The notes beneath the pieces were generated by a model. The model was not told the DNA's origin, searched no databases, and was given only the letters and a program-made list of their open reading frames with translations. The translations under genes and the position numbers were made by a program. From a virus, in IMG/VR virus record IMGVR_UViG_3300008262_003596, positions 1 to 46,204 of that record: a DNA stretch of 46,204 bases. One strand, written 5' to 3'. Position 1 is the first letter of the stretch; each line of letters begins with the position of its first letter. Positions 1-46,204 of the stretch are shown here, piece after piece.

Positions 1-13
1 AATATATTAAATA

Positions 14-25
14 CTAGTCGACTAG
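14..25. promoter_or_regulatory. 12-bp perfect palindrome at the -35 region
   Basis: CTAGTCGACTAG is a perfect palindrome. It covers the -35 position of the extended -10 promoter at 36-44, which drives the first oxygenase gene. A repressor-type operator is possible, but a chance palindrome in AT-rich DNA cannot be excluded. A related GTCGAC core lies at 5433-5438, inside the divergent promoter region before the glycosyltransferase. Confidence 0.35.
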
Positions 26-35
26 AATATATAGA

Positions 36-44
36 TGATATAAT
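36..44 (+). promoter_or_regulatory. Extended -10 promoter (TGATATAAT)
   Basis: TGA followed by TATAAT (39-44) is a perfect extended -10 element. Transcription would start near position 51, giving a leader of about 15 bases with the Shine-Dalgarno-like AAAGGAA ahead of the ATG at 66. The same TGNTATAAT pattern recurs before other genes in this window. Confidence 0.6.
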
Positions 45-65
45 TAGAATGTCAAAGGAAACCAA

Positions 66-1034
66 ATGAAACTTACTCCAATAGATTTAGGCAACGGAAT
101 ACTCTTATTTAAGAACGCACTTAAAGATCCAAAAAAGACATACGAGTTTATTCTTGACTCAAAAACAAACGACGATCCATTCTTTGGTAAAGATGTGTGG
201 CATGACTGGCAACCATGGGGTAATTATGCAAAAGCTTACCCAAACATATCTGATGACTATAAGACAAGTGATGTATACGGTGCAGAACTACAGAGAGAGT
301 GTCTAGACATATTCTTTGGGGTACTTGATATATATAAAGATCATCTTAAAGATGACCCATTCTTTGATAGAAATGGATTTCCACAAGATTATCCTACTTC
401 ACTAGAAGAGTTGGAAAAAAGAAATGCAGCAGGAGATAGAACATTTATAACTGCGGATCTGGTACTGTTTGAAACAAATAAGAATACTCATAAAGATTGG
501 CAAATGCATATTCATCAAGATACAGTCCCATACTTTGGTCTAATTGCAAACCATATGTTTAATTTCAATATTTATGTCAACGACGATTATGAGGGTGGAG
601 AAATTATATTCTTTAATCATTATGGCACAGATAGAGTTCCTTTTGTAGACTCTAAAACTGGTAAAACAGAAGAGGCATGGATAGTAGAAGATTATTTTGA
701 GTATAAGATGGAAGCTGGAGATGCAATGATATTCCCAGTTGACTTATATCATGGAGTAAAACCAATTGGTAAAAACGACTCTAAGTATTATATTAGACAG
801 TTTATTTCTAACGATAAAAACAAAGAAATTAACGAGGCAAAGATTAAATTTTTGGCGGGAGGAAAGACAGAAGAAGAATTCGAGCATTTGCTCGAAGATT
901 CTAGAAAGCAAGCATTTGCTAAGAGAAAGAATCCAGTACTATTTAACTCTATAGATGAGATTGATATAGACACATCCTTGAATCAGGTAGCATGTATTAT
1001 AAACTCACATAAAGATATATCTGGGCTTATTTAA
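66..1034 (+). CDS. 2-oxoglutarate/Fe(II)-dependent dioxygenase
   Basis: A 322-residue member of the 2OG-Fe(II) oxygenase (prolyl-4-hydroxylase-like) superfamily. The double-stranded beta-helix signature is visible: HxD metal ligands at H150 and D152, the YVNDDYEGG core strand, an AGDAMIFP strand, the distal H229, and R244 in YYIRQF as the likely 2-oxoglutarate anchor. The N-terminal 120 residues and the helical C-terminal tail (about 250-322) are longer than in the minimal fold. The closest relative in this window looks like the gene at 19697. The ATG follows AAAGGAA and an extended -10 promoter. It converges on the minus-strand oxygenase at 1085. The fold and the need for iron and 2-oxoglutarate are well supported; the substrate is unknown. 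Confidence 0.88.
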   Translation: MKLTPIDLGNGILLFKNALKDPKKTYEFILDSKTNDDPFFGKDVWHDWQPWGNYAKAYPNISDDYKTSDVYGAELQRECLDIFFGVLDIYKDHLKDDPFFDRNGFPQDYPTSLEELEKRNAAGDRTFITADLVLFETNKNTHKDWQMHIHQDTVPYFGLIANHMFNFNIYVNDDYEGGEIIFFNHYGTDRVPFVDSKTGKTEEAWIVEDYFEYKMEAGDAMIFPVDLYHGVKPIGKNDSKYYIRQFISNDKNKEINEAKIKFLAGGKTEEEFEHLLEDSRKQAFAKRKNPVLFNSIDEIDIDTSLNQVACIINSHKDISGLI

Positions 1035-1084
1035 TATAACAGTAATGGGGTTTCTCTCTCCCGCCGCACTGCAATTTTCGCACT

Positions 1085-1927
1085 TTACTGTGATTTAGTA
1101 GATTCTTCTTCCATTTTACGCTTATTTACAATCTTATGTGTATTATCGCAATAAGGATAATCTGCTGAGTCCCCGCAAATACACTTCTTTTTACAGAAAG
1201 TTGTCTCTGGGTAAACAGTAGCTACCCAATCCATGATCTCTTCAGTATCTGTTATGTGCGGATGCTTATCTGGATTAAATAACTCAAATGTTCCAGGGGC
1301 ATGTTCTTTTTCCATGCAGAAGTTAGAGTAAGCGTATCTCGTTCCGCTTGTAATTTCTTTTACACCATGTTCCCATGGATGCACTGCTCCATGAATAACA
1401 AAGTCTCTAGGCTTTACATCAACTACCAGACAATCATCTGGATCTTGAGGTCTATTTTTGCGACTTCCATCTTTTTCTATGTTTGGATAATAGATTTCTC
1501 CGCCAGTGTAATCTCCAAAGTATGTAACAATACCGTGACTTAATCTACAACATGTTGACCATCTATCTAGCTGAGTGAGATGGTGTTCCATATTCATTCC
1601 TGGACTGTCTGCATGAATAAACATTCCTTTATCACCAGGACGCATGACTTGCATGAAAAGCTGTGGATGGATGTAATGTTCTGGATAAAGAAGTTCTGAA
1701 ATTCTATCCCATATTGGTTTTAGCTCTACCATCAGTGGACCAGTTTTATTTTTATACCAATCAATGGCATGCCCTTCATGTTTAAAGGCTTCCTGATCGT
1801 CCTCAAATTTCTTTTCGTATTCTTTCATTAAATTTGTTATAAGGCTATTCTCTTCTTCAGATAAAAAGTTACGCCAGATCCAAATTTCATCAGCAATTTG
1901 TTCAATATTAGGGTTATTTGTAAACAT
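1085..1927 (-). CDS. 2OG-Fe(II) oxygenase fused to a CDGSH iron-sulfur motif
   Basis: A 280-residue protein with two parts. Residues 1-205 carry the oxygenase fold: H105 and D107 (FIHADSPG), the TGGEIYYPN strand, H187 in HGVKEITSG, and R197 as the likely 2OG-binding arginine. Residues 245-265 match the CDGSH [2Fe-2S] signature C-x-C-x2-S-x3-P-x-C-D-x-T-H, with ligands C249, C251, C260 and H264; the usual glycine is N262. CDGSH domains bind a redox-active 2Fe-2S cluster, so this could be an oxygenase with a built-in electron carrier that keeps iron ferrous. The gene is read from a TGCTATAAT-N6-ATG promoter and is predicted leaderless. The oxygenase call is firm. The CDGSH call rests on an exact motif match in one short stretch. 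Confidence 0.85.
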   Translation of the reverse strand: MFTNNPNIEQIADEIWIWRNFLSEEENSLITNLMKEYEKKFEDDQEAFKHEGHAIDWYKNKTGPLMVELKPIWDRISELLYPEHYIHPQLFMQVMRPGDKGMFIHADSPGMNMEHHLTQLDRWSTCCRLSHGIVTYFGDYTGGEIYYPNIEKDGSRKNRPQDPDDCLVVDVKPRDFVIHGAVHPWEHGVKEITSGTRYAYSNFCMEKEHAPGTFELFNPDKHPHITDTEEIMDWVATVYPETTFCKKKCICGDSADYPYCDNTHKIVNKRKMEEESTKSQ

Positions 1928-1933
1928 AAGTCA

Positions 1934-1942
1934 ATTATAGCA
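1934..1942 (-). promoter_or_regulatory. Extended -10, leaderless promoter (minus)
   Basis: On the minus strand TGC-TATAAT is followed by exactly six bases and the ATG at 1927, so the transcript would begin at or next to the start codon. It lies back to back with the plus-strand promoter at 1945-1973. Only five bases separate this -10 hexamer from the other promoter's -35, so polymerase could probably occupy only one at a time. Confidence 0.6.
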
Positions 1943-1944
1943 TG

Positions 1945-1973
1945 TTGACGTTTTAGAAGGATTCAAATATAAT
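1945..1973 (+). promoter_or_regulatory. Sigma-70-type promoter TTGACG-17-TATAAT
   Basis: The best plain -35/-10 promoter seen in the window: TTGACG at 1945-1950, a 17-base spacer and TATAAT at 1968-1973. Six bases later comes the ATG at 1980, so the first small gene would be leaderless. The same transcript would run into the tRNA at 2052 and the small genes beyond. Confidence 0.7.
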
Positions 1974-1979
1974 ATAAAG

Positions 1980-2066
1980 ATGAAGACATTATTGTGGATA
2001 GGCATCGTATCTATTATTGTTTGTATATGTGGGTTATTAATACAAACATACGGGCCTATAGCTTAA
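1980..2066 (+). CDS. Small single-span membrane peptide (28 aa)
   Basis: A 28-residue hydrophobic peptide beginning MKTLLWIGIVSIIVCICG, with one predicted transmembrane helix over residues 3-22. There is no Shine-Dalgarno sequence. The TATAAT-N6-ATG arrangement upstream supports leaderless translation. Its last five codons overlap the 5' end of the tRNA at 2052. The tRNA is structurally clear, so either both are used from one transcript or the ORF is a by-product of the promoter and tRNA arrangement. No function can be assigned. Confidence 0.5.
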   Translation: MKTLLWIGIVSIIVCICGLLIQTYGPIA

Positions 2067-2126
2067 TCTGGTAAAAGCAATTGTCTTATATACAATCGAC
2101 TGTGAGTTCAAATCTCACTAGGCCTA
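2052..2126 (+). tRNA. tRNA-Ile (anticodon UAU)
   Basis: A full cloverleaf can be folded by hand: acceptor 2052-2058 with 2119-2125 (one G-U pair at the end), discriminator A2126, D-stem GCTT/AAGC with a GG-containing loop, 5-bp anticodon stem 2080-2084/2092-2096, loop CTTATAT with anticodon TAT at 2087-2089, 5-base variable loop, and T-stem GTGAG/CTCAC with loop TTCAAAT. CCA is not encoded. Anticodon UAU reads AUA (Ile). Most bacteria read that codon with a lysidine-modified CAU tRNA, so a UAU tRNA is uncommon. AUA is frequent in these phage genes, which gives a plain reason to carry it. Confidence 0.92.
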
Positions 2127-2128
2127 CA

Positions 2129-2137
2129 TGGTATAAT
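2129..2137 (+). promoter_or_regulatory. Extended -10, leaderless promoter (TGGTATAAT)
   Basis: TGG-TATAAT begins two bases after the tRNA ends. TATAAT at 2132-2137 is followed by six bases and the ATG at 2144. No recognisable -35 is present because the tRNA occupies that position; the extended -10 would compensate. Confidence 0.55.
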
Positions 2138-2143
2138 GAATAC

Positions 2144-2215
2144 ATGGCATGGGAACAAGCATTATTAATATTTGGACCAACAACTTTAGTGTTATTGGCT
2201 TATTGGATTTTTTGA
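2144..2215 (+). CDS. Small membrane peptide (23 aa)
   Basis: A 23-residue peptide starting MAWEQALLIFGPTTLVLLAY, nearly all of it a single hydrophobic span. It starts six bases after a TATAAT box and has no ribosome-binding site, the same arrangement as the gene at 1980. It ends 11 bases before the zinc-ribbon-like gene at 2227. Its reality rests on the promoter-start spacing and its membrane-like composition. Function unknown. Confidence 0.45.
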   Translation: MAWEQALLIFGPTTLVLLAYWIF

Positions 2216-2226
2216 GGCGGGAAGCT

Positions 2227-2361
2227 ATGGAAAGCTGTAAATTTGAGCCAAGCAAGAAATGCTCATACTGTGATAAGTATGGATATACAAGTAAAATATT
2301 AAAAGATGGTACACTTGTTAGATTATGTGAGATACACATAAGTTGTAGTCAACTAGGATAA
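2227..2361 (+). CDS. Small zinc-ribbon-like protein (44 aa)
   Basis: A 44-residue protein with cysteine/histidine pairs in zinc-finger spacing: C12-x2-C15 and C34-x2-H37, plus C4 and C40. Start chosen at 2227 because GAGGCGGGA precedes it at normal distance; the reading frame extends upstream to 2149, but that part overlaps the membrane peptide and has no ribosome-binding site. Small treble-clef or ribbon proteins of this size are common in phage accessory regions and often bind nucleic acid or protein. No specific family recognised. Confidence 0.65.
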   Translation: MESCKFEPSKKCSYCDKYGYTSKILKDGTLVRLCEIHISCSQLG

Positions 2362-2363
2362 TT

Positions 2364-2513
2364 ATGAAAAAGAAACTTGGATTTGCGGTAGCGTTCTTAA
2401 CAACACTATCTTTAGTTGCTGGATTTCTCACATTAAAAAAGGCGTCATTTGAAGACGCATTTAATTTCGACTCTTGGGACGAAGATGAAAAAGAAACATT
2501 CGAATCTATATAA
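2364..2513 (+). CDS. Small membrane-anchored acidic protein (49 aa)
   Basis: 49 residues: a basic start (MKKK), a hydrophobic helix over residues 5-24, a short KK stop-transfer, then a strongly acidic soluble tail (about 28-49). The layout suggests an inner-membrane anchor with a short charged domain. It begins two bases after the zinc-ribbon-like gene, with AGGA upstream, and its 3' end overlaps the next membrane peptide. Function unknown. Confidence 0.6.
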   Translation: MKKKLGFAVAFLTTLSLVAGFLTLKKASFEDAFNFDSWDEDEKETFESI

Positions 2514-2580
2514 TTCATTTATTATATCTTCGGCTATCTTGCTAATAATATACTACAGCTTGGTTATTATTACACTATGA
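2485..2580 (+). CDS. Small membrane peptide (31 aa), coupled to next gene
   Basis: 31 residues: a basic, polar start (MKKKHSNLYNS) and one long hydrophobic segment to the C-terminus. Its TGA overlaps the ATG of the gene at 2577 in an ATGA arrangement, a common sign of translational coupling and the best evidence that it is real. It overlaps the 3' end of the acidic membrane protein in another frame. The position and single span allow a lysis- or exclusion-related role, but nothing shows it. Confidence 0.5.
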   Translation: MKKKHSNLYNSFIISSAILLIIYYSLVIITL

Positions 2581-2894
2581 GTTATACTACATTAAATAAA
2601 CAAATAGTACAGGAATTGTCTCTGTATATATCTGATTCTAGATATAGAGAGCAGAACTATTATGTAGATGATGATCTTATCGCCTCCGCCGCTCTGGAAT
2701 GGGTCGTAGACAGTCTTAAGAGCCGATTAGAGGCAAGTTGCTTAAACTTTGAGGGTGGCTTCTGCAGATTGTGGTATATGGACTCTCACGAGGCATGTAT
2801 GACGATTATGAGAATATTATACGATTTAACAAATGATGATCTATATAAGCCAGTATTACAGATTCCTGAATATGATCAAGATGAAATTTGGTAA
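2577..2894 (+). CDS. Hypothetical protein (105 aa)
   Basis: A 105-residue soluble, mildly acidic protein with mixed helix and strand character (DDDLIASAALEWVVDSLKSR looks helical) and three cysteines (two in the SCLNFEGGFC stretch). No signal peptide or membrane span. It is the last plus-strand gene before the convergent minus-strand operon and is coupled by ATGA to the peptide before it. I do not recognise the family. Confidence 0.7.
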   Translation: MSYTTLNKQIVQELSLYISDSRYREQNYYVDDDLIASAALEWVVDSLKSRLEASCLNFEGGFCRLWYMDSHEACMTIMRILYDLTNDDLYKPVLQIPEYDQDEIW

Positions 2895-2904
2895 TATAAA
2901 ATAA

Positions 2905-3048
2905 TTACTTTTTCTTTTCTTTTTTAAAGAAACGCTTAAACCAGCCTTCAATCTTTTTTTCCATCTTACCGCCTGCAGATTCATTCTCATAATGGTCTGT
3001 TTGAAAGTATGGGCTGTGCATAACTTTGCTAAAATGATCTCTGGTCAT
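2905..3048 (-). CDS. Small basic protein (47 aa)
   Basis: 47 residues ending in a strongly basic amphipathic stretch (WFKRFFKKEKKK, about 36-47), with a polar N-terminal half. A TATAAT on the minus strand (3055-3060) lies exactly six bases before the ATG, predicting a leaderless transcript; that promoter sits over the stop codon of the upstream gene. The basic tail could contact nucleic acid or membrane. It is the terminal gene of the minus-strand block. Function unknown. Confidence 0.6.
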   Translation of the reverse strand: MTRDHFSKVMHSPYFQTDHYENESAGGKMEKKIEGWFKRFFKKEKKK

Positions 3049-3054
3049 ATATAT

Positions 3055-3060
3055 ATTATA
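3055..3060 (-). promoter_or_regulatory. -10 box of a leaderless promoter (minus)
   Basis: TATAAT on the minus strand, six bases from the ATG at 3048. It overlaps the end of the fibre-like gene 3056-3682, so the 47-residue gene has its own promoter inside the operon. Confidence 0.5.
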
Positions 3061-3682
3061 CTATAGATGTAATTATTCCATTAGTAACGGTAATTGTTTT
3101 GCTATCTGCTGATGTAAATGTTCCAGATACGCCTTTAAAGTTAACCCACTTAGTTCCGTCCCACTTAATCATATCCCCAGTTGCTTTACCCGTTAATACA
3201 AGATTATGTAGTTCTTCTAGTTCAAATCCGTTTTGAACCTTAACGAATATTTCGCCATTGTTCTGTTGTTTGCGTGTAACTATGCCAATAAAAACCAAAT
3301 GTTCAGGTGCTACTGGCTTGTTGGCTAGCCCATAGATTAAGTTGCCGTCTACTCCAAGCCATACAGGATCCCCAGCATTTGCCCCGTTTGTATTGAGTCC
3401 ATCAAGTAGGCCTTCGGTAATTACATAGCCAATTCCATTTTTTTGTAGGTCTTGTTCTAGTAGTCCAAGAGTCTTTGAAGATGTAGGTTCACCCACATTG
3501 CTTGCTCTAACGACAAGCATATTAGTTCCGTCGTTTCCAGTAGACCCAGAAACGTAAACAGCTTGCCCTTTATAGATAGTTCCATTATAGTCACTTTTAA
3601 CAAGATGTTTTACTGTAGATACAAACTCTACTGTTAGCGGGTCAAAAGGCGGTGTCGTTATTCGTATTCTTGGCTGGCTCAT
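3056..3682 (-). CDS. Phage fibre/decoration-like structural protein
   Basis: 208 residues, beta-rich. It resembles a recurring tail-fibre module in which a KGQAVYVSG strand is followed by an LGLLEQDL...GIGYVITEGLL segment, a NAGDPVWLG turn, an EHLVFIGIV strand and a FVKVQNGFELEELHN strand. The C-terminal 50 residues contain DMIKWDGTKWVN, a pattern typical of fibre stalk domains. Its ATG overlaps the TGA of the preceding minus-strand gene (3679-3682), so the two are coupled. It probably belongs to the virion surface or fibre; the exact location is unknown. Confidence 0.7.
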   Translation of the reverse strand: MSQPRIRITTPPFDPLTVEFVSTVKHLVKSDYNGTIYKGQAVYVSGSTGNDGTNMLVVRASNVGEPTSSKTLGLLEQDLQKNGIGYVITEGLLDGLNTNGANAGDPVWLGVDGNLIYGLANKPVAPEHLVFIGIVTRKQQNNGEIFVKVQNGFELEELHNLVLTGKATGDMIKWDGTKWVNFKGVSGTFTSADSKTITVTNGIITSIV

Positions 3683-3948
3683 CCTATATCCAATATAAAC
3701 TTAGCTATTGATACTCCAGCATCACCAACTGCAAAAAGCTTATCATTAGGAGCAAGTTCAATTGTAAAAGATTGTCCAGGATAAAGTTTGTGCCCGTAAT
3801 CCGAAGAAGATACACTTTCGTTTCCCAGGTAGGCAAAGCCAGTCGTCATAATATTTTGGATTGATACAGCCGTTTGAGGATCAATAACTCCAGTTACAGT
3901 TAAGTCTACGGGGGTTGAATTGAGGGCTATTATTTGTTGCCTAATCAT
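3679..3948 (-). CDS. Small beta-rich virion-associated-like protein (89 aa)
   Basis: 89 residues predicted to be all beta: a threonine/valine-rich start, a middle with SIQNIMTTGFAYLG, and a C-terminal PGQSFTIELAPNDKLFAVGD stretch. That last pattern is common in small phage capsid-decoration or fibre-associated proteins. Read from a leaderless promoter (TATAAT-N6-ATG) just after a terminator-like hairpin, so this two-gene unit can be transcribed separately from the lysozyme operon upstream. Assignment by resemblance only. Confidence 0.65.
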   Translation of the reverse strand: MIRQQIIALNSTPVDLTVTGVIDPQTAVSIQNIMTTGFAYLGNESVSSSDYGHKLYPGQSFTIELAPNDKLFAVGDAGVSIAKFILDIG

Positions 3949-3954
3949 TCTTCT

Positions 3955-3960
3955 ATTATA
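3955..3960 (-). promoter_or_regulatory. -10 box of a leaderless promoter (minus)
   Basis: TATAAT on the minus strand with exactly six bases before the ATG at 3948. It lies downstream, in the minus direction, of the hairpin-T-run at 3974-4006, so it restarts transcription after that terminator. Confidence 0.55.
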
Positions 3961-3973
3961 CCCCTAGACAAGC

Positions 3974-4006
3974 AAAAATCCCAACCAGAGGCGGATCCGA
4001 TTGGGA
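3974..4006 (-). terminator. Rho-independent terminator (minus)
   Basis: On the minus strand TCCCAA (4006-4001) pairs with TTGGGA (3984-3979), and five T residues follow (3978-3974). The 16-base loop contains a CGGATCCG palindrome that can extend the structure. It follows the 66-residue minus-strand gene and precedes the next leaderless promoter. It may be part of a larger structured element reaching 4076. Confidence 0.6.
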
Positions 4007-4076
4007 CTTGCTGCACCTTCGTGCAAGTATCAGGAGCACGAATGCTACGACTAATACTTACTAATTGTAATATTAG
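3979..4076. ncRNA. Candidate structured RNA: row of stem-loops
   Basis: This non-coding stretch is visibly richer in G+C than its surroundings and holds a row of hairpins: TCCCAA/TTGGGA (3979-4006); TGCAC-CTTC-GTGCA (4012-4025); AGCA-CGAA-TGCT (4035-4046); and CTAATA/TATTAG (4051-4076). Tetraloop hairpins in series are more than a simple terminator needs. It could be a regulatory RNA, an anti-terminator or a remnant. The strand used is not determined, and no known RNA family was recognised. Confidence 0.4.
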
Positions 4077-4088
4077 ACTTTTTCAAAG

Positions 4089-4289
4089 TCAAGAGGGATC
4101 TTTAAATAATCCTTTTTCAATGATAAAGTCATGCAGGTTAGATAGCATATAAATTAAGCTATTCTGATTTTGCATTACCTGCTGCTCAATAGCCATAAGG
4201 TCTACACCATTTGCAACACCCATTGCACGAGTATCATTATTTATTTTTTCCAACATTGCCATTACTACTTTTTCTTTATCCATTTTCAT
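4089..4289 (-). CDS. Hypothetical helical protein (66 aa)
   Basis: 66 residues, predicted almost entirely alpha-helical, without cysteine or membrane span. Two starts are possible: 4289 (MKMDKEK) and 4283 (MDKEK). AAAGG sits only about three bases from the first but nine from the second, so 4283 may be the true start. It overlaps the end of the gene before it, as expected in this tightly packed operon, and is followed by a terminator-like hairpin. Function unknown. Confidence 0.6.
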   Translation of the reverse strand: MKMDKEKVVMAMLEKINNDTRAMGVANGVDLMAIEQQVMQNQNSLIYMLSNLHDFIIEKGLFKDPS

Positions 4290-4488
4290 TTTCCTTTACT
4301 GGGTTATATGAAGGGCTGGGTCCTAAAAGGTAGCCCTCCTCATGGTAATTTACCATCTTACTAATTTCTTCATCACCGCACACTTTGCTGGCTAAAAGAC
4401 AAAGAACGTCATATATTCTAGCTAGCATAATATAATTTACCATAGGCAAATTATCTTCTAAATTATTATTTTCTATATTATTGTCCAT
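4276..4488 (-). CDS. Hypothetical protein (70 aa)
   Basis: 70 residues: an Asn/Glu-rich start, a helical middle (PMVNYIMLARIYDVLCLLAS), and a Pro/Gly C-terminus. No recognised domain. Its start overlaps the stop region of the 37-residue gene at 4478-4591 and its end overlaps the following gene, consistent with coupled translation within the minus-strand operon. Confidence 0.6.
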   Translation of the reverse strand: MDNNIENNNLEDNLPMVNYIMLARIYDVLCLLASKVCGDEEISKMVNYHEEGYLLGPSPSYNPVKENENG

Positions 4489-4591
4489 CTGGTCTACCTA
4501 AGTCTTCCCAAAATATTTCTCTTCCCATGTTATCTGTTACCACCATAGGAGTAGATTCACATTGACATTCATTACCGCTACATTTTTTCAT
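4478..4591 (-). CDS. Tiny Cys-containing protein (37 aa)
   Basis: 37 residues with cysteines at 4, 9 and 11 in the first dozen residues (KKCSGNECQCES), then a short acidic and aromatic tail. It overlaps both neighbours by 11-14 bases, filling what would otherwise be a gap in the operon. That tiling, rather than homology, is the argument that it is translated. It might bind a metal through the clustered cysteines. Function unknown. Confidence 0.5.
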   Translation of the reverse strand: MKKCSGNECQCESTPMVVTDNMGREIFWEDLGRPDGQ

Positions 4592-4793
4592 TATGATTTA
4601 CCATCCTTACAATGTCATCATATAATTTGGTTCCTATATTTTTTCTATAATCACAAGAGAGGCAATATAAAAATATATTGTCTTCATTATCTAGGTTAGA
4701 CAGAAGAAGACCTTGATCGATTGGACATTCCATTTTCGATACAAGGCCCTCTTCTGAAAGAGCTATATATTTTGATACGTACTGTATCTTCAT
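4578..4793 (-). CDS. Small Cys-motif protein, zinc-binding-like (71 aa)
   Basis: 71 residues starting MKIQYVSKYIALSEEG, with C23 in ECPIDQGLL and C44-x2-C47 in FLYCLSCDYR. This spacing resembles a small zinc-ribbon or rubredoxin-like knuckle with a missing or non-Cys fourth ligand (D26 is a candidate). The start at 4793 is preferred over 4835 because its ATG overlaps the TAA of the lysozyme-like gene (TAATG), a coupled junction. I recall similar small proteins in freshwater phage genomes but know no function. Confidence 0.65.
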   Translation of the reverse strand: MKIQYVSKYIALSEEGLVSKMECPIDQGLLLSNLDNEDNIFLYCLSCDYRKNIGTKLYDDIVRMVNHNEKM

Positions 4794-5365
4794 TATTCCT
4801 CTTGTTGTTTCTTTAGTGGAAACTTGTGAAACCACTCTTGTGCCCTTGGGGTTAACCCCTTCCAGGCAGACCAGTCGGTACCGCCCTTGGTCATATAATA
4901 CGTTATCTCTGCGTTAATTACTGGATCAAATAAAAGTACATTTGATCTCAGGTTAAATTTTTCTTTACGATCAATTCCGAGGTTACCCAACATATTAATC
5001 TGAAAAATTCCATAGGAACTGTCTCCAGTATTCCTGTTACCATTATATGCCATAGGTCGTCCATTGGACTCCCGTTTAGCTATGGCCCAAGCCGTTTGAA
5101 GGGCTTTACCTTCAAATCCGACTGCCCAAAGCAGGCTTTTTAATTCCTGCCCAGACATCATTTCTGAAGGCTTATAAACAGTATTGCTGTACTTCACTAA
5201 GGTTTCTTTCTTAAGTTGTACTTCTGTCTTTGGTTTTACTACTAGAGCTTGCGATTCTGGCATTACTGGAACAACCGTGTTGTTTCCGAATAGAAATAAT
5301 GTTATCATTACTATTACGGTCCAGTGATGGGCAACATCACTAAGCTTTTGTTTTATATTCTCCAT
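4793..5365 (-). CDS. Membrane-anchored lytic transglycosylase/lysozyme-like protein
   Basis: About 190 residues. An N-terminal hydrophobic segment (about residues 12-28) acts as signal anchor or signal peptide. The C-terminal 120 residues look like a lysozyme-fold SLT domain: AWAIAKRESNGRP carries the likely catalytic Glu (E99 from this start), followed by GDSSYGIFQINM, the usual SLT substrate-cleft motif, and a helical end with WKGL. It would cleave the peptidoglycan glycan strand. It may be the endolysin or a virion-associated enzyme; the anchor fits a SAR-type endolysin. The start at 5365 is preferred because AAAGGAGG lies eight bases upstream; 5371 also has an ATG. It opens the minus-strand operon. 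Confidence 0.8.
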   Translation of the reverse strand: MENIKQKLSDVAHHWTVIVMITLFLFGNNTVVPVMPESQALVVKPKTEVQLKKETLVKYSNTVYKPSEMMSGQELKSLLWAVGFEGKALQTAWAIAKRESNGRPMAYNGNRNTGDSSYGIFQINMLGNLGIDRKEKFNLRSNVLLFDPVINAEITYYMTKGGTDWSAWKGLTPRAQEWFHKFPLKKQQEE

Positions 5366-5398
5366 TGGCATTTCCTCCTTTAGAGATAACGAACTATA

Positions 5399-5428
5399 AG
5401 AATAGCATTGTCAGTAAGTTACTGTCAA
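5399..5428 (-). promoter_or_regulatory. Promoter of minus-strand operon (TTGACA-18-TATTCT)
   Basis: On the minus strand TTGACA (5428-5423), an 18-base spacer and TATTCT (5404-5399) lie upstream of the strong AAAGGAGG site of the lysozyme-like gene. It sits in the 80-base divergent region shared with the glycosyltransferase gene. Confidence 0.6.
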
Positions 5429-5450
5429 GTCAGTCGACCAGAAAGATTAT

Positions 5451-6440
5451 ATGCAAATATCATTTTTTACGCCTACAATTAACTTTAAGAACTCTAATGG
5501 ATATGGTTATGCTGGATCAAATATAGCTACTTCGTTAAAAGAGTTAGGCCATGATGTTCCATATTCTTATCCAAAAGCTCCAGTACAATTAAATTTTGCT
5601 CAGCCAGAACATTTTAAAATGCACAGAGGTCAATATCAAATAGGATATACTCCGTGGGAATCTACAAAAATTCCAGATAAATGGAAAAATATGTTAGATC
5701 ACTGCGATGAAATTTGGACAACATCAGACTGGTGCGCTAATGTTTTCGAAGATAACGGATATAAAGATATCAAGGTTTATCCACATGGTATACAAGACAT
5801 ATGGAAGCCAAAAAGAAGAAGAGAGTCAGACAAGATTAAGTTTCTTCACATCGGAGAGCCAGCACCAAGAAAAGCTGGACAAATGGTAGTAGATGTGTTT
5901 GGAGAGCTTTATGGAAATAATCCTAAGTATTCTCTTACAATAAAAGCGTATCATCATAATACAACCAGAGTTTATAATAACTACATAGATAAAGAGATAA
6001 TAGGTTTACCACAAAATATTTATAATAATGTAAAGGTTATAACAGAAGAACTAAGTGATCTAGAGTTAGTTAGACTATATCACGATCATGATGTTTTAGT
6101 ATATCCAAGTTATGGAGAAGGATTTGGTTTTATTCCGCTCCAAGCCCTTGCTACTGGTATGCCAACTATATGTACGGCAAGTTGGGCACATTATGAAAAA
6201 TACTTAGGCCCATTAAAATTAAAATCAAAGCTAGTTGATTCCCCGTGGCCATTTCCACACGAAGGTAAAGTTTTTGAGCCAAACCGTCAACACCTAGTTG
6301 AGCTTATGAGAGATGTTGTTTTTAACTTTAATGCATATTCTGGATATTACTATGCTCAGTCAACTAAGATACATCAAGAATATAATTGGTTAGAGTTGAC
6401 TAAGAATTCCTTTGATCACATATTCAAAAAATTTAATTAG
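5451..6440 (+). CDS. GT-B family glycosyltransferase (GT4-like)
   Basis: 329 residues with GT-B architecture. The N-terminal half begins with an FFTP strand and a glycine-rich GYGYAGSNIA loop and carries an IGYTPWEST motif. The C-terminal half has the donor-binding elements KFLHIGEPAPRKAG and SYGEGFGFIPLQALATGMP, the place of the GT4 E-x7-E motif. The second glutamate is replaced by Q, which may alter donor or metal-free catalysis. It would transfer a sugar from an activated donor to an unknown acceptor, possibly phage DNA, virion protein or a host surface glycan. Only weak SD (AGAAAG) precedes the ATG. Divergent from the lysozyme operon. Confidence 0.82.
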   Translation: MQISFFTPTINFKNSNGYGYAGSNIATSLKELGHDVPYSYPKAPVQLNFAQPEHFKMHRGQYQIGYTPWESTKIPDKWKNMLDHCDEIWTTSDWCANVFEDNGYKDIKVYPHGIQDIWKPKRRRESDKIKFLHIGEPAPRKAGQMVVDVFGELYGNNPKYSLTIKAYHHNTTRVYNNYIDKEIIGLPQNIYNNVKVITEELSDLELVRLYHDHDVLVYPSYGEGFGFIPLQALATGMPTICTASWAHYEKYLGPLKLKSKLVDSPWPFPHEGKVFEPNRQHLVELMRDVVFNFNAYSGYYYAQSTKIHQEYNWLELTKNSFDHIFKKFN

Positions 6441-6463
6441 CCCTAGACTCTTAAAAAAAAGTT

Positions 6464-6472
6464 TGATACACT
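6464..6472 (+). promoter_or_regulatory. Extended -10 promoter (TGATACACT)
   Basis: TGA-TACACT fits the extended -10 pattern used elsewhere in this phage, with two mismatches to TATAAT. It lies 55 bases upstream of the ribonucleotide reductase start. No good -35 is seen. No cobalamin riboswitch is apparent in the short leader. Confidence 0.35.
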
Positions 6473-6527
6473 TAGGTTTCATAAAAATTTATTAATCCGT
6501 AAGGCGGAAGAAGAGGTCACACTTAAA

Positions 6528-8462
6528 ATGTCAAAAACTATTGAAAACCCATATGAAAACTTTATTGCATTGTCTAGATATGCAAGATGGATTCCAGAAG
6601 AAAATCGTCGTGAAACATGGGGTGAGACGGTAGATCGCTATTTTGACTTTATGACAAAACATCTTAAAGAAACTAAAGATTATATTCCAGATTCAAAACT
6701 TCTTCAAGAAATGAAAGAAGCAGTTTATAATAGAGACGTAATGCCATCAATGAGATCAGTAATGACTGCAGGTGCCGCATTAGATAGAGATCATGTTGCA
6801 GGTTACAACTGCTCATTTGTTCCAGTAGATTCACCACGCTCATTTGACGAAACAATGTATATTCTTATGTGCGGAACAGGAGTAGGGTTCTCTGTTGAAT
6901 ATAAGTATGTTAATAAACTTCCTCCCGTTCCAGAAACTTTAGAAAAGTCTACGACTGTAATTACGGTTGAAGATTCAAAGCAGGGTTGGGCTAAAGCATA
7001 TCGTGAGCTACTTGCATTATTATGGTCAGGACATATTCCTTCTGTTGATGTAAGCAAACTTCGTCCATCTGGTGCTCGACTTAAAACAATGGGCGGAAGA
7101 TCATCTGGTCCACAGCCACTCATCAACCTATTTGACTTTACTATTGCAAAGTTTAAATCTGCAACAGGACGACAGCTAAAACCAATTGAAGCACATGATA
7201 TTATGTGTAAGATTGGAGAAATTGTTGTAGTCGGAGGAGTCCGCAGATCAGCAATGATCTCTTTGTCAAATATTAATGACATTGAAATGGCTCAAGCAAA
7301 ATCTGGGAACTGGTGGGAAAATAATTCACAACGTGCACTTTCAAATAACTCTGTTGCTTACTCACGTAAGCCAGAAATGGAGCAATTTATTGCAGAATGG
7401 AAATCTCTTTATGACTCGAAGTCTGGCGAACGTGGAATCTATAATGTTGCAGCAGCGCAGAAGCAGGCAGCGAAGTATGGCCGTAGAGACCCTGAAATCC
7501 ATTATGGAACAAACCCATGTTCCGAAATTATTCTCCGTCCTTATCAGTTTTGTAATCTTTCAGAAGTCGTATTACGTGAAAAGGATACAGTTGAGGATGT
7601 TTCAAATAAAGTACGTCTTGCAACAATTCTTGGAACTTGGCAGTCAACGTTAACAGACTTTAAATATCTTCGTAAAATCTGGAAAGATAACACAGAAGAA
7701 GAGCGTTTATTAGGAGTTTCTTTAACTGGACAATTCGGACATAAATTCTTTTCAGGTAAACAAGATATTAAGAAATTAGAAGAAGTTTTAGTTGGGCTTC
7801 GTGAATACGCAAGAACAATTAATTCAGAAGAGGCTCAGAAAATTGGGATTCAAGAGTCTGCTGCTATTACATGTGTAAAGCCTTCTGGAACAGTTTCCCA
7901 ATTGGTCGGGGTGTCTTCAGGAATGCATGCATGGCATTCACCATATTATATTCGTACAGTACGTGGCTCAAAAGGAGATCCAATCTCTACATTTTTAAAG
8001 GAAGTCGGAATTCCAGTAGAAGATGATGTTATGAAACCAAACGACACATACGTATTTTCATTTCCAGTTAAGGCACCAGAAGGTGCGATTGTTAGAAATG
8101 ATTTAACAGCAATAGAGCACTTAAATACTTGGCTTGTTTATCAACGTGCATGGTGTGAGCACAAGCCTTCAATTACTGTATCTGTAAAAGAAGATGAGTG
8201 GATGGAAGTGGGGGCTTGGGTGTATAAGCATTTTGATGAAGTTTCTGGAATCTCATTCTTGCCACACTCTGATCATACTTATAAGCAGGCTCCATACCAA
8301 GAAGTTACAAAAGAAGAATACGAAGCAGTTCTAGCACAAATGCCAAAATCGATTCGTTGGGAAGATTTGTCTTTCTACGAAACAGAGGACGGAACTTCTG
8401 GAACCCAGACACTTGCCTGTACATCAGATGGTAATTGTGAGATAGTAGACATATCAGCTTAG
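6528..8462 (+). CDS. nrdJ: Class II (B12-dependent) ribonucleoside-triphosphate reductase
   Basis: 644 residues of the monomeric adenosylcobalamin-dependent reductase type, which makes deoxyribonucleotides from ribonucleotides without oxygen or a second subunit. Key residues are in place: C95 in GYNCSF and C342 in FCNLSEV (the redox pair), C331 (thiyl radical) and E333 in NPCSEI, and C631 and C637 near the C-terminus (the reducing shuttle pair). The 11-residue gap between C331 and C342 matches the Lactobacillus enzyme, which has 739 residues, so this one is compact. It needs host cobalamin and thioredoxin. It supplies dNTPs for phage replication. An extended -10 lies upstream; the ribosome site is weak and distant. 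Confidence 0.93.
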   Translation: MSKTIENPYENFIALSRYARWIPEENRRETWGETVDRYFDFMTKHLKETKDYIPDSKLLQEMKEAVYNRDVMPSMRSVMTAGAALDRDHVAGYNCSFVPVDSPRSFDETMYILMCGTGVGFSVEYKYVNKLPPVPETLEKSTTVITVEDSKQGWAKAYRELLALLWSGHIPSVDVSKLRPSGARLKTMGGRSSGPQPLINLFDFTIAKFKSATGRQLKPIEAHDIMCKIGEIVVVGGVRRSAMISLSNINDIEMAQAKSGNWWENNSQRALSNNSVAYSRKPEMEQFIAEWKSLYDSKSGERGIYNVAAAQKQAAKYGRRDPEIHYGTNPCSEIILRPYQFCNLSEVVLREKDTVEDVSNKVRLATILGTWQSTLTDFKYLRKIWKDNTEEERLLGVSLTGQFGHKFFSGKQDIKKLEEVLVGLREYARTINSEEAQKIGIQESAAITCVKPSGTVSQLVGVSSGMHAWHSPYYIRTVRGSKGDPISTFLKEVGIPVEDDVMKPNDTYVFSFPVKAPEGAIVRNDLTAIEHLNTWLVYQRAWCEHKPSITVSVKEDEWMEVGAWVYKHFDEVSGISFLPHSDHTYKQAPYQEVTKEEYEAVLAQMPKSIRWEDLSFYETEDGTSGTQTLACTSDGNCEIVDISA

Positions 8463-8471
8463 TGATACAAT
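8463..8471 (+). promoter_or_regulatory. Extended -10 promoter (TGATACAAT)
   Basis: TGA-TACAAT overlaps the stop codon of the reductase gene and precedes the two-hairpin leader of the EF-hand/holin-like gene. The same TGATACAAT occurs at 42723 after the tape measure gene. Confidence 0.5.
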
Positions 8472-8475
8472 AGTA

Positions 8476-8514
8476 TTTGGGTTAATACCCAAATTCTCAG
8501 GGCACCCTGCCCTG
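8476..8514 (+). other. Two hairpins in the leader of the holin-like gene
   Basis: Hairpin A: TTTGGGT, loop TAAT, ACCCAAA (8476-8493). Hairpin B: CAGGGCA, loop CCC, TGCCCTG (8498-8514). Both stems are perfect seven-pair duplexes. Hairpin B ends four bases before the GGAG ribosome site at 8518-8521. Neither has a T-run, so termination is unlikely; they may stabilise the mRNA or control access to the ribosome site and so time a lysis protein. Confidence 0.5.
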
Positions 8515-8530
8515 ATTGGAGATGATAAAT

Positions 8531-8767
8531 ATGGCTAAATTCGATAAAGCCGATTTAAACAAAGATGGGAAAGTTACAATGCAAGAGCAAATTCTAAGCG
8601 CATTAGGTACATATGGAAGAGCATTCTTAGCAGCAGCTATGGCTCTATATATGACTGGAAATACAAATCCAAAGGATTTGATCGCAGCAGGCGTAGCCGC
8701 AGTTGCCCCAGTTATCCTTAAGGCGCTAAATCCAAACGATAAAAGCTTTGGATTTCAGAACAAATAA
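8531..8767 (+). CDS. EF-hand/holin-like fusion protein (78 aa)
   Basis: 78 residues in two parts. Residues 8-19 form a complete 12-residue EF-hand calcium loop, with D8, N10, D12, G13, V15 and E19 in the canonical positions. Residues 24-70 are a hydrophobic Ala/Leu-rich segment with a polar break (GNTNPKD) and the ending VILKALNPNDKSFG, resembling r1t-type phage holins. A holin makes the membrane lesion that lets endolysin reach the wall; the EF loop could make this calcium-responsive. The start at 8531 is nine bases after GGAG; an upstream in-frame ATG at 8522 and TTG at 8516 are less likely. The lysozyme-like gene is on the other strand, so lysis genes are split. Confidence 0.75.
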   Translation: MAKFDKADLNKDGKVTMQEQILSALGTYGRAFLAAAMALYMTGNTNPKDLIAAGVAAVAPVILKALNPNDKSFGFQNK

Positions 8768-8780
8768 TCAGTAGATTAGA

Positions 8781-8814
8781 AATACTCCTGTGCTAAAATT
8801 GGTACAGGAGTATT
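8781..8814. promoter_or_regulatory. 11-bp perfect inverted repeat with -10 in its loop
   Basis: AATACTCCTGT (8781-8791) and ACAGGAGTATT (8804-8814) are exact reverse complements with a 12-base loop containing TGCTAAAAT, a near match to this phage's extended -10. Only CCTATTT follows, so it is a weak terminator at best. It could be a bidirectional terminator of the holin-like gene, or an operator around a promoter for the fibre genes that begin at 8837. Confidence 0.5.
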
Positions 8815-8836
8815 CCTATTTAGGAGACTATGGCAA

Positions 8837-9187
8837 ATGGCAGTACAAAAAAATTTCGAAGTAGATCAAAATGCTACATTTACTTTTCAGGTTCAATACA
8901 CTGAAGAAGATGCAGTAACACCTATTTCTTTAGTTGGCGCATCAGCAAAAATGCAAGTCCGAGACACACCAGGCGGATCTAAGTTAGCTGTATCATTAAC
9001 ATCGCCATCTGGTGGAATCACAATAGATGGAATAAATGGAACATTAACAATAAAGATGACTCCAACTCAAACAAATAAATTATTCTATCCAAAATCTTCT
9101 TACGATATTATGGTTATCGATGCTGCTGGGAATAAAATTAAACTCCTTGAAGGGTTTATGGCTCTCAAAAGATCGGTGACCATTTGA
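8837..9187 (+). CDS. Phage baseplate/fibre N-terminal-domain-like protein (116 aa)
   Basis: 116 residues, predicted as one beta-sandwich. The pattern DQNATFTFQVQY, ASAKMQVRDTPGG, GGITIDGINGTLTIKM and YDIMVIDAAGNKIKLLEGF is the layout of the small immunoglobulin-like domain found at the N-terminus of many receptor-binding or baseplate-upper proteins. AGGAG lies ten bases ahead of the ATG; another ATG at 8830 is out of frame and closes quickly. Its TGA overlaps the next gene. It probably attaches fibres to the tail tip, inferred from family resemblance. Confidence 0.7.
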   Translation: MAVQKNFEVDQNATFTFQVQYTEEDAVTPISLVGASAKMQVRDTPGGSKLAVSLTSPSGGITIDGINGTLTIKMTPTQTNKLFYPKSSYDIMVIDAAGNKIKLLEGFMALKRSVTI

Positions 9188-9474
9188 TGATAGAAAAAAT
9201 AATAGTAACAGAAAATGTTCATAATGTTATAGTTTCTTCTCCTGGCCCTCAAGGTGTACGCGGAAGTACAATCCTTAATGGTAATGGTGCACCAGCATCA
9301 AATTTAGGTTTAACAAACGATTTTTATATAGACAATGTTACAAAAATATTTTATGGTCCAAAACTTTCTGACACAACTTGGTCTGGCGCATCATCATTTC
9401 TTTTAGCAGCTTTTCAGGTTCCAGATCATAGACACACTTATGACGGAGACATAGACGAAAGTTATGTTCCTTAA
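9184..9474 (+). CDS. Short fibre protein with collagen-like GPQG segment (96 aa)
   Basis: 96 residues. Residues 17-30 include PGPQGVRGST, a short collagen-like Gly-X-Y run often found where phage fibres trimerise. The rest is a small beta-structured part with DFYIDNVTKIFYGPK, a stalk motif seen in many fibre proteins. Its start overlaps the previous gene by four bases. The GPQ triplet is also a conceivable prolyl-hydroxylase site, given the oxygenases further on. Structural role likely, exact role unknown. Confidence 0.65.
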   Translation: MMIEKIIVTENVHNVIVSSPGPQGVRGSTILNGNGAPASNLGLTNDFYIDNVTKIFYGPKLSDTTWSGASSFLLAAFQVPDHRHTYDGDIDESYVP

Positions 9475-9494
9475 GTTTGATTTTAAAAAATACA

Positions 9495-9503
9495 TGATAT
9501 AAT
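9495..9503 (+). promoter_or_regulatory. Extended -10 promoter (TGATATAAT)
   Basis: TGA-TATAAT with TTGATT 15 bases further upstream (9477-9482). It lies about 36 bases before the ATG at 9539, which has AGAGG as ribosome site. It opens transcription of the fibre block from within the intergenic gap. Confidence 0.6.
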
Positions 9504-9538
9504 TATTTTGTACAAAGGCTTTAAATTTAGAGGTAATC

Positions 9539-10072
9539 ATGGCAACTAATTATCCAAACTCTCTGGATACTTTAACAAATCCAAGCGGAACAGATAGTCT
9601 TTCTTCTCCGTCACACGCTCAGCAACACTCAAACGCTAACGATGCAATTGAAGCACTTGAGGCTAAAGTTGGAGTTACTGGCTCTTCAGTAACCACATCT
9701 CTTGACTACAGAGTAAGCACTCTTGAAGCAGGAGGACAGGTAGGAACAGAACTAGGACTTGCTGGAAATAATGATTCAACAATAAGCGGAATAGAAAACA
9801 AAACAGCAATTGATACTTTTTCTAAGTCCCTATATTCAACAGTAAGATATACGCTTCAGATTAAAAAAGACAGTCTTTTCGTATCTGATCAGTTAGACAT
9901 AGTTAACGATGGAACAGATCTACATGTAAATAGATATGAGATATCATCCAACACAAATAATTCTCTTTATACTGTGCAATTAGAAGAAAATGCAGGTATA
10001 ATTAGTTTGTCAGTAACACCAACAAGTGGATCTATAACCGCTAGATATTATAGAACCGCCTTAAAAAGTTAA
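9539..10072 (+). CDS. Phage fibre/structural protein (177 aa)
   Basis: 177 residues. The N-terminal third has LDTLTNPSGTDSLSSPSHAQQHSNANDAIEALEAKVG, a motif typical of fibre proteins in which a HAxxH...NDAIEAxE segment starts a trimeric stalk. The C-terminal half is beta-rich, with TARYYRTALKS at the end, and is related in pattern to the C-terminus of the 10090-11447 product (both have VRYTLQIK/SAEFLVKSK-type strands and a short ending). Translated from AGAGG. Likely a tail-fibre or tip protein. Confidence 0.7.
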   Translation: MATNYPNSLDTLTNPSGTDSLSSPSHAQQHSNANDAIEALEAKVGVTGSSVTTSLDYRVSTLEAGGQVGTELGLAGNNDSTISGIENKTAIDTFSKSLYSTVRYTLQIKKDSLFVSDQLDIVNDGTDLHVNRYEISSNTNNSLYTVQLEENAGIISLSVTPTSGSITARYYRTALKS

Positions 10073-10089
10073 GGCGAAAGGGATAAAAA

Positions 10090-11447
10090 ATGGCAACAGT
10101 AGATAAGAATTTTAGAATTAAGAATGGGTTGCAAAGGTTGCAAACGTATCAGATACTGAAATCGGATACTTAGATGGTGTTACATCAGCTATTCAGACTC
10201 AGTTAAATGATAAGGCTTCATCTTCAGATCTTACAACTCACGCAAATCTTACAGAAGCCCACGGTGCAACTGGTGCAGTAGTTGGAACAACAAATACTCA
10301 GACACTTACAAATAAAACTTTAACAAGCCCAAAAATTAACGAAGACGTAGCCCTTACAGCAACAGCAACAGAGCTTAACGTCCTCGATGGAATTACGGCA
10401 TCTACAGCAGAACTCAACATCCTTGATGGAGTTACTTCTACAGCAGCAGAGCTCAATATTCTTGATGGAGCAACACTTACAGTAACAGAACTTAACTATG
10501 TTGACGGAGTTACATCATCAATTCAGACACAATTAGACGCTAAGCTTCCAAAAGCTGGCGGAACAATGTCTGGCGCAATTGAAATGGGTACAAACAAGAT
10601 CACAGGTCTTGGAGCACCAACAAATGCAAATGATGCAGCAACAAAGACATACGTAGACGGCGTAATAACAAACCTTGTTGATGGTGCACCAGATCTATTA
10701 AATACTCTCAACGAATTAGCAGCAGCCATTAATGATGATGCTAACTATTCAACAACACTTACAACAGCATTAGGAAATAAGCAAGATAAGGTTTCTGGAG
10801 TATCAGATACTGAAATCGGCTACCTTGATGGAGTTACAAGCGCTATTCAAACACAGATTAACGCTAAGTTTAATACCGCAGATGCTTCAACATCAAATAT
10901 TACAGAAGGAACTAACCTCTACTTTACCAATGAAAGAGCACAGGATGCTATTGGTGATAACCTAGGAACAGGACTTTCTTATAACGACACTACAGGTGCA
11001 ATATCTGTAACAGCAAATACTTATGATGCATATGGTTCAGCAGATGCTGTAGCAACTGCAGCATCAAATTCATTAGACGATGTTCTAGATGCAACTACAG
11101 CATTTACAGCAATAAATGTTAATTCAGTTGCTAAGCAAGTTGCCGCAACAACAGGTAATATTGTAACTGCAGCAGCAACTACAGCTTATTCATGGGCAAA
11201 GGCTTCATACCGAAGCGCAGAGTTCCTTGTTAAGTCAAAGACTGCAACACACACAGAAGTAACAAAAATTATGTTGACTCTAGATTCTTCAGATAATGTT
11301 TATCTAACAGAATATGGAATGTCATCAACAAGCGGAACTTCTCTTCAGTCAATTACAGCAGATATAAGCGGAACAGATGTAAGAATCCGTGTAACACCTG
11401 CAAATGCTAATACCGAAGTATTAATTACTGGTACACTGTTAGTATAA
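10090..11447 (+). pseudogene. Fibre gene with a frameshift/deletion near its 5' end
   Basis: The ATG at 10090 opens MATVDKNFRIKNGL, closely like the start of the gene at 11514 (MATTNKNFKVKNGL). About 14 codons on, the frame runs into a stop at 10135-10137 region vicinity of the next 13 codons, while the -1 frame is open from 10122 to 11447. That frame encodes stalk modules (SDTEIGYLDGVTSAIQTQL, ATELNxLDG repeats), a GGTMSGAIEMGTNKITGLG segment and a C-terminal beta domain. No ATG lies in that frame before 10566. GGTTGCAAA is repeated in tandem at the junction (10127-10144). Likely causes are recombination between stalk repeats or collapse of repeats in assembly. No slippery heptamer was seen. 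Confidence 0.7.
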
Positions 11448-11513
11448 TTAAATAAAAGGTAAGGGGTCCTTTCAAAACCCCACCAAAAACAATTAGGGGA
11501 TATGTGAACTTAA

Positions 11514-11873
11514 ATGGCAACAACAAATAAGAATTTCAAGGTCAAGAACGGATTAAATGTAGCTGGAACAGCAACATTTGATACCGATATCGTACTTGGC
11601 ACAACTCCTATTGCTTTTGATACAAATACTAAAAGGCTCAAGGTTTATATTGATAATGCCTGGCAGCCTATTGCTTTATACTCTGAAATACCAGATTTAA
11701 CACAATCCCTTACATTTATGGATGTAGGTCTTTCTATTGATTATAATGGAGAGCCAACATATATAATTCAGGCTAATGGTGTAACACCTTCTGCAACATC
11801 TAAATTTATGGATGGTGGGTCGCCAACAACCACAGCAGTAGACTACATATTTGATTCAGGTCCACTTCAGTAA
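11514..11873 (+). CDS. Short fibre protein (119 aa)
   Basis: 119 residues. It starts MATTNKNFKVKNGLNVAGTATFDTDIVLGT, the N-terminal motif common in phage fibre stalks (KNGLxVxGTATF), then KRLKVYIDNAWQPIAL and a C-terminal acidic, Gly-rich part ending FDSGPLQ. The start matches that of the frameshifted 10090 gene, so the two share an N-terminal anchor. It appears to be a full short gene, with a normal end, followed by an extended -10 promoter. Confidence 0.7.
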   Translation: MATTNKNFKVKNGLNVAGTATFDTDIVLGTTPIAFDTNTKRLKVYIDNAWQPIALYSEIPDLTQSLTFMDVGLSIDYNGEPTYIIQANGVTPSATSKFMDGGSPTTTAVDYIFDSGPLQ

Positions 11874-11885
11874 TAATTTATTAAA

Positions 11886-11894
11886 TGCTATAAT
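11886..11894 (+). promoter_or_regulatory. Extended -10 promoter (TGCTATAAT)
   Basis: TGC-TATAAT in the 39-base gap ahead of the large fibre gene. AGGAG (11902-11906) follows and is six bases from the ATG at 11913. Confidence 0.6.
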
Positions 11895-11912
11895 ATAAAA
11901 TAGGAGAAAAAA

Positions 11913-13961
11913 ATGTCAACAGTAAGAATTCAAGTAAGAAGAGGTACAGCGGCTCAATGGACTTCCGCCAACCCAGTTTTAGAAGCTGGAGAGATGGGTC
12001 TTGAGACAGACACAAAGTATATTAAGTTTGGTGATGGAACGGCAGCTTGGTCAGCATTAGGTTATGCCAATGACCCAGGATTCCTTGATCTCTCAAACCA
12101 GTTAGTTAATTATGTAGAGCTAACAGATATTGGAGCGGTCTCTGGTGTAGCGGGACTAGATTCAAGCAAGAACCTTCTCGTTCCAGGAGCATCTATTATT
12201 GTTGAGGGCTCTACAAATAATGAATTTGAAACTACCCTTACTGTTACAAACCCAACAGCTGATAGAACAATTACATTCCCAGATGCTACAGGTACAGTAG
12301 CACTTATGTCAGACATTACCGCATTAGTAGACAGTGCACCAGGAACATTAGACACATTGAATGAATTAGCTGCAGCGCTAGGTGATGACGCTAACTTTGC
12401 GGTAACCGTCACAAATGCATTAAATTCTTTAAGTAATGGCAAGCAATCAGTTGTTGCAAATGTTACAGATACTGAAATTGGATATCTTGATGGAGTTACT
12501 TCAGCAATTCAAACTCAGTTAAATGCAAAGCAGGCAGTTGTTTCTGGTGTTACTAGTACACAAATTGGCTACCTTGATGGCGTAACTTCTGGAATTCAAG
12601 CACAGATTGATGCAAAGCAAGCTAAAGTTGCAAATGTTACAGATACAGAAATCGGACACCTTGACGGAGTTACATCTGGAATTCAGTCACAATTAGATGC
12701 AAAGCAAGCAGTTGTTTCTGGTGTTACCAGCACACAAATCGGTTATCTTGACGGTGTTACATCATCAATTCAGACACAGTTAAACGCAAAAGCCTCATCC
12801 TCTGATCTAAGCTCTCACGCTTCAGATACAACAGGTATTCATGGAATTGCGGATACTGCAGCTCTAGCTACAATAACACAGGCCAACACAGCAGCAAGTA
12901 ATGCAGAATCTAATGCAATTACTGCTGCAGGAATAGCAGCAGCTTCAGCAATTGCTACAGCTGTAACTAATCATGAAAATGATACAACTTCTGTTCATGG
13001 AATTGCAGATACATCTGTTTTAACGACAGCAAGTAATACACAAACTTTAACAAATAAGACTTTAACAAGTCCAAAAATTAATGAAGATGTTGCAATAACA
13101 GCAACTGCTACAGAACTTAATTATGTTGATGGAGTTACCTCAGCAATTCAGACTCAGTTGAATGCAAAGGCATCATCTACTGACTTAAGCTCACATGCAA
13201 CAGATACCACATCTATTCATGGAATTTCTGATACAGCACAATTAGCATATTTAAATGCAGCAAATCAAACATTTACTGGAAATATGGAAGTTGACGGAAA
13301 TATCGTTGTTGATGGAAATTTAACAGTTAATGGTACATCTTTTAACGCATCATCAACAACTATTGTAATTGAAGATAACATGGTACAGCTTGCTCATCAA
13401 AATTCAGCAAATACAGTAGACCTTGGTCTGGTAGTTGCTTATAATGATGGAACAGTAAAACATGCAGGTTTCGTAAGAGATGTTTCTGCTAATGAGTGGA
13501 AGCTCTTCAAGGGAGTAAGCACAGAGCCTACAACCACAGTTGATTTCAGTCAGGGATCACTAGATGATCTTGAGCTTAATAATTTAGCTGCAGCGGGAAT
13601 TATATTTACAGATGGAACACAAACAAAAGAGGGTGTGCCATCACAAACCACAATTATTCAAAAGACTGCAGCATACACCCTGTCAGCATTGACAGAAAGA
13701 GACGATCTAATTGAAGTGTCTCATACTGGTGGAACTGCAGTCGATATAACAATTCCAACAGATTCAACACTAAACTTCCCAATAGGTACTTCTATCGATG
13801 TACTTAGAACAAATACGGGTGGAGTAAGAGTTGTAGGTGCAGCTGGAGTTACAGTAAATTCAACCCCAGGAGCTTTCTTAAGAGCTCAATGGTCATCTGC
13901 AACACTTTTCAAGCGTGCTGCAAATACTTGGGTACTAATCGGCGATTTAGCAACAGCATAA
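11913..13961 (+). CDS. Large repeat-containing tail fibre protein (682 aa)
   Basis: 682 residues. Residues 1-55 form a fibre-attachment module: IQVRRGTAAQWTSANPVLEAGEMG, then a DTKYIKFGDGTAAW turn. Residues about 150-420 are tandem stalk modules of the form VxDTEIGYLDGVTSxIQTQLNAK or STQIGYLDGVTSxIQAQIDAK, plus HGIADTA segments. Residues 430-560 add a DGNLTVNG...ASSTTIVIEDNM module, and the C-terminal 110 residues form a beta domain with LRTNTGGVRVVGAAGVTV and the ending WVLIGDLATA. This is a trimeric-fibre plan in which repeat number may vary between phages. Probably contacts the host surface. Confidence 0.85.
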   Translation: MSTVRIQVRRGTAAQWTSANPVLEAGEMGLETDTKYIKFGDGTAAWSALGYANDPGFLDLSNQLVNYVELTDIGAVSGVAGLDSSKNLLVPGASIIVEGSTNNEFETTLTVTNPTADRTITFPDATGTVALMSDITALVDSAPGTLDTLNELAAALGDDANFAVTVTNALNSLSNGKQSVVANVTDTEIGYLDGVTSAIQTQLNAKQAVVSGVTSTQIGYLDGVTSGIQAQIDAKQAKVANVTDTEIGHLDGVTSGIQSQLDAKQAVVSGVTSTQIGYLDGVTSSIQTQLNAKASSSDLSSHASDTTGIHGIADTAALATITQANTAASNAESNAITAAGIAAASAIATAVTNHENDTTSVHGIADTSVLTTASNTQTLTNKTLTSPKINEDVAITATATELNYVDGVTSAIQTQLNAKASSTDLSSHATDTTSIHGISDTAQLAYLNAANQTFTGNMEVDGNIVVDGNLTVNGTSFNASSTTIVIEDNMVQLAHQNSANTVDLGLVVAYNDGTVKHAGFVRDVSANEWKLFKGVSTEPTTTVDFSQGSLDDLELNNLAAAGIIFTDGTQTKEGVPSQTTIIQKTAAYTLSALTERDDLIEVSHTGGTAVDITIPTDSTLNFPIGTSIDVLRTNTGGVRVVGAAGVTVNSTPGAFLRAQWSSATLFKRAANTWVLIGDLATA

Positions 13962-13981
13962 TAGAATAGGAGAATAAAAAA

Positions 13982-14884
13982 ATGGCAGCAGGTAAAAAAA
14001 CAGGTAAAGTTTCAGGTCAAATAAGTCAGCCAGAAGCAGTAGTAATATCAGGTGCAGCAGACGTTGGGACTTCAAGACCATATCTAGCAACAGCAAATAC
14101 AACTTCTGAGGCAAATGCTGCAGGAACTGGTGGAGCCGTTACGTTAACATTTGCGGTTCCTTCTGGATCGGCAGCAGCATCTTCATTTACTATTACAACA
14201 ACTCCAACCACATATACTGTAACTACATCTTCAAGTCCGTATACATTCCAAGGTCTTGCATCTAACACAGCATATACATTTACAATTGTTGCAAATAGCT
14301 CAGTAGGATCTTCTGCCCCCAAAACATCATCTTCAGTAACAGCAACAACTGTTCCTCAAGCAATTCAAACAGCTTCAGTATCATCAACAGTTGCAAATAG
14401 AGATGATCTTACATGGACAGCTCCAGAAACTGGAGGTAAGGCTATATCAAGCTATACTGTAACTTCTACAGACGGGCCTTCATATACTGGAATCGTTACA
14501 ACATCAACACAAGTTACAGAAACTGGTGGAACCTCACAAAGTTATGATATATATGCATTAAATGCTAATGGAACATCTTTAGCTAAAAGAGTTGGTCCAG
14601 TTACTACTTTCTTCGCTCCACCAGCATTCTTTAGCCCACCAGCATTCTTCTCCCCACCAGGGTTTTTTGCCCCACCAAACTTCTTTGCCCCACCAAACTT
14701 CTTTGCCCCACCAGGGTTCTTTGCCCCACCAGGGTTCTTTGCCCCACCAGGGTTCTTTTCACCACCAAACTTCTTCTCCCCACCAGGGTTCTTTAGCCCA
14801 CCAGGGTTCTTTTCCCCACCAGCATTCTGTTCATTTAACTGCCCATATGGAACATACTGTGACAACGGTAAGTGCATAGGTTAA
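13982..14884 (+). CDS. Fibronectin-III-like protein with FF(A/S)PP repeats and Cys-rich end
   Basis: 300 residues in three zones. Residues 30-208 look like two fibronectin type III-like beta-sandwiches (LTFAVPSGSAAASSFTI and LTWTAPETGGKAISSYTV mark their first strands). Residues 210-281 are twelve tandem copies of a six-residue unit FF(A/S)PP(G/N/A): six end in G, three in N, three in A. Residues 283-298 hold four cysteines (283, 287, 293, 298) in CSFNCPYGTYCDNGKC, like a small disulphide knot. It probably sits on the virion or its fibres. Seven 2OG oxygenases follow downstream, and PPG/PPN units resemble prolyl- or asparaginyl-hydroxylase substrates. That link is inference. Confidence 0.8.
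   Translation: MAAGKKTGKVSGQISQPEAVVISGAADVGTSRPYLATANTTSEANAAGTGGAVTLTFAVPSGSAAASSFTITTTPTTYTVTTSSSPYTFQGLASNTAYTFTIVANSSVGSSAPKTSSSVTATTVPQAIQTASVSSTVANRDDLTWTAPETGGKAISSYTVTSTDGPSYTGIVTTSTQVTETGGTSQSYDIYALNANGTSLAKRVGPVTTFFAPPAFFSPPAFFSPPGFFAPPNFFAPPNFFAPPGFFAPPGFFAPPGFFSPPNFFSPPGFFSPPGFFSPPAFCSFNCPYGTYCDNGKCIG
14609..14824 (+). repeat. Twelve tandem 18-bp coding repeats
   Basis: Twelve units of 18 bases (216 bases exactly), each encoding FF(A/S)PP(G/N/A). The DNA copies are very similar, for example the three adjacent FFAPPG units, which suggests recent expansion by slippage or unequal recombination. Because the unit is a multiple of three, copy number can change without breaking the frame. 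Confidence 0.95.
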
Positions 14885-14904
14885 TTTACATTATATAATG
14901 TAAA
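14885..14904. promoter_or_regulatory. 20-bp perfect palindrome over a TATAAT box
   Basis: The arms TTTACATTAT and ATAATGTAAA are exact reverse complements with no spacer. The centre holds TATAAT on the plus strand (14894-14899), 25 bases before the ATG at 14924. The length and symmetry point to a homodimer operator blocking the promoter of the oxygenase region, or to a bidirectional hairpin. It is the longest gap-free palindrome I saw. Confidence 0.6.
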
Positions 14905-14923
14905 CATAGTAGAAAGATAAAAT

Positions 14924-15346
14924 ATGCGAAGCAAGTACGCTTTAGCCGTAGAAATAGAAGAAGGTCTATACGAAATATTTGATATATTATATTTTGAAAA
15001 AGATACAGATATAGATAAACGGTATAGGAAGTCCATTTCTATGGGATCAAAGGCCATAGTAGCTCCAGACCTTAATAATATTAAGATAGGCTCCATATTA
15101 GTAGATAATAAGTTTATTATTGATAATAAAGAAGGAGTTAGAGAATTTAATCATAATGATATTGTTTACGTATTCTTGTCAAACAATAAAATTTTTGGTA
15201 TCATGTCTATGGATAAGAGTAGTATTGATTTTGCAAAGTATAACGCAGCTTTTGACGGCAATGTAATTATCGTAGATGTTTCCGAAGAAGATTCCGTAGG
15301 ACTTGGAGATATCTGGCACTCTAGCAAAAATTCAATATTGAAATAG
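14924..15346 (+). CDS. Hypothetical beta-rich protein (140 aa)
   Basis: 140 residues with alternating strands and charged turns (YALAVEIEEGLYEIFDILYF, GSKAIVAPDLNNIKIGSILVDNKFII, DIVYVFLSNNKIFGIMSM). No signal peptide, membrane span or cysteines, and no catalytic motif recognised. A weak ribosome site (AGAAAG) precedes the ATG. It is the first gene after the 20-bp palindrome and leads the oxygenase operon. I do not recognise the family. Confidence 0.7.
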   Translation: MRSKYALAVEIEEGLYEIFDILYFEKDTDIDKRYRKSISMGSKAIVAPDLNNIKIGSILVDNKFIIDNKEGVREFNHNDIVYVFLSNNKIFGIMSMDKSSIDFAKYNAAFDGNVIIVDVSEEDSVGLGDIWHSSKNSILK

Positions 15347-15361
15347 TAGAAAGAATAAATT

Positions 15362-15604
15362 ATGTCTAAATGGAAAGAATGGAAAGAAAATTTAGGTGAT
15401 GCTAGACCATGGCATCTGATTGACCCAAATAAAAAAATACGTGAGCAATCAATTATAGATAAAAGAATGAGTCTTTGCATAGGTTGTGAATTTTTTTTGC
15501 CGACAAAACAATGCGACAAATGTAAATGTTATATGCCTGCAAAAACAACTCTTTCAAATGCTGAGTGTCCAATAGGTAAATGGCATAGGGAAGATAGCGA
15601 ATAG
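15362..15604 (+). CDS. Cys-rich DUF6171-like protein (80 aa)
   Basis: 80 residues with six cysteines in zinc-binding spacing: C39-x2-C42, C51-x2-C54-x-C56, then a final CPIGKW. The plan CxxC...CxxCxC...CPxGxW resembles DUF6171, a family of small proteins of unknown function. The N-terminal 30 residues are charged and helical (KWKEWKENLGDARPWHL). It is followed after one base by the first oxygenase of the array, so it is probably part of that operon. Zinc or cluster binding is likely. Confidence 0.7.
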   Translation: MSKWKEWKENLGDARPWHLIDPNKKIREQSIIDKRMSLCIGCEFFLPTKQCDKCKCYMPAKTTLSNAECPIGKWHREDSE

Positions 15605-15605
15605 C

Positions 15606-16214
15606 ATGGTAAAAAATGTAATTGGTCCAGGGATAGTTATCTATAAAAATATTTTTCCAAAATCTATGAATCTTGTAGAAAGATATGAAAAAAACATAGG
15701 AGATAATTGGGATAAAGCCAAAACTAATGAAAGCTCACTGTATCAAGGTGTCGGTAGATTTTGTCAAGCTTTTGTGTATAGCAATATTTCTTTAGACCAG
15801 GATGCAAAAAATTCAAAAGAGTTGCTAGAGATATACGATGAAGTAATGATAAAAATTAAAGAATGTTTATTAGACTATGAAAAAGATTATCCAGTTAAAG
15901 TAGAATATTTTGAAGCATTAAATGTTGTTAAATATTCTGCAAACGATTTTTTTAATTATCATACAGATGATGGACCAGACGTCAGATATACAGTATCTTG
16001 TGTTGCATACCTTAATGATGATTATGATGGTGGAAATCTTCATTTCAAATTCTTTGATATTAATTATAAACCAGAATCTGGAGATTTAGTGATTTTCCCA
16101 TCTTCTTATATATATGCACATGCAGCATATCCTGTTAAAAGTGGAATAAAATATATATTAAATTTAATGACAGACAGAACACAAAAAGGGCACAGAAGTG
16201 ACCAATATAAATAA
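15606..16214 (+). CDS. 2OG-Fe(II) oxygenase 1 of the array
   Basis: 202 residues. Metal ligands H119 and D121 (YHTDDG) and H172 in YAHAAYP; the core strand YLNDDYDGGNL; a strand SGDLVIFPSS; K182 instead of the usual Arg as likely 2OG anchor. The start VIGPGIVIYKNIFPKSMNLVERYE is related to the next two genes, so these three form a subfamily. It follows the Cys-rich gene with one base between. No signal peptide: it should act in the cytoplasm. Substrate unknown. Confidence 0.88.
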   Translation: MVKNVIGPGIVIYKNIFPKSMNLVERYEKNIGDNWDKAKTNESSLYQGVGRFCQAFVYSNISLDQDAKNSKELLEIYDEVMIKIKECLLDYEKDYPVKVEYFEALNVVKYSANDFFNYHTDDGPDVRYTVSCVAYLNDDYDGGNLHFKFFDINYKPESGDLVIFPSSYIYAHAAYPVKSGIKYILNLMTDRTQKGHRSDQYK

Positions 16215-16226
16215 ATTGGATAATAA

Positions 16227-16919
16227 ATGTTAAGTAATGCTGAGTATATAGCCCCAGGTCTTATTGTATATAGAAATGTATTTTCAGAGGACCTTAATTT
16301 AATCAACAGGCTAGAAGAAATTTTATCTAATGAATCAAATGAAAATAATTGGAATACTTCAAAAACCCCACCTGGACGTGCTCCAATAGGTAAAAAATAT
16401 AGAGAATGCTCAGATTTTAAAATTAAAAAAAATACGTGGGATGATTCGGGAAAAAGCGAATCGATATTAAAACTTGAAAAAATTTGGGAAGACTGTTATA
16501 CATCGGTGTTAGGCCCAGTTGAAGATTATGCTCAACATTTTAGGTTACCACCACTGGGATATTGGGCTCCATTTAATTTTGTAAAATATGATATAGGTGA
16601 ATATATTGAAGTTCATTCTGACCATGCTTATTCTCACATATGTGTTTTGTCTGCTGTTGGATACATAAACGATGACTATGAAGGAGGAGAGTTATTTTTT
16701 GATAAGCTTAATTTAAAGATTAAGCCAAAAGCTGGCGATTTATATTTATATCCTTCTACATATCTTTATTCACATGCATCCCTTCCTATTACCCATGGAA
16801 CTAAGTATGCTATTGTTACCTTTCTAGATTATTTGGAGGCACCACACACTCCAGAATATAAAGAAATAGAACATAAAGAAATAGACAAAAAACAAATAAA
16901 AGCTGTATACTATAAATAA
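16227..16919 (+). CDS. 2OG-Fe(II) oxygenase 2 of the array
   Basis: 230 residues. H130 and D132 (EVHSDHAY), the YINDDYEGGELFF strand, the AGDLYLYPS strand, H183 and K193 (2OG anchor, Lys in place of Arg). More than half of its residues match the next gene, including a 20-residue block around KIKKNTWDDSGKSES, so the two are a tandem duplicate. The last 25 residues are charged (EHKEIDKKQ) and not shared. Translation starts after TTGGATAATAA, a spacer repeated almost exactly before the next gene. Confidence 0.9.
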   Translation: MLSNAEYIAPGLIVYRNVFSEDLNLINRLEEILSNESNENNWNTSKTPPGRAPIGKKYRECSDFKIKKNTWDDSGKSESILKLEKIWEDCYTSVLGPVEDYAQHFRLPPLGYWAPFNFVKYDIGEYIEVHSDHAYSHICVLSAVGYINDDYEGGELFFDKLNLKIKPKAGDLYLYPSTYLYSHASLPITHGTKYAIVTFLDYLEAPHTPEYKEIEHKEIDKKQIKAVYYK

Positions 16920-16931
16920 ATTGGAGAATAA

Positions 16932-17597
16932 ATGTTAAGTAATGCTGAATTTTTAGGCCCAGGTATTGTTGTCTATAGAAATGTTTTTACTCCAGAAATG
17001 GATTTAATTAATAGACTAGAGAATACACTATCTGATAGCTCAGATGTAAATCAATGGAAAACTGCAAAGACTGGCTATGCACTGGTAGATAAAGAATATA
17101 GAGATTGTTCAGATTTTAAAATTAAAAAAAATACATGGGATGATTCTGGCAAAAGCGAATCCACGTTAAAGCTTGAAAAAATTTGGGAAGATTCTTACAA
17201 CGCACAAATTGCCCCAGTTGAAGATTATAGTCAAATGTTTGGATTGGCTCCTTTAAAATATTGGGAGTCATTTAATTTTATTAAATATGGAGCAGATCAA
17301 CATTTTCAAGTTCATTCAGATCATGGATATTCTTATATATGCGTACTTTCTTCAGTTGGATACATAAATGATGACTATGAGGGAGGAGAGTTATTTTTTG
17401 ATAAGTTTAATTTAAAGATAAAGCCTCGGGCAGGGGATCTTTATTTATTCCCATCATCATTTATATATTCTCATGCTGCAATGCCAGTTACTTCTGGAGT
17501 TAAGTATTCTATTGTTACAATGCTTGATTATTTAGAAGCTCCGCATACTCCAGAGTATAGAGAGATAGAAAAAAGATATACAGAAGATTATGTATGA
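16932..17597 (+). CDS. 2OG-Fe(II) oxygenase 3 of the array (paralogue of 2)
   Basis: 221 residues. H128 and D130 (QVHSDHGY), YINDDYEGGELFF, AGDLYLFPSS, H181 and K191. The metal site is the same as in its neighbour; the most diverged part is between residues 48 and 55 and around 89-110, outside the core, where substrate choice is often decided. Its end overlaps the start of the DUF6065-like gene by eight bases. Divergence between the copies suggests separate substrates or residues rather than simple dosage. Confidence 0.9.
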   Translation: MLSNAEFLGPGIVVYRNVFTPEMDLINRLENTLSDSSDVNQWKTAKTGYALVDKEYRDCSDFKIKKNTWDDSGKSESTLKLEKIWEDSYNAQIAPVEDYSQMFGLAPLKYWESFNFIKYGADQHFQVHSDHGYSYICVLSSVGYINDDYEGGELFFDKFNLKIKPRAGDLYLFPSSFIYSHAAMPVTSGVKYSIVTMLDYLEAPHTPEYREIEKRYTEDYV

Positions 17598-18285
17598 TAT
17601 TTTAGTTTATAAAAATAACGCAGATTCTGCCAACATATCTCAACTTTCTGTCAAAAGAGATTGGATGGAAGATACAGTAGATGCACATGCCTATAAATGT
17701 TTCCCAGTAACCCTTACAAATTCATTAGGATGGGGAATATCATACCCAGAGGATATATCTTTTGTATGGGATGGAATATCAGATACTTATAGTCACCATG
17801 TTAAAGTTTTATCAGGACATAAGTATTGCAATTTAGGTAGAGCAAATGGAACTATAAGCTTTAAAACTGGTTTAGTTTTTAGAACTAACGAGAAGACAAC
17901 TTTATTACAGATGCCAGTCCCAAATTTATTTACAGAAGATTATCAATCATTTACAACACTCATAAGCACTTCATTTTTTCAGGGTGAGCTACCCTGCGCT
18001 TTGAAAATATTAAAAGCTAATAAAATAATAACAATTAAAGCAAATACTCCAATATCATCTATAATTCCAATATCTTTATCAGAAATGCAGGGCTCTTCAA
18101 TTTCCTACTCTGGACAAGAAATATTAAAGCCTAGCGAATATGGAGAACAGCATTTAGAAATAGTAAAAGAAAAAACTTCTAAAGGTCTATGGACAAATTT
18201 TTACAGAGATGCCATAGATCCAAGAGGAAACAAATTGGGAAACCACGAAGTAAAGTCAATTAAATTAAAGGTAGTTGAAAAATAA
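17590..18285 (+). CDS. DUF6065-like protein A (231 aa)
   Basis: 231 residues. The opening KRDWMEDTVDAHAYKCFPVTLTNSLGWGISYPEDISFVWDG resembles DUF6065: RDWM then A-Y-CFP followed by GW and a WDG turn. The middle has GTISFKTGLVFRTNE and the end NTPISSIIPISL, probably a cupin-like or related beta-barrel, but no HxD/H metal site is obvious. It overlaps the oxygenase before it by eight bases and is followed one base later by a related gene. Function unknown; its position among oxygenases suggests it works with them, for example as a substrate-binding partner. Confidence 0.65.
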   Translation: MYDILVYKNNADSANISQLSVKRDWMEDTVDAHAYKCFPVTLTNSLGWGISYPEDISFVWDGISDTYSHHVKVLSGHKYCNLGRANGTISFKTGLVFRTNEKTTLLQMPVPNLFTEDYQSFTTLISTSFFQGELPCALKILKANKIITIKANTPISSIIPISLSEMQGSSISYSGQEILKPSEYGEQHLEIVKEKTSKGLWTNFYRDAIDPRGNKLGNHEVKSIKLKVVEK

Positions 18286-18286
18286 T

Positions 18287-19018
18287 ATGGATAAAAAAAT
18301 AACATTTGTTTCTCATCAATTGTACAACAATGAAAATTCAGAACTCGCACCGAAGCCAGGAAAAACACAAATTCCTAAATGGTTTACTTCTGCAAATAAA
18401 TATTGGAAGGAAGAAGGAAAAAAAGAAGTTTTAAGGCACAAGTGGGGTTCAGAGATACTTGGATTTAAGTCTTGCCCAGCTTTACTAGACATATTTTTAA
18501 GTGGATATTATCTAACGACACCTTGCGACATTATGTTTTATAGAGATCCAGAAAATAATTTATTGTTAGCCAAAACAGAACCAGGATATGAAAAATTTAT
18601 TGATTCAAGGGTGCCTATGGAGGGATTCGAAGTACCGTATGGGTATGAAGCTCAACACTTTCACTGGTATCCAAATTGGGGAGTTAAATTAGAAAAGGGT
18701 TATAGTGCAATTTTTATGTCTCCAATGAATAGATATGATTTACCTTTTATAACTACTGCTGGTATAATAGATAGTGATATGTTAGAAATACCAGGCCTTA
18801 CTCCATTTTTTTTAAGAAAAGATTTTTCTGGTTTATTGCCAGCAGGAACACCATATGTTCAAATATTTCCATTTAAAAGAGAAGACTGGAAAATGGAATT
18901 AGATTATAAAGAAGAAGAAGAAATGAATGAAATAAAAAATAAAGCTTCAAAAATTTTAAGAACAACTGAAAATGGACAATATAAAAAAAATTTATGGCAA
19001 AGGAAGTTATACGAATGA
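18287..19018 (+). CDS. DUF6065-related protein B (243 aa)
   Basis: 243 residues. Distantly related in plan to protein A: CPALLDIFLSGYYLTTPCDI, HFHWYPNWGVKLEKGYSAIFMSP, then IIDSDMLEIPG and GTPYVQIFPFKREDW. The last element parallels the NTPISSIIPIS of protein A. Histidines at about 124 and 126 (HFHW) could be functional. The start at 18287 is preferred over the TTG at 18275 because it follows the previous stop by one base. It ends with the ATGA overlap to the next oxygenase. The pair may act as one unit, such as a heterodimer. Function unknown. Confidence 0.65.
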   Translation: MDKKITFVSHQLYNNENSELAPKPGKTQIPKWFTSANKYWKEEGKKEVLRHKWGSEILGFKSCPALLDIFLSGYYLTTPCDIMFYRDPENNLLLAKTEPGYEKFIDSRVPMEGFEVPYGYEAQHFHWYPNWGVKLEKGYSAIFMSPMNRYDLPFITTAGIIDSDMLEIPGLTPFFLRKDFSGLLPAGTPYVQIFPFKREDWKMELDYKEEEEMNEIKNKASKILRTTENGQYKKNLWQRKLYE

Positions 19019-19704
19019 TACAAGATTCTAATAAAAAGGTTCAAGAAAGAGTAAGATACTCAAGACAGTCAATAACCCCTTCTGGTTATTTTGGTTCATC
19101 TTCTGATAATATAGTCGAAATAGAAAATTTTATTACAGAAGAAGAGCAGCAGTACCTTTTAAATTTTGCAAAAAATAATACCGAATGGGATATTACTGAA
19201 TCTCAATGGAATGAAAATGGTAACATAATATATGACCACAGGGTTTGGGAAAACCGTGTGGCTACAGTTGGTACCTTAAAAAAAGCAGATCCTAAAGTAG
19301 TAGAGATACTTACGCTTGTAACAGAAAGAATGCAGCCAATAATTGAAAATAAATTTAATGTAGAGGTGTTCCCAGCAGCACCAGCAATAGTTAGGTGGCC
19401 AGTAGGCACTATGCAATTCCCACACGCAGACAAAGAGCTTCACGAAGGACCAGATGCTGGCACACCAAATGAATTTCCATGGTACGACATCGGAACGGTA
19501 TTCTATATAAATGATGACTATGTTGGCGGGGAACTATATTTTCCAAAACAAAATATAGTTTTTAAAACAAAAGCCAGGGGAGCATATTTTTTCCCTGGAG
19601 ACATGAATTATATTCATGGTGTTAATAAGGTAAAAGAAGGATGTAGGTACACATTCCCACTTTTTTGGACAGTAACTAAACTAGAAAGAGAAAAAAATGA
19701 CTAA
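19015..19704 (+). CDS. 2OG-Fe(II) oxygenase 4 of the array
   Basis: 229 residues. H137 and D139 (FPHADKE), core YINDDYVGGELYFP, the RGAYFFPGD strand, H201 (YIHGV), and R211 with the usual arginine anchor in CRYTFPLFW. Its start IVEIENFITEEEQQYLL is the typical prolyl-hydroxylase-like opening. Start 19015 is chosen because AAGGAAG is eight bases ahead and the ATG overlaps the previous TGA; 18994 is also in frame. It is more like classic P4H enzymes than the three before it. Confidence 0.9.
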   Translation: MIQDSNKKVQERVRYSRQSITPSGYFGSSSDNIVEIENFITEEEQQYLLNFAKNNTEWDITESQWNENGNIIYDHRVWENRVATVGTLKKADPKVVEILTLVTERMQPIIENKFNVEVFPAAPAIVRWPVGTMQFPHADKELHEGPDAGTPNEFPWYDIGTVFYINDDYVGGELYFPKQNIVFKTKARGAYFFPGDMNYIHGVNKVKEGCRYTFPLFWTVTKLEREKND

Positions 19705-20479
19705 TGAATTTGATTTTTTTGAAATTTATCCAATGGTTGATGTATATAAAAACTTACTTCCAGACTCACAAAGACTAGCAGAAATAGTTAAAGAGTCTGC
19801 AAAGTCATCCAATGGTAAATATTACTTAAGAGAATGGGATCAGTGGTCTGTCTTCGGCTCTTATACACAGCAAAAACATAACGATAGCGAGCCCAGAGAA
19901 CTTGGAGAAATGTATGATAATGAAAAATATTTATCTGATTCTGTATATTCAGCTTACACAAAAGCAATATCAAACTATATAAAAAGGCACAACCTAACCC
20001 TTCCAGATGGGGCCTCGCTTCTTACGTCATCATTTTCAAAATATGATACAAATGTAGATCATATGCAAAATAATATGTCTATGCAGTATCATACAGATTA
20101 CATAATTTCTGAAAGAGAAATGCCAGGACCAAAATTCTTTTTAACATGTACTACATACCTAAACGACGACTACGTTGGAGGAGAAATTGAGTTCTTAATG
20201 GATGGAAAGCAGTATCCTTATAAGCCAGAGTCGGGGGATATTCTAGTTTTTCCTTCTATAGAGCCATACTTTCACGGAGTTAAAACCATAACATCTGGAG
20301 AAAAGTTTTTTGTTAGAAACTTTGTGTCATACCCATATGGCGGATCAGAAGAGTGGATCAGAAATCAAAAGCATTACGGTGCAGTACGTTGGGCTAAAAT
20401 GGAAGAAGAAAGACTAGAAAAAGAAAATCCTAAAAGCATGAGATATATTAATATGGGAGATAATTATGGAAATAACTAA
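19697..20479 (+). CDS. 2OG-Fe(II) oxygenase 5 of the array
   Basis: 260 residues. H132 and D134 (YHTDY), core YLNDDYVGGEIEF, GDILVFPS, H193 (YFHGV), and R207 in FFVRNF as likely 2OG anchor. The longer N-terminus (about 125 residues) and the C-terminal ending are close in plan to the oxygenase at 66. It overlaps the previous gene by eight bases and the next by 14, so it is tightly coupled. Confidence 0.9.
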   Translation: MTNEFDFFEIYPMVDVYKNLLPDSQRLAEIVKESAKSSNGKYYLREWDQWSVFGSYTQQKHNDSEPRELGEMYDNEKYLSDSVYSAYTKAISNYIKRHNLTLPDGASLLTSSFSKYDTNVDHMQNNMSMQYHTDYIISEREMPGPKFFLTCTTYLNDDYVGGEIEFLMDGKQYPYKPESGDILVFPSIEPYFHGVKTITSGEKFFVRNFVSYPYGGSEEWIRNQKHYGAVRWAKMEEERLEKENPKSMRYINMGDNYGNN

Positions 20480-21176
20480 ATATAAAGAAGATGTATTCCA
20501 TGTCTCTAATGTTATATCAAAAGAAGAAGCGGGTAGAGCTATAAAATACCTAGAATTTTTAGCAGATTCCAATATATTAAAATGGAATCAAATATCTTTT
20601 TACGACTCTTATGCAATGGGATTTTGGGACTCAGATCCAAGGTTAGCCATGTTTGATTTACCACATGATTTTTTTTCTCAGCTTAAAAGTAAGATAAAAA
20701 ATATTTCAGAAGAAGTCCTAGGAAAAGAGTTATCAGAGGTTAGTTATCACGCACAAAAATGGATAGAGGGAGCTTTTGCCAGTTTTCATTCAGACAATTC
20801 TGATAACGAAGGTAACCCCACAGCCTTTGAAAGAAGCAAGTATGCAGTCTTTATGTATTTAAATGAAGACTTTACTGGAGGAGTTTTAAATTTTAAAAAC
20901 CATGATATAACTATTAAGCCAGAGCTAGGTATGCTTGCGATATTTGCTGGAGGCCACGGCAATGAGCATGAGGTTACAAAAGTTAAAAGCGGAACAAGAT
21001 ATACAATAGGATCATTTTGGGACAACGCTGATGCAGTTTATACTGAAGAACAAAGAAAAAAATGGGCTGATGAATTGGCTGAAGTTAGAAGTCAACAAGA
21101 AGAAGAGTATAAGGTCTGGGCAGAAAATAAAGAAAAAGGAATTACATTAGACTACGTTGGCAAAAACGGAGAATAA
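20466..21176 (+). CDS. 2OG-Fe(II) oxygenase 6 of the array
   Basis: 236 residues. H108 and D110 (SFHSDNS), core YLNEDFTGGVLNF, GMLAIFAGG, H168 (NEHEV), and R178 in TRYTIGSFW. After the fold comes a 50-residue charged helical tail (EEQRKKWADELAEVRSQQEE), which may be a coiled coil for partner binding. GGGAG precedes the ATG. The core is less like the others (GGVLNF in place of GGEL), so it may act on a different substrate. Confidence 0.9.
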   Translation: MEITKYKEDVFHVSNVISKEEAGRAIKYLEFLADSNILKWNQISFYDSYAMGFWDSDPRLAMFDLPHDFFSQLKSKIKNISEEVLGKELSEVSYHAQKWIEGAFASFHSDNSDNEGNPTAFERSKYAVFMYLNEDFTGGVLNFKNHDITIKPELGMLAIFAGGHGNEHEVTKVKSGTRYTIGSFWDNADAVYTEEQRKKWADELAEVRSQQEEEYKVWAENKEKGITLDYVGKNGE

Positions 21177-21725
21177 ATGAATATTCAAAAATTAGAAGAC
21201 AATATATATTATTATACAGAAATATTTAGTGATATATCTTCTTACAAATCATTGATAGACGAATACCCCCTAGATTGGCATGACTGGATTTCTAGCGATA
21301 CAGACACGGTGTATGGGTCTTATGCTGGAGGAGAACACTATATTCCAGACATAATATTAGATCCAATAAAATATGTTACATATAGTTGTTTAGACAACTA
21401 CACTAAAAATACAGGTGTTAAGTTTGGGTGGATTCCAAATTCTTATAGAATACAAAAATATTCAACTGGCGCTTACATGGGGCCACACGTAGACTCAATA
21501 GATGAAACTGCAGATAAGTCTCCAACTATATCTATAGTTTTGTATTTAAATGAAGACTACGAAGGCGGAAACATATGCTTTCCAGAACAAGGGCTTGATA
21601 TTAAACCAAAGGCTGGGAGTATGATTATATTTCCTTCATATCCACCATACTACCATGATCCGAAACCAGTAACAAAAGGCACTAAGTATATGTGTCCTAT
21701 ATTTTGTTTCAAGGAGCCTTTTTAA
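21177..21725 (+). CDS. 2OG-Fe(II) oxygenase 7 of the array
   Basis: 182 residues, the shortest of the array. H104 and D106 (GPHVDSI), core YLNEDYEGGNICFP, AGSMIIFPS, H160 (YYHDPK), and K170 as likely 2OG anchor. The DNA reads TAAATGA at the junction: the previous stop touches this ATG, with GGAG ten bases ahead. It is the last gene of the run; a new promoter follows at 21704-21733. Confidence 0.9.
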   Translation: MNIQKLEDNIYYYTEIFSDISSYKSLIDEYPLDWHDWISSDTDTVYGSYAGGEHYIPDIILDPIKYVTYSCLDNYTKNTGVKFGWIPNSYRIQKYSTGAYMGPHVDSIDETADKSPTISIVLYLNEDYEGGNICFPEQGLDIKPKAGSMIIFPSYPPYYHDPKPVTKGTKYMCPIFCFKEPF

Positions 21726-21733
21726 GGTATAAT
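21704..21733 (+). promoter_or_regulatory. Promoter TTGTTT-18-TATAAT, leaderless
   Basis: TTGTTT (21704-21709), an 18-base spacer and TATAAT (21728-21733), with exactly six bases before the ATG at 21740. It lies over the end of the last oxygenase gene. Confidence 0.6.
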
Positions 21734-21739
21734 CTTATT

Positions 21740-23647
21740 ATGTCTTATAAATACTCAGTCATAAAAGATAATCCACTCGGTTTTTGGTTTCTAGATGAAC
21801 AGTCTGGAACTACCGCTATAGATATATCTGGCTGTGGAAATAATGGGGTATATGCACAATCTGTTTCTGCTTTTCCTCTTCCACTCACATATGGCGGAGT
21901 AAATTCTGTAGAAATAACTAGCTCACAAAGCATAACTTTTCCATTAACATATAACTATTATGGAATAAGTAAAGGTACCCCAATAGCAAATAGTAGCTAT
22001 TCTTTTAGTCCATTTACGATAGAGTCTTTTATTTATCCAAAAGCTTTAACATCAACAATGGAACCAGTAGTTGCAGATGCATCAAACGGTGTCGGACTTT
22101 TTGCGAACAATAATGGCGTAGCATTTGCACTAAAAGGTTTATCTAATATTGATTATAGAGTAGATTTTGCTATACCTAATTTTAGCCGTGTGGTACATAT
22201 TGTATGTGTTTACTCAGTGTCAGAAATATCAATATATATAGATGGAGAAAAACAAGCTTCAAAAATATTAAATGATTTTAAATTTACAAATTCATCTTTA
22301 TCACTAAAATGCGGACCCACTTCTAATTCATCAAATAAGTTTTTAGTTGATTCTGTAGCTATATATAGATATTCTTTATCAGAATCTCAAATACAAAATC
22401 ATTATAATTTAGCTCAAGCACTACCAGCATTTAATACGACCTTCCCAGACCTTGGAGAGCTGTTTGACATATACGATACAAATATATCAACTAAGTTTGA
22501 GTATTCCTACCCAGCAAGAAAACCCTGGAAAGATTTAACTACCGCAGGACTAGAGTATGATTTTATAAAAAATAGAATACAAATTCCTGTGGGATCTGGA
22601 ACTTCTCAGTCTGCATTTTTTACTGAGTTTTTATATATACCATCACAATATGGAATAGACGCTTCCAAGATAGAATGGTCTGCGACAGAAGGAGTATCCG
22701 TATACTCAAGTGTTGACGGAGTAAACTATGTTGAATGTGAGAACGGTTCTAAAATACCACAGTATGGGAATTCTACTAGTGGAGAAGATTTTAATGCATC
22801 GTATAGCCTTTACATAAAGGTACTTTTTGAGACGGCAAATGATAAAACAAATAATCCTTTTATGGAAAGCCTCACAATTAAATTTTATAAGTCACAGATT
22901 ATTTATGCTACAAATTCTTCTAGCTACATATCACAAATGACAGATGACACCGAATATTTTGCAAAAGCATATGCGGGAAATAAAAGATACTCAGCTTTAT
23001 CAAGGAATATGCATGGTGGAATACGAGTAAAAGAAAGCTCTGGATTCTATTTAAATCTAGGAAGACTTTGCACATCAATGGAATTTTTCTATACCCCAAA
23101 AGACCTATCTGGCGGAGGTCTTGTATATAGAGAAGACATTAATTTTATAGAGGTCCTAGGAGGGCTGTATAACACCTCATACACGGGATTGGCTGTGGTA
23201 GACGGTGGGCTATATAATTCTTCTTATACGGCTTCCTATGACGCAGGGCCAGTAAGTCCAGACATAGGAGTAGAATATACATGGGCATCATCTGGAACAA
23301 TAACTAAAAATAATATAAAAAAAATATATATAAACGGTGTAGATAAAACATCTCAGACATCAATATCAAATGTTTTTAAGGCTGGTGAAATTTATCACGT
23401 AGTCCTGGTTTTTGATAATCAAATAATAAACTCAGTTAAGCTAGGGTATTCCCTTGATGGGGCTTCAGAGTCTTCATATCAATATATATCTACATACGGC
23501 TATGAGCTAGATTCTGCAACAGTTGCTGATCATTATCAAATTTATATAAACGGAGACCCTACTGTTATATCTGAACCGTCATTTTCCCTGACAGAAAATG
23601 CAGCAGAAGTATTCGATAACGACTGGATTGTGATCCAAAACGTTTAA
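21740..23647 (+). CDS. LamG/concanavalin-like adhesin (635 aa)
   Basis: 635 residues. The first 220 have LamG/concanavalin features: PLGFWFLDEQSGTTAIDISGCGNNGVY, FTIESFIYP, and an ISIYIDGEKQASK strand. The middle (about 230-400) is beta-rich, and the last 230 residues hold a second LamG-like domain with KKIYINGVDK and GEIYHVVLVFDN. LamG folds bind sugars or proteins. It likely recognises host surface polysaccharide or is a virion adhesin. The start at 21740 is chosen for the TATAAT-N6-ATG arrangement; the frame is open upstream to 21692. An internal near-repeat GGLYNTSY/GGLYNSSY lies at about residues 474-494. Confidence 0.8.
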   Translation: MSYKYSVIKDNPLGFWFLDEQSGTTAIDISGCGNNGVYAQSVSAFPLPLTYGGVNSVEITSSQSITFPLTYNYYGISKGTPIANSSYSFSPFTIESFIYPKALTSTMEPVVADASNGVGLFANNNGVAFALKGLSNIDYRVDFAIPNFSRVVHIVCVYSVSEISIYIDGEKQASKILNDFKFTNSSLSLKCGPTSNSSNKFLVDSVAIYRYSLSESQIQNHYNLAQALPAFNTTFPDLGELFDIYDTNISTKFEYSYPARKPWKDLTTAGLEYDFIKNRIQIPVGSGTSQSAFFTEFLYIPSQYGIDASKIEWSATEGVSVYSSVDGVNYVECENGSKIPQYGNSTSGEDFNASYSLYIKVLFETANDKTNNPFMESLTIKFYKSQIIYATNSSSYISQMTDDTEYFAKAYAGNKRYSALSRNMHGGIRVKESSGFYLNLGRLCTSMEFFYTPKDLSGGGLVYREDINFIEVLGGLYNTSYTGLAVVDGGLYNSSYTASYDAGPVSPDIGVEYTWASSGTITKNNIKKIYINGVDKTSQTSISNVFKAGEIYHVVLVFDNQIINSVKLGYSLDGASESSYQYISTYGYELDSATVADHYQIYINGDPTVISEPSFSLTENAAEVFDNDWIVIQNV

Positions 23648-23687
23648 TTCTGTCATCAATCGTGACAAAAGCTGGACTTAAACAAAA

Positions 23688-23693
23688 TATAAT
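23688..23693 (+). promoter_or_regulatory. -10 box upstream of the head genes
   Basis: TATAAT, 16 bases before the ATG at 23710 (GTG at 23704). No good -35; GTGACA at 23662 is 20 bases upstream. It would start the head operon. Confidence 0.45.
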
Positions 23694-23709
23694 GGTAGAA
23701 TAAGTGTCT

Positions 23710-24051
23710 ATGGACTTCAATAAGATCGGCACCAAAGTTTTAGACGAGGAAACAACACTCGGAATTTACGTATGGGAAATTGATGGAAAATGGGTCGGAG
23801 ACGACGAAGGAAACTACCTATCAATAACATCAATGAAAGATAACAAAGAAAGAATCGAAGCCTTGAGAAAAGCTGTTTCTGGCTATGGTATAGACAGAGG
23901 GCAGCCATTATTTTTGTCAGGAAGACGCAAGATTGATGATGAAGAATATCAGTATCAGCAGTCAAGACTTAATTTAGGTTTAGTGCCAGACCCACTAGAT
24001 GTAGGAAACTATAAGGATGAGATGAAAAAGCTCACTGTGCCAGGGAGATAA
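23710..24051 (+). CDS. Hypothetical protein ahead of portal (113 aa)
   Basis: 113 residues. N-terminal half beta-like (LGIYVWEIDGKWVGDDEGNYLSI), C-terminal half charged and helical (KERIEALRKAV, RKIDDEEYQYQQSRLNLGL). I recall similar short proteins just ahead of portal genes in freshwater phages but know no function. It could be a DNA packaging or portal-associated factor. No SD is visible for either the ATG at 23710 or the GTG at 23704. It is two bases from the portal gene. Confidence 0.65.
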   Translation: MDFNKIGTKVLDEETTLGIYVWEIDGKWVGDDEGNYLSITSMKDNKERIEALRKAVSGYGIDRGQPLFLSGRRKIDDEEYQYQQSRLNLGLVPDPLDVGNYKDEMKKLTVPGR

Positions 24052-24053
24052 AA

Positions 24054-25634
24054 ATGGAACATGTTGATGAAACCCCAGAAGTAAATGAAGAAATTCAGTT
24101 ATCTAGTGCTGCTGATTGGTTTTCTTTCAAGAAAGAAACAGAGCATGATGATCCATTTAATATTCAATTAGATGACATTAGAAAACTAAACGGATTAAGC
24201 CCAGCATTTCGCAGAAAAATAGGCAGAGAATTTTCTAAGGCTTTTACTGGAATAGATAGTACATCAACACAGCAAAACTTGCTAGCACAGGCAATAACTG
24301 GTTACGCTATGTTTGATCTGGTTCAGCCAATATATAACTTAGAGTATCTATCAAAAATTTATGAAGTTTCAACATATAACTACGCAGCAATAAATGCAAA
24401 AGTTGCAAACATTGTAGGTCTAGGATATCAATTTGATGAGACAAGAAAAACAAACGATGCGCTGGACGGAATTACAGATGAAAAACAATTACAGAGAGCC
24501 AGAAAAAAGCTCGGTAAATTAAGACAAGATTTAGAGCAGTGGTTAGAAGATGTAAATGATGAAGAAACATTTACAGAAACACTTATTAAGGCATACACAG
24601 ATTTAGAAGCAACTGGAAATGGCTTTATTGAAATAGGCAGAACAACTCGTGGAGATATTGGATATATTGGACATATTCCAGCAAAGACAATGCGTGTAAG
24701 AAGATTACGTGATGGCTTTATTCAGTTGCTTTACGGAAAGGCTGTCTTCTTCAGAAACTTTGGCGATCAAGATACACCGAATCCAATTGCTGGCGGACTA
24801 GATAGACCAAACGAAATTATTCATTTAAAGAAATATACTCCTATGGACAATTACTACGGTATTCCAGATATTATTGCTGCACAAGTAGCCCTTGCAGGAA
24901 ATGAATTTTCTGGTCAGTACAACCTTGATTATTTCCAGAACAAGGCTGTTCCAAGATATATTATTACTGTTAAGGGTGCCAAGCTTTCACCAGAGTCAGA
25001 AAGAAAATTGCTTGAGTTTTTCCAGGTTGGACTAAAGGGCAAAAACCATAGATCTCTTTATGTCCCTCTTCCACCAGATACGCCTGACTCAAAGGTTGAA
25101 TTTAAAATGGATCCAATTGAGGCTGGAGCACAGGAATCATCATTTAATGTTTATCGTAAAGCAAATAGAGATGAAATTCTTTTAGCACACAGAACTCCAA
25201 TTTCTAAAATTGGTATTCCAGAAGGAATTAATTTAGCTGCAGCAAGAGATGCGGATAAAACATTTAAAGAGCAGGTTTGTCGCCCAGCACAAATGAGATT
25301 AGAGAAAAAAATTAATTTAATTATTGCTGAAAAAACAGATGCCGTTCAAATTAAATTTAATGAACTTAGCCTTACAGATGAAGATACTCAGTCAAAGATT
25401 GATGAGAGATATTTAAGAATGCAGGTTATTACCCCTAATGAAGTTCGTCTAAGAATGGGTAAAATTGCAATTGAAGGCGGAGATGAAGTTATTCAATTAA
25501 AGCCTCAGCAGCAGGCAGAAATTAGAGCTCAGGCTGGACAGACAAGAACTAGGGATCAAGAAAGACAAAATAATTCTCCAGATATTTCTGGGGAAGCCAG
25601 GAATCCAAAAGGTGACGGAAGTCAGGTAGAATAA
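24054..25634 (+). CDS. Portal protein (HK97/PBSX type)
   Basis: 526 residues. The dodecameric portal through which DNA enters and leaves the capsid. Typical elements: a long N-terminal wing (NYAAINAKVANIVGLGYQF), the central region with ATGNGFIEIGRTTRGDIGYIGHIPAKTMRV, an EIIHLKKYTPMDNYYGIPDI clip-type segment, then a long stem with HRTPISKIGIPEGINLAAARDADKTFKEQVC, the portal consensus SxxP..IGxxxGxN, and a Gln/Arg-rich tail. GGGAG precedes the ATG. No terminase lies in the window, so it must be elsewhere in the genome. Confidence 0.93.
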   Translation: MEHVDETPEVNEEIQLSSAADWFSFKKETEHDDPFNIQLDDIRKLNGLSPAFRRKIGREFSKAFTGIDSTSTQQNLLAQAITGYAMFDLVQPIYNLEYLSKIYEVSTYNYAAINAKVANIVGLGYQFDETRKTNDALDGITDEKQLQRARKKLGKLRQDLEQWLEDVNDEETFTETLIKAYTDLEATGNGFIEIGRTTRGDIGYIGHIPAKTMRVRRLRDGFIQLLYGKAVFFRNFGDQDTPNPIAGGLDRPNEIIHLKKYTPMDNYYGIPDIIAAQVALAGNEFSGQYNLDYFQNKAVPRYIITVKGAKLSPESERKLLEFFQVGLKGKNHRSLYVPLPPDTPDSKVEFKMDPIEAGAQESSFNVYRKANRDEILLAHRTPISKIGIPEGINLAAARDADKTFKEQVCRPAQMRLEKKINLIIAEKTDAVQIKFNELSLTDEDTQSKIDERYLRMQVITPNEVRLRMGKIAIEGGDEVIQLKPQQQAEIRAQAGQTRTRDQERQNNSPDISGEARNPKGDGSQVE

Positions 25635-25650
25635 TCTACTCGACTGTTAT

Positions 25651-25677
25651 TTGCCTTTTTACATATATGCCTATAAA
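25651..25677 (+). promoter_or_regulatory. Possible promoter TTGCCT-15-TATAAA
   Basis: TTGCCT (25651-25656), 15-base spacer, TATAAA (25672-25677), nine bases before the ATG at 25687. The spacing is short, so it is a moderate candidate. It could give a near-leaderless transcript for the protease gene; no SD is visible for that start. Confidence 0.35.
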
Positions 25678-25686
25678 ATTAAGCAT

Positions 25687-26997
25687 ATGAATATCGAAAA
25701 ATCTTACTGGTCATCAAATGGAGAGAACCTTCATTTATCAGTTCCTTTCACAAAGGTCAACATAGAAAAAAGAACAGTGTCTGGTTTTGCGACACTAGAT
25801 AACGTTGACCAGACAGGAGACGTTGTAACAGCAGATGCAAGCCTAAAGGCGTTTGAAAACTTTAGAGGTAATCTTAGAGAAATGCATCAGCCAATTGCTG
25901 TGGGTAAGGTTGTTTCTTTTAAACCAGAGACATACTACGATCAAGATTCACAAAAGTTTTATAATGGAGTTTATGTAACATCATACATTTCAAAGGGCGC
26001 ACAGGACACTTGGGAAAAGGTTCTCGATGGAACTCTTACTGGATTTTCAATCGGCGGAAAAATTAAAGATTCTGATAATGAAGTTAACAAGTCTACAGGA
26101 GAAACAGTAAGATTTATTAAAGACTATGATCTAGTTGAACTATCTATTGTCGACTCTCCAGCTAATGAACTATGCAATATTTTTTCAATTGAGAAATCAA
26201 ATGGGGCTATGGTCTTTAAGGGAATGGCAGCAGAGATTGTAACAGAAAACATTTTTTATTGTGAAGAAAGCAATTCAGTATTTCTTTCTACAGAAAAAAC
26301 ATTTGATTCACCAATTACTGGTAAGCCAGCATCTATTATTGGATGGGTAGAAAAGTCAGACATTAATAAGTCTAACGAAGTACAGAAGATTCTTGATTCA
26401 TTTAAGAAATCAAGATTTACGTTGCCTGATACACAAACAATTGCAAAACAGGCAAACGCAGAAGGAGGTAATGAAGTGTCAGAAAACACAGAAAACGCAG
26501 TGGTTGAAGAGACCGCTGTTGAAGAAACAGTTGCCGTTGAAGAAACACCAGCAGCTGAAGAAGCTCCTGCAGAAGATGCAGTTGCAGACGCTCCTGCCGA
26601 ATCTCTGGAGAAAGCAGCCGACGTATCAGAAGTTATGGTTGATGAACCTGATTTTGCAAAGATGCTTGGTGACCTAAAGGGCTTTTTCTCAGAAACTCTA
26701 AATAAAGCTGCACAGACAAACGCAGCTCAAGTTTCATCTATTCAAGATACTGTTGAGTCATTCAGCAAGAGCGTAGATGTAAGAATTTCAGAGTTGGCAG
26801 AACAGCATGCTATTTTAAGCAAAGCTGTAGAAGACATAAAGAACACAATTGACGGCGTTGAAAAGCGTGTCGATGCAGTAGAAGGTGAGACTGCAATTAA
26901 GAAGTCCTCGGATCTTGGCGGATCTCAGGAAGTAACAATCAAAAAATCAAAATGGAACGGTTCTTTCCTCGGTTCCGTATCAGATTTAATCAAATAA
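25687..26997 (+). CDS. Prohead protease with scaffold domain (HK97 type)
   Basis: 436 residues. Residues 15-165 have the herpesvirus/HK97 prohead protease layout: RTVSGFATLDNVDQTGDVVTADA (opening strands), the NLREMHQPIAVGKV His motif, and LVELSIVDSPANELCNIFS with the catalytic Ser. The C-terminal 170 residues are acidic (a run of EETAVEETVAVEET) and coiled-coil, i.e. the scaffold. The enzyme would cleave the scaffold and capsid N-termini during maturation. The start at 25687 rather than the TTG at 25651 fits the family. A strong internal ribosome site (26463-26468) may give the scaffold on its own. Confidence 0.9.
   Translation: MNIEKSYWSSNGENLHLSVPFTKVNIEKRTVSGFATLDNVDQTGDVVTADASLKAFENFRGNLREMHQPIAVGKVVSFKPETYYDQDSQKFYNGVYVTSYISKGAQDTWEKVLDGTLTGFSIGGKIKDSDNEVNKSTGETVRFIKDYDLVELSIVDSPANELCNIFSIEKSNGAMVFKGMAAEIVTENIFYCEESNSVFLSTEKTFDSPITGKPASIIGWVEKSDINKSNEVQKILDSFKKSRFTLPDTQTIAKQANAEGGNEVSENTENAVVEETAVEETVAVEETPAAEEAPAEDAVADAPAESLEKAADVSEVMVDEPDFAKMLGDLKGFFSETLNKAAQTNAAQVSSIQDTVESFSKSVDVRISELAEQHAILSKAVEDIKNTIDGVEKRVDAVEGETAIKKSSDLGGSQEVTIKKSKWNGSFLGSVSDLIK
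26476..26997 (+). CDS. Internal-start scaffold protein (in frame, 173 aa)
   Basis: GAAGGAGG at 26461-26468 is followed by seven bases and an in-frame GTG at 26476. Translation from it would give 173 residues: the acidic stretch (VEETAVEETVAVEETPA), a helical middle and the KSKWNGSFLGSVSDLIK end. This is the lambda C/Nu3 type of overlapping gene, in which the scaffold is made in excess of the protease. The ribosome site is among the strongest in the window and has no other evident use. Protein-level evidence is lacking. Confidence 0.55.
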   Translation: MSENTENAVVEETAVEETVAVEETPAAEEAPAEDAVADAPAESLEKAADVSEVMVDEPDFAKMLGDLKGFFSETLNKAAQTNAAQVSSIQDTVESFSKSVDVRISELAEQHAILSKAVEDIKNTIDGVEKRVDAVEGETAIKKSSDLGGSQEVTIKKSKWNGSFLGSVSDLIK

Positions 26998-27015
26998 GGG
27001 TAGGTGAAATAAAAT

Positions 27016-28062
27016 ATGAGCAATGAATTATTAAAAGATATTGCAGCTGGAACAACAGCTACAGGTACATTTGCTTCCACATCAGGTGGATCAGGTATCC
27101 ACACCGCATCAGAAAATGGTAACGGTGGTCTGCTTAATCCAGAACAGTCTGCTCGCTTCCTTGATTATATGTTCGATGCAACCGTAATAGGTAAAGTCGC
27201 ACGTACAGTCCGTATGAAGTCAGACACAACTGAGATTGACCGTATTGGCGTTGGTGAGAAGCTTATGAAGCTAGCAACCGAAGGTTCAGATACTGCAACA
27301 AACTCAGCAGTTACATTCTCAAAGATTTCTTTGACAACAAAGAAGCTTCGTCTTGACTGGGAACTCTCAACAGAGTCTCTAGAAGACAACATTGAAGGTC
27401 CAGATCTAGAAGATCACATTGCAAGACTTCTTGCAACACAGGCTGGAAATGACATTGAAGATGTTATCCTAAACGGTAACACAGCACTCACAGGAGATGC
27501 ACTTTATAAGGCATTCAACGGTGTAGTTAAGAAGGCAAAGACATACGGTCACGTTGTCGATGCTGGTGGAGCAAACATCACAAGAGCCGTATTTAACTCA
27601 GCTCTTAAGGCACTTCCACGTAAGTACAAGCAGCGTCGCACAGACCTCCGCTTCCTTGCAGGATCAAACTTGATCCAGGATTACCTATATGCAACTTCAC
27701 AAAACATTCAGAACGTCAACCCACAGGATATTGCTTCTGGCATCATCCGTGGTGAGGTTGCACCAGTTTCAGGTCCAGCAGGATATGTAGCTCCATACGC
27801 ATTTGGTATTCCAATCGTTGAAGTTCCACTTCTTCCAGAGACACAAGACGGTGACTACTCAGGAGAGACAGGTTCACACGGAGACGTCCACTTGACATTC
27901 CCAAATAACGTTGTTATTGGTATCAAGCGTGATGTAACTGTTTACCGCTTCTTCTGGCCACGTAAGGACTCAATTGAGTACACAATGTATACTCGTGTTG
28001 GCGTCCAGATCGAACAAGCAGACGCTTGGGTCGTAGTTAAGAACGTTAAGGTTGCTTCCTAA
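27016..28062 (+). CDS. Major capsid protein (HK97 fold)
   Basis: 348 residues. N-arm (MSNELLKDIAAGTTATGTF), a gap with GGLLNPEQSARFLDYMFDATVIGKVARTVRM, the E-loop region KLATEGSDTATNSAVTFSKISL, a P-domain helix DLEDHIARLLATQAGNDIEDVILNG, and the A-domain with GIPIVEVPLLPE and the C-terminal FFWPRKDSIEYTMYTRVGVQIEQADAWVVV. Follows the protease/scaffold gene as in HK97-like phages. Codon use looks more C-rich in this gene and the major tail protein, consistent with high expression. Confidence 0.95.
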   Translation: MSNELLKDIAAGTTATGTFASTSGGSGIHTASENGNGGLLNPEQSARFLDYMFDATVIGKVARTVRMKSDTTEIDRIGVGEKLMKLATEGSDTATNSAVTFSKISLTTKKLRLDWELSTESLEDNIEGPDLEDHIARLLATQAGNDIEDVILNGNTALTGDALYKAFNGVVKKAKTYGHVVDAGGANITRAVFNSALKALPRKYKQRRTDLRFLAGSNLIQDYLYATSQNIQNVNPQDIASGIIRGEVAPVSGPAGYVAPYAFGIPIVEVPLLPETQDGDYSGETGSHGDVHLTFPNNVVIGIKRDVTVYRFFWPRKDSIEYTMYTRVGVQIEQADAWVVVKNVKVAS

Positions 28063-28082
28063 TTATTTAGGTTAGCCTAAAG

Positions 28083-28110
28083 GCCCCCATATTTATATAT
28101 GGGGGCTTTT
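28083..28110 (+). terminator. Rho-independent terminator after major capsid gene
   Basis: GCCCCCATA (28083-28091) pairs with TATGGGGGC (28098-28106) around a six-base loop, followed by TTTT. A strong hairpin 20 bases after the stop of the capsid gene, so transcription drops before the connector genes, which have their own extended -10 at 28127. Confidence 0.9.
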
Positions 28111-28126
28111 CATTGTAAATTAGTAA

Positions 28127-28135
28127 TGATATAAT
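28127..28135 (+). promoter_or_regulatory. Extended -10 promoter (TGATATAAT)
   Basis: TGA-TATAAT, with TTTTCA 17 bases upstream as a weak -35 (over the T-run of the terminator). Starts the connector and tail genes. AAGGAG before the ATG at 28163. Confidence 0.65.
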
Positions 28136-28162
28136 TGTTTTACCTAGACTAAGGAGAAATAT

Positions 28163-28564
28163 ATGTCATTTGAGACATTAAAAGTAGCAGAGCTTAAAAA
28201 GATTGCAGAAGATTTTGCAGTCGACACAGAGGGCTTAAAGAATAAGGCAGATATAATTGCAGCACTTGCAGAAGAAGGCGTAACCTATTCAGTTTATGCT
28301 AAGACAATCGAGGCTATTGAAGATGAATCTGATGTAGAATCGCAAGAAGTATTGCCCAAGTTTGATCCAAAAAAGGATCAGCCAAAGGACAATGTTTTGG
28401 TTAGAATGACAAGAGAAAACTTCCGATATGATATTATTGGTTATACCTTTACAAAGGAACATCCATTTATAGCAATGAAAGAAGAAGATGCTCAAAAAAT
28501 TTTTGATGTGGAGGAAGGTTTTCGTTTAGCGACACCAAGAGAAGCGCAAGAGTTTTATAGCTAA
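28163..28564 (+). CDS. Rho-N/SAP-like head protein (133 aa)
   Basis: 133 residues. The first 40 (LKVAELKKIAEDFAVDTEGLKNKADIIAAL) match the helix-extension-helix pattern of Rho-N/SAP/HeH domains, often found in phage genes next to the capsid. The C-terminal 70 residues (VLVRMTRENFRYDIIGYTFTKEHPFIAM) look like the small domain used in phage head fibre or capsid-associated proteins. AAGGAG at good distance. Role probably in the head, perhaps DNA or protein binding. Confidence 0.75.
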   Translation: MSFETLKVAELKKIAEDFAVDTEGLKNKADIIAALAEEGVTYSVYAKTIEAIEDESDVESQEVLPKFDPKKDQPKDNVLVRMTRENFRYDIIGYTFTKEHPFIAMKEEDAQKIFDVEEGFRLATPREAQEFYS

Positions 28565-28578
28565 ACAAGCCTAAAATA

Positions 28579-29562
28579 ATGGCAGAGATATATGTAGATC
28601 AAACAGCACCAATTAAAACTAAGATATTCTGGGGCGGTAATATTATAGATGCTGATGGCGATGTAACAGCCATTGTTTATGATATAACAGAAGATCCTAC
28701 AGCTGCTCCATTGGTAAATCCAACTACAGCAGTATATACCGCAACAGCAACAAAATCAGAAGTTGATGCTGGAACATATCAAATAATCCTGCCATTAGGA
28801 TTAGTTCGCAGAAATAAAAAGTTTAAGATTCAATGGAACTATCAAATTAGTACAATTAGTGGATCGCATTTCTCATATATTGATGTGGTCACTCCGTATG
28901 CTAGCATGTTCGATATTATGGATGATCTAGGATATGGAACAGACCCAGGCGATATTAATGCTAAAACATATCATGATCTTCAGATGGCAGAAAAATGGGC
29001 TAGAAAGATAATTGAAAATTATACTGGACAAACATTTTATTTATACGATGATGTACACGTAGTCTACGGAGACGGATCAGACTCTTTAAGACTTCAGTTT
29101 AAGATAAACACTCTGCATGAGCTTTATGAAAATGATGTTTTAATTATAGACGCTATTAATAATGAAAATAATTGGATATATGATACTCAAATATCTGAAA
29201 GCGGTTTTGGCATTAGAATTAATCGTTCTAATTTGCTTGATAACACAGTTTATTCTGCAAACGGCCTAGTTCCACCTTCATATAATGATACATTTGGCGG
29301 GGCATTCAAAAAAGATTATGTCTATAAAGTTCAAGGAAGATATGGCTGGGACTCTATACCAGATGAAGTAGAAGAAGCAACAATTCATTTAATTAAAGAT
29401 TACTTCTCAAAGGATAGAGCATGGAGAAATAAATATATTCAAAACGTTCAGTCATTCGATTGGCAGTTTGAATATAATAACGATTCTTACCGTGGAACAG
29501 GAAATCTATATGTAGATCAAATACTTTCTTCCTATGTACTAACTCAAATGGTAGTAATCTAA
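28579..29562 (+). CDS. Head-tail connector / adaptor protein (327 aa)
   Basis: 327 residues in two parts: an N-terminal beta-sandwich (about 1-105, IYVDQTAPIKTKIFWGGNIID) like a fibre or Ig-type domain, and a C-terminal helical part (MAEKWARKIIENYTGQTF, VEEATIHLIKDYFSKDRAW) matching the gp6/gp15-type connector fold, which forms the ring below the portal. The beta domain is an extension on the usual connector. It overlaps the next gene by a single base. Position and C-terminal fold support the call. Confidence 0.75.
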   Translation: MAEIYVDQTAPIKTKIFWGGNIIDADGDVTAIVYDITEDPTAAPLVNPTTAVYTATATKSEVDAGTYQIILPLGLVRRNKKFKIQWNYQISTISGSHFSYIDVVTPYASMFDIMDDLGYGTDPGDINAKTYHDLQMAEKWARKIIENYTGQTFYLYDDVHVVYGDGSDSLRLQFKINTLHELYENDVLIIDAINNENNWIYDTQISESGFGIRINRSNLLDNTVYSANGLVPPSYNDTFGGAFKKDYVYKVQGRYGWDSIPDEVEEATIHLIKDYFSKDRAWRNKYIQNVQSFDWQFEYNNDSYRGTGNLYVDQILSSYVLTQMVVI

Positions 29563-29990
29563 TGTTTGATTTGGTAGATGCTATATTTAGCATGAGTTTA
29601 GATGTTTATACTCAGTCAGATGTTCAGGATGAAGATACTGGATTAATTAAAAAAAGCTGGCAGTATACAAAAACTATAGACTGCCATGCTAAAGCATTTA
29701 TATCAAACTCTTCAACCTCAAGAACTGGAGATAGACAGACCTTTGGGAATATCTATGAAAATACTCAGATGCTTGAAATTAGAACACACGACAAGTTAAC
29801 ATTAAGGCAAAAGATTTCTAACATTAGAGATGCTGGTGGAAATTATATATGGACAGAGCTCAACTTCCCAGAAGATACACCGACTGTATTTGAAGTGGTT
29901 GGAAGCACACCCGTGACAGACCCATTTGGAAACACTTTGGCATTTAGCACAATTGTTAAAAGATCGGAGAACCAGGTAATTGGCGTCTAG
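29562..29990 (+). CDS. Head closure / head-tail joining protein (142 aa)
   Basis: 142 residues, beta-rich. IDCHAKAFISNSSTSRTGDRQTFGNIYENTQMLEIRTHD resembles the SPP1 gp16-type or phage head closure fold, which seals the connector. The end EVVGSTPVTDPFGNTLAFSTIVKR is also typical. It begins on the last base of the connector and overlaps the next gene by 11 bases. Confidence 0.7.
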   Translation: MFDLVDAIFSMSLDVYTQSDVQDEDTGLIKKSWQYTKTIDCHAKAFISNSSTSRTGDRQTFGNIYENTQMLEIRTHDKLTLRQKISNIRDAGGNYIWTELNFPEDTPTVFEVVGSTPVTDPFGNTLAFSTIVKRSENQVIGV

Positions 29991-30768
29991 TGAGTTATTG
30001 GTTGCAACAGCATCTGCTTTAGAAACAGTCGGATCTAAGCCAAGCTCAAAGTACCCAATTCAAGAAACCTTGGTTGCACAGGTTTCCGCTGTTATTTATT
30101 ATAAGTCTATGGTTATGGCAGAGCTACCAACAAGCAAATCATTTAAGGCTAAATTTAATAAAGTCATATTTGATCAGATCAATGAAGATTTTGGAAGCTA
30201 TGTTGACTCTCAATCTAGAATTAAACCAAAAACTCTTCACCATGTTTACGAATGGCAAAAAACTGGAATGAAAGAAGCAAGACTATTTAAATTAAAAAGG
30301 TTAGATAGCGAAGACCTAGGCTTTAGAGTCTCATATCAGTTTAATGAATCTAGGTCTGCAGTCCCAAATAAATATTCAAAAAGAAAGCATGTATTTAAAA
30401 ATAAAGCTGAAATAATGGAAAAGGGTATACCCGTTGTAGTATCCCCACGTTTTGCTGAGAGACTAGTTTTTGATTCAGGGTTAGGATATACTGTTTTCAT
30501 GCCCAAAGGGGCCTCTGTGACCGTTACAAGGCCTGGTGGAGTGGCTGCAAAGCAGTCCTTTGAAGTAGCTTATAAAAGATTTTTTACAAGTAATTTAGTT
30601 AATCTATCTATTAAAAAATCTGGATTTCAGAAGATATTTACATATAAGATGAAAGATATACTAAGAGTACCAAGAGAAGTCAGGAAAGTAAAATATGTAT
30701 TTTCTGGTAGAATGTTAAGGGCGGAAGCAAAGCAGGCAGTAGAGAATGCATTTGGAGGGGTATCATAA
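29980..30768 (+). CDS. Tail completion/minor tail protein-like (262 aa)
   Basis: 262 residues. Starts at a TTG (29980) within the previous gene; an AGAACCAGG sequence lies upstream and no better start is seen. Middle part NEDFGSYVDSQSRIKPKTLHHVYEWQKTGM and a Lys/Arg-rich C-terminal end (LRVPREVRKVKYVFSGRMLRAEAKQAV). It has the position of the HK97 gp10-type connector/tail completion protein. Longer than the usual 150 residues. Confidence rests on position. Confidence 0.6.
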   Translation: MASSELLVATASALETVGSKPSSKYPIQETLVAQVSAVIYYKSMVMAELPTSKSFKAKFNKVIFDQINEDFGSYVDSQSRIKPKTLHHVYEWQKTGMKEARLFKLKRLDSEDLGFRVSYQFNESRSAVPNKYSKRKHVFKNKAEIMEKGIPVVVSPRFAERLVFDSGLGYTVFMPKGASVTVTRPGGVAAKQSFEVAYKRFFTSNLVNLSIKKSGFQKIFTYKMKDILRVPREVRKVKYVFSGRMLRAEAKQAVENAFGGVS

Positions 30769-31277
30769 TGGTAAATTATAAATTAGACGCAATGTTAGAT
30801 CTAAGAAAATACTTATGGCAAGAATTACAGGATGCCGATATATTTGATCCAAATGACTATGATACTACTGGCACTGGCAATATATTAAATCCTATAATTC
30901 CAGTTCAACAGCCTGCTGAATTTAACCAATTTTTAAGCGGAAAAAAACATATTGTATATGATAAGATCAACATCTCATATGATGAGAATTGGATGATTTG
31001 CAATGAACAGATACTATTTACTATTTACGCAATAGACGTCGCAGATATAAATGAGATAACAAACTTTATGGTAGACCTATTTAGAAGAATGGATGATTCT
31101 GCTAAAGACATTAATTTATCAGATCAATCTAGCCCTCAATTTAAATTTCACAATACATACGTTGCCGATATATCTCCAACTACTCCTTCAAAGGAGCTCC
31201 AAGGATTCCTATCCTCGGACGTAATATTAGAGATTAAGTATAGTCGAATACTAGATGTAAACGGCAGATTTGCTTAA
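30768..31277 (+). CDS. Tail terminator-like protein (169 aa)
   Basis: 169 residues. Central ISYDENWMICNEQILFTIYAIDVADINEITNFMVDLFRRMDD is the usual mid-part of the lambda gpU/SPP1 gp17-like terminator: a strand, a helix and an acidic end. It would cap the tail tube and join it to the head. Starts on the last base of the previous gene, with GGAG upstream. Confidence 0.75.
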   Translation: MVNYKLDAMLDLRKYLWQELQDADIFDPNDYDTTGTGNILNPIIPVQQPAEFNQFLSGKKHIVYDKINISYDENWMICNEQILFTIYAIDVADINEITNFMVDLFRRMDDSAKDINLSDQSSPQFKFHNTYVADISPTTPSKELQGFLSSDVILEIKYSRILDVNGRFA

Positions 31278-31297
31278 TTTGCCTTATAGCGTATAAT
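31270..31297 (+). promoter_or_regulatory. Promoter TTGCTT-16-TATAAT before major tail gene
   Basis: TTGCTT (31270-31275), 16-base spacer, TATAAT (31292-31297). A leader of about 80 bases follows, ending in ACAGGAGG, the strongest ribosome site of the tail block. This matches the need for many copies of the major tail protein. Confidence 0.6.
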
Positions 31298-31384
31298 ACC
31301 GTATCATTATCCTTAGAGGAAAGGGCCTAGCCAGCCAACAATTTTACAATTTAATACAATAAATTTTCACAGGAGGTTTAAACT

Positions 31385-32137
31385 ATGGCAACACAAGCCA
31401 CAGGTAATGCAAAGAATATTCTAGTCGGCGCTTCACCACTATTTCTTTCAGTAAAAGATTCAACACAATCAGGTTACGTAGAGAACATGGAGCCAAACGC
31501 TTCAACAGGTGTAGCATTCGTAAACGGAACATCTTTTACAGATACACTTAATGCAGTAGATATTTCTACAGCACTATACCGTAACGTAGGTTACACAAAC
31601 AACGGTCTTCAGATTACTTACAACCCAACATACGGTTCAGTAACAGTAGATCAGCTTCTTGATACAGCAAAGCTTTTCAAGGAGTCAATGGAAGTTATGA
31701 TTGCAACAGAAATGGCAGAAGGAACGCTTGAGAATACTCTTGCAGTCTTTGGTCAGGGTGGAACAAATACTCACTCAACCGCTATTACAGCAACAAATAC
31801 ACTTACAACAAATGCAGATTACTCACAGGCATCACCAACAACTGCTGGACTCAAGACACTTGGTCTTGCAGCAGGAGCACTTGGTGTAGCACCAGTTGAG
31901 CGTCAACTTATTGCAGTAGGTCAGGGTCCAACAGGATCAAATGCTAAGATTGTTTCAGCAGAGCGTGTATATTATGCACGTAGAGTTCTTTCTGTACAAC
32001 AGTCACAGTTCTCACTTGCACGTAATAACCCAACCACATTCCCAGTAACATTCAGACTTCTACCATCAGGAGAGTCAGCATATGCTGGACAGGAATATGG
32101 AAAGATTATTGACCGTCTTCTAACAGTAACAGCATAA
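31385..32137 (+). CDS. Major tail tube protein
   Basis: 250 residues. Beta-rich with a helical insert (TVDQLLDTAKLFKESMEVMIATEMAEG), the strands SLARNNPTTFPVTFRLLPSG and the end EYGKIIDRLLTVTA, as expected for siphovirus tail tube subunits. It has its own promoter, an AGGAGG site and a following terminator, the pattern of an abundant structural protein. Codon choice looks like that of the capsid gene. Confidence 0.85.
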   Translation: MATQATGNAKNILVGASPLFLSVKDSTQSGYVENMEPNASTGVAFVNGTSFTDTLNAVDISTALYRNVGYTNNGLQITYNPTYGSVTVDQLLDTAKLFKESMEVMIATEMAEGTLENTLAVFGQGGTNTHSTAITATNTLTTNADYSQASPTTAGLKTLGLAAGALGVAPVERQLIAVGQGPTGSNAKIVSAERVYYARRVLSVQQSQFSLARNNPTTFPVTFRLLPSGESAYAGQEYGKIIDRLLTVTA

Positions 32138-32157
32138 TTTAATTTAATTTAAATTAA

Positions 32158-32195
32158 GGAGGGCTCCCAGAAATGGGGGCCCTCTGTTTGTGTTA
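32158..32195 (+). terminator. Terminator after the major tail gene
   Basis: A 10-11-bp stem with one G-U pair, GGAGGGCTCCC against GGGGGCCCTCT, six-base loop (AGAAAT), followed by the U-rich TGTTTGTGTT. It sits 20 bases after the tail tube stop and is followed by TTGTGT-17-TATAAT, so tail assembly genes are transcribed separately. Confidence 0.8.
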
Positions 32196-32216
32196 TTAAA
32201 ACCCTTTTGCTATAAT
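32188..32216 (+). promoter_or_regulatory. Promoter TTGTGT-17-TGCTATAAT
   Basis: TTGTGT (32188-32193), 17-base spacer, TATAAT (32211-32216) with TGC before it, so both -35 and extended -10 are present. It begins in the T-rich tail of the terminator and drives the chaperone and tape-measure genes. Confidence 0.7.
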
Positions 32217-32244
32217 CATATAGACACTATCCAAGGAGGATAAA

Positions 32245-32577
32245 TTGGCAACTACAGTATACGACGTAGAAGAAGTTAAACTACAAAATGGCGCAACAGT
32301 AAAGTTGAAGCCGCTTACAATTAAAGAACTACGCAAATTCATGGCAGTAATTCAGAAGACAGCTGAAGTAAAAACCGAAGATGAAACTTTGGATCTTTTA
32401 ATTGATGCATGTGCAGTAGCACTAGAGAAGCAGTTACCAGATTTGGTAGCGGACCGCGACGCATTCGAAGATGTATTAGATGTTCCAACCATCAATAGAA
32501 TCCTTGAAGTATGCGGTGGAATTAAGATGGACGACCCAAACCTTCTAGCGCAAGCGGCTCTGGCTGGTCAGATCTAG
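32245..32577 (+). CDS. Tail assembly chaperone (gpG-like), TTG start
   Basis: 110 residues; begins with TTG (32245), five bases after AAGGAGG. KLQNGATVKLKPLTIKELRKFMAVI and LIDACAVALEKQLPDLV are typical of the first tail chaperone of actinophages and other siphoviruses. A CCCAAAC heptamer near its end (32535-32541) allows -1 frameshifting into the second open frame, as in lambda G/GT. These chaperones coat the tape measure and recruit tail tube subunits; they are not in the finished virion. Confidence 0.85.
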   Translation: MATTVYDVEEVKLQNGATVKLKPLTIKELRKFMAVIQKTAEVKTEDETLDLLIDACAVALEKQLPDLVADRDAFEDVLDVPTINRILEVCGGIKMDDPNLLAQAALAGQI

Positions 32578-32903
32578 ATCTTGCGTCATTAGAAGGGGAA
32601 GTTTTTCTTTTAGGTAATTGGAAAAATTACGAAGAACTAGAAGAAAATCTTTCAATGGCGGAATTAATCCAGACTTTTAAGGCAATGCAAAAGACTGAAT
32701 CGGAAAGAAGAAAGTTCTTGGCTTCGATACAGGGTATTGACTTAAATGATGAAGTAGAAGAAAAGGTTACCACCTTCGATGATATACAAAGAAGGGCACT
32801 TGGAATAGATGCATCAGGAGATGATGTAGTTTCATTACAAGGTTCTTTTGCAGCGCAAGCTGGCTTTGGTATTGGAGAAGGACTGGGATACTTTAGGGAG
32901 TGA
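32245..32903 (+). CDS. Frameshifted tail chaperone fusion (gpGT-like, 219 aa)
   Basis: Joining 32245-32541 with 32541-32903 by a -1 shift gives a 219-residue product. The new frame is open without stop from the shift site to 32903 and encodes SGSGWSDLDLASLEGEVF..., then a helical segment (MAELIQTFKAMQKTESERRKFLASIQG) and an acidic end. The second part has no ribosome site of its own: the ATG at 32655 lies inside the frame. Slip site: C-CCA-AAC in zero frame. The overlap before the zero-frame stop (32575-32577) is 36 bases. Confidence 0.85.
32535..32541 (+). promoter_or_regulatory. -1 programmed frameshift site CCCAAAC
   Basis: An X-XXY-YYZ heptamer exactly in phase: zero frame reads CCA-AAC at 32536-32541; after slipping, the codons are CCC-AAA, and reading continues with CCT at 32541. 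The second chaperone frame is open from there. The heptamer is chosen over other candidates because it is the only perfect one in the overlap. Confidence 0.75.
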
Positions 32904-32906
32904 TAA

Positions 32907-35900
32907 ATGGCTGATGATCAAGTCGTAACTAATATAGTTGCTCGGGCTGATTTTTCTGACCTTATCGCAAATGTACGAAAAGTTACCACCTCTCTTGCTG
33001 CAATGCAGCAGCAAATTGGTTCTTCTAATAAAGTACTTTCTTCACAGATAAATGCTGTTAACAGAAGCTTTGGAGAAACCTTAAGGTCTACTGGACAATT
33101 CTCATCACACTTTGTTTCTTTAGCAAATGATGTCGATGTATTTGGTAAAAGATTAGACGGTGGTAAACTTAAGTTAAGAGATTATTTCTCTACCCTTCAA
33201 ACACATACTAGAACATCTGGCGGACTTATAAGAGACCTTGCTAGGCAGCAGGTTCAACTACAAAATGCTATATTGCAACCCTTGGGCAGAAATGCTCAAG
33301 GGCTCATGCAATTTAATGTACATGTGCCACAAGGCCTAGATGAAATAAAGAATAAAGGCGCCATTGCAAGACAAGAAATGCAAATCCTTAATAAGGTTAT
33401 GCAGGAAGGCGCTGGTCAGCTTATTAACTGGGGTAAGAATACTCAGTGGGCTGGTCGTCAGTTAACAGTAGGATTAACCGTTCCTATAGCAGCATTTGGA
33501 GCGGCTGCAGCAAAAGCATTTAGAGAAGCAGATCAAGAGCTAACAAGATTAACTAAGGTTTATGGCGGACTAGCCGCAACATCTTCTGCAGAGCTTCAAA
33601 AAGTAAGAAGAGATGTTACTGCAGTTGCTAATGAGTTAGCCAGAGGCTATGGAGCATCTTTTAAAGAAACACTAGCACTTTCCGCAGATATTGCAGCAAG
33701 TGGTAAACAGGGAGCAGAGCTTCTTGGCTCAATTAGAGAAACAACACGTCTTGCGGTACTCGGTGAAGTAGATAGACAAGATGCTATGAAGGCAACTCTT
33801 GCCATTCAGTCAGCATTTAAACAAGACACGGACGAGCTTGCAGAATCAATTAACTTCCTTAACGCAGTAGAAAACCAAACGTCTACAACCCTTAACGATT
33901 TAGTGGAAGCAATTCCAAAAGCTGGACCAGTTATTAAAGGCTTGGGCGGAGATGTACAAGATTTAGCACTTTATCTTACAGCAATGAGAGAAGGTGGAAT
34001 AAATGCTTCCGAAGGTGCAAATGCACTCAAATCTGCATTAGCATCATTAATTAACCCTACAGATGTTGCAGTTCAAAAGTTTGAGGGATTCGGAATAGAC
34101 TTGATGGGCATTGTAAATAACAATGCTGGAGATGTAACAAAGACTCTGTTTGCCCTACAATCGGCTTTAGATAATTTGAACCCGCTACAAAAATCACAGG
34201 CAATCGAACAGCTTTTTGGTAAATTCCAATTTGCTAGACTATCTGCATTGTTTGAAAACTTAGGAAAGCAAGGAAGCCAAACACTTCAGGTAATGGACCT
34301 TATGAAGGCAAGCTCAAAAGAACTAGCAACCATTGCAAGTCGAGAATTAAGTATGGTTACAGAATCTGCTTCTGGTAAATATAAAAGAGCAGTAGAAGGA
34401 TTAAAAGCAGATTTAGCTGGAATAGGAGAAGAATTTTTAAAGGTTTCTACTTTCTTTATAAATCTCGTAGACGGAATTGTTAAGTTTGTAAATAATCTAC
34501 CAGGACCAATAAAGACAATACTCACATTCTTGGCAGGTCTAACAGCCGTAACTGGACCTTTAATTATGCTTACTGGTGTTCTTGCAAACTTCCTGGGCTA
34601 TGTAATAAAAGGTGCATTCCATCTTAAAGCATTATTTAAAGGTGGAGAAGGCTGGAGAATGCTTACTCCAGAAATACTTGCAGCTAACCAAGCTGGAAGC
34701 TTAATAGAAAAAACATTTTATAGCGATGCTAAAGCAGCCCTAGCGCTTGCTGAGGCACTTCAAGTTCTGTCTGCTGGAATGACTTCTATTCAGTCAAAGA
34801 TGACTCAAGGAGTTGTTTCTGTACAGCCGATGCTTTCAACTGTTGCTGGAAGTATAATAAAGCCTCCAGGAGACGGTGGTGGCGGTGGTGGCGGTGGTGG
34901 AATACCAAGAATAGTAGATCCAAGAAATCCATTAGTTGGTCCAGCTGGAACACGTGCAAGTGCACACATGGTTCCAAGATCTGGCATGACTCAAGAAGAA
35001 CGTGCGGCACAAACAATTCACAGTTTCTTGCCAGCACCAATACCAGTTAATCAAGCAGTTGGTGCAAACCCACAAATTTTTGCATCAGGAGATTTACCAG
35101 CAGTACCTGGACTAACAACAATTACAGGAAAGTCTGGTGCAGTATCAACTGGAGTTGTATCATCAGAAGCAGCTAAGTGGCACACAATGGTAGGAGCACT
35201 ATCAATGATGACAAAGACTGAAGTTGCTCAAATGAGAACACAGCTACGTACAACTGGTACTGTAAGCTCAGAATTTACTCAAGCATTCGGATCACTTCTA
35301 CCACAGATGACATCTATTGCAGAAAATGCGGCACAACAATCTGCTGTTATTGTTGCTGAAGCAAAAGCTGGAACTATATCTGTTCAAACAGCAAGACAAA
35401 GAATTATTGCATTAAATATTCAAGTAGAACAATTGATGGCTCAAGCAACCATGGGAACAGCAACATCACTTGGTAGAACAGCGGTTATTACTGCAGTTCC
35501 TACATTAGATCAGCCAGTAGTAGATCCAAAAACTGGCAAGTCAAATATGCGAGAATTATTTAAAAAAGGAAAAACAAGATCATTCGTAGATGACCTTGCA
35601 AGACTCATGGGCGTTAGAACATGGGGAGCAGGATATTCAACACATACAACAAGACCTATTAGATTAAACATGGGAGGTAAAGTATATAACCCAGAAGTTC
35701 ATGGGAATGTTGTACCAGGCGACACCTCAATTAATTATGATAATACACCAGCAGTTTTACGTGAAGGTGGATTTATATTAAATCAAAGCTCTTCTAGAGT
35801 AAATCCAGATCTAGTTAAGCTGGCTAAAAATTCAAAAAATGCAGGCGGTAAAATTGTTCCAGCCATCTTAACCCCAGGAGAAACATATTTCCCACCAGAG

Positions 35901-38900
35901 ATAGCACAAGAAATAATGCCAACTCTGGAAAAAGCAAACTCTGGTAGTGTAGTTAAATTATTAAATGCTGGAGGAATATTAGGCGGAAGAGTATCAAATA
36001 AAAAACTTAACTATGGAATTAGGATTTCTCCAGTAGATATTTTGTCTAAATTAGGAAGATGGAATCCTAACATGGCCAGAGGTGCCAGAAGAGTATATGA
36101 GACAAGAGCATCTGGATCTAGAGCAAGCAATTCTCCAAGAACCTTTGACCCAGGATCTCAATTTGGTCCAGAAACATATCATTCTTTATTTAGAAGATCA
36201 AGTGCTACATGGGGTGTGCATGGAGGTGCTCTAAGACACGGAGAAAGAGGTGCTGATGAAGTTCTTGGACATGTCATCACAAGCAAATTCTTAAGACAGT
36301 TTAAAGGTTTACCTGAGCAGGGTTCTAGCAGAGTATTAACTGGTTCTCAGTTTGAGTCAAGATTCGGATCAATGCCAGGTGGGGCAACACCATCAAAGGT
36401 TTATCAAGTACTACCAGACAATTTAATTACGATTACAAAAGATTTTAATGCCGCCCTAATTAATGGCAGCGCAACTGGGTCAATGTGGCTTAGCTCAAGC
36501 AGACAGCCTCAGCACTTCATATCTTTGCTTTCTCACCTATTAAATTCTGGAGTTCCTTATAAGGTTGCTTACAGAACAGCTGGCAGAACATTAGACAGAA
36601 TAAATAAAGCCATGTATAGGCTCAAGGATACTAATCTTACCGAAACAAAATGGGGCAATATAGTAGACTCTTCTATGCAGGCAGAGATATCTGCACTTTC
36701 TCGTTCTTACACAAAAGGATCGATGCATTCTCTTAATGCTGGAGGAATTGTTCCTGGAGGAATGGTTTCACGAAATAGATTTGGTTATGGAATACCAGCA
36801 TTAGCTGGATCTGTCATAGCAAGACTAACTTCAAAATGGAAAAAGCCAAACCCATATTCTCCTGCAACTCAAAAACATGATTGGACAAATACAGATCCTT
36901 TACATGGTCCACTATTTATTGGTAGAGCAGATATTGGATCAGATGGAGTACGCAGAAGCCTTTCATACAGCATACCTTCAGGTCGTGTAGTCCAAGGACG
37001 AGAAGGCAAGCAATTAGTAGGAATTTCACCAATGATGTCTAATGACCCTAGATATCTAATTGAAAGATATATGGCGGGAGATAAGTCGGTACTTGCCAGA
37101 ATGCAGTATGAAAGCCGTAACGGATTAAATACTCATCCGTTAAGCATTCAGTCCTTATTTAGATTATTGGCTAGGCCTTTTAGAGGTACTCTATATAGAG
37201 GAATGACCCCTCAATCTGTAGCAGATACACTTCCAAAGCATATAGTTGAAGCTATTGAAAAGGCTAAAGCAACAGGAGATTTTTCTGCATTAATAGGTAG
37301 AGCCTTTATAATGAGAAGGGCGTCATTTACATCTGATCCAGGTATAGCACAGTTCTTTGCGCCTGGTAGTGGAGGATTAGTATTACAAGCATCCTTGTCT
37401 GGAAGAAAAGTTACTCCTACTTCAGAGATTTTCCCTGATAAAAAATTCCAGGCTCCTTATGGGCAAGACTGGAGTAAAGGGCTTTCCAGCAGAAGATACA
37501 GGTCAGAACAGGAATCTTTGGTAGGCGGAAGATTTACAATTACTGGTTTTGATGGTAAAAAGCTTATTGTTGAAGGAAGAGCAATGGGCGGACCAGTTAG
37601 TGGAGGAACGCCTTATGTAGTCGGAGAAAGAGGGCCAGAGTTATTCGTACCAAAGAATAGTGGTGGAATAATACCTAGCTACGCATTGGGAGGAATTGTA
37701 AAGGGCGGAAAAATAAATTATGGAGAGCTTCCTCCAGGTTGGGAACAAGCGCTTGCACAACCAACACTAGCTACACAAATGAGGGCTTCTGGACAGCTCC
37801 CTCCCCTTCAAACACCACAGGCTTTAGAAACGCCAAAGGGCCCAAGAGGACTAGGTGCCCTAAGAATGCTTGGAAGCCTTGGCGGAGGAACCCTAGGATC
37901 TATGGTTGGAACCCAATTAACTGGTGGCAGTATGGTTGGAAATATTTTAGGATTTATGGGTGGCAGTGCATTAGCCGATGCAGGCATTACAAGTATTACC
38001 AATAAGGTATTAGGTCTTGGAAATGCAGCAGGATCAGCAGCAGGTAAAACCTCCCTTTTAACTAAAGCCTTTAACTTTTTTATAAAATTGCCTGGACCAC
38101 TTAAACTTTTAGCTGCAATTGTTGGAGTTGGTGTAGCAATAGAAACAATTAACAACAAAATTTCAGAACACAGAAGAATAGTAAGCTCTGGTTTTGGGAT
38201 AAGCGAAGAGTCTGCTAAAAAATTAGGCCTTCAATATAAAAAGCTTGGATCTGAGATAGATACCTACCAACAAAAATATGATCTAATGCTTGCTAAAGCA
38301 GCTGCAAATAGATTTAACCAAACAAAAGCAGAAGGCAAAGGAATTAATATAACTGTTCCAGAGCTAGAAAAACTTAAAAAACAGGTCGCAAAAGATTTCC
38401 CAGATGAAATTAAGATGTTTGATAAAGCCACAAATGAAGAGGCCATAGAAAGGGCTACCAACTTAAAGGCAGGAATGGTTGCTGCTGGTAAATCAGTAGA
38501 AGAAGCTAATGAAATTATATTAGCAATGATCATGAATTCTAATAAATCTGCATACGCACTAGATATACTAGGTGACAGAGGCTTTGGTAAGATACAAGGA
38601 AAAATTTCTGCAACAAATTCAACTATAAAAACATTTTCTAATATTATAAAAGAAGGAAATTTTGACCAACTTCCAATTGCGTTACAAACCTCGGTTAACG
38701 CTCTAGATAATTTACAGCAGTCATTTATTAAAATAGATGCTAATACAAAAAAGGCAGTCACATCATCACAGGCATATGAGAAAGTATTAAGTCAAATATC
38801 TGGTACCGCCAATAAACAAATAGGCGAAAAGGGTCTTGAGGAGATACTTGCACAAAATGAAGGACTAAGAGATGTAATTGATTCCACCGACACACTTGCA

Positions 38901-41900
38901 GGCATATGGGCAAAAATTAAACTTTCTACATCTGGTATAACATTTAACCTAAAGGATATGTCTTCGGAAACAGCCACAGCCATATCTCTTTTGCTAGAGC
39001 AGCAAAAAGATTACTTAAGATCAAACGATTCTTTAATTGGTTCTGCAGCAGACTTAATTGCAAAAACTGGAAATATTACTGCTAATCAATTAATCAAGAA
39101 TGCAAACAAAACAAAAGAAAGCATTCAAAAAGAAATAGAGCTAAGACAAAAAAATATTCAAAGAATTAAAGATGAAGCCGCTGCTAAGAAAAAGGCATTG
39201 GACGAAGAAACAGAGGCGGAAGATTTTCTCCTACAGATTCAGAAAAAACAAATAGAGTACTCAGAAGCCCTGGCTTCTGGAGACATGGCAAGAGCTGCAC
39301 AAGCTCAATTAGACATACAGTCAATGACTGGGGCAAGACAGTTGGATCTTGCCAAAACTGCAATTGATAATAAAGCAGACAGAGATATTAAAAAGCAACA
39401 AGACTTAATAGATAATTTAACTAAGGCATTAGATGGCCTATCCAAAGCTTTAGAAAAACAAATTTCTGCAGCGGGTAATGAGCAGGCTAAAAAGGCAGAC
39501 ATGCAAGGCCTCTATGACTTATTTATGCAGGCCGTCACACTTGGAATGGGTGGAGTAACGGATAGTGAGAAGTTAATTATTGGAGATATAGCTAAAACAT
39601 TAAGAGATAGTGGAATAAAACAATTTGTTGATTTAGCAGATAAGTATCTAAAAATGTCACCTACTGGAAATTATGTAGGTTCAATGCAACCAATGGGATT
39701 TGGCGCACTTGAATCCCTTGGTGCTGCCTCTTTCTCAGTAATAGCTGGTAAATTACAAGTTGAGGATACAGAGCTAAGCAAGTACATAAAAGCACTTGCT
39801 ACTGGTAAAACTGGTGACTCAACAACACAATTTACGCCTAAAGCAACAACAGAAAGAAGTGGTATGGGCACAAAAACTGTCTATACAATAACCCCAGATC
39901 AATACGTTAATTCAGGAATGTATGTTGAGGGCGAAAACCCAGTAGCAATGAAGAAAACATTCGTAGACTACCTTGGTCGCAGATTTCAAATTGTTGGAAA
40001 ACAAGAAGATGGTGACTTTATTGTAGAAAGAAAATTTGCAGCAGGAGGCGTGATTAAAAACTTTATGCCAGGCGGAAATGTTACAGGTCCAGGAACTTCA
40101 ACATCTGATTCTATTCCCGCCCTGCTTTCAAATGGTGAGTATGTAATAAGAGCATCCTCAGTTAAGAAATATGGAACAGAAACATTTGAAGCACTTAATG
40201 CTGGAAGATTTGCAGATGGCGGTTTAGCTCAAGATCCTAATAAAGTTTATCTTCCAGATGGTACTGAAGCTCGTAGGATGTCACGTGAAGAACGTGATGC
40301 TAATTATAGAGCAAGCCGTGAAAGATTCCTTACACAACGCAAAAAGTATAATGATTTTATTATGCCACAAGAAACTCATAAAGAGTTACTTAATAGACTA
40401 AAAATGATGGGCTATGCAGATGGCGGACCAGTAAATACTTCAGCACTTATAACACCTTCCGTTCCTTATTATATGAATATGGGCGGAGAAATTCCAGGAT
40501 ATCACAAAGGCGGACCAGTAGGACATAGACATGGAAGAAATGCTCCGCAGACCATGGGTCCATACGGCCCATATGTACCGTCTTTCCCAGCCGATAACAG
40601 AAGTAATGGCGGCGGACTCATGGATCAAATTAGGGGAGGATACCGTTTCTTTAGAGATTCAATGTACAATGGACAGAATCAAGGCTCAGCTATGATCATG
40701 GGCATGTTAGAGCAAGCAGGCTATATTGGACAAACAACACTAAGTAGTGCATCAAAAGGAATAATTCCTAAGCCAACTAAACAGCAAGATAAAGATTTTC
40801 AAGAATTTACAGGAATTCCTGGAGTTTATAGAGCGCTTACAAATAAGTCAGCAGAAGGACCGATGGGCCAAGAAAATCTAAAGGCGCAAAAATTTTTAGA
40901 TTGGTTTACAGTAGCAGGATTTGCACTACCAGTAGCGGGAAGGGCATCAATTACAGCTGGAACTTCTATGAAGCCAGGACTTTCTAAAATAGCAACTGGA
41001 ATGAAAAGCGAAGGATTGCCTTATTTTAAAAGAGAGACTTGGCAAGGATCTCAGTTTAGACAAGACGTAGAGGCTACCCCTATATTAAAACAGATTGCCA
41101 AAACCGTTCTCACCCCCTTAGATAGGGGAAGAAACGCCGTAATGAATTTTAAAAACTGGGACGATACCGTTCCGTTTTCTAGAAAAGCAGCATCTGTTTT
41201 AGATGGTTTGCTTGGCCTACAAGATACTTTATCTACTAACGCCAGACCATCTGTCATAAAAGATTCTTTGCTTTCCATGTATCGCACAGGACATTCATTT
41301 GACCCAGAGTCTAAATGGGCATTTATTCCTCCAGGTTCTGGAGCAAAACACATGAGTGCAAGGGCTGGCGGAAGAAACAAAACAATAAGACAAGCTTATA
41401 TTGACGAAGCCTCATTTGGTGCAGAAAGATTTGTAGAGCAGTATATGAAATTTATACACTTTTTAAATCCTGGGACTTGGCCAGGAATAAAGTCTAGTGC
41501 AAAAAATACTATGATGGGCTGGACTCCTAAAAAAATAGCAGACGCTATATCATTTATGTATCGTACAGGACATGCATACGATGTCGCCGATCTGTCAAGA
41601 AATGTTTTTTTTGATAGAAATTTTAGACAAAATGTAATAAATAAAGCAAATCCTGGTGCAGAAAGATTTGTTGAGAAAAACTTACAATCATTATATTTAC
41701 TTAATGTAAAAAATATAATGAGTTCTGGAAGAACAAAACTAGGTTCGATAAAGAAGAAGTTGTCAGCAGCAGGCACAATACCTTATTTGATTCCTGGAGC
41801 TGGGAAAATGACAACCCCATCATTTATAAAGCATATCGATCATCCAGGACTCAAGGCCATACTTGAAACTTTCTATATGAGACACAGAGTGGTTCCTACT

Positions 41901-42725
41901 CCCGAAAACCCAGCTGGAAAGCTTCCAAAAGTTCCAGTACATCCTTCTGAAACAAAAGTAGTAACTGGAAGAACTAGAGGTCCAGGAATGTACTTTGGGG
42001 TAACTCCAAGGCTGTCAAAAGAATTTTATGATTTTGGACCTAATGTTTATAGGCCAAAACTAAACTTAACAATGTTAAAGGCTCTTTTTAAAAGCCAAGG
42101 GTATATAAAGGGAACACCTCAGCTTAATGCTCTTATAGAAGAATATAATGCTACAGCAGCAGCCCAGGCAATTCAGCCAGAGACAGGTTTTGCTGCAACA
42201 GTTCAGGGCGGACTATCTGGAGCTATTGCTTATGATCATCCACTTATTAAATTCCTTATGAGCAAAGGCTACATTGGATACACGCATGGTATGGATGAAA
42301 ATGCTTTAACTGCAGCAACTAATTGGTTAATTGGTCTATCTCCAAAGCTCGGCTATAAAAGAGTTATGCGAGCAAACGGTGGTATTGTTACTAATGCTGA
42401 TAAATATGCTGGTGGTATGCAAATGAATATACCTAAGTTTGAAAAGGGTATTAATATGGTTCCAGCAGATATGTTAGCAATGCTTCATAAAAATGAAGCG
42501 GTAGTTCCAGCTAATATGAATCCGTTTAATCCTAATGCACAATCATATTCACAACCTTCAATTTCATATAATATTGCACCAGTAATTAATGCCGCCCCAG
42601 GAATGGATGAGCAGGCAATTGCAAATATGGCAACACGACAAGTTTTGGCGGAAATAAAAGCAATCGATTCTAGAAATACTGCTTCAATAGGAAGACAAGG
42701 TATGAGAGTTGTGGGCAACAAATGA
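32907..42725 (+). CDS. Tape measure protein with embedded ART-like segment (3272 aa)
   Basis: A very long tape measure, which sets tail length and helps eject DNA. Residues 190-400 match the TP901-type core (ADQELTRLTKVYGG, AMREGGINASEGANALKSAL); hydrophobic spans at about 533-570, 1655-1695 and 1725-1750; a poly-Gly linker near 656-664; repeated LNAGG and (T/S)xGE(F/T/Y) segments typical of actinophage tape measures; a coiled coil at about 2067-2135. Residues about 1425-1540 show LYRGM (R1431), SFTSD (S1473-S1476) and E1534-Q-E1536, an ADP-ribosyltransferase pattern. A duplicated MYRTGH...GAERFVE unit lies at about 2791 and 2884. GPGMYFGVTP at 3025 is a second ART-like candidate. Confidence 0.9.
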   Translation: MADDQVVTNIVARADFSDLIANVRKVTTSLAAMQQQIGSSNKVLSSQINAVNRSFGETLRSTGQFSSHFVSLANDVDVFGKRLDGGKLKLRDYFSTLQTHTRTSGGLIRDLARQQVQLQNAILQPLGRNAQGLMQFNVHVPQGLDEIKNKGAIARQEMQILNKVMQEGAGQLINWGKNTQWAGRQLTVGLTVPIAAFGAAAAKAFREADQELTRLTKVYGGLAATSSAELQKVRRDVTAVANELARGYGASFKETLALSADIAASGKQGAELLGSIRETTRLAVLGEVDRQDAMKATLAIQSAFKQDTDELAESINFLNAVENQTSTTLNDLVEAIPKAGPVIKGLGGDVQDLALYLTAMREGGINASEGANALKSALASLINPTDVAVQKFEGFGIDLMGIVNNNAGDVTKTLFALQSALDNLNPLQKSQAIEQLFGKFQFARLSALFENLGKQGSQTLQVMDLMKASSKELATIASRELSMVTESASGKYKRAVEGLKADLAGIGEEFLKVSTFFINLVDGIVKFVNNLPGPIKTILTFLAGLTAVTGPLIMLTGVLANFLGYVIKGAFHLKALFKGGEGWRMLTPEILAANQAGSLIEKTFYSDAKAALALAEALQVLSAGMTSIQSKMTQGVVSVQPMLSTVAGSIIKPPGDGGGGGGGGGIPRIVDPRNPLVGPAGTRASAHMVPRSGMTQEERAAQTIHSFLPAPIPVNQAVGANPQIFASGDLPAVPGLTTITGKSGAVSTGVVSSEAAKWHTMVGALSMMTKTEVAQMRTQLRTTGTVSSEFTQAFGSLLPQMTSIAENAAQQSAVIVAEAKAGTISVQTARQRIIALNIQVEQLMAQATMGTATSLGRTAVITAVPTLDQPVVDPKTGKSNMRELFKKGKTRSFVDDLARLMGVRTWGAGYSTHTTRPIRLNMGGKVYNPEVHGNVVPGDTSINYDNTPAVLREGGFILNQSSSRVNPDLVKLAKNSKNAGGKIVPAILTPGETYFPPEIAQEIMPTLEKANSGSVVKLLNAGGILGGRVSNKKLNYGIRISPVDILSKLGRWNPNMARGARRVYETRASGSRASNSPRTFDPGSQFGPETYHSLFRRSSATWGVHGGALRHGERGADEVLGHVITSKFLRQFKGLPEQGSSRVLTGSQFESRFGSMPGGATPSKVYQVLPDNLITITKDFNAALINGSATGSMWLSSSRQPQHFISLLSHLLNSGVPYKVAYRTAGRTLDRINKAMYRLKDTNLTETKWGNIVDSSMQAEISALSRSYTKGSMHSLNAGGIVPGGMVSRNRFGYGIPALAGSVIARLTSKWKKPNPYSPATQKHDWTNTDPLHGPLFIGRADIGSDGVRRSLSYSIPSGRVVQGREGKQLVGISPMMSNDPRYLIERYMAGDKSVLARMQYESRNGLNTHPLSIQSLFRLLARPFRGTLYRGMTPQSVADTLPKHIVEAIEKAKATGDFSALIGRAFIMRRASFTSDPGIAQFFAPGSGGLVLQASLSGRKVTPTSEIFPDKKFQAPYGQDWSKGLSSRRYRSEQESLVGGRFTITGFDGKKLIVEGRAMGGPVSGGTPYVVGERGPELFVPKNSGGIIPSYALGGIVKGGKINYGELPPGWEQALAQPTLATQMRASGQLPPLQTPQALETPKGPRGLGALRMLGSLGGGTLGSMVGTQLTGGSMVGNILGFMGGSALADAGITSITNKVLGLGNAAGSAAGKTSLLTKAFNFFIKLPGPLKLLAAIVGVGVAIETINNKISEHRRIVSSGFGISEESAKKLGLQYKKLGSEIDTYQQKYDLMLAKAAANRFNQTKAEGKGINITVPELEKLKKQVAKDFPDEIKMFDKATNEEAIERATNLKAGMVAAGKSVEEANEIILAMIMNSNKSAYALDILGDRGFGKIQGKISATNSTIKTFSNIIKEGNFDQLPIALQTSVNALDNLQQSFIKIDANTKKAVTSSQAYEKVLSQISGTANKQIGEKGLEEILAQNEGLRDVIDSTDTLAGIWAKIKLSTSGITFNLKDMSSETATAISLLLEQQKDYLRSNDSLIGSAADLIAKTGNITANQLIKNANKTKESIQKEIELRQKNIQRIKDEAAAKKKALDEETEAEDFLLQIQKKQIEYSEALASGDMARAAQAQLDIQSMTGARQLDLAKTAIDNKADRDIKKQQDLIDNLTKALDGLSKALEKQISAAGNEQAKKADMQGLYDLFMQAVTLGMGGVTDSEKLIIGDIAKTLRDSGIKQFVDLADKYLKMSPTGNYVGSMQPMGFGALESLGAASFSVIAGKLQVEDTELSKYIKALATGKTGDSTTQFTPKATTERSGMGTKTVYTITPDQYVNSGMYVEGENPVAMKKTFVDYLGRRFQIVGKQEDGDFIVERKFAAGGVIKNFMPGGNVTGPGTSTSDSIPALLSNGEYVIRASSVKKYGTETFEALNAGRFADGGLAQDPNKVYLPDGTEARRMSREERDANYRASRERFLTQRKKYNDFIMPQETHKELLNRLKMMGYADGGPVNTSALITPSVPYYMNMGGEIPGYHKGGPVGHRHGRNAPQTMGPYGPYVPSFPADNRSNGGGLMDQIRGGYRFFRDSMYNGQNQGSAMIMGMLEQAGYIGQTTLSSASKGIIPKPTKQQDKDFQEFTGIPGVYRALTNKSAEGPMGQENLKAQKFLDWFTVAGFALPVAGRASITAGTSMKPGLSKIATGMKSEGLPYFKRETWQGSQFRQDVEATPILKQIAKTVLTPLDRGRNAVMNFKNWDDTVPFSRKAASVLDGLLGLQDTLSTNARPSVIKDSLLSMYRTGHSFDPESKWAFIPPGSGAKHMSARAGGRNKTIRQAYIDEASFGAERFVEQYMKFIHFLNPGTWPGIKSSAKNTMMGWTPKKIADAISFMYRTGHAYDVADLSRNVFFDRNFRQNVINKANPGAERFVEKNLQSLYLLNVKNIMSSGRTKLGSIKKKLSAAGTIPYLIPGAGKMTTPSFIKHIDHPGLKAILETFYMRHRVVPTPENPAGKLPKVPVHPSETKVVTGRTRGPGMYFGVTPRLSKEFYDFGPNVYRPKLNLTMLKALFKSQGYIKGTPQLNALIEEYNATAAAQAIQPETGFAATVQGGLSGAIAYDHPLIKFLMSKGYIGYTHGMDENALTAATNWLIGLSPKLGYKRVMRANGGIVTNADKYAGGMQMNIPKFEKGINMVPADMLAMLHKNEAVVPANMNPFNPNAQSYSQPSISYNIAPVINAAPGMDEQAIANMATRQVLAEIKAIDSRNTASIGRQGMRVVGNK

Positions 42726-42731
42726 TACAAT
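42723..42731 (+). promoter_or_regulatory. Extended -10 promoter (TGATACAAT)
   Basis: TGA-TACAAT overlaps the tape measure stop. Same sequence as at 8463. It precedes an AGGAG ribosome site and the ATG at 42754 of the distal tail gene. Confidence 0.5.
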
Positions 42732-42753
42732 GTTACATAGGAGAAAATATTAA

Positions 42754-44574
42754 ATGACATTTATAACATTGCCAGTTGGCTCACTTATTAAATTTAACGA
42801 TGTTGCCCTTTCTGAGCATAATAGAAATCCAGTCGGAATAGGCTATAATAGAATTGAAAAGTCTCAAAGAATGAGTAACGGAACCCTGCGTAGATTCTTT
42901 ATTGCAGATAAGAAGACCATAAGCGTTTCTTGGAACATGCTTCCATCATATGCAAATTATACAGTAGATGGTGGATATGGAGCGCTAGATCTCAAAGCAT
43001 TTTATGAAAGCGCTGCACAGTCTACATTTAATGTTAAATTAAAAACAGGCACCGATACTGGATTTCTGAATACTACTATGGTATTTTCATCATTCTCATG
43101 CGAGCTTATGAAAAGAAATGTTTATTCTGATATGGATTCTAAGCCAGCAACAATTACTGCCGTAACACATAATGGCTCCTCTATCACATATACTGCCGCA
43201 AATTCTTTTGCGGTAAATGATGTGGTGACAGTAACAGGATTAGACACAGAAGCCTACAATGTTTCTAATGCTACAGTAACATCAAGAAATAGCACTTCAT
43301 TTACTGTTGCAAAATCTGGCACCACCGCCTCAGTAACAGAGGCATCTTCCAGCTTAACAGCATTTACATATTATGCAAGTAATACATTCTCGGCGGGAGA
43401 TGTGGTAAGTATATCTGGATTTAAAACTGCTACTATTACTGCCGCAACAACTGCAGCAGGTAAAATAACTTATACTGCAGCAGGACATGGATTTGCAGTA
43501 AATGATGTAATTAATGTTACTGGTATCTCAGAAGATTCTTATAATAAATCTAATGCAGTAATTACCAATAAAACAGATAATACATTTTCTATATCTGCTG
43601 TTGGAACAGGAACACCGACATTTGTTGGCGCAGCCGCATCAATTGTTTATAATAAAACAAATGTAGATATTGTTTCAGCAACGGATTATTATTTTACTGT
43701 GGCAGATACATCAAATCCACCAACGGTAGTTTTAACAACAAGTGGAACAGCGACACTTTATTCAGAATCAACACAATTCCCTGTGACAGGATTTGAGCCA
43801 ACGGTTGGTACAAGCGTTAAATATACGGCGGCAAACCATGATCTTGAGGTTGGAGATACTGTAAGTATATCTGGAATTAGATCAACTGCTACAATCACAT
43901 CTGCAGCCAAGCTTGCAGGAGATGATGTAATCTCTCCAAATGGTACAATAAATTCAGTAAATCTATTAAACAACGTTGCTACAATATCTTTTTCGGATAC
44001 ATCATTTAGTACATACTCATGGAATATTGGCGATTCAATTACTATATCTGGATGTAGCAATTCAGTATTTAATGGAACCTATACGGTAAGTGCTGTTCCT
44101 TCCGCTAGTTCAGTCTCATTTGCAAAAACTAATACAGATATAGCCTTAGACTCATCCGCAACTGGGTCTGCAGTAAACAATACATGGTCTTCTGGAATGA
44201 TAAAGTATACAGCCACAAATACATTTGCAAAGAACGATATAATTTCAATTTCTGGAATAACTCCTTCCGAGTATAATAATTCTTCTGCTAGAGTAGCTTA
44301 TGCGACATCTTCGTATTTCCTTGTCCCAGGAGACATATCAGTCAAATATAGAAAATCTGGTTCAGCACTAAGCATATTTAATTTATCCAATGTTGTTGTA
44401 TCTGCAGTTACTAAGGACACATTTACTGTGCCATTTACTTCAGCAGCGGGATATCCTGTAACTGGATTATCTGCAGTAACTGTAAACAAACATGTTAACT
44501 ATACTGCATATGCAAAAACTGTTGCTTTGCCGCAGGAATTTTGGACGGTATCCTTATCTTTGGAAGAGGTATAA
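42754..44574 (+). CDS. Distal tail protein-like with inserted repeats (606 aa)
   Basis: 606 residues. The first 130 resemble a distal tail/tail-tip domain (FITLPVGSLIKFNDVALSEHNRNP, KKTISVSWNMLPSYA, GGYGALDLKAFYESAAQSTFNVKL) and the last 25 (YTAYAKTVALPQEFWTVSLSLEEV) finish the same kind of domain. Between, about 135-580 is a run of some six copies of a beta module YTAxNxFAxNDxxxITGI...YNxSNA. The repeats appear inserted into the parent fold. Tail-tip repeats often take part in cell attachment. AGGAG precedes the ATG. Confidence 0.75.
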   Translation: MTFITLPVGSLIKFNDVALSEHNRNPVGIGYNRIEKSQRMSNGTLRRFFIADKKTISVSWNMLPSYANYTVDGGYGALDLKAFYESAAQSTFNVKLKTGTDTGFLNTTMVFSSFSCELMKRNVYSDMDSKPATITAVTHNGSSITYTAANSFAVNDVVTVTGLDTEAYNVSNATVTSRNSTSFTVAKSGTTASVTEASSSLTAFTYYASNTFSAGDVVSISGFKTATITAATTAAGKITYTAAGHGFAVNDVINVTGISEDSYNKSNAVITNKTDNTFSISAVGTGTPTFVGAAASIVYNKTNVDIVSATDYYFTVADTSNPPTVVLTTSGTATLYSESTQFPVTGFEPTVGTSVKYTAANHDLEVGDTVSISGIRSTATITSAAKLAGDDVISPNGTINSVNLLNNVATISFSDTSFSTYSWNIGDSITISGCSNSVFNGTYTVSAVPSASSVSFAKTNTDIALDSSATGSAVNNTWSSGMIKYTATNTFAKNDIISISGITPSEYNNSSARVAYATSSYFLVPGDISVKYRKSGSALSIFNLSNVVVSAVTKDTFTVPFTSAAGYPVTGLSAVTVNKHVNYTAYAKTVALPQEFWTVSLSLEEV

Positions 44575-44577
44575 TAA

Positions 44578-46204
44578 ATGCCTACAGCTTTAGAACATGT
44601 TTTTTATCAAGACCATGCAGTAAGAATTAATCCTGGATGCATGATTGAATATAATATGAATGCTTTGATTGATGGAATATCTGTATCAAACGTTACAGTA
44701 GATTCTGGATACACTTCAGACTCTGCATATAGATCACAAATTACTCACGAAGATTATTCTACATTCCCTCATGGATCAGATGTATCTTATGAGACTGATG
44801 GGCCCATACCATTTAAAAAATTATTTCCTCTAGAATCTGTTGTCCAGCCATTTAGACCGTCATCCTGTGGAATAAAATATTCAATACCTGGAATCGGAGA
44901 TAACCAGTCCGTTGGAACTGGAGGAGATGTTATAGAGGCGTATAATACCATTCCATACCCTACAAATAAACCAAGAATCTATTATCCAGGAATATCTAAT
45001 GCTTATAAGTATTGGGTCGGAGCAAAAAATAAAAACATTGCATTAAAGGTAACATATAAGCACGATTCTGTGTCATGGGCTGCAAGCAAAAAAAGCGGTT
45101 CAATTCCTACTGGCAACAAGCATGCTTTAGCCAATAAAATAGTTGTTAAGTTTGAAAAATATCACTCTAAGCCAATTACTGCATGGGTATCTATAACTAA
45201 ATCAAATGGAGAAGTTCTTCCTAATGTTGCGCTACCAGTTAACGATTATGGTTCTGAATGGAATGGAGAATTAATTCTTTATTATAATGGGACGGCATGG
45301 AGTAAGAATGAGCCAACATCTTATTTAAATACACAAGAAATAAAGTCTATACAAGTTAATGCCTTAGTTCCTCAAGGAATAACACCAAGTGCTGATATAG
45401 GGGTAATTGAAATATCTGCAAGATGGGTAAAGGATATATCCTCCGACATTATATCAATGTCAATTAATCAATCCTCATCTGCAGAAGATGGAGCAATGCT
45501 ACCAGTTGGAATAGTAAATTCAAACACCCTTGACATGCTTTTAGCAAACTATAATCAGGTAGCATTAGCAACTCAAGTTTACGAAAGAACATCATCTAGC
45601 TTTGACGCAACTAAATTATATATGGTTAAGAATGCAAAGCTGACACCGTTTTTTAAGGTATACCATGCTAATGGCATCATAAGTCCAACATATGATCCAT
45701 ATGATAAAATTTTACAGGGAGAATTTTATATAGATACCTATGAAATTTCAGAACATGGAGACTATAGGATAACTGCCCTAGATGGCTCAAAACAATTAAT
45801 GGAAACATTTTGCCCAGATATACTTTGCACAGACTACCCTTCTATTACGGTTATGATGAGATTACTTGACTCAATAGGTTTTACAAAATATAACTTTAAT
45901 ATTAAAAAAACTAATGATATAGATGATTCTATAATTAATTTAAACCACTGGTGGACTGAAGATACACAAACAGTTTGGGAAGCACTACAGGATTTATGTA
46001 AAGATAGTCAGACAAACGCATTCTTTGACAAGAATGGCGTACTTCAGATTTATACCAGAAATGCAATTTATGATACATCAAGAGAAATTAATTGGGAGTT
46101 TTTCCAATCACAAGAAGGAAGCGCACTTCCAAACATTATGTCATTTGCAAAGAATGAAATTCCTTCTGCAAACTCAGTAAAGGTTTTATGGCAGACTCCA
46201 ATAT
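44578..46204 (+). CDS. Minor tail/tail-tip protein, truncated by window end
   Basis: Open for 542 codons and cut off at the window edge. Starts three bases after the previous stop, with GGAAGAGG upstream. Beta-rich N-terminal third with GYTSDSAYRSQITHEDYSTFPHG; a Lys-rich stretch (AASKKSGSIPTGNKHALANK); the later part has YITALDGSKQLMETF-like and LTDxSQTNAFFDKNGVLQIYTR elements (SQTNAFFDKNGVLQIYTRN seen), typical of hub-type tail proteins. Position behind the distal tail gene fits a baseplate hub or tail endopeptidase; the end needed to tell is missing. Confidence 0.7.
   Translation, partial: MPTALEHVFYQDHAVRINPGCMIEYNMNALIDGISVSNVTVDSGYTSDSAYRSQITHEDYSTFPHGSDVSYETDGPIPFKKLFPLESVVQPFRPSSCGIKYSIPGIGDNQSVGTGGDVIEAYNTIPYPTNKPRIYYPGISNAYKYWVGAKNKNIALKVTYKHDSVSWAASKKSGSIPTGNKHALANKIVVKFEKYHSKPITAWVSITKSNGEVLPNVALPVNDYGSEWNGELILYYNGTAWSKNEPTSYLNTQEIKSIQVNALVPQGITPSADIGVIEISARWVKDISSDIISMSINQSSSAEDGAMLPVGIVNSNTLDMLLANYNQVALATQVYERTSSSFDATKLYMVKNAKLTPFFKVYHANGIISPTYDPYDKILQGEFYIDTYEISEHGDYRITALDGSKQLMETFCPDILCTDYPSITVMMRLLDSIGFTKYNFNIKKTNDIDDSIINLNHWWTEDTQTVWEALQDLCKDSQTNAFFDKNGVLQIYTRNAIYDTSREINWEFFQSQEGSALPNIMSFAKNEIPSANSVKVLWQTPI

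Follow-up and report, generated by a model that had tools for sequence, protein, structure and literature searches.

A tandem array of 2OG-Fe(II) oxygenases beside a Phe-Pro repeat gene in a tailed phage: a probable fibre-hydroxylation cassette

Introduction

Although 2OG-Fe(II) oxygenases are widespread in phages, we found no settled function for them in the literature; of the phage groups that match human proteins structurally, PHROG 61 is one of the most frequent (PMC12774648). Cyanophage S-SZBM1 has nine copies, called scattered; DNA repair was proposed for the phage copies, some cyanophage copies adjoining uvsX/uvsY/uvsW (PMC9146016). In cyanophage S-SCSM1, we counted 13 PF13640 matches over the cut-off. 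A sequence-only reading of the DNA analysed here had held that phages usually carry one or two such enzymes. This is wrong for cyanophages and, since these carry 9 to 13 copies, the rarity of many-oxygenase phages was overstated. Cyanomyoviruses resemble the present locus in having many oxygenases per phage, and in S-SCSM1 one group of them flanks annotated tail-fibre genes; no FFxPP repeat was found in S-SCSM1 or S-H9-1.

Like the enzymes described below, the prolyl 4-hydroxylase of Paramecium bursaria Chlorella virus 1 (vCPH) is virus-encoded and has the prolyl-hydroxylase fold; unlike them, it is a single enzyme of a eukaryotic virus, and we know of no Phe-Pro repeat gene linked to it. As relayed by later papers, vCPH (PDB 5c5t) is present in the virion and takes Pro-containing peptides as substrates (Eriksson 1999, via PMC7019647, PMC9301287). 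Virion-associated prolyl 4-hydroxylase is encoded by chloroviruses, where hydroxyproline was sought in virion proteins and not found (PMC7019647).

Here we analyse an ordered tandem array of oxygenases fixed beside a Phe-Pro fibre-like gene, an arrangement that appears to be undescribed so far. A literature search that reached a minority of subscription papers returned no description of the repeat or of the array.

Results

The window, that is, the whole stretch analysed, comprises 46,204 nucleotides of an IMG/VR viral record. Its portal protein is about 58% identical to that of Streptomyces phage BillNye (Stanwilliamsviridae, Loccivirinae) and others, and BillNye shares the order transglycosylase, glycosyltransferase, RNR, fibre region, portal, protease, capsid. 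Judging from the portal and the gene order of this 46-kb fragment, the source would be a tailed phage of bacteria related to the Stanwilliamsviridae. Unlike the window, BillNye has no array and no PF13640 gene. The relevant features are as follows.

66..1034 (+), 2OG oxygenase lying apart from the array (PF13640 2.1e-6, weak, just over the cut-off)
1085..1927 (-), likewise a separate 2OG oxygenase, CDGSH-type motif at its C-terminus (zf-CDGSH sub-threshold)
11913..13961 (+), Mtd_N-domain protein (PF18454 2.2e-17), by recurrent order normally found to the left of the repeat gene
13982..14884 (+), fn3 protein (PF00041), 300 aa, with twelve FFxPP repeats and then a short Cys-rich tail; proposed substrate
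14609..14821 (+), Phe-Pro repeat tract, FF(A/S)PP(A/G/N) x12
14924..15346 (+), 140-aa protein with no assigned function between fibre and array, also in near relatives
15362..15604 (+), 80-aa Cys-rich protein (weak DUF6171), often adjacent to repeat genes
15606..16214 (+), oxygenase A (PF13640 3.9e-11)
16227..16919 (+), oxygenase B (PF13640 1e-9), tandem duplicate of C
16932..17597 (+), oxygenase C (PF13640 5e-12; AF2 pLDDT 94)
17590..18285 (+), d1, DUF6065 protein (PF19541 3.6e-23) with a predicted dUTPase-like core (AF2, Foldseek) without the motif III Asp residues
18275..19018 (+), d2, phrog_7084 protein (3.7e-35), distant relative of d1 that keeps a dUTPase-like G[IV][IV]DxD
18994..19704 (+), oxygenase D (phrog_2297 1.7e-12; alternative start 19015)
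19697..20479 (+), oxygenase E (PF13640 1.5e-8)
20466..21176 (+), oxygenase F (PF13640 4.8e-10)
21177..21725 (+), oxygenase G (PF13640 5.2e-13), last gene of the array
21692..23647 (+), LamG/ConA-like protein (PF13385 3.6e-15), by recurrent order normally closing the cassette on the right, ahead of the portal genes

The sequence-only reading had recognised seven oxygenases in the array and nine in the window, and all nine, gene 1085 included, carry HxD, the distal His and a Lys or Arg 2OG anchor. Its start list contained the seven genes, with 19015, an internal ATG, standing for the start of D at 18994. It placed Lys in the five-prime members and the last and Arg in the others; this is correct for A, B, C and G (Lys) and for D and F (Arg), while E has Lys. 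Genes were said to overlap or to lie within 12 bases of each other: 12 bases separate A from B and B from C, none separates F from G, and the rest overlap, provided that the two non-oxygenase genes between C and D are counted. These two genes, d1 and d2, went unnamed in that reading. Gene 1085 keeps the GG part of the core, as described, and also a triad (HAD...H, with GTRY); it gave no match in the Pfam oxygenase profile search and clusters with a few array oxygenases from other loci.

Profile searches bore out the family assignment. Six array proteins (A, B, C, E, F and G) scored above the curated cut-off of Pfam 2OG-FeII_Oxy_3; D, with no Pfam match, was identified by PHROG profiles (phrog_61 and phrog_2297, E ~1e-12). 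Modelling with AF2, applied among the oxygenases to C, predicted a double-stranded beta-helix resembling prolyl hydroxylases (best Foldseek matches, E ~1e-10). By profile and fold, the closest solved relatives of the enzymes are prolyl hydroxylases, a fold that serves other substrates too. Sequence matches of G in the PDB are likewise prolyl 4-hydroxylases. The closest by profile is the Bacillus anthracis enzyme (3itq/5hv0; E ~1e-11), which together with that of Pseudomonas putida (4iw3) is also among the best fold matches; unlike the array members both are cellular, single, and solved with EF-Tu rather than with a Phe-Pro fibre. Second in rank for oxygenase C is Chlamydomonas P4H-1 with (Ser-Pro)5 (3gze), which binds a Pro repeat peptide but is a cellular enzyme whose peptide is Ser-Pro, not Phe-Pro.

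Arrays contain five to eleven enzymes. Most pairs among A to G are about 25-40% identical over the aligned part, with B and C (69%) as the exception. Apart from these two, the genes form separate position-specific families, arranged in the same order in 64 sampled arrays. Identities and clades thus exclude simple tandem duplication as the origin of the array except for B/C, and the earlier view that its members are not simple copies stands. Active sites are intact in 360 of 362 aligned enzymes and dN/dS values, measured against a related locus (L012), range between 0.035 and 0.26 for all nine genes, indicating purifying selection and excluding decayed paralogues. C is the most conserved member and usually lies directly 5' of a DUF6065 gene. 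The multi-step pathway suggested by the sequence-only reading may exist; parallel hydroxylation of different sites is equally compatible.

Additional enzymes, such as a carbamoyltransferase, are found within the array at some other loci. These, and a glycosyltransferase-like gene in the window (at 5451), could suggest tailoring of a glycan, lipid or other small molecule of the envelope or capsule. We regard this as very unlikely: the glycosyltransferase is shared with the array-less BillNye, and in sequence and fold the oxygenases are closest to protein hydroxylases.

The Foldseek match of the DUF6065/phrog_7084 model to the dUTPase-like fold has an E value of 1.6e-4 (TM 0.40 by query and 0.69 by target), and the Pfam dUTPase profile scored, below threshold, in 2 of 87 such proteins. 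A G[IV][IV]DxD-like Asp is present in 26 of 27 d2 proteins and absent from d1 proteins; d1 had no match in the whole named-phage collection. The predicted fold could hint at nucleotide chemistry and, with the cyanophage copies beside uvsX/uvsY/uvsW (PMC9146016), be taken to favour DNA or nucleotide modification, or repair of alkylated DNA, as proposed for the cyanophage oxygenases. Set against this are the loss of the dUTPase-like Asp motif in d1, the position of the cassette between fibre and portal genes, and best matches that are prolyl hydroxylases; furthermore, no DNA-modification partners were recognised within the window. A role on DNA or nucleotides is accordingly quite improbable.

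A short way upstream of the array lies the fn3 gene (13982-14884), absent from the sequence-only reading. Since the fn3 domain precedes the tract, the reading frame of the tract is fixed. Repeat tracts are of the FFxPPx or FFPPxFPP type and are distinct from collagen Gly-X-Y. In 126 distinct tracts, Pro accounts for 40% and Phe for 37% of residues, and Lys, Asp and Asn hardly occur; hydroxylation of Lys or Asn/Asp in the tract was therefore rejected, and the main target there would be Pro or Phe. With Phe nearly as abundant as Pro, and Mtd_N and LamG genes as frequent neighbours, the array might act on Phe or mixed residues of the tail, or on a different virion protein nearby, for instance the Mtd_N or LamG fibre. 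We give this little credence, given the kinship of the enzymes to prolyl hydroxylases and the fact that relatives lacking the array have a LamG-type protein in the corresponding position.

Linkage was approached from the substrate side, in an independent scan of IMG/VR viral contigs with the Phe-Pro repeat DNA alone as query; related phages are among the loci counted. Oxygenases were present in 114 of 158 repeat loci, many of which are incomplete. Where the 3-kb flank was available, a same-strand oxygenase lay within 3 kb downstream of 68 of 83 repeat ORFs, leaving 15 without one nearby; upstream the figure was 1 of 69. Collagen-like GPx ORFs, an imperfect control because the pattern is palindromic and its matches partly due to chance, had an adjoining oxygenase in 3 of 67 cases, and a general association of oxygenases with collagen-like fibres was rejected on this count. 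The gene run whose occurrence beside fibre genes the sequence-only reading had proposed to survey recurs in many related viruses, the array following the Phe-Pro repeat gene in nearly every examinable locus. As to a cellular origin of the repeat, almost all of the 80 genome-contig matches listed were single per locus and chance-like, and this origin was discarded.

We also compared those portal relatives for which 7.8 kb or more of upstream sequence was available. The repeat was found in 18 of 22 relatives with the array and in none of 12 without it, a two-by-two contrast that overstates independence because the portal family shows only about two gains or losses of the array. The four remaining array-bearing loci start too near the array to show a repeat; for one of them (L065), the upstream piece contains it. 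In four of the array-less relatives, inspected in detail, that upstream region encodes Pro-poor Gly-X-Y proteins. Each of the 17 whole contigs from which array or repeat loci derive has 3 to 15 PF13640 genes; the 12 array-less records have 0 to 2. A PF04860 portal match was missing in 8 of 17 tested contigs, and one contig gave a weak sub-cut-off sheath match. For a second contig group, T4-type portal/capsid searches returned no match, and control searches were silent too.

These data bear on the idea that host proteins (e.g. EF-Tu or ribosomal proteins) are hydroxylated, steering translation or oxygen sensing in infection, with the fibre gene a neighbour only through incidental late-operon placement. 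The top fold match, the P. putida enzyme in complex with EF-Tu (4iw3), speaks for it, as does a reported B. anthracis complex with EF-Tu (5v7y). Yet under this idea one would not expect the close, directional linkage seen when starting from the repeat, the joint absence of array and repeat in relatives, or up to 15 enzymes per contig. We consider it unlikely.

Discussion

We propose that the 13982-21725 segment is a virion-fibre maturation cassette whose enzymes hydroxylate prolines of the Phe-Pro tract, and put the probability of this reading at about two in three. The array enzymes probably act on the neighbouring fibre during virus assembly, as the pairing of array and Phe-Pro fibre recurs in many related viruses. 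Virion fibres, nucleotides and the host envelope had all been entertained as targets; the directional linkage favours the first, and the other two are not favoured. Counting against the fibre-maturation reading are the need for five to eleven enzymes, which it leaves unaccounted for, and the chlorovirus precedent, in which virion proteins yielded no hydroxyproline.

The first gene would provide a fibre-like protein, an fn3 carrier with a Phe-Pro repeat tail. The co-directional oxygenases, with their prolyl-hydroxylase fold, would hydroxylate residues of the tail, most likely in Pro-Pro pairs, with the help of Fe(II), O2 and 2-oxoglutarate, each enzyme having its own site or context preference. 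The two DUF6065/dUTPase-like proteins might be trimeric assembly or substrate-presenting partners. Hydroxylation might make the tract more rigid, or raise its solubility and stickiness in a defined manner; hydroxyproline has such effects in collagen and plant extensins. More tentatively, Phe-Pro fibres could be a material with properties set by a combinatorial pattern from five to eleven position-specific prolyl (or prolyl and phenylalanyl) hydroxylases, with dUTPase-fold partners and, in some cases, Hint-domain self-processing. Such a system would be the phage equivalent of the maturation of collagen or extensin, and would account for many phage 2OG oxygenases that are currently classed as metabolic or repair genes.

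Gene linkage from the substrate side thus names a candidate substrate for the adjoining enzymes and reduces the question of enzyme function to one mass-spectrometry or co-expression experiment. If the proposal is correct, post-translational proline hydroxylation joins phage tail assembly, and a set of hydroxylases becomes available whose repeat substrates come with them.

Also in favour of the proposal, the Phe-Pro tail occurs on carriers that are unrelated to each other (fn3, PASTA). At one locus, it is followed by Peptidase_S74, a tail-fibre domain, and several genomes encode a further protein bearing such a tail.

Oxygenase genes of the window

ORF calling confirmed that the seven array genes are genuine open reading frames forming a single co-directional run in the 46,204-base record, which IMG/VR classes as linear. 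Six of the seven products pass the Pfam cut-off for 2OG-FeII_Oxy_3 (PF13640); the product of gene D (18994-19704) has no Pfam match, yet is matched by PHROG oxygenase families. All nine oxygenase genes of the window encode the HxD...H triad together with an anchor residue, Lys or Arg. These include the gene at 1085, which the sequence-only reading had credited with the GG element alone and which carries the whole triad. The mixture of Lys and Arg anchors described there holds, except that gene E (19697-20479) has Lys instead of Arg. PHROG families 2297, 274 and 3531, labelled "DNA endonuclease (V)" and "ferrochelatase", also match array oxygenases, so these phage annotation labels may mislead. 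Other features are as follows:

1085-1927, minus strand: 2OG oxygenase; its C-terminal part carries CxCGxSxxxPYCDxxH (CDGSH iron-sulphur match sub-threshold)
13982-14884: fn3 domain, then twelve FFxPP units (profile match and sequence)
start 17590: DUF6065 gene, non-oxygenase inside the oxygenase run (profile match)
start 18275: phrog_7084 gene, non-oxygenase inside the oxygenase run (profile match)

A minus-strand oxygenase ahead of a transglycosylase gene also occurs in three loci bearing the Phe-Pro (FFxPP) repeat (L152, L157 and L161).

Apart from the tandem pair B/C (69% identity), the array oxygenases are long diverged, the remaining pairs showing about 25-40% identity over the aligned part; the view that they are not simple copies thus stands. 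In 64 arrays from viral contigs, the active site is complete in 360 of 362 oxygenases, a set that takes in the window's two non-array enzymes. The anchor is Lys in 63/63 oxygenases directly preceding DUF6065 and Arg in 60/60 directly following it. In the oxygenase tree, clades form by array position, with some order swaps: window B and C group with "before DUF" members, D with the first-after, and E, F and G with members further along the array. Comparison with locus L012 gave dN/dS values of 0.035-0.26 across all nine genes (A-G and the two intervening genes). Position-wise clades, intact sites and low dN/dS together identify the array as an ordered set of enzymes, long diverged yet maintained.

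The predicted structure of the DUF6065 protein (pLDDT 94) modestly matches trimeric dUTPases (E 1.6e-4; TM 0.40 by query, 0.69 by target). A GxxDxD motif resembling dUTPase motif III is kept in relatives of the phrog_7084 protein and lost in those of the DUF6065 protein. A role for DUF6065 in assembly or substrate presentation would be a guess. Haloviruses HF1 and HF2 have a phrog_7084-like protein near virion genes (HF1, L324, 5911-6795), with no adjoining annotated oxygenases.

Linkage of the array to a Phe-Pro repeat

The gene order of the window recurs in portal relatives: Mtd_N protein, repeat protein, oxygenases, DUF6065, oxygenases, LamG protein, portal. The window portal is ~58% identical to those of Streptomyces phages, and in one of these, BillNye (Stanwilliamsviridae), the flanking gene order matches although the array is absent and a profile search found no PF13640 gene. 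Portal kinship and flanking order make an actinobacterial host likely.

Upstream sequence is long enough in 34 portal relatives; 22 of them have the array, and the repeat is visible in 18 of the 22. The other four loci begin too near the array to show it; the upstream piece of one was recovered and contains the repeat. None of the 12 array-less relatives has the repeat, and the four read closely (L015, L038, L041 and L055) encode proline-poor Gly-X-Y collagen-like proteins upstream of the portal, in the cassette region. About two state changes suffice on the portal tree, so the comparison does not represent many independent events.

Viral contigs were also scanned with the repeat DNA alone, so that loci were not picked via oxygenases. 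An oxygenase is present in 114 of 158 repeat loci, many of them incomplete. Counting only ORFs with at least 3 kb of flanking sequence, a same-strand oxygenase lies within 3 kb downstream of 68/83 repeat ORFs, and an upstream one near 1/69. Some of the 15 without a close downstream oxygenase are second repeat proteins in genomes with an array nearby (L158, L163). In a control scan, 3 of 67 collagen-like GPx ORFs had an oxygenase nearby. PF13640 genes number 3-15 in each of the 17 whole contigs that carry an array or repeat locus, against 0-2 in BillNye and eleven relatives lacking the array. The 107-kb phage contig of L114 (IMGVR_UViG_3300043446_003513) has 15 matches, most over cut-off.

The constant element is the tract; the carrier protein varies. 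Phe-Pro tails follow fn3 domains or, in other loci, PASTA domains; beyond the tract comes a short tail, a Hint/intein-like domain (Pfam matches below threshold) or, in one locus, a Peptidase_S74 tail-fibre chaperone. Across 126 distinct tracts, Pro makes up 40% and Phe 37%; Lys, Asp and Asn hardly occur. Codons vary at their third positions while still encoding F and P, an illustration only, as the search pattern itself fixes F/P. A Hint/intein-like region past the tract, which suggests possible self-processing of the fibre end, occurs in three repeat proteins:

L063, 841-2157
L068, 775-2103
L566, 9458-10783

Enzyme kinship and a possible substrate

Searched against the PDB, the array-protein profile best matches Bacillus anthracis prolyl 4-hydroxylase (E 9e-12), followed by PKHD-type hydroxylases, prolyl 3-hydroxylase 1, PBCV-1 and Chlamydomonas prolyl hydroxylases, and PHD2. 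Prolyl hydroxylases, among them the algal enzyme in complex with a Ser-Pro peptide, likewise fill the top of the fold-match list for the predicted structure of C (pLDDT 94). These matches support protein, specifically prolyl, hydroxylation as the probable activity, fold being no proof of substrate.

Linkage, conservation and enzyme family of the array are direct results. Most likely, the array enzymes would hydroxylate the Phe-Pro tract, leading to fibre maturation; here we infer substrate, residue and benefit. PBCV-1 has a virion prolyl hydroxylase, and hydroxyproline was looked for in its virions and not found (PMC7019647), which cautions against presuming the product. The number of oxygenases had seemed unusual, but several per phage are already known in cyanophages (PMC9146016), and the count alone is not new. 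In the literature searched we found no description of an ordered oxygenase array in constant association with a Phe-Pro fibre. A possible parallel is the isolated cyanophage S-SCSM1 (L569, MK867354.2, 1-6931), where annotated 2OG oxygenases stand either side of tail-fibre genes and the protein annotated as "short tail fiber" contains a long low-complexity tract of Arg, Pro and aromatic residues. Directly ahead of the array in L074 (107-1382) lie, judging by eye only, a sulfotransferase-like gene and one resembling an Asp/Asn hydroxylase.
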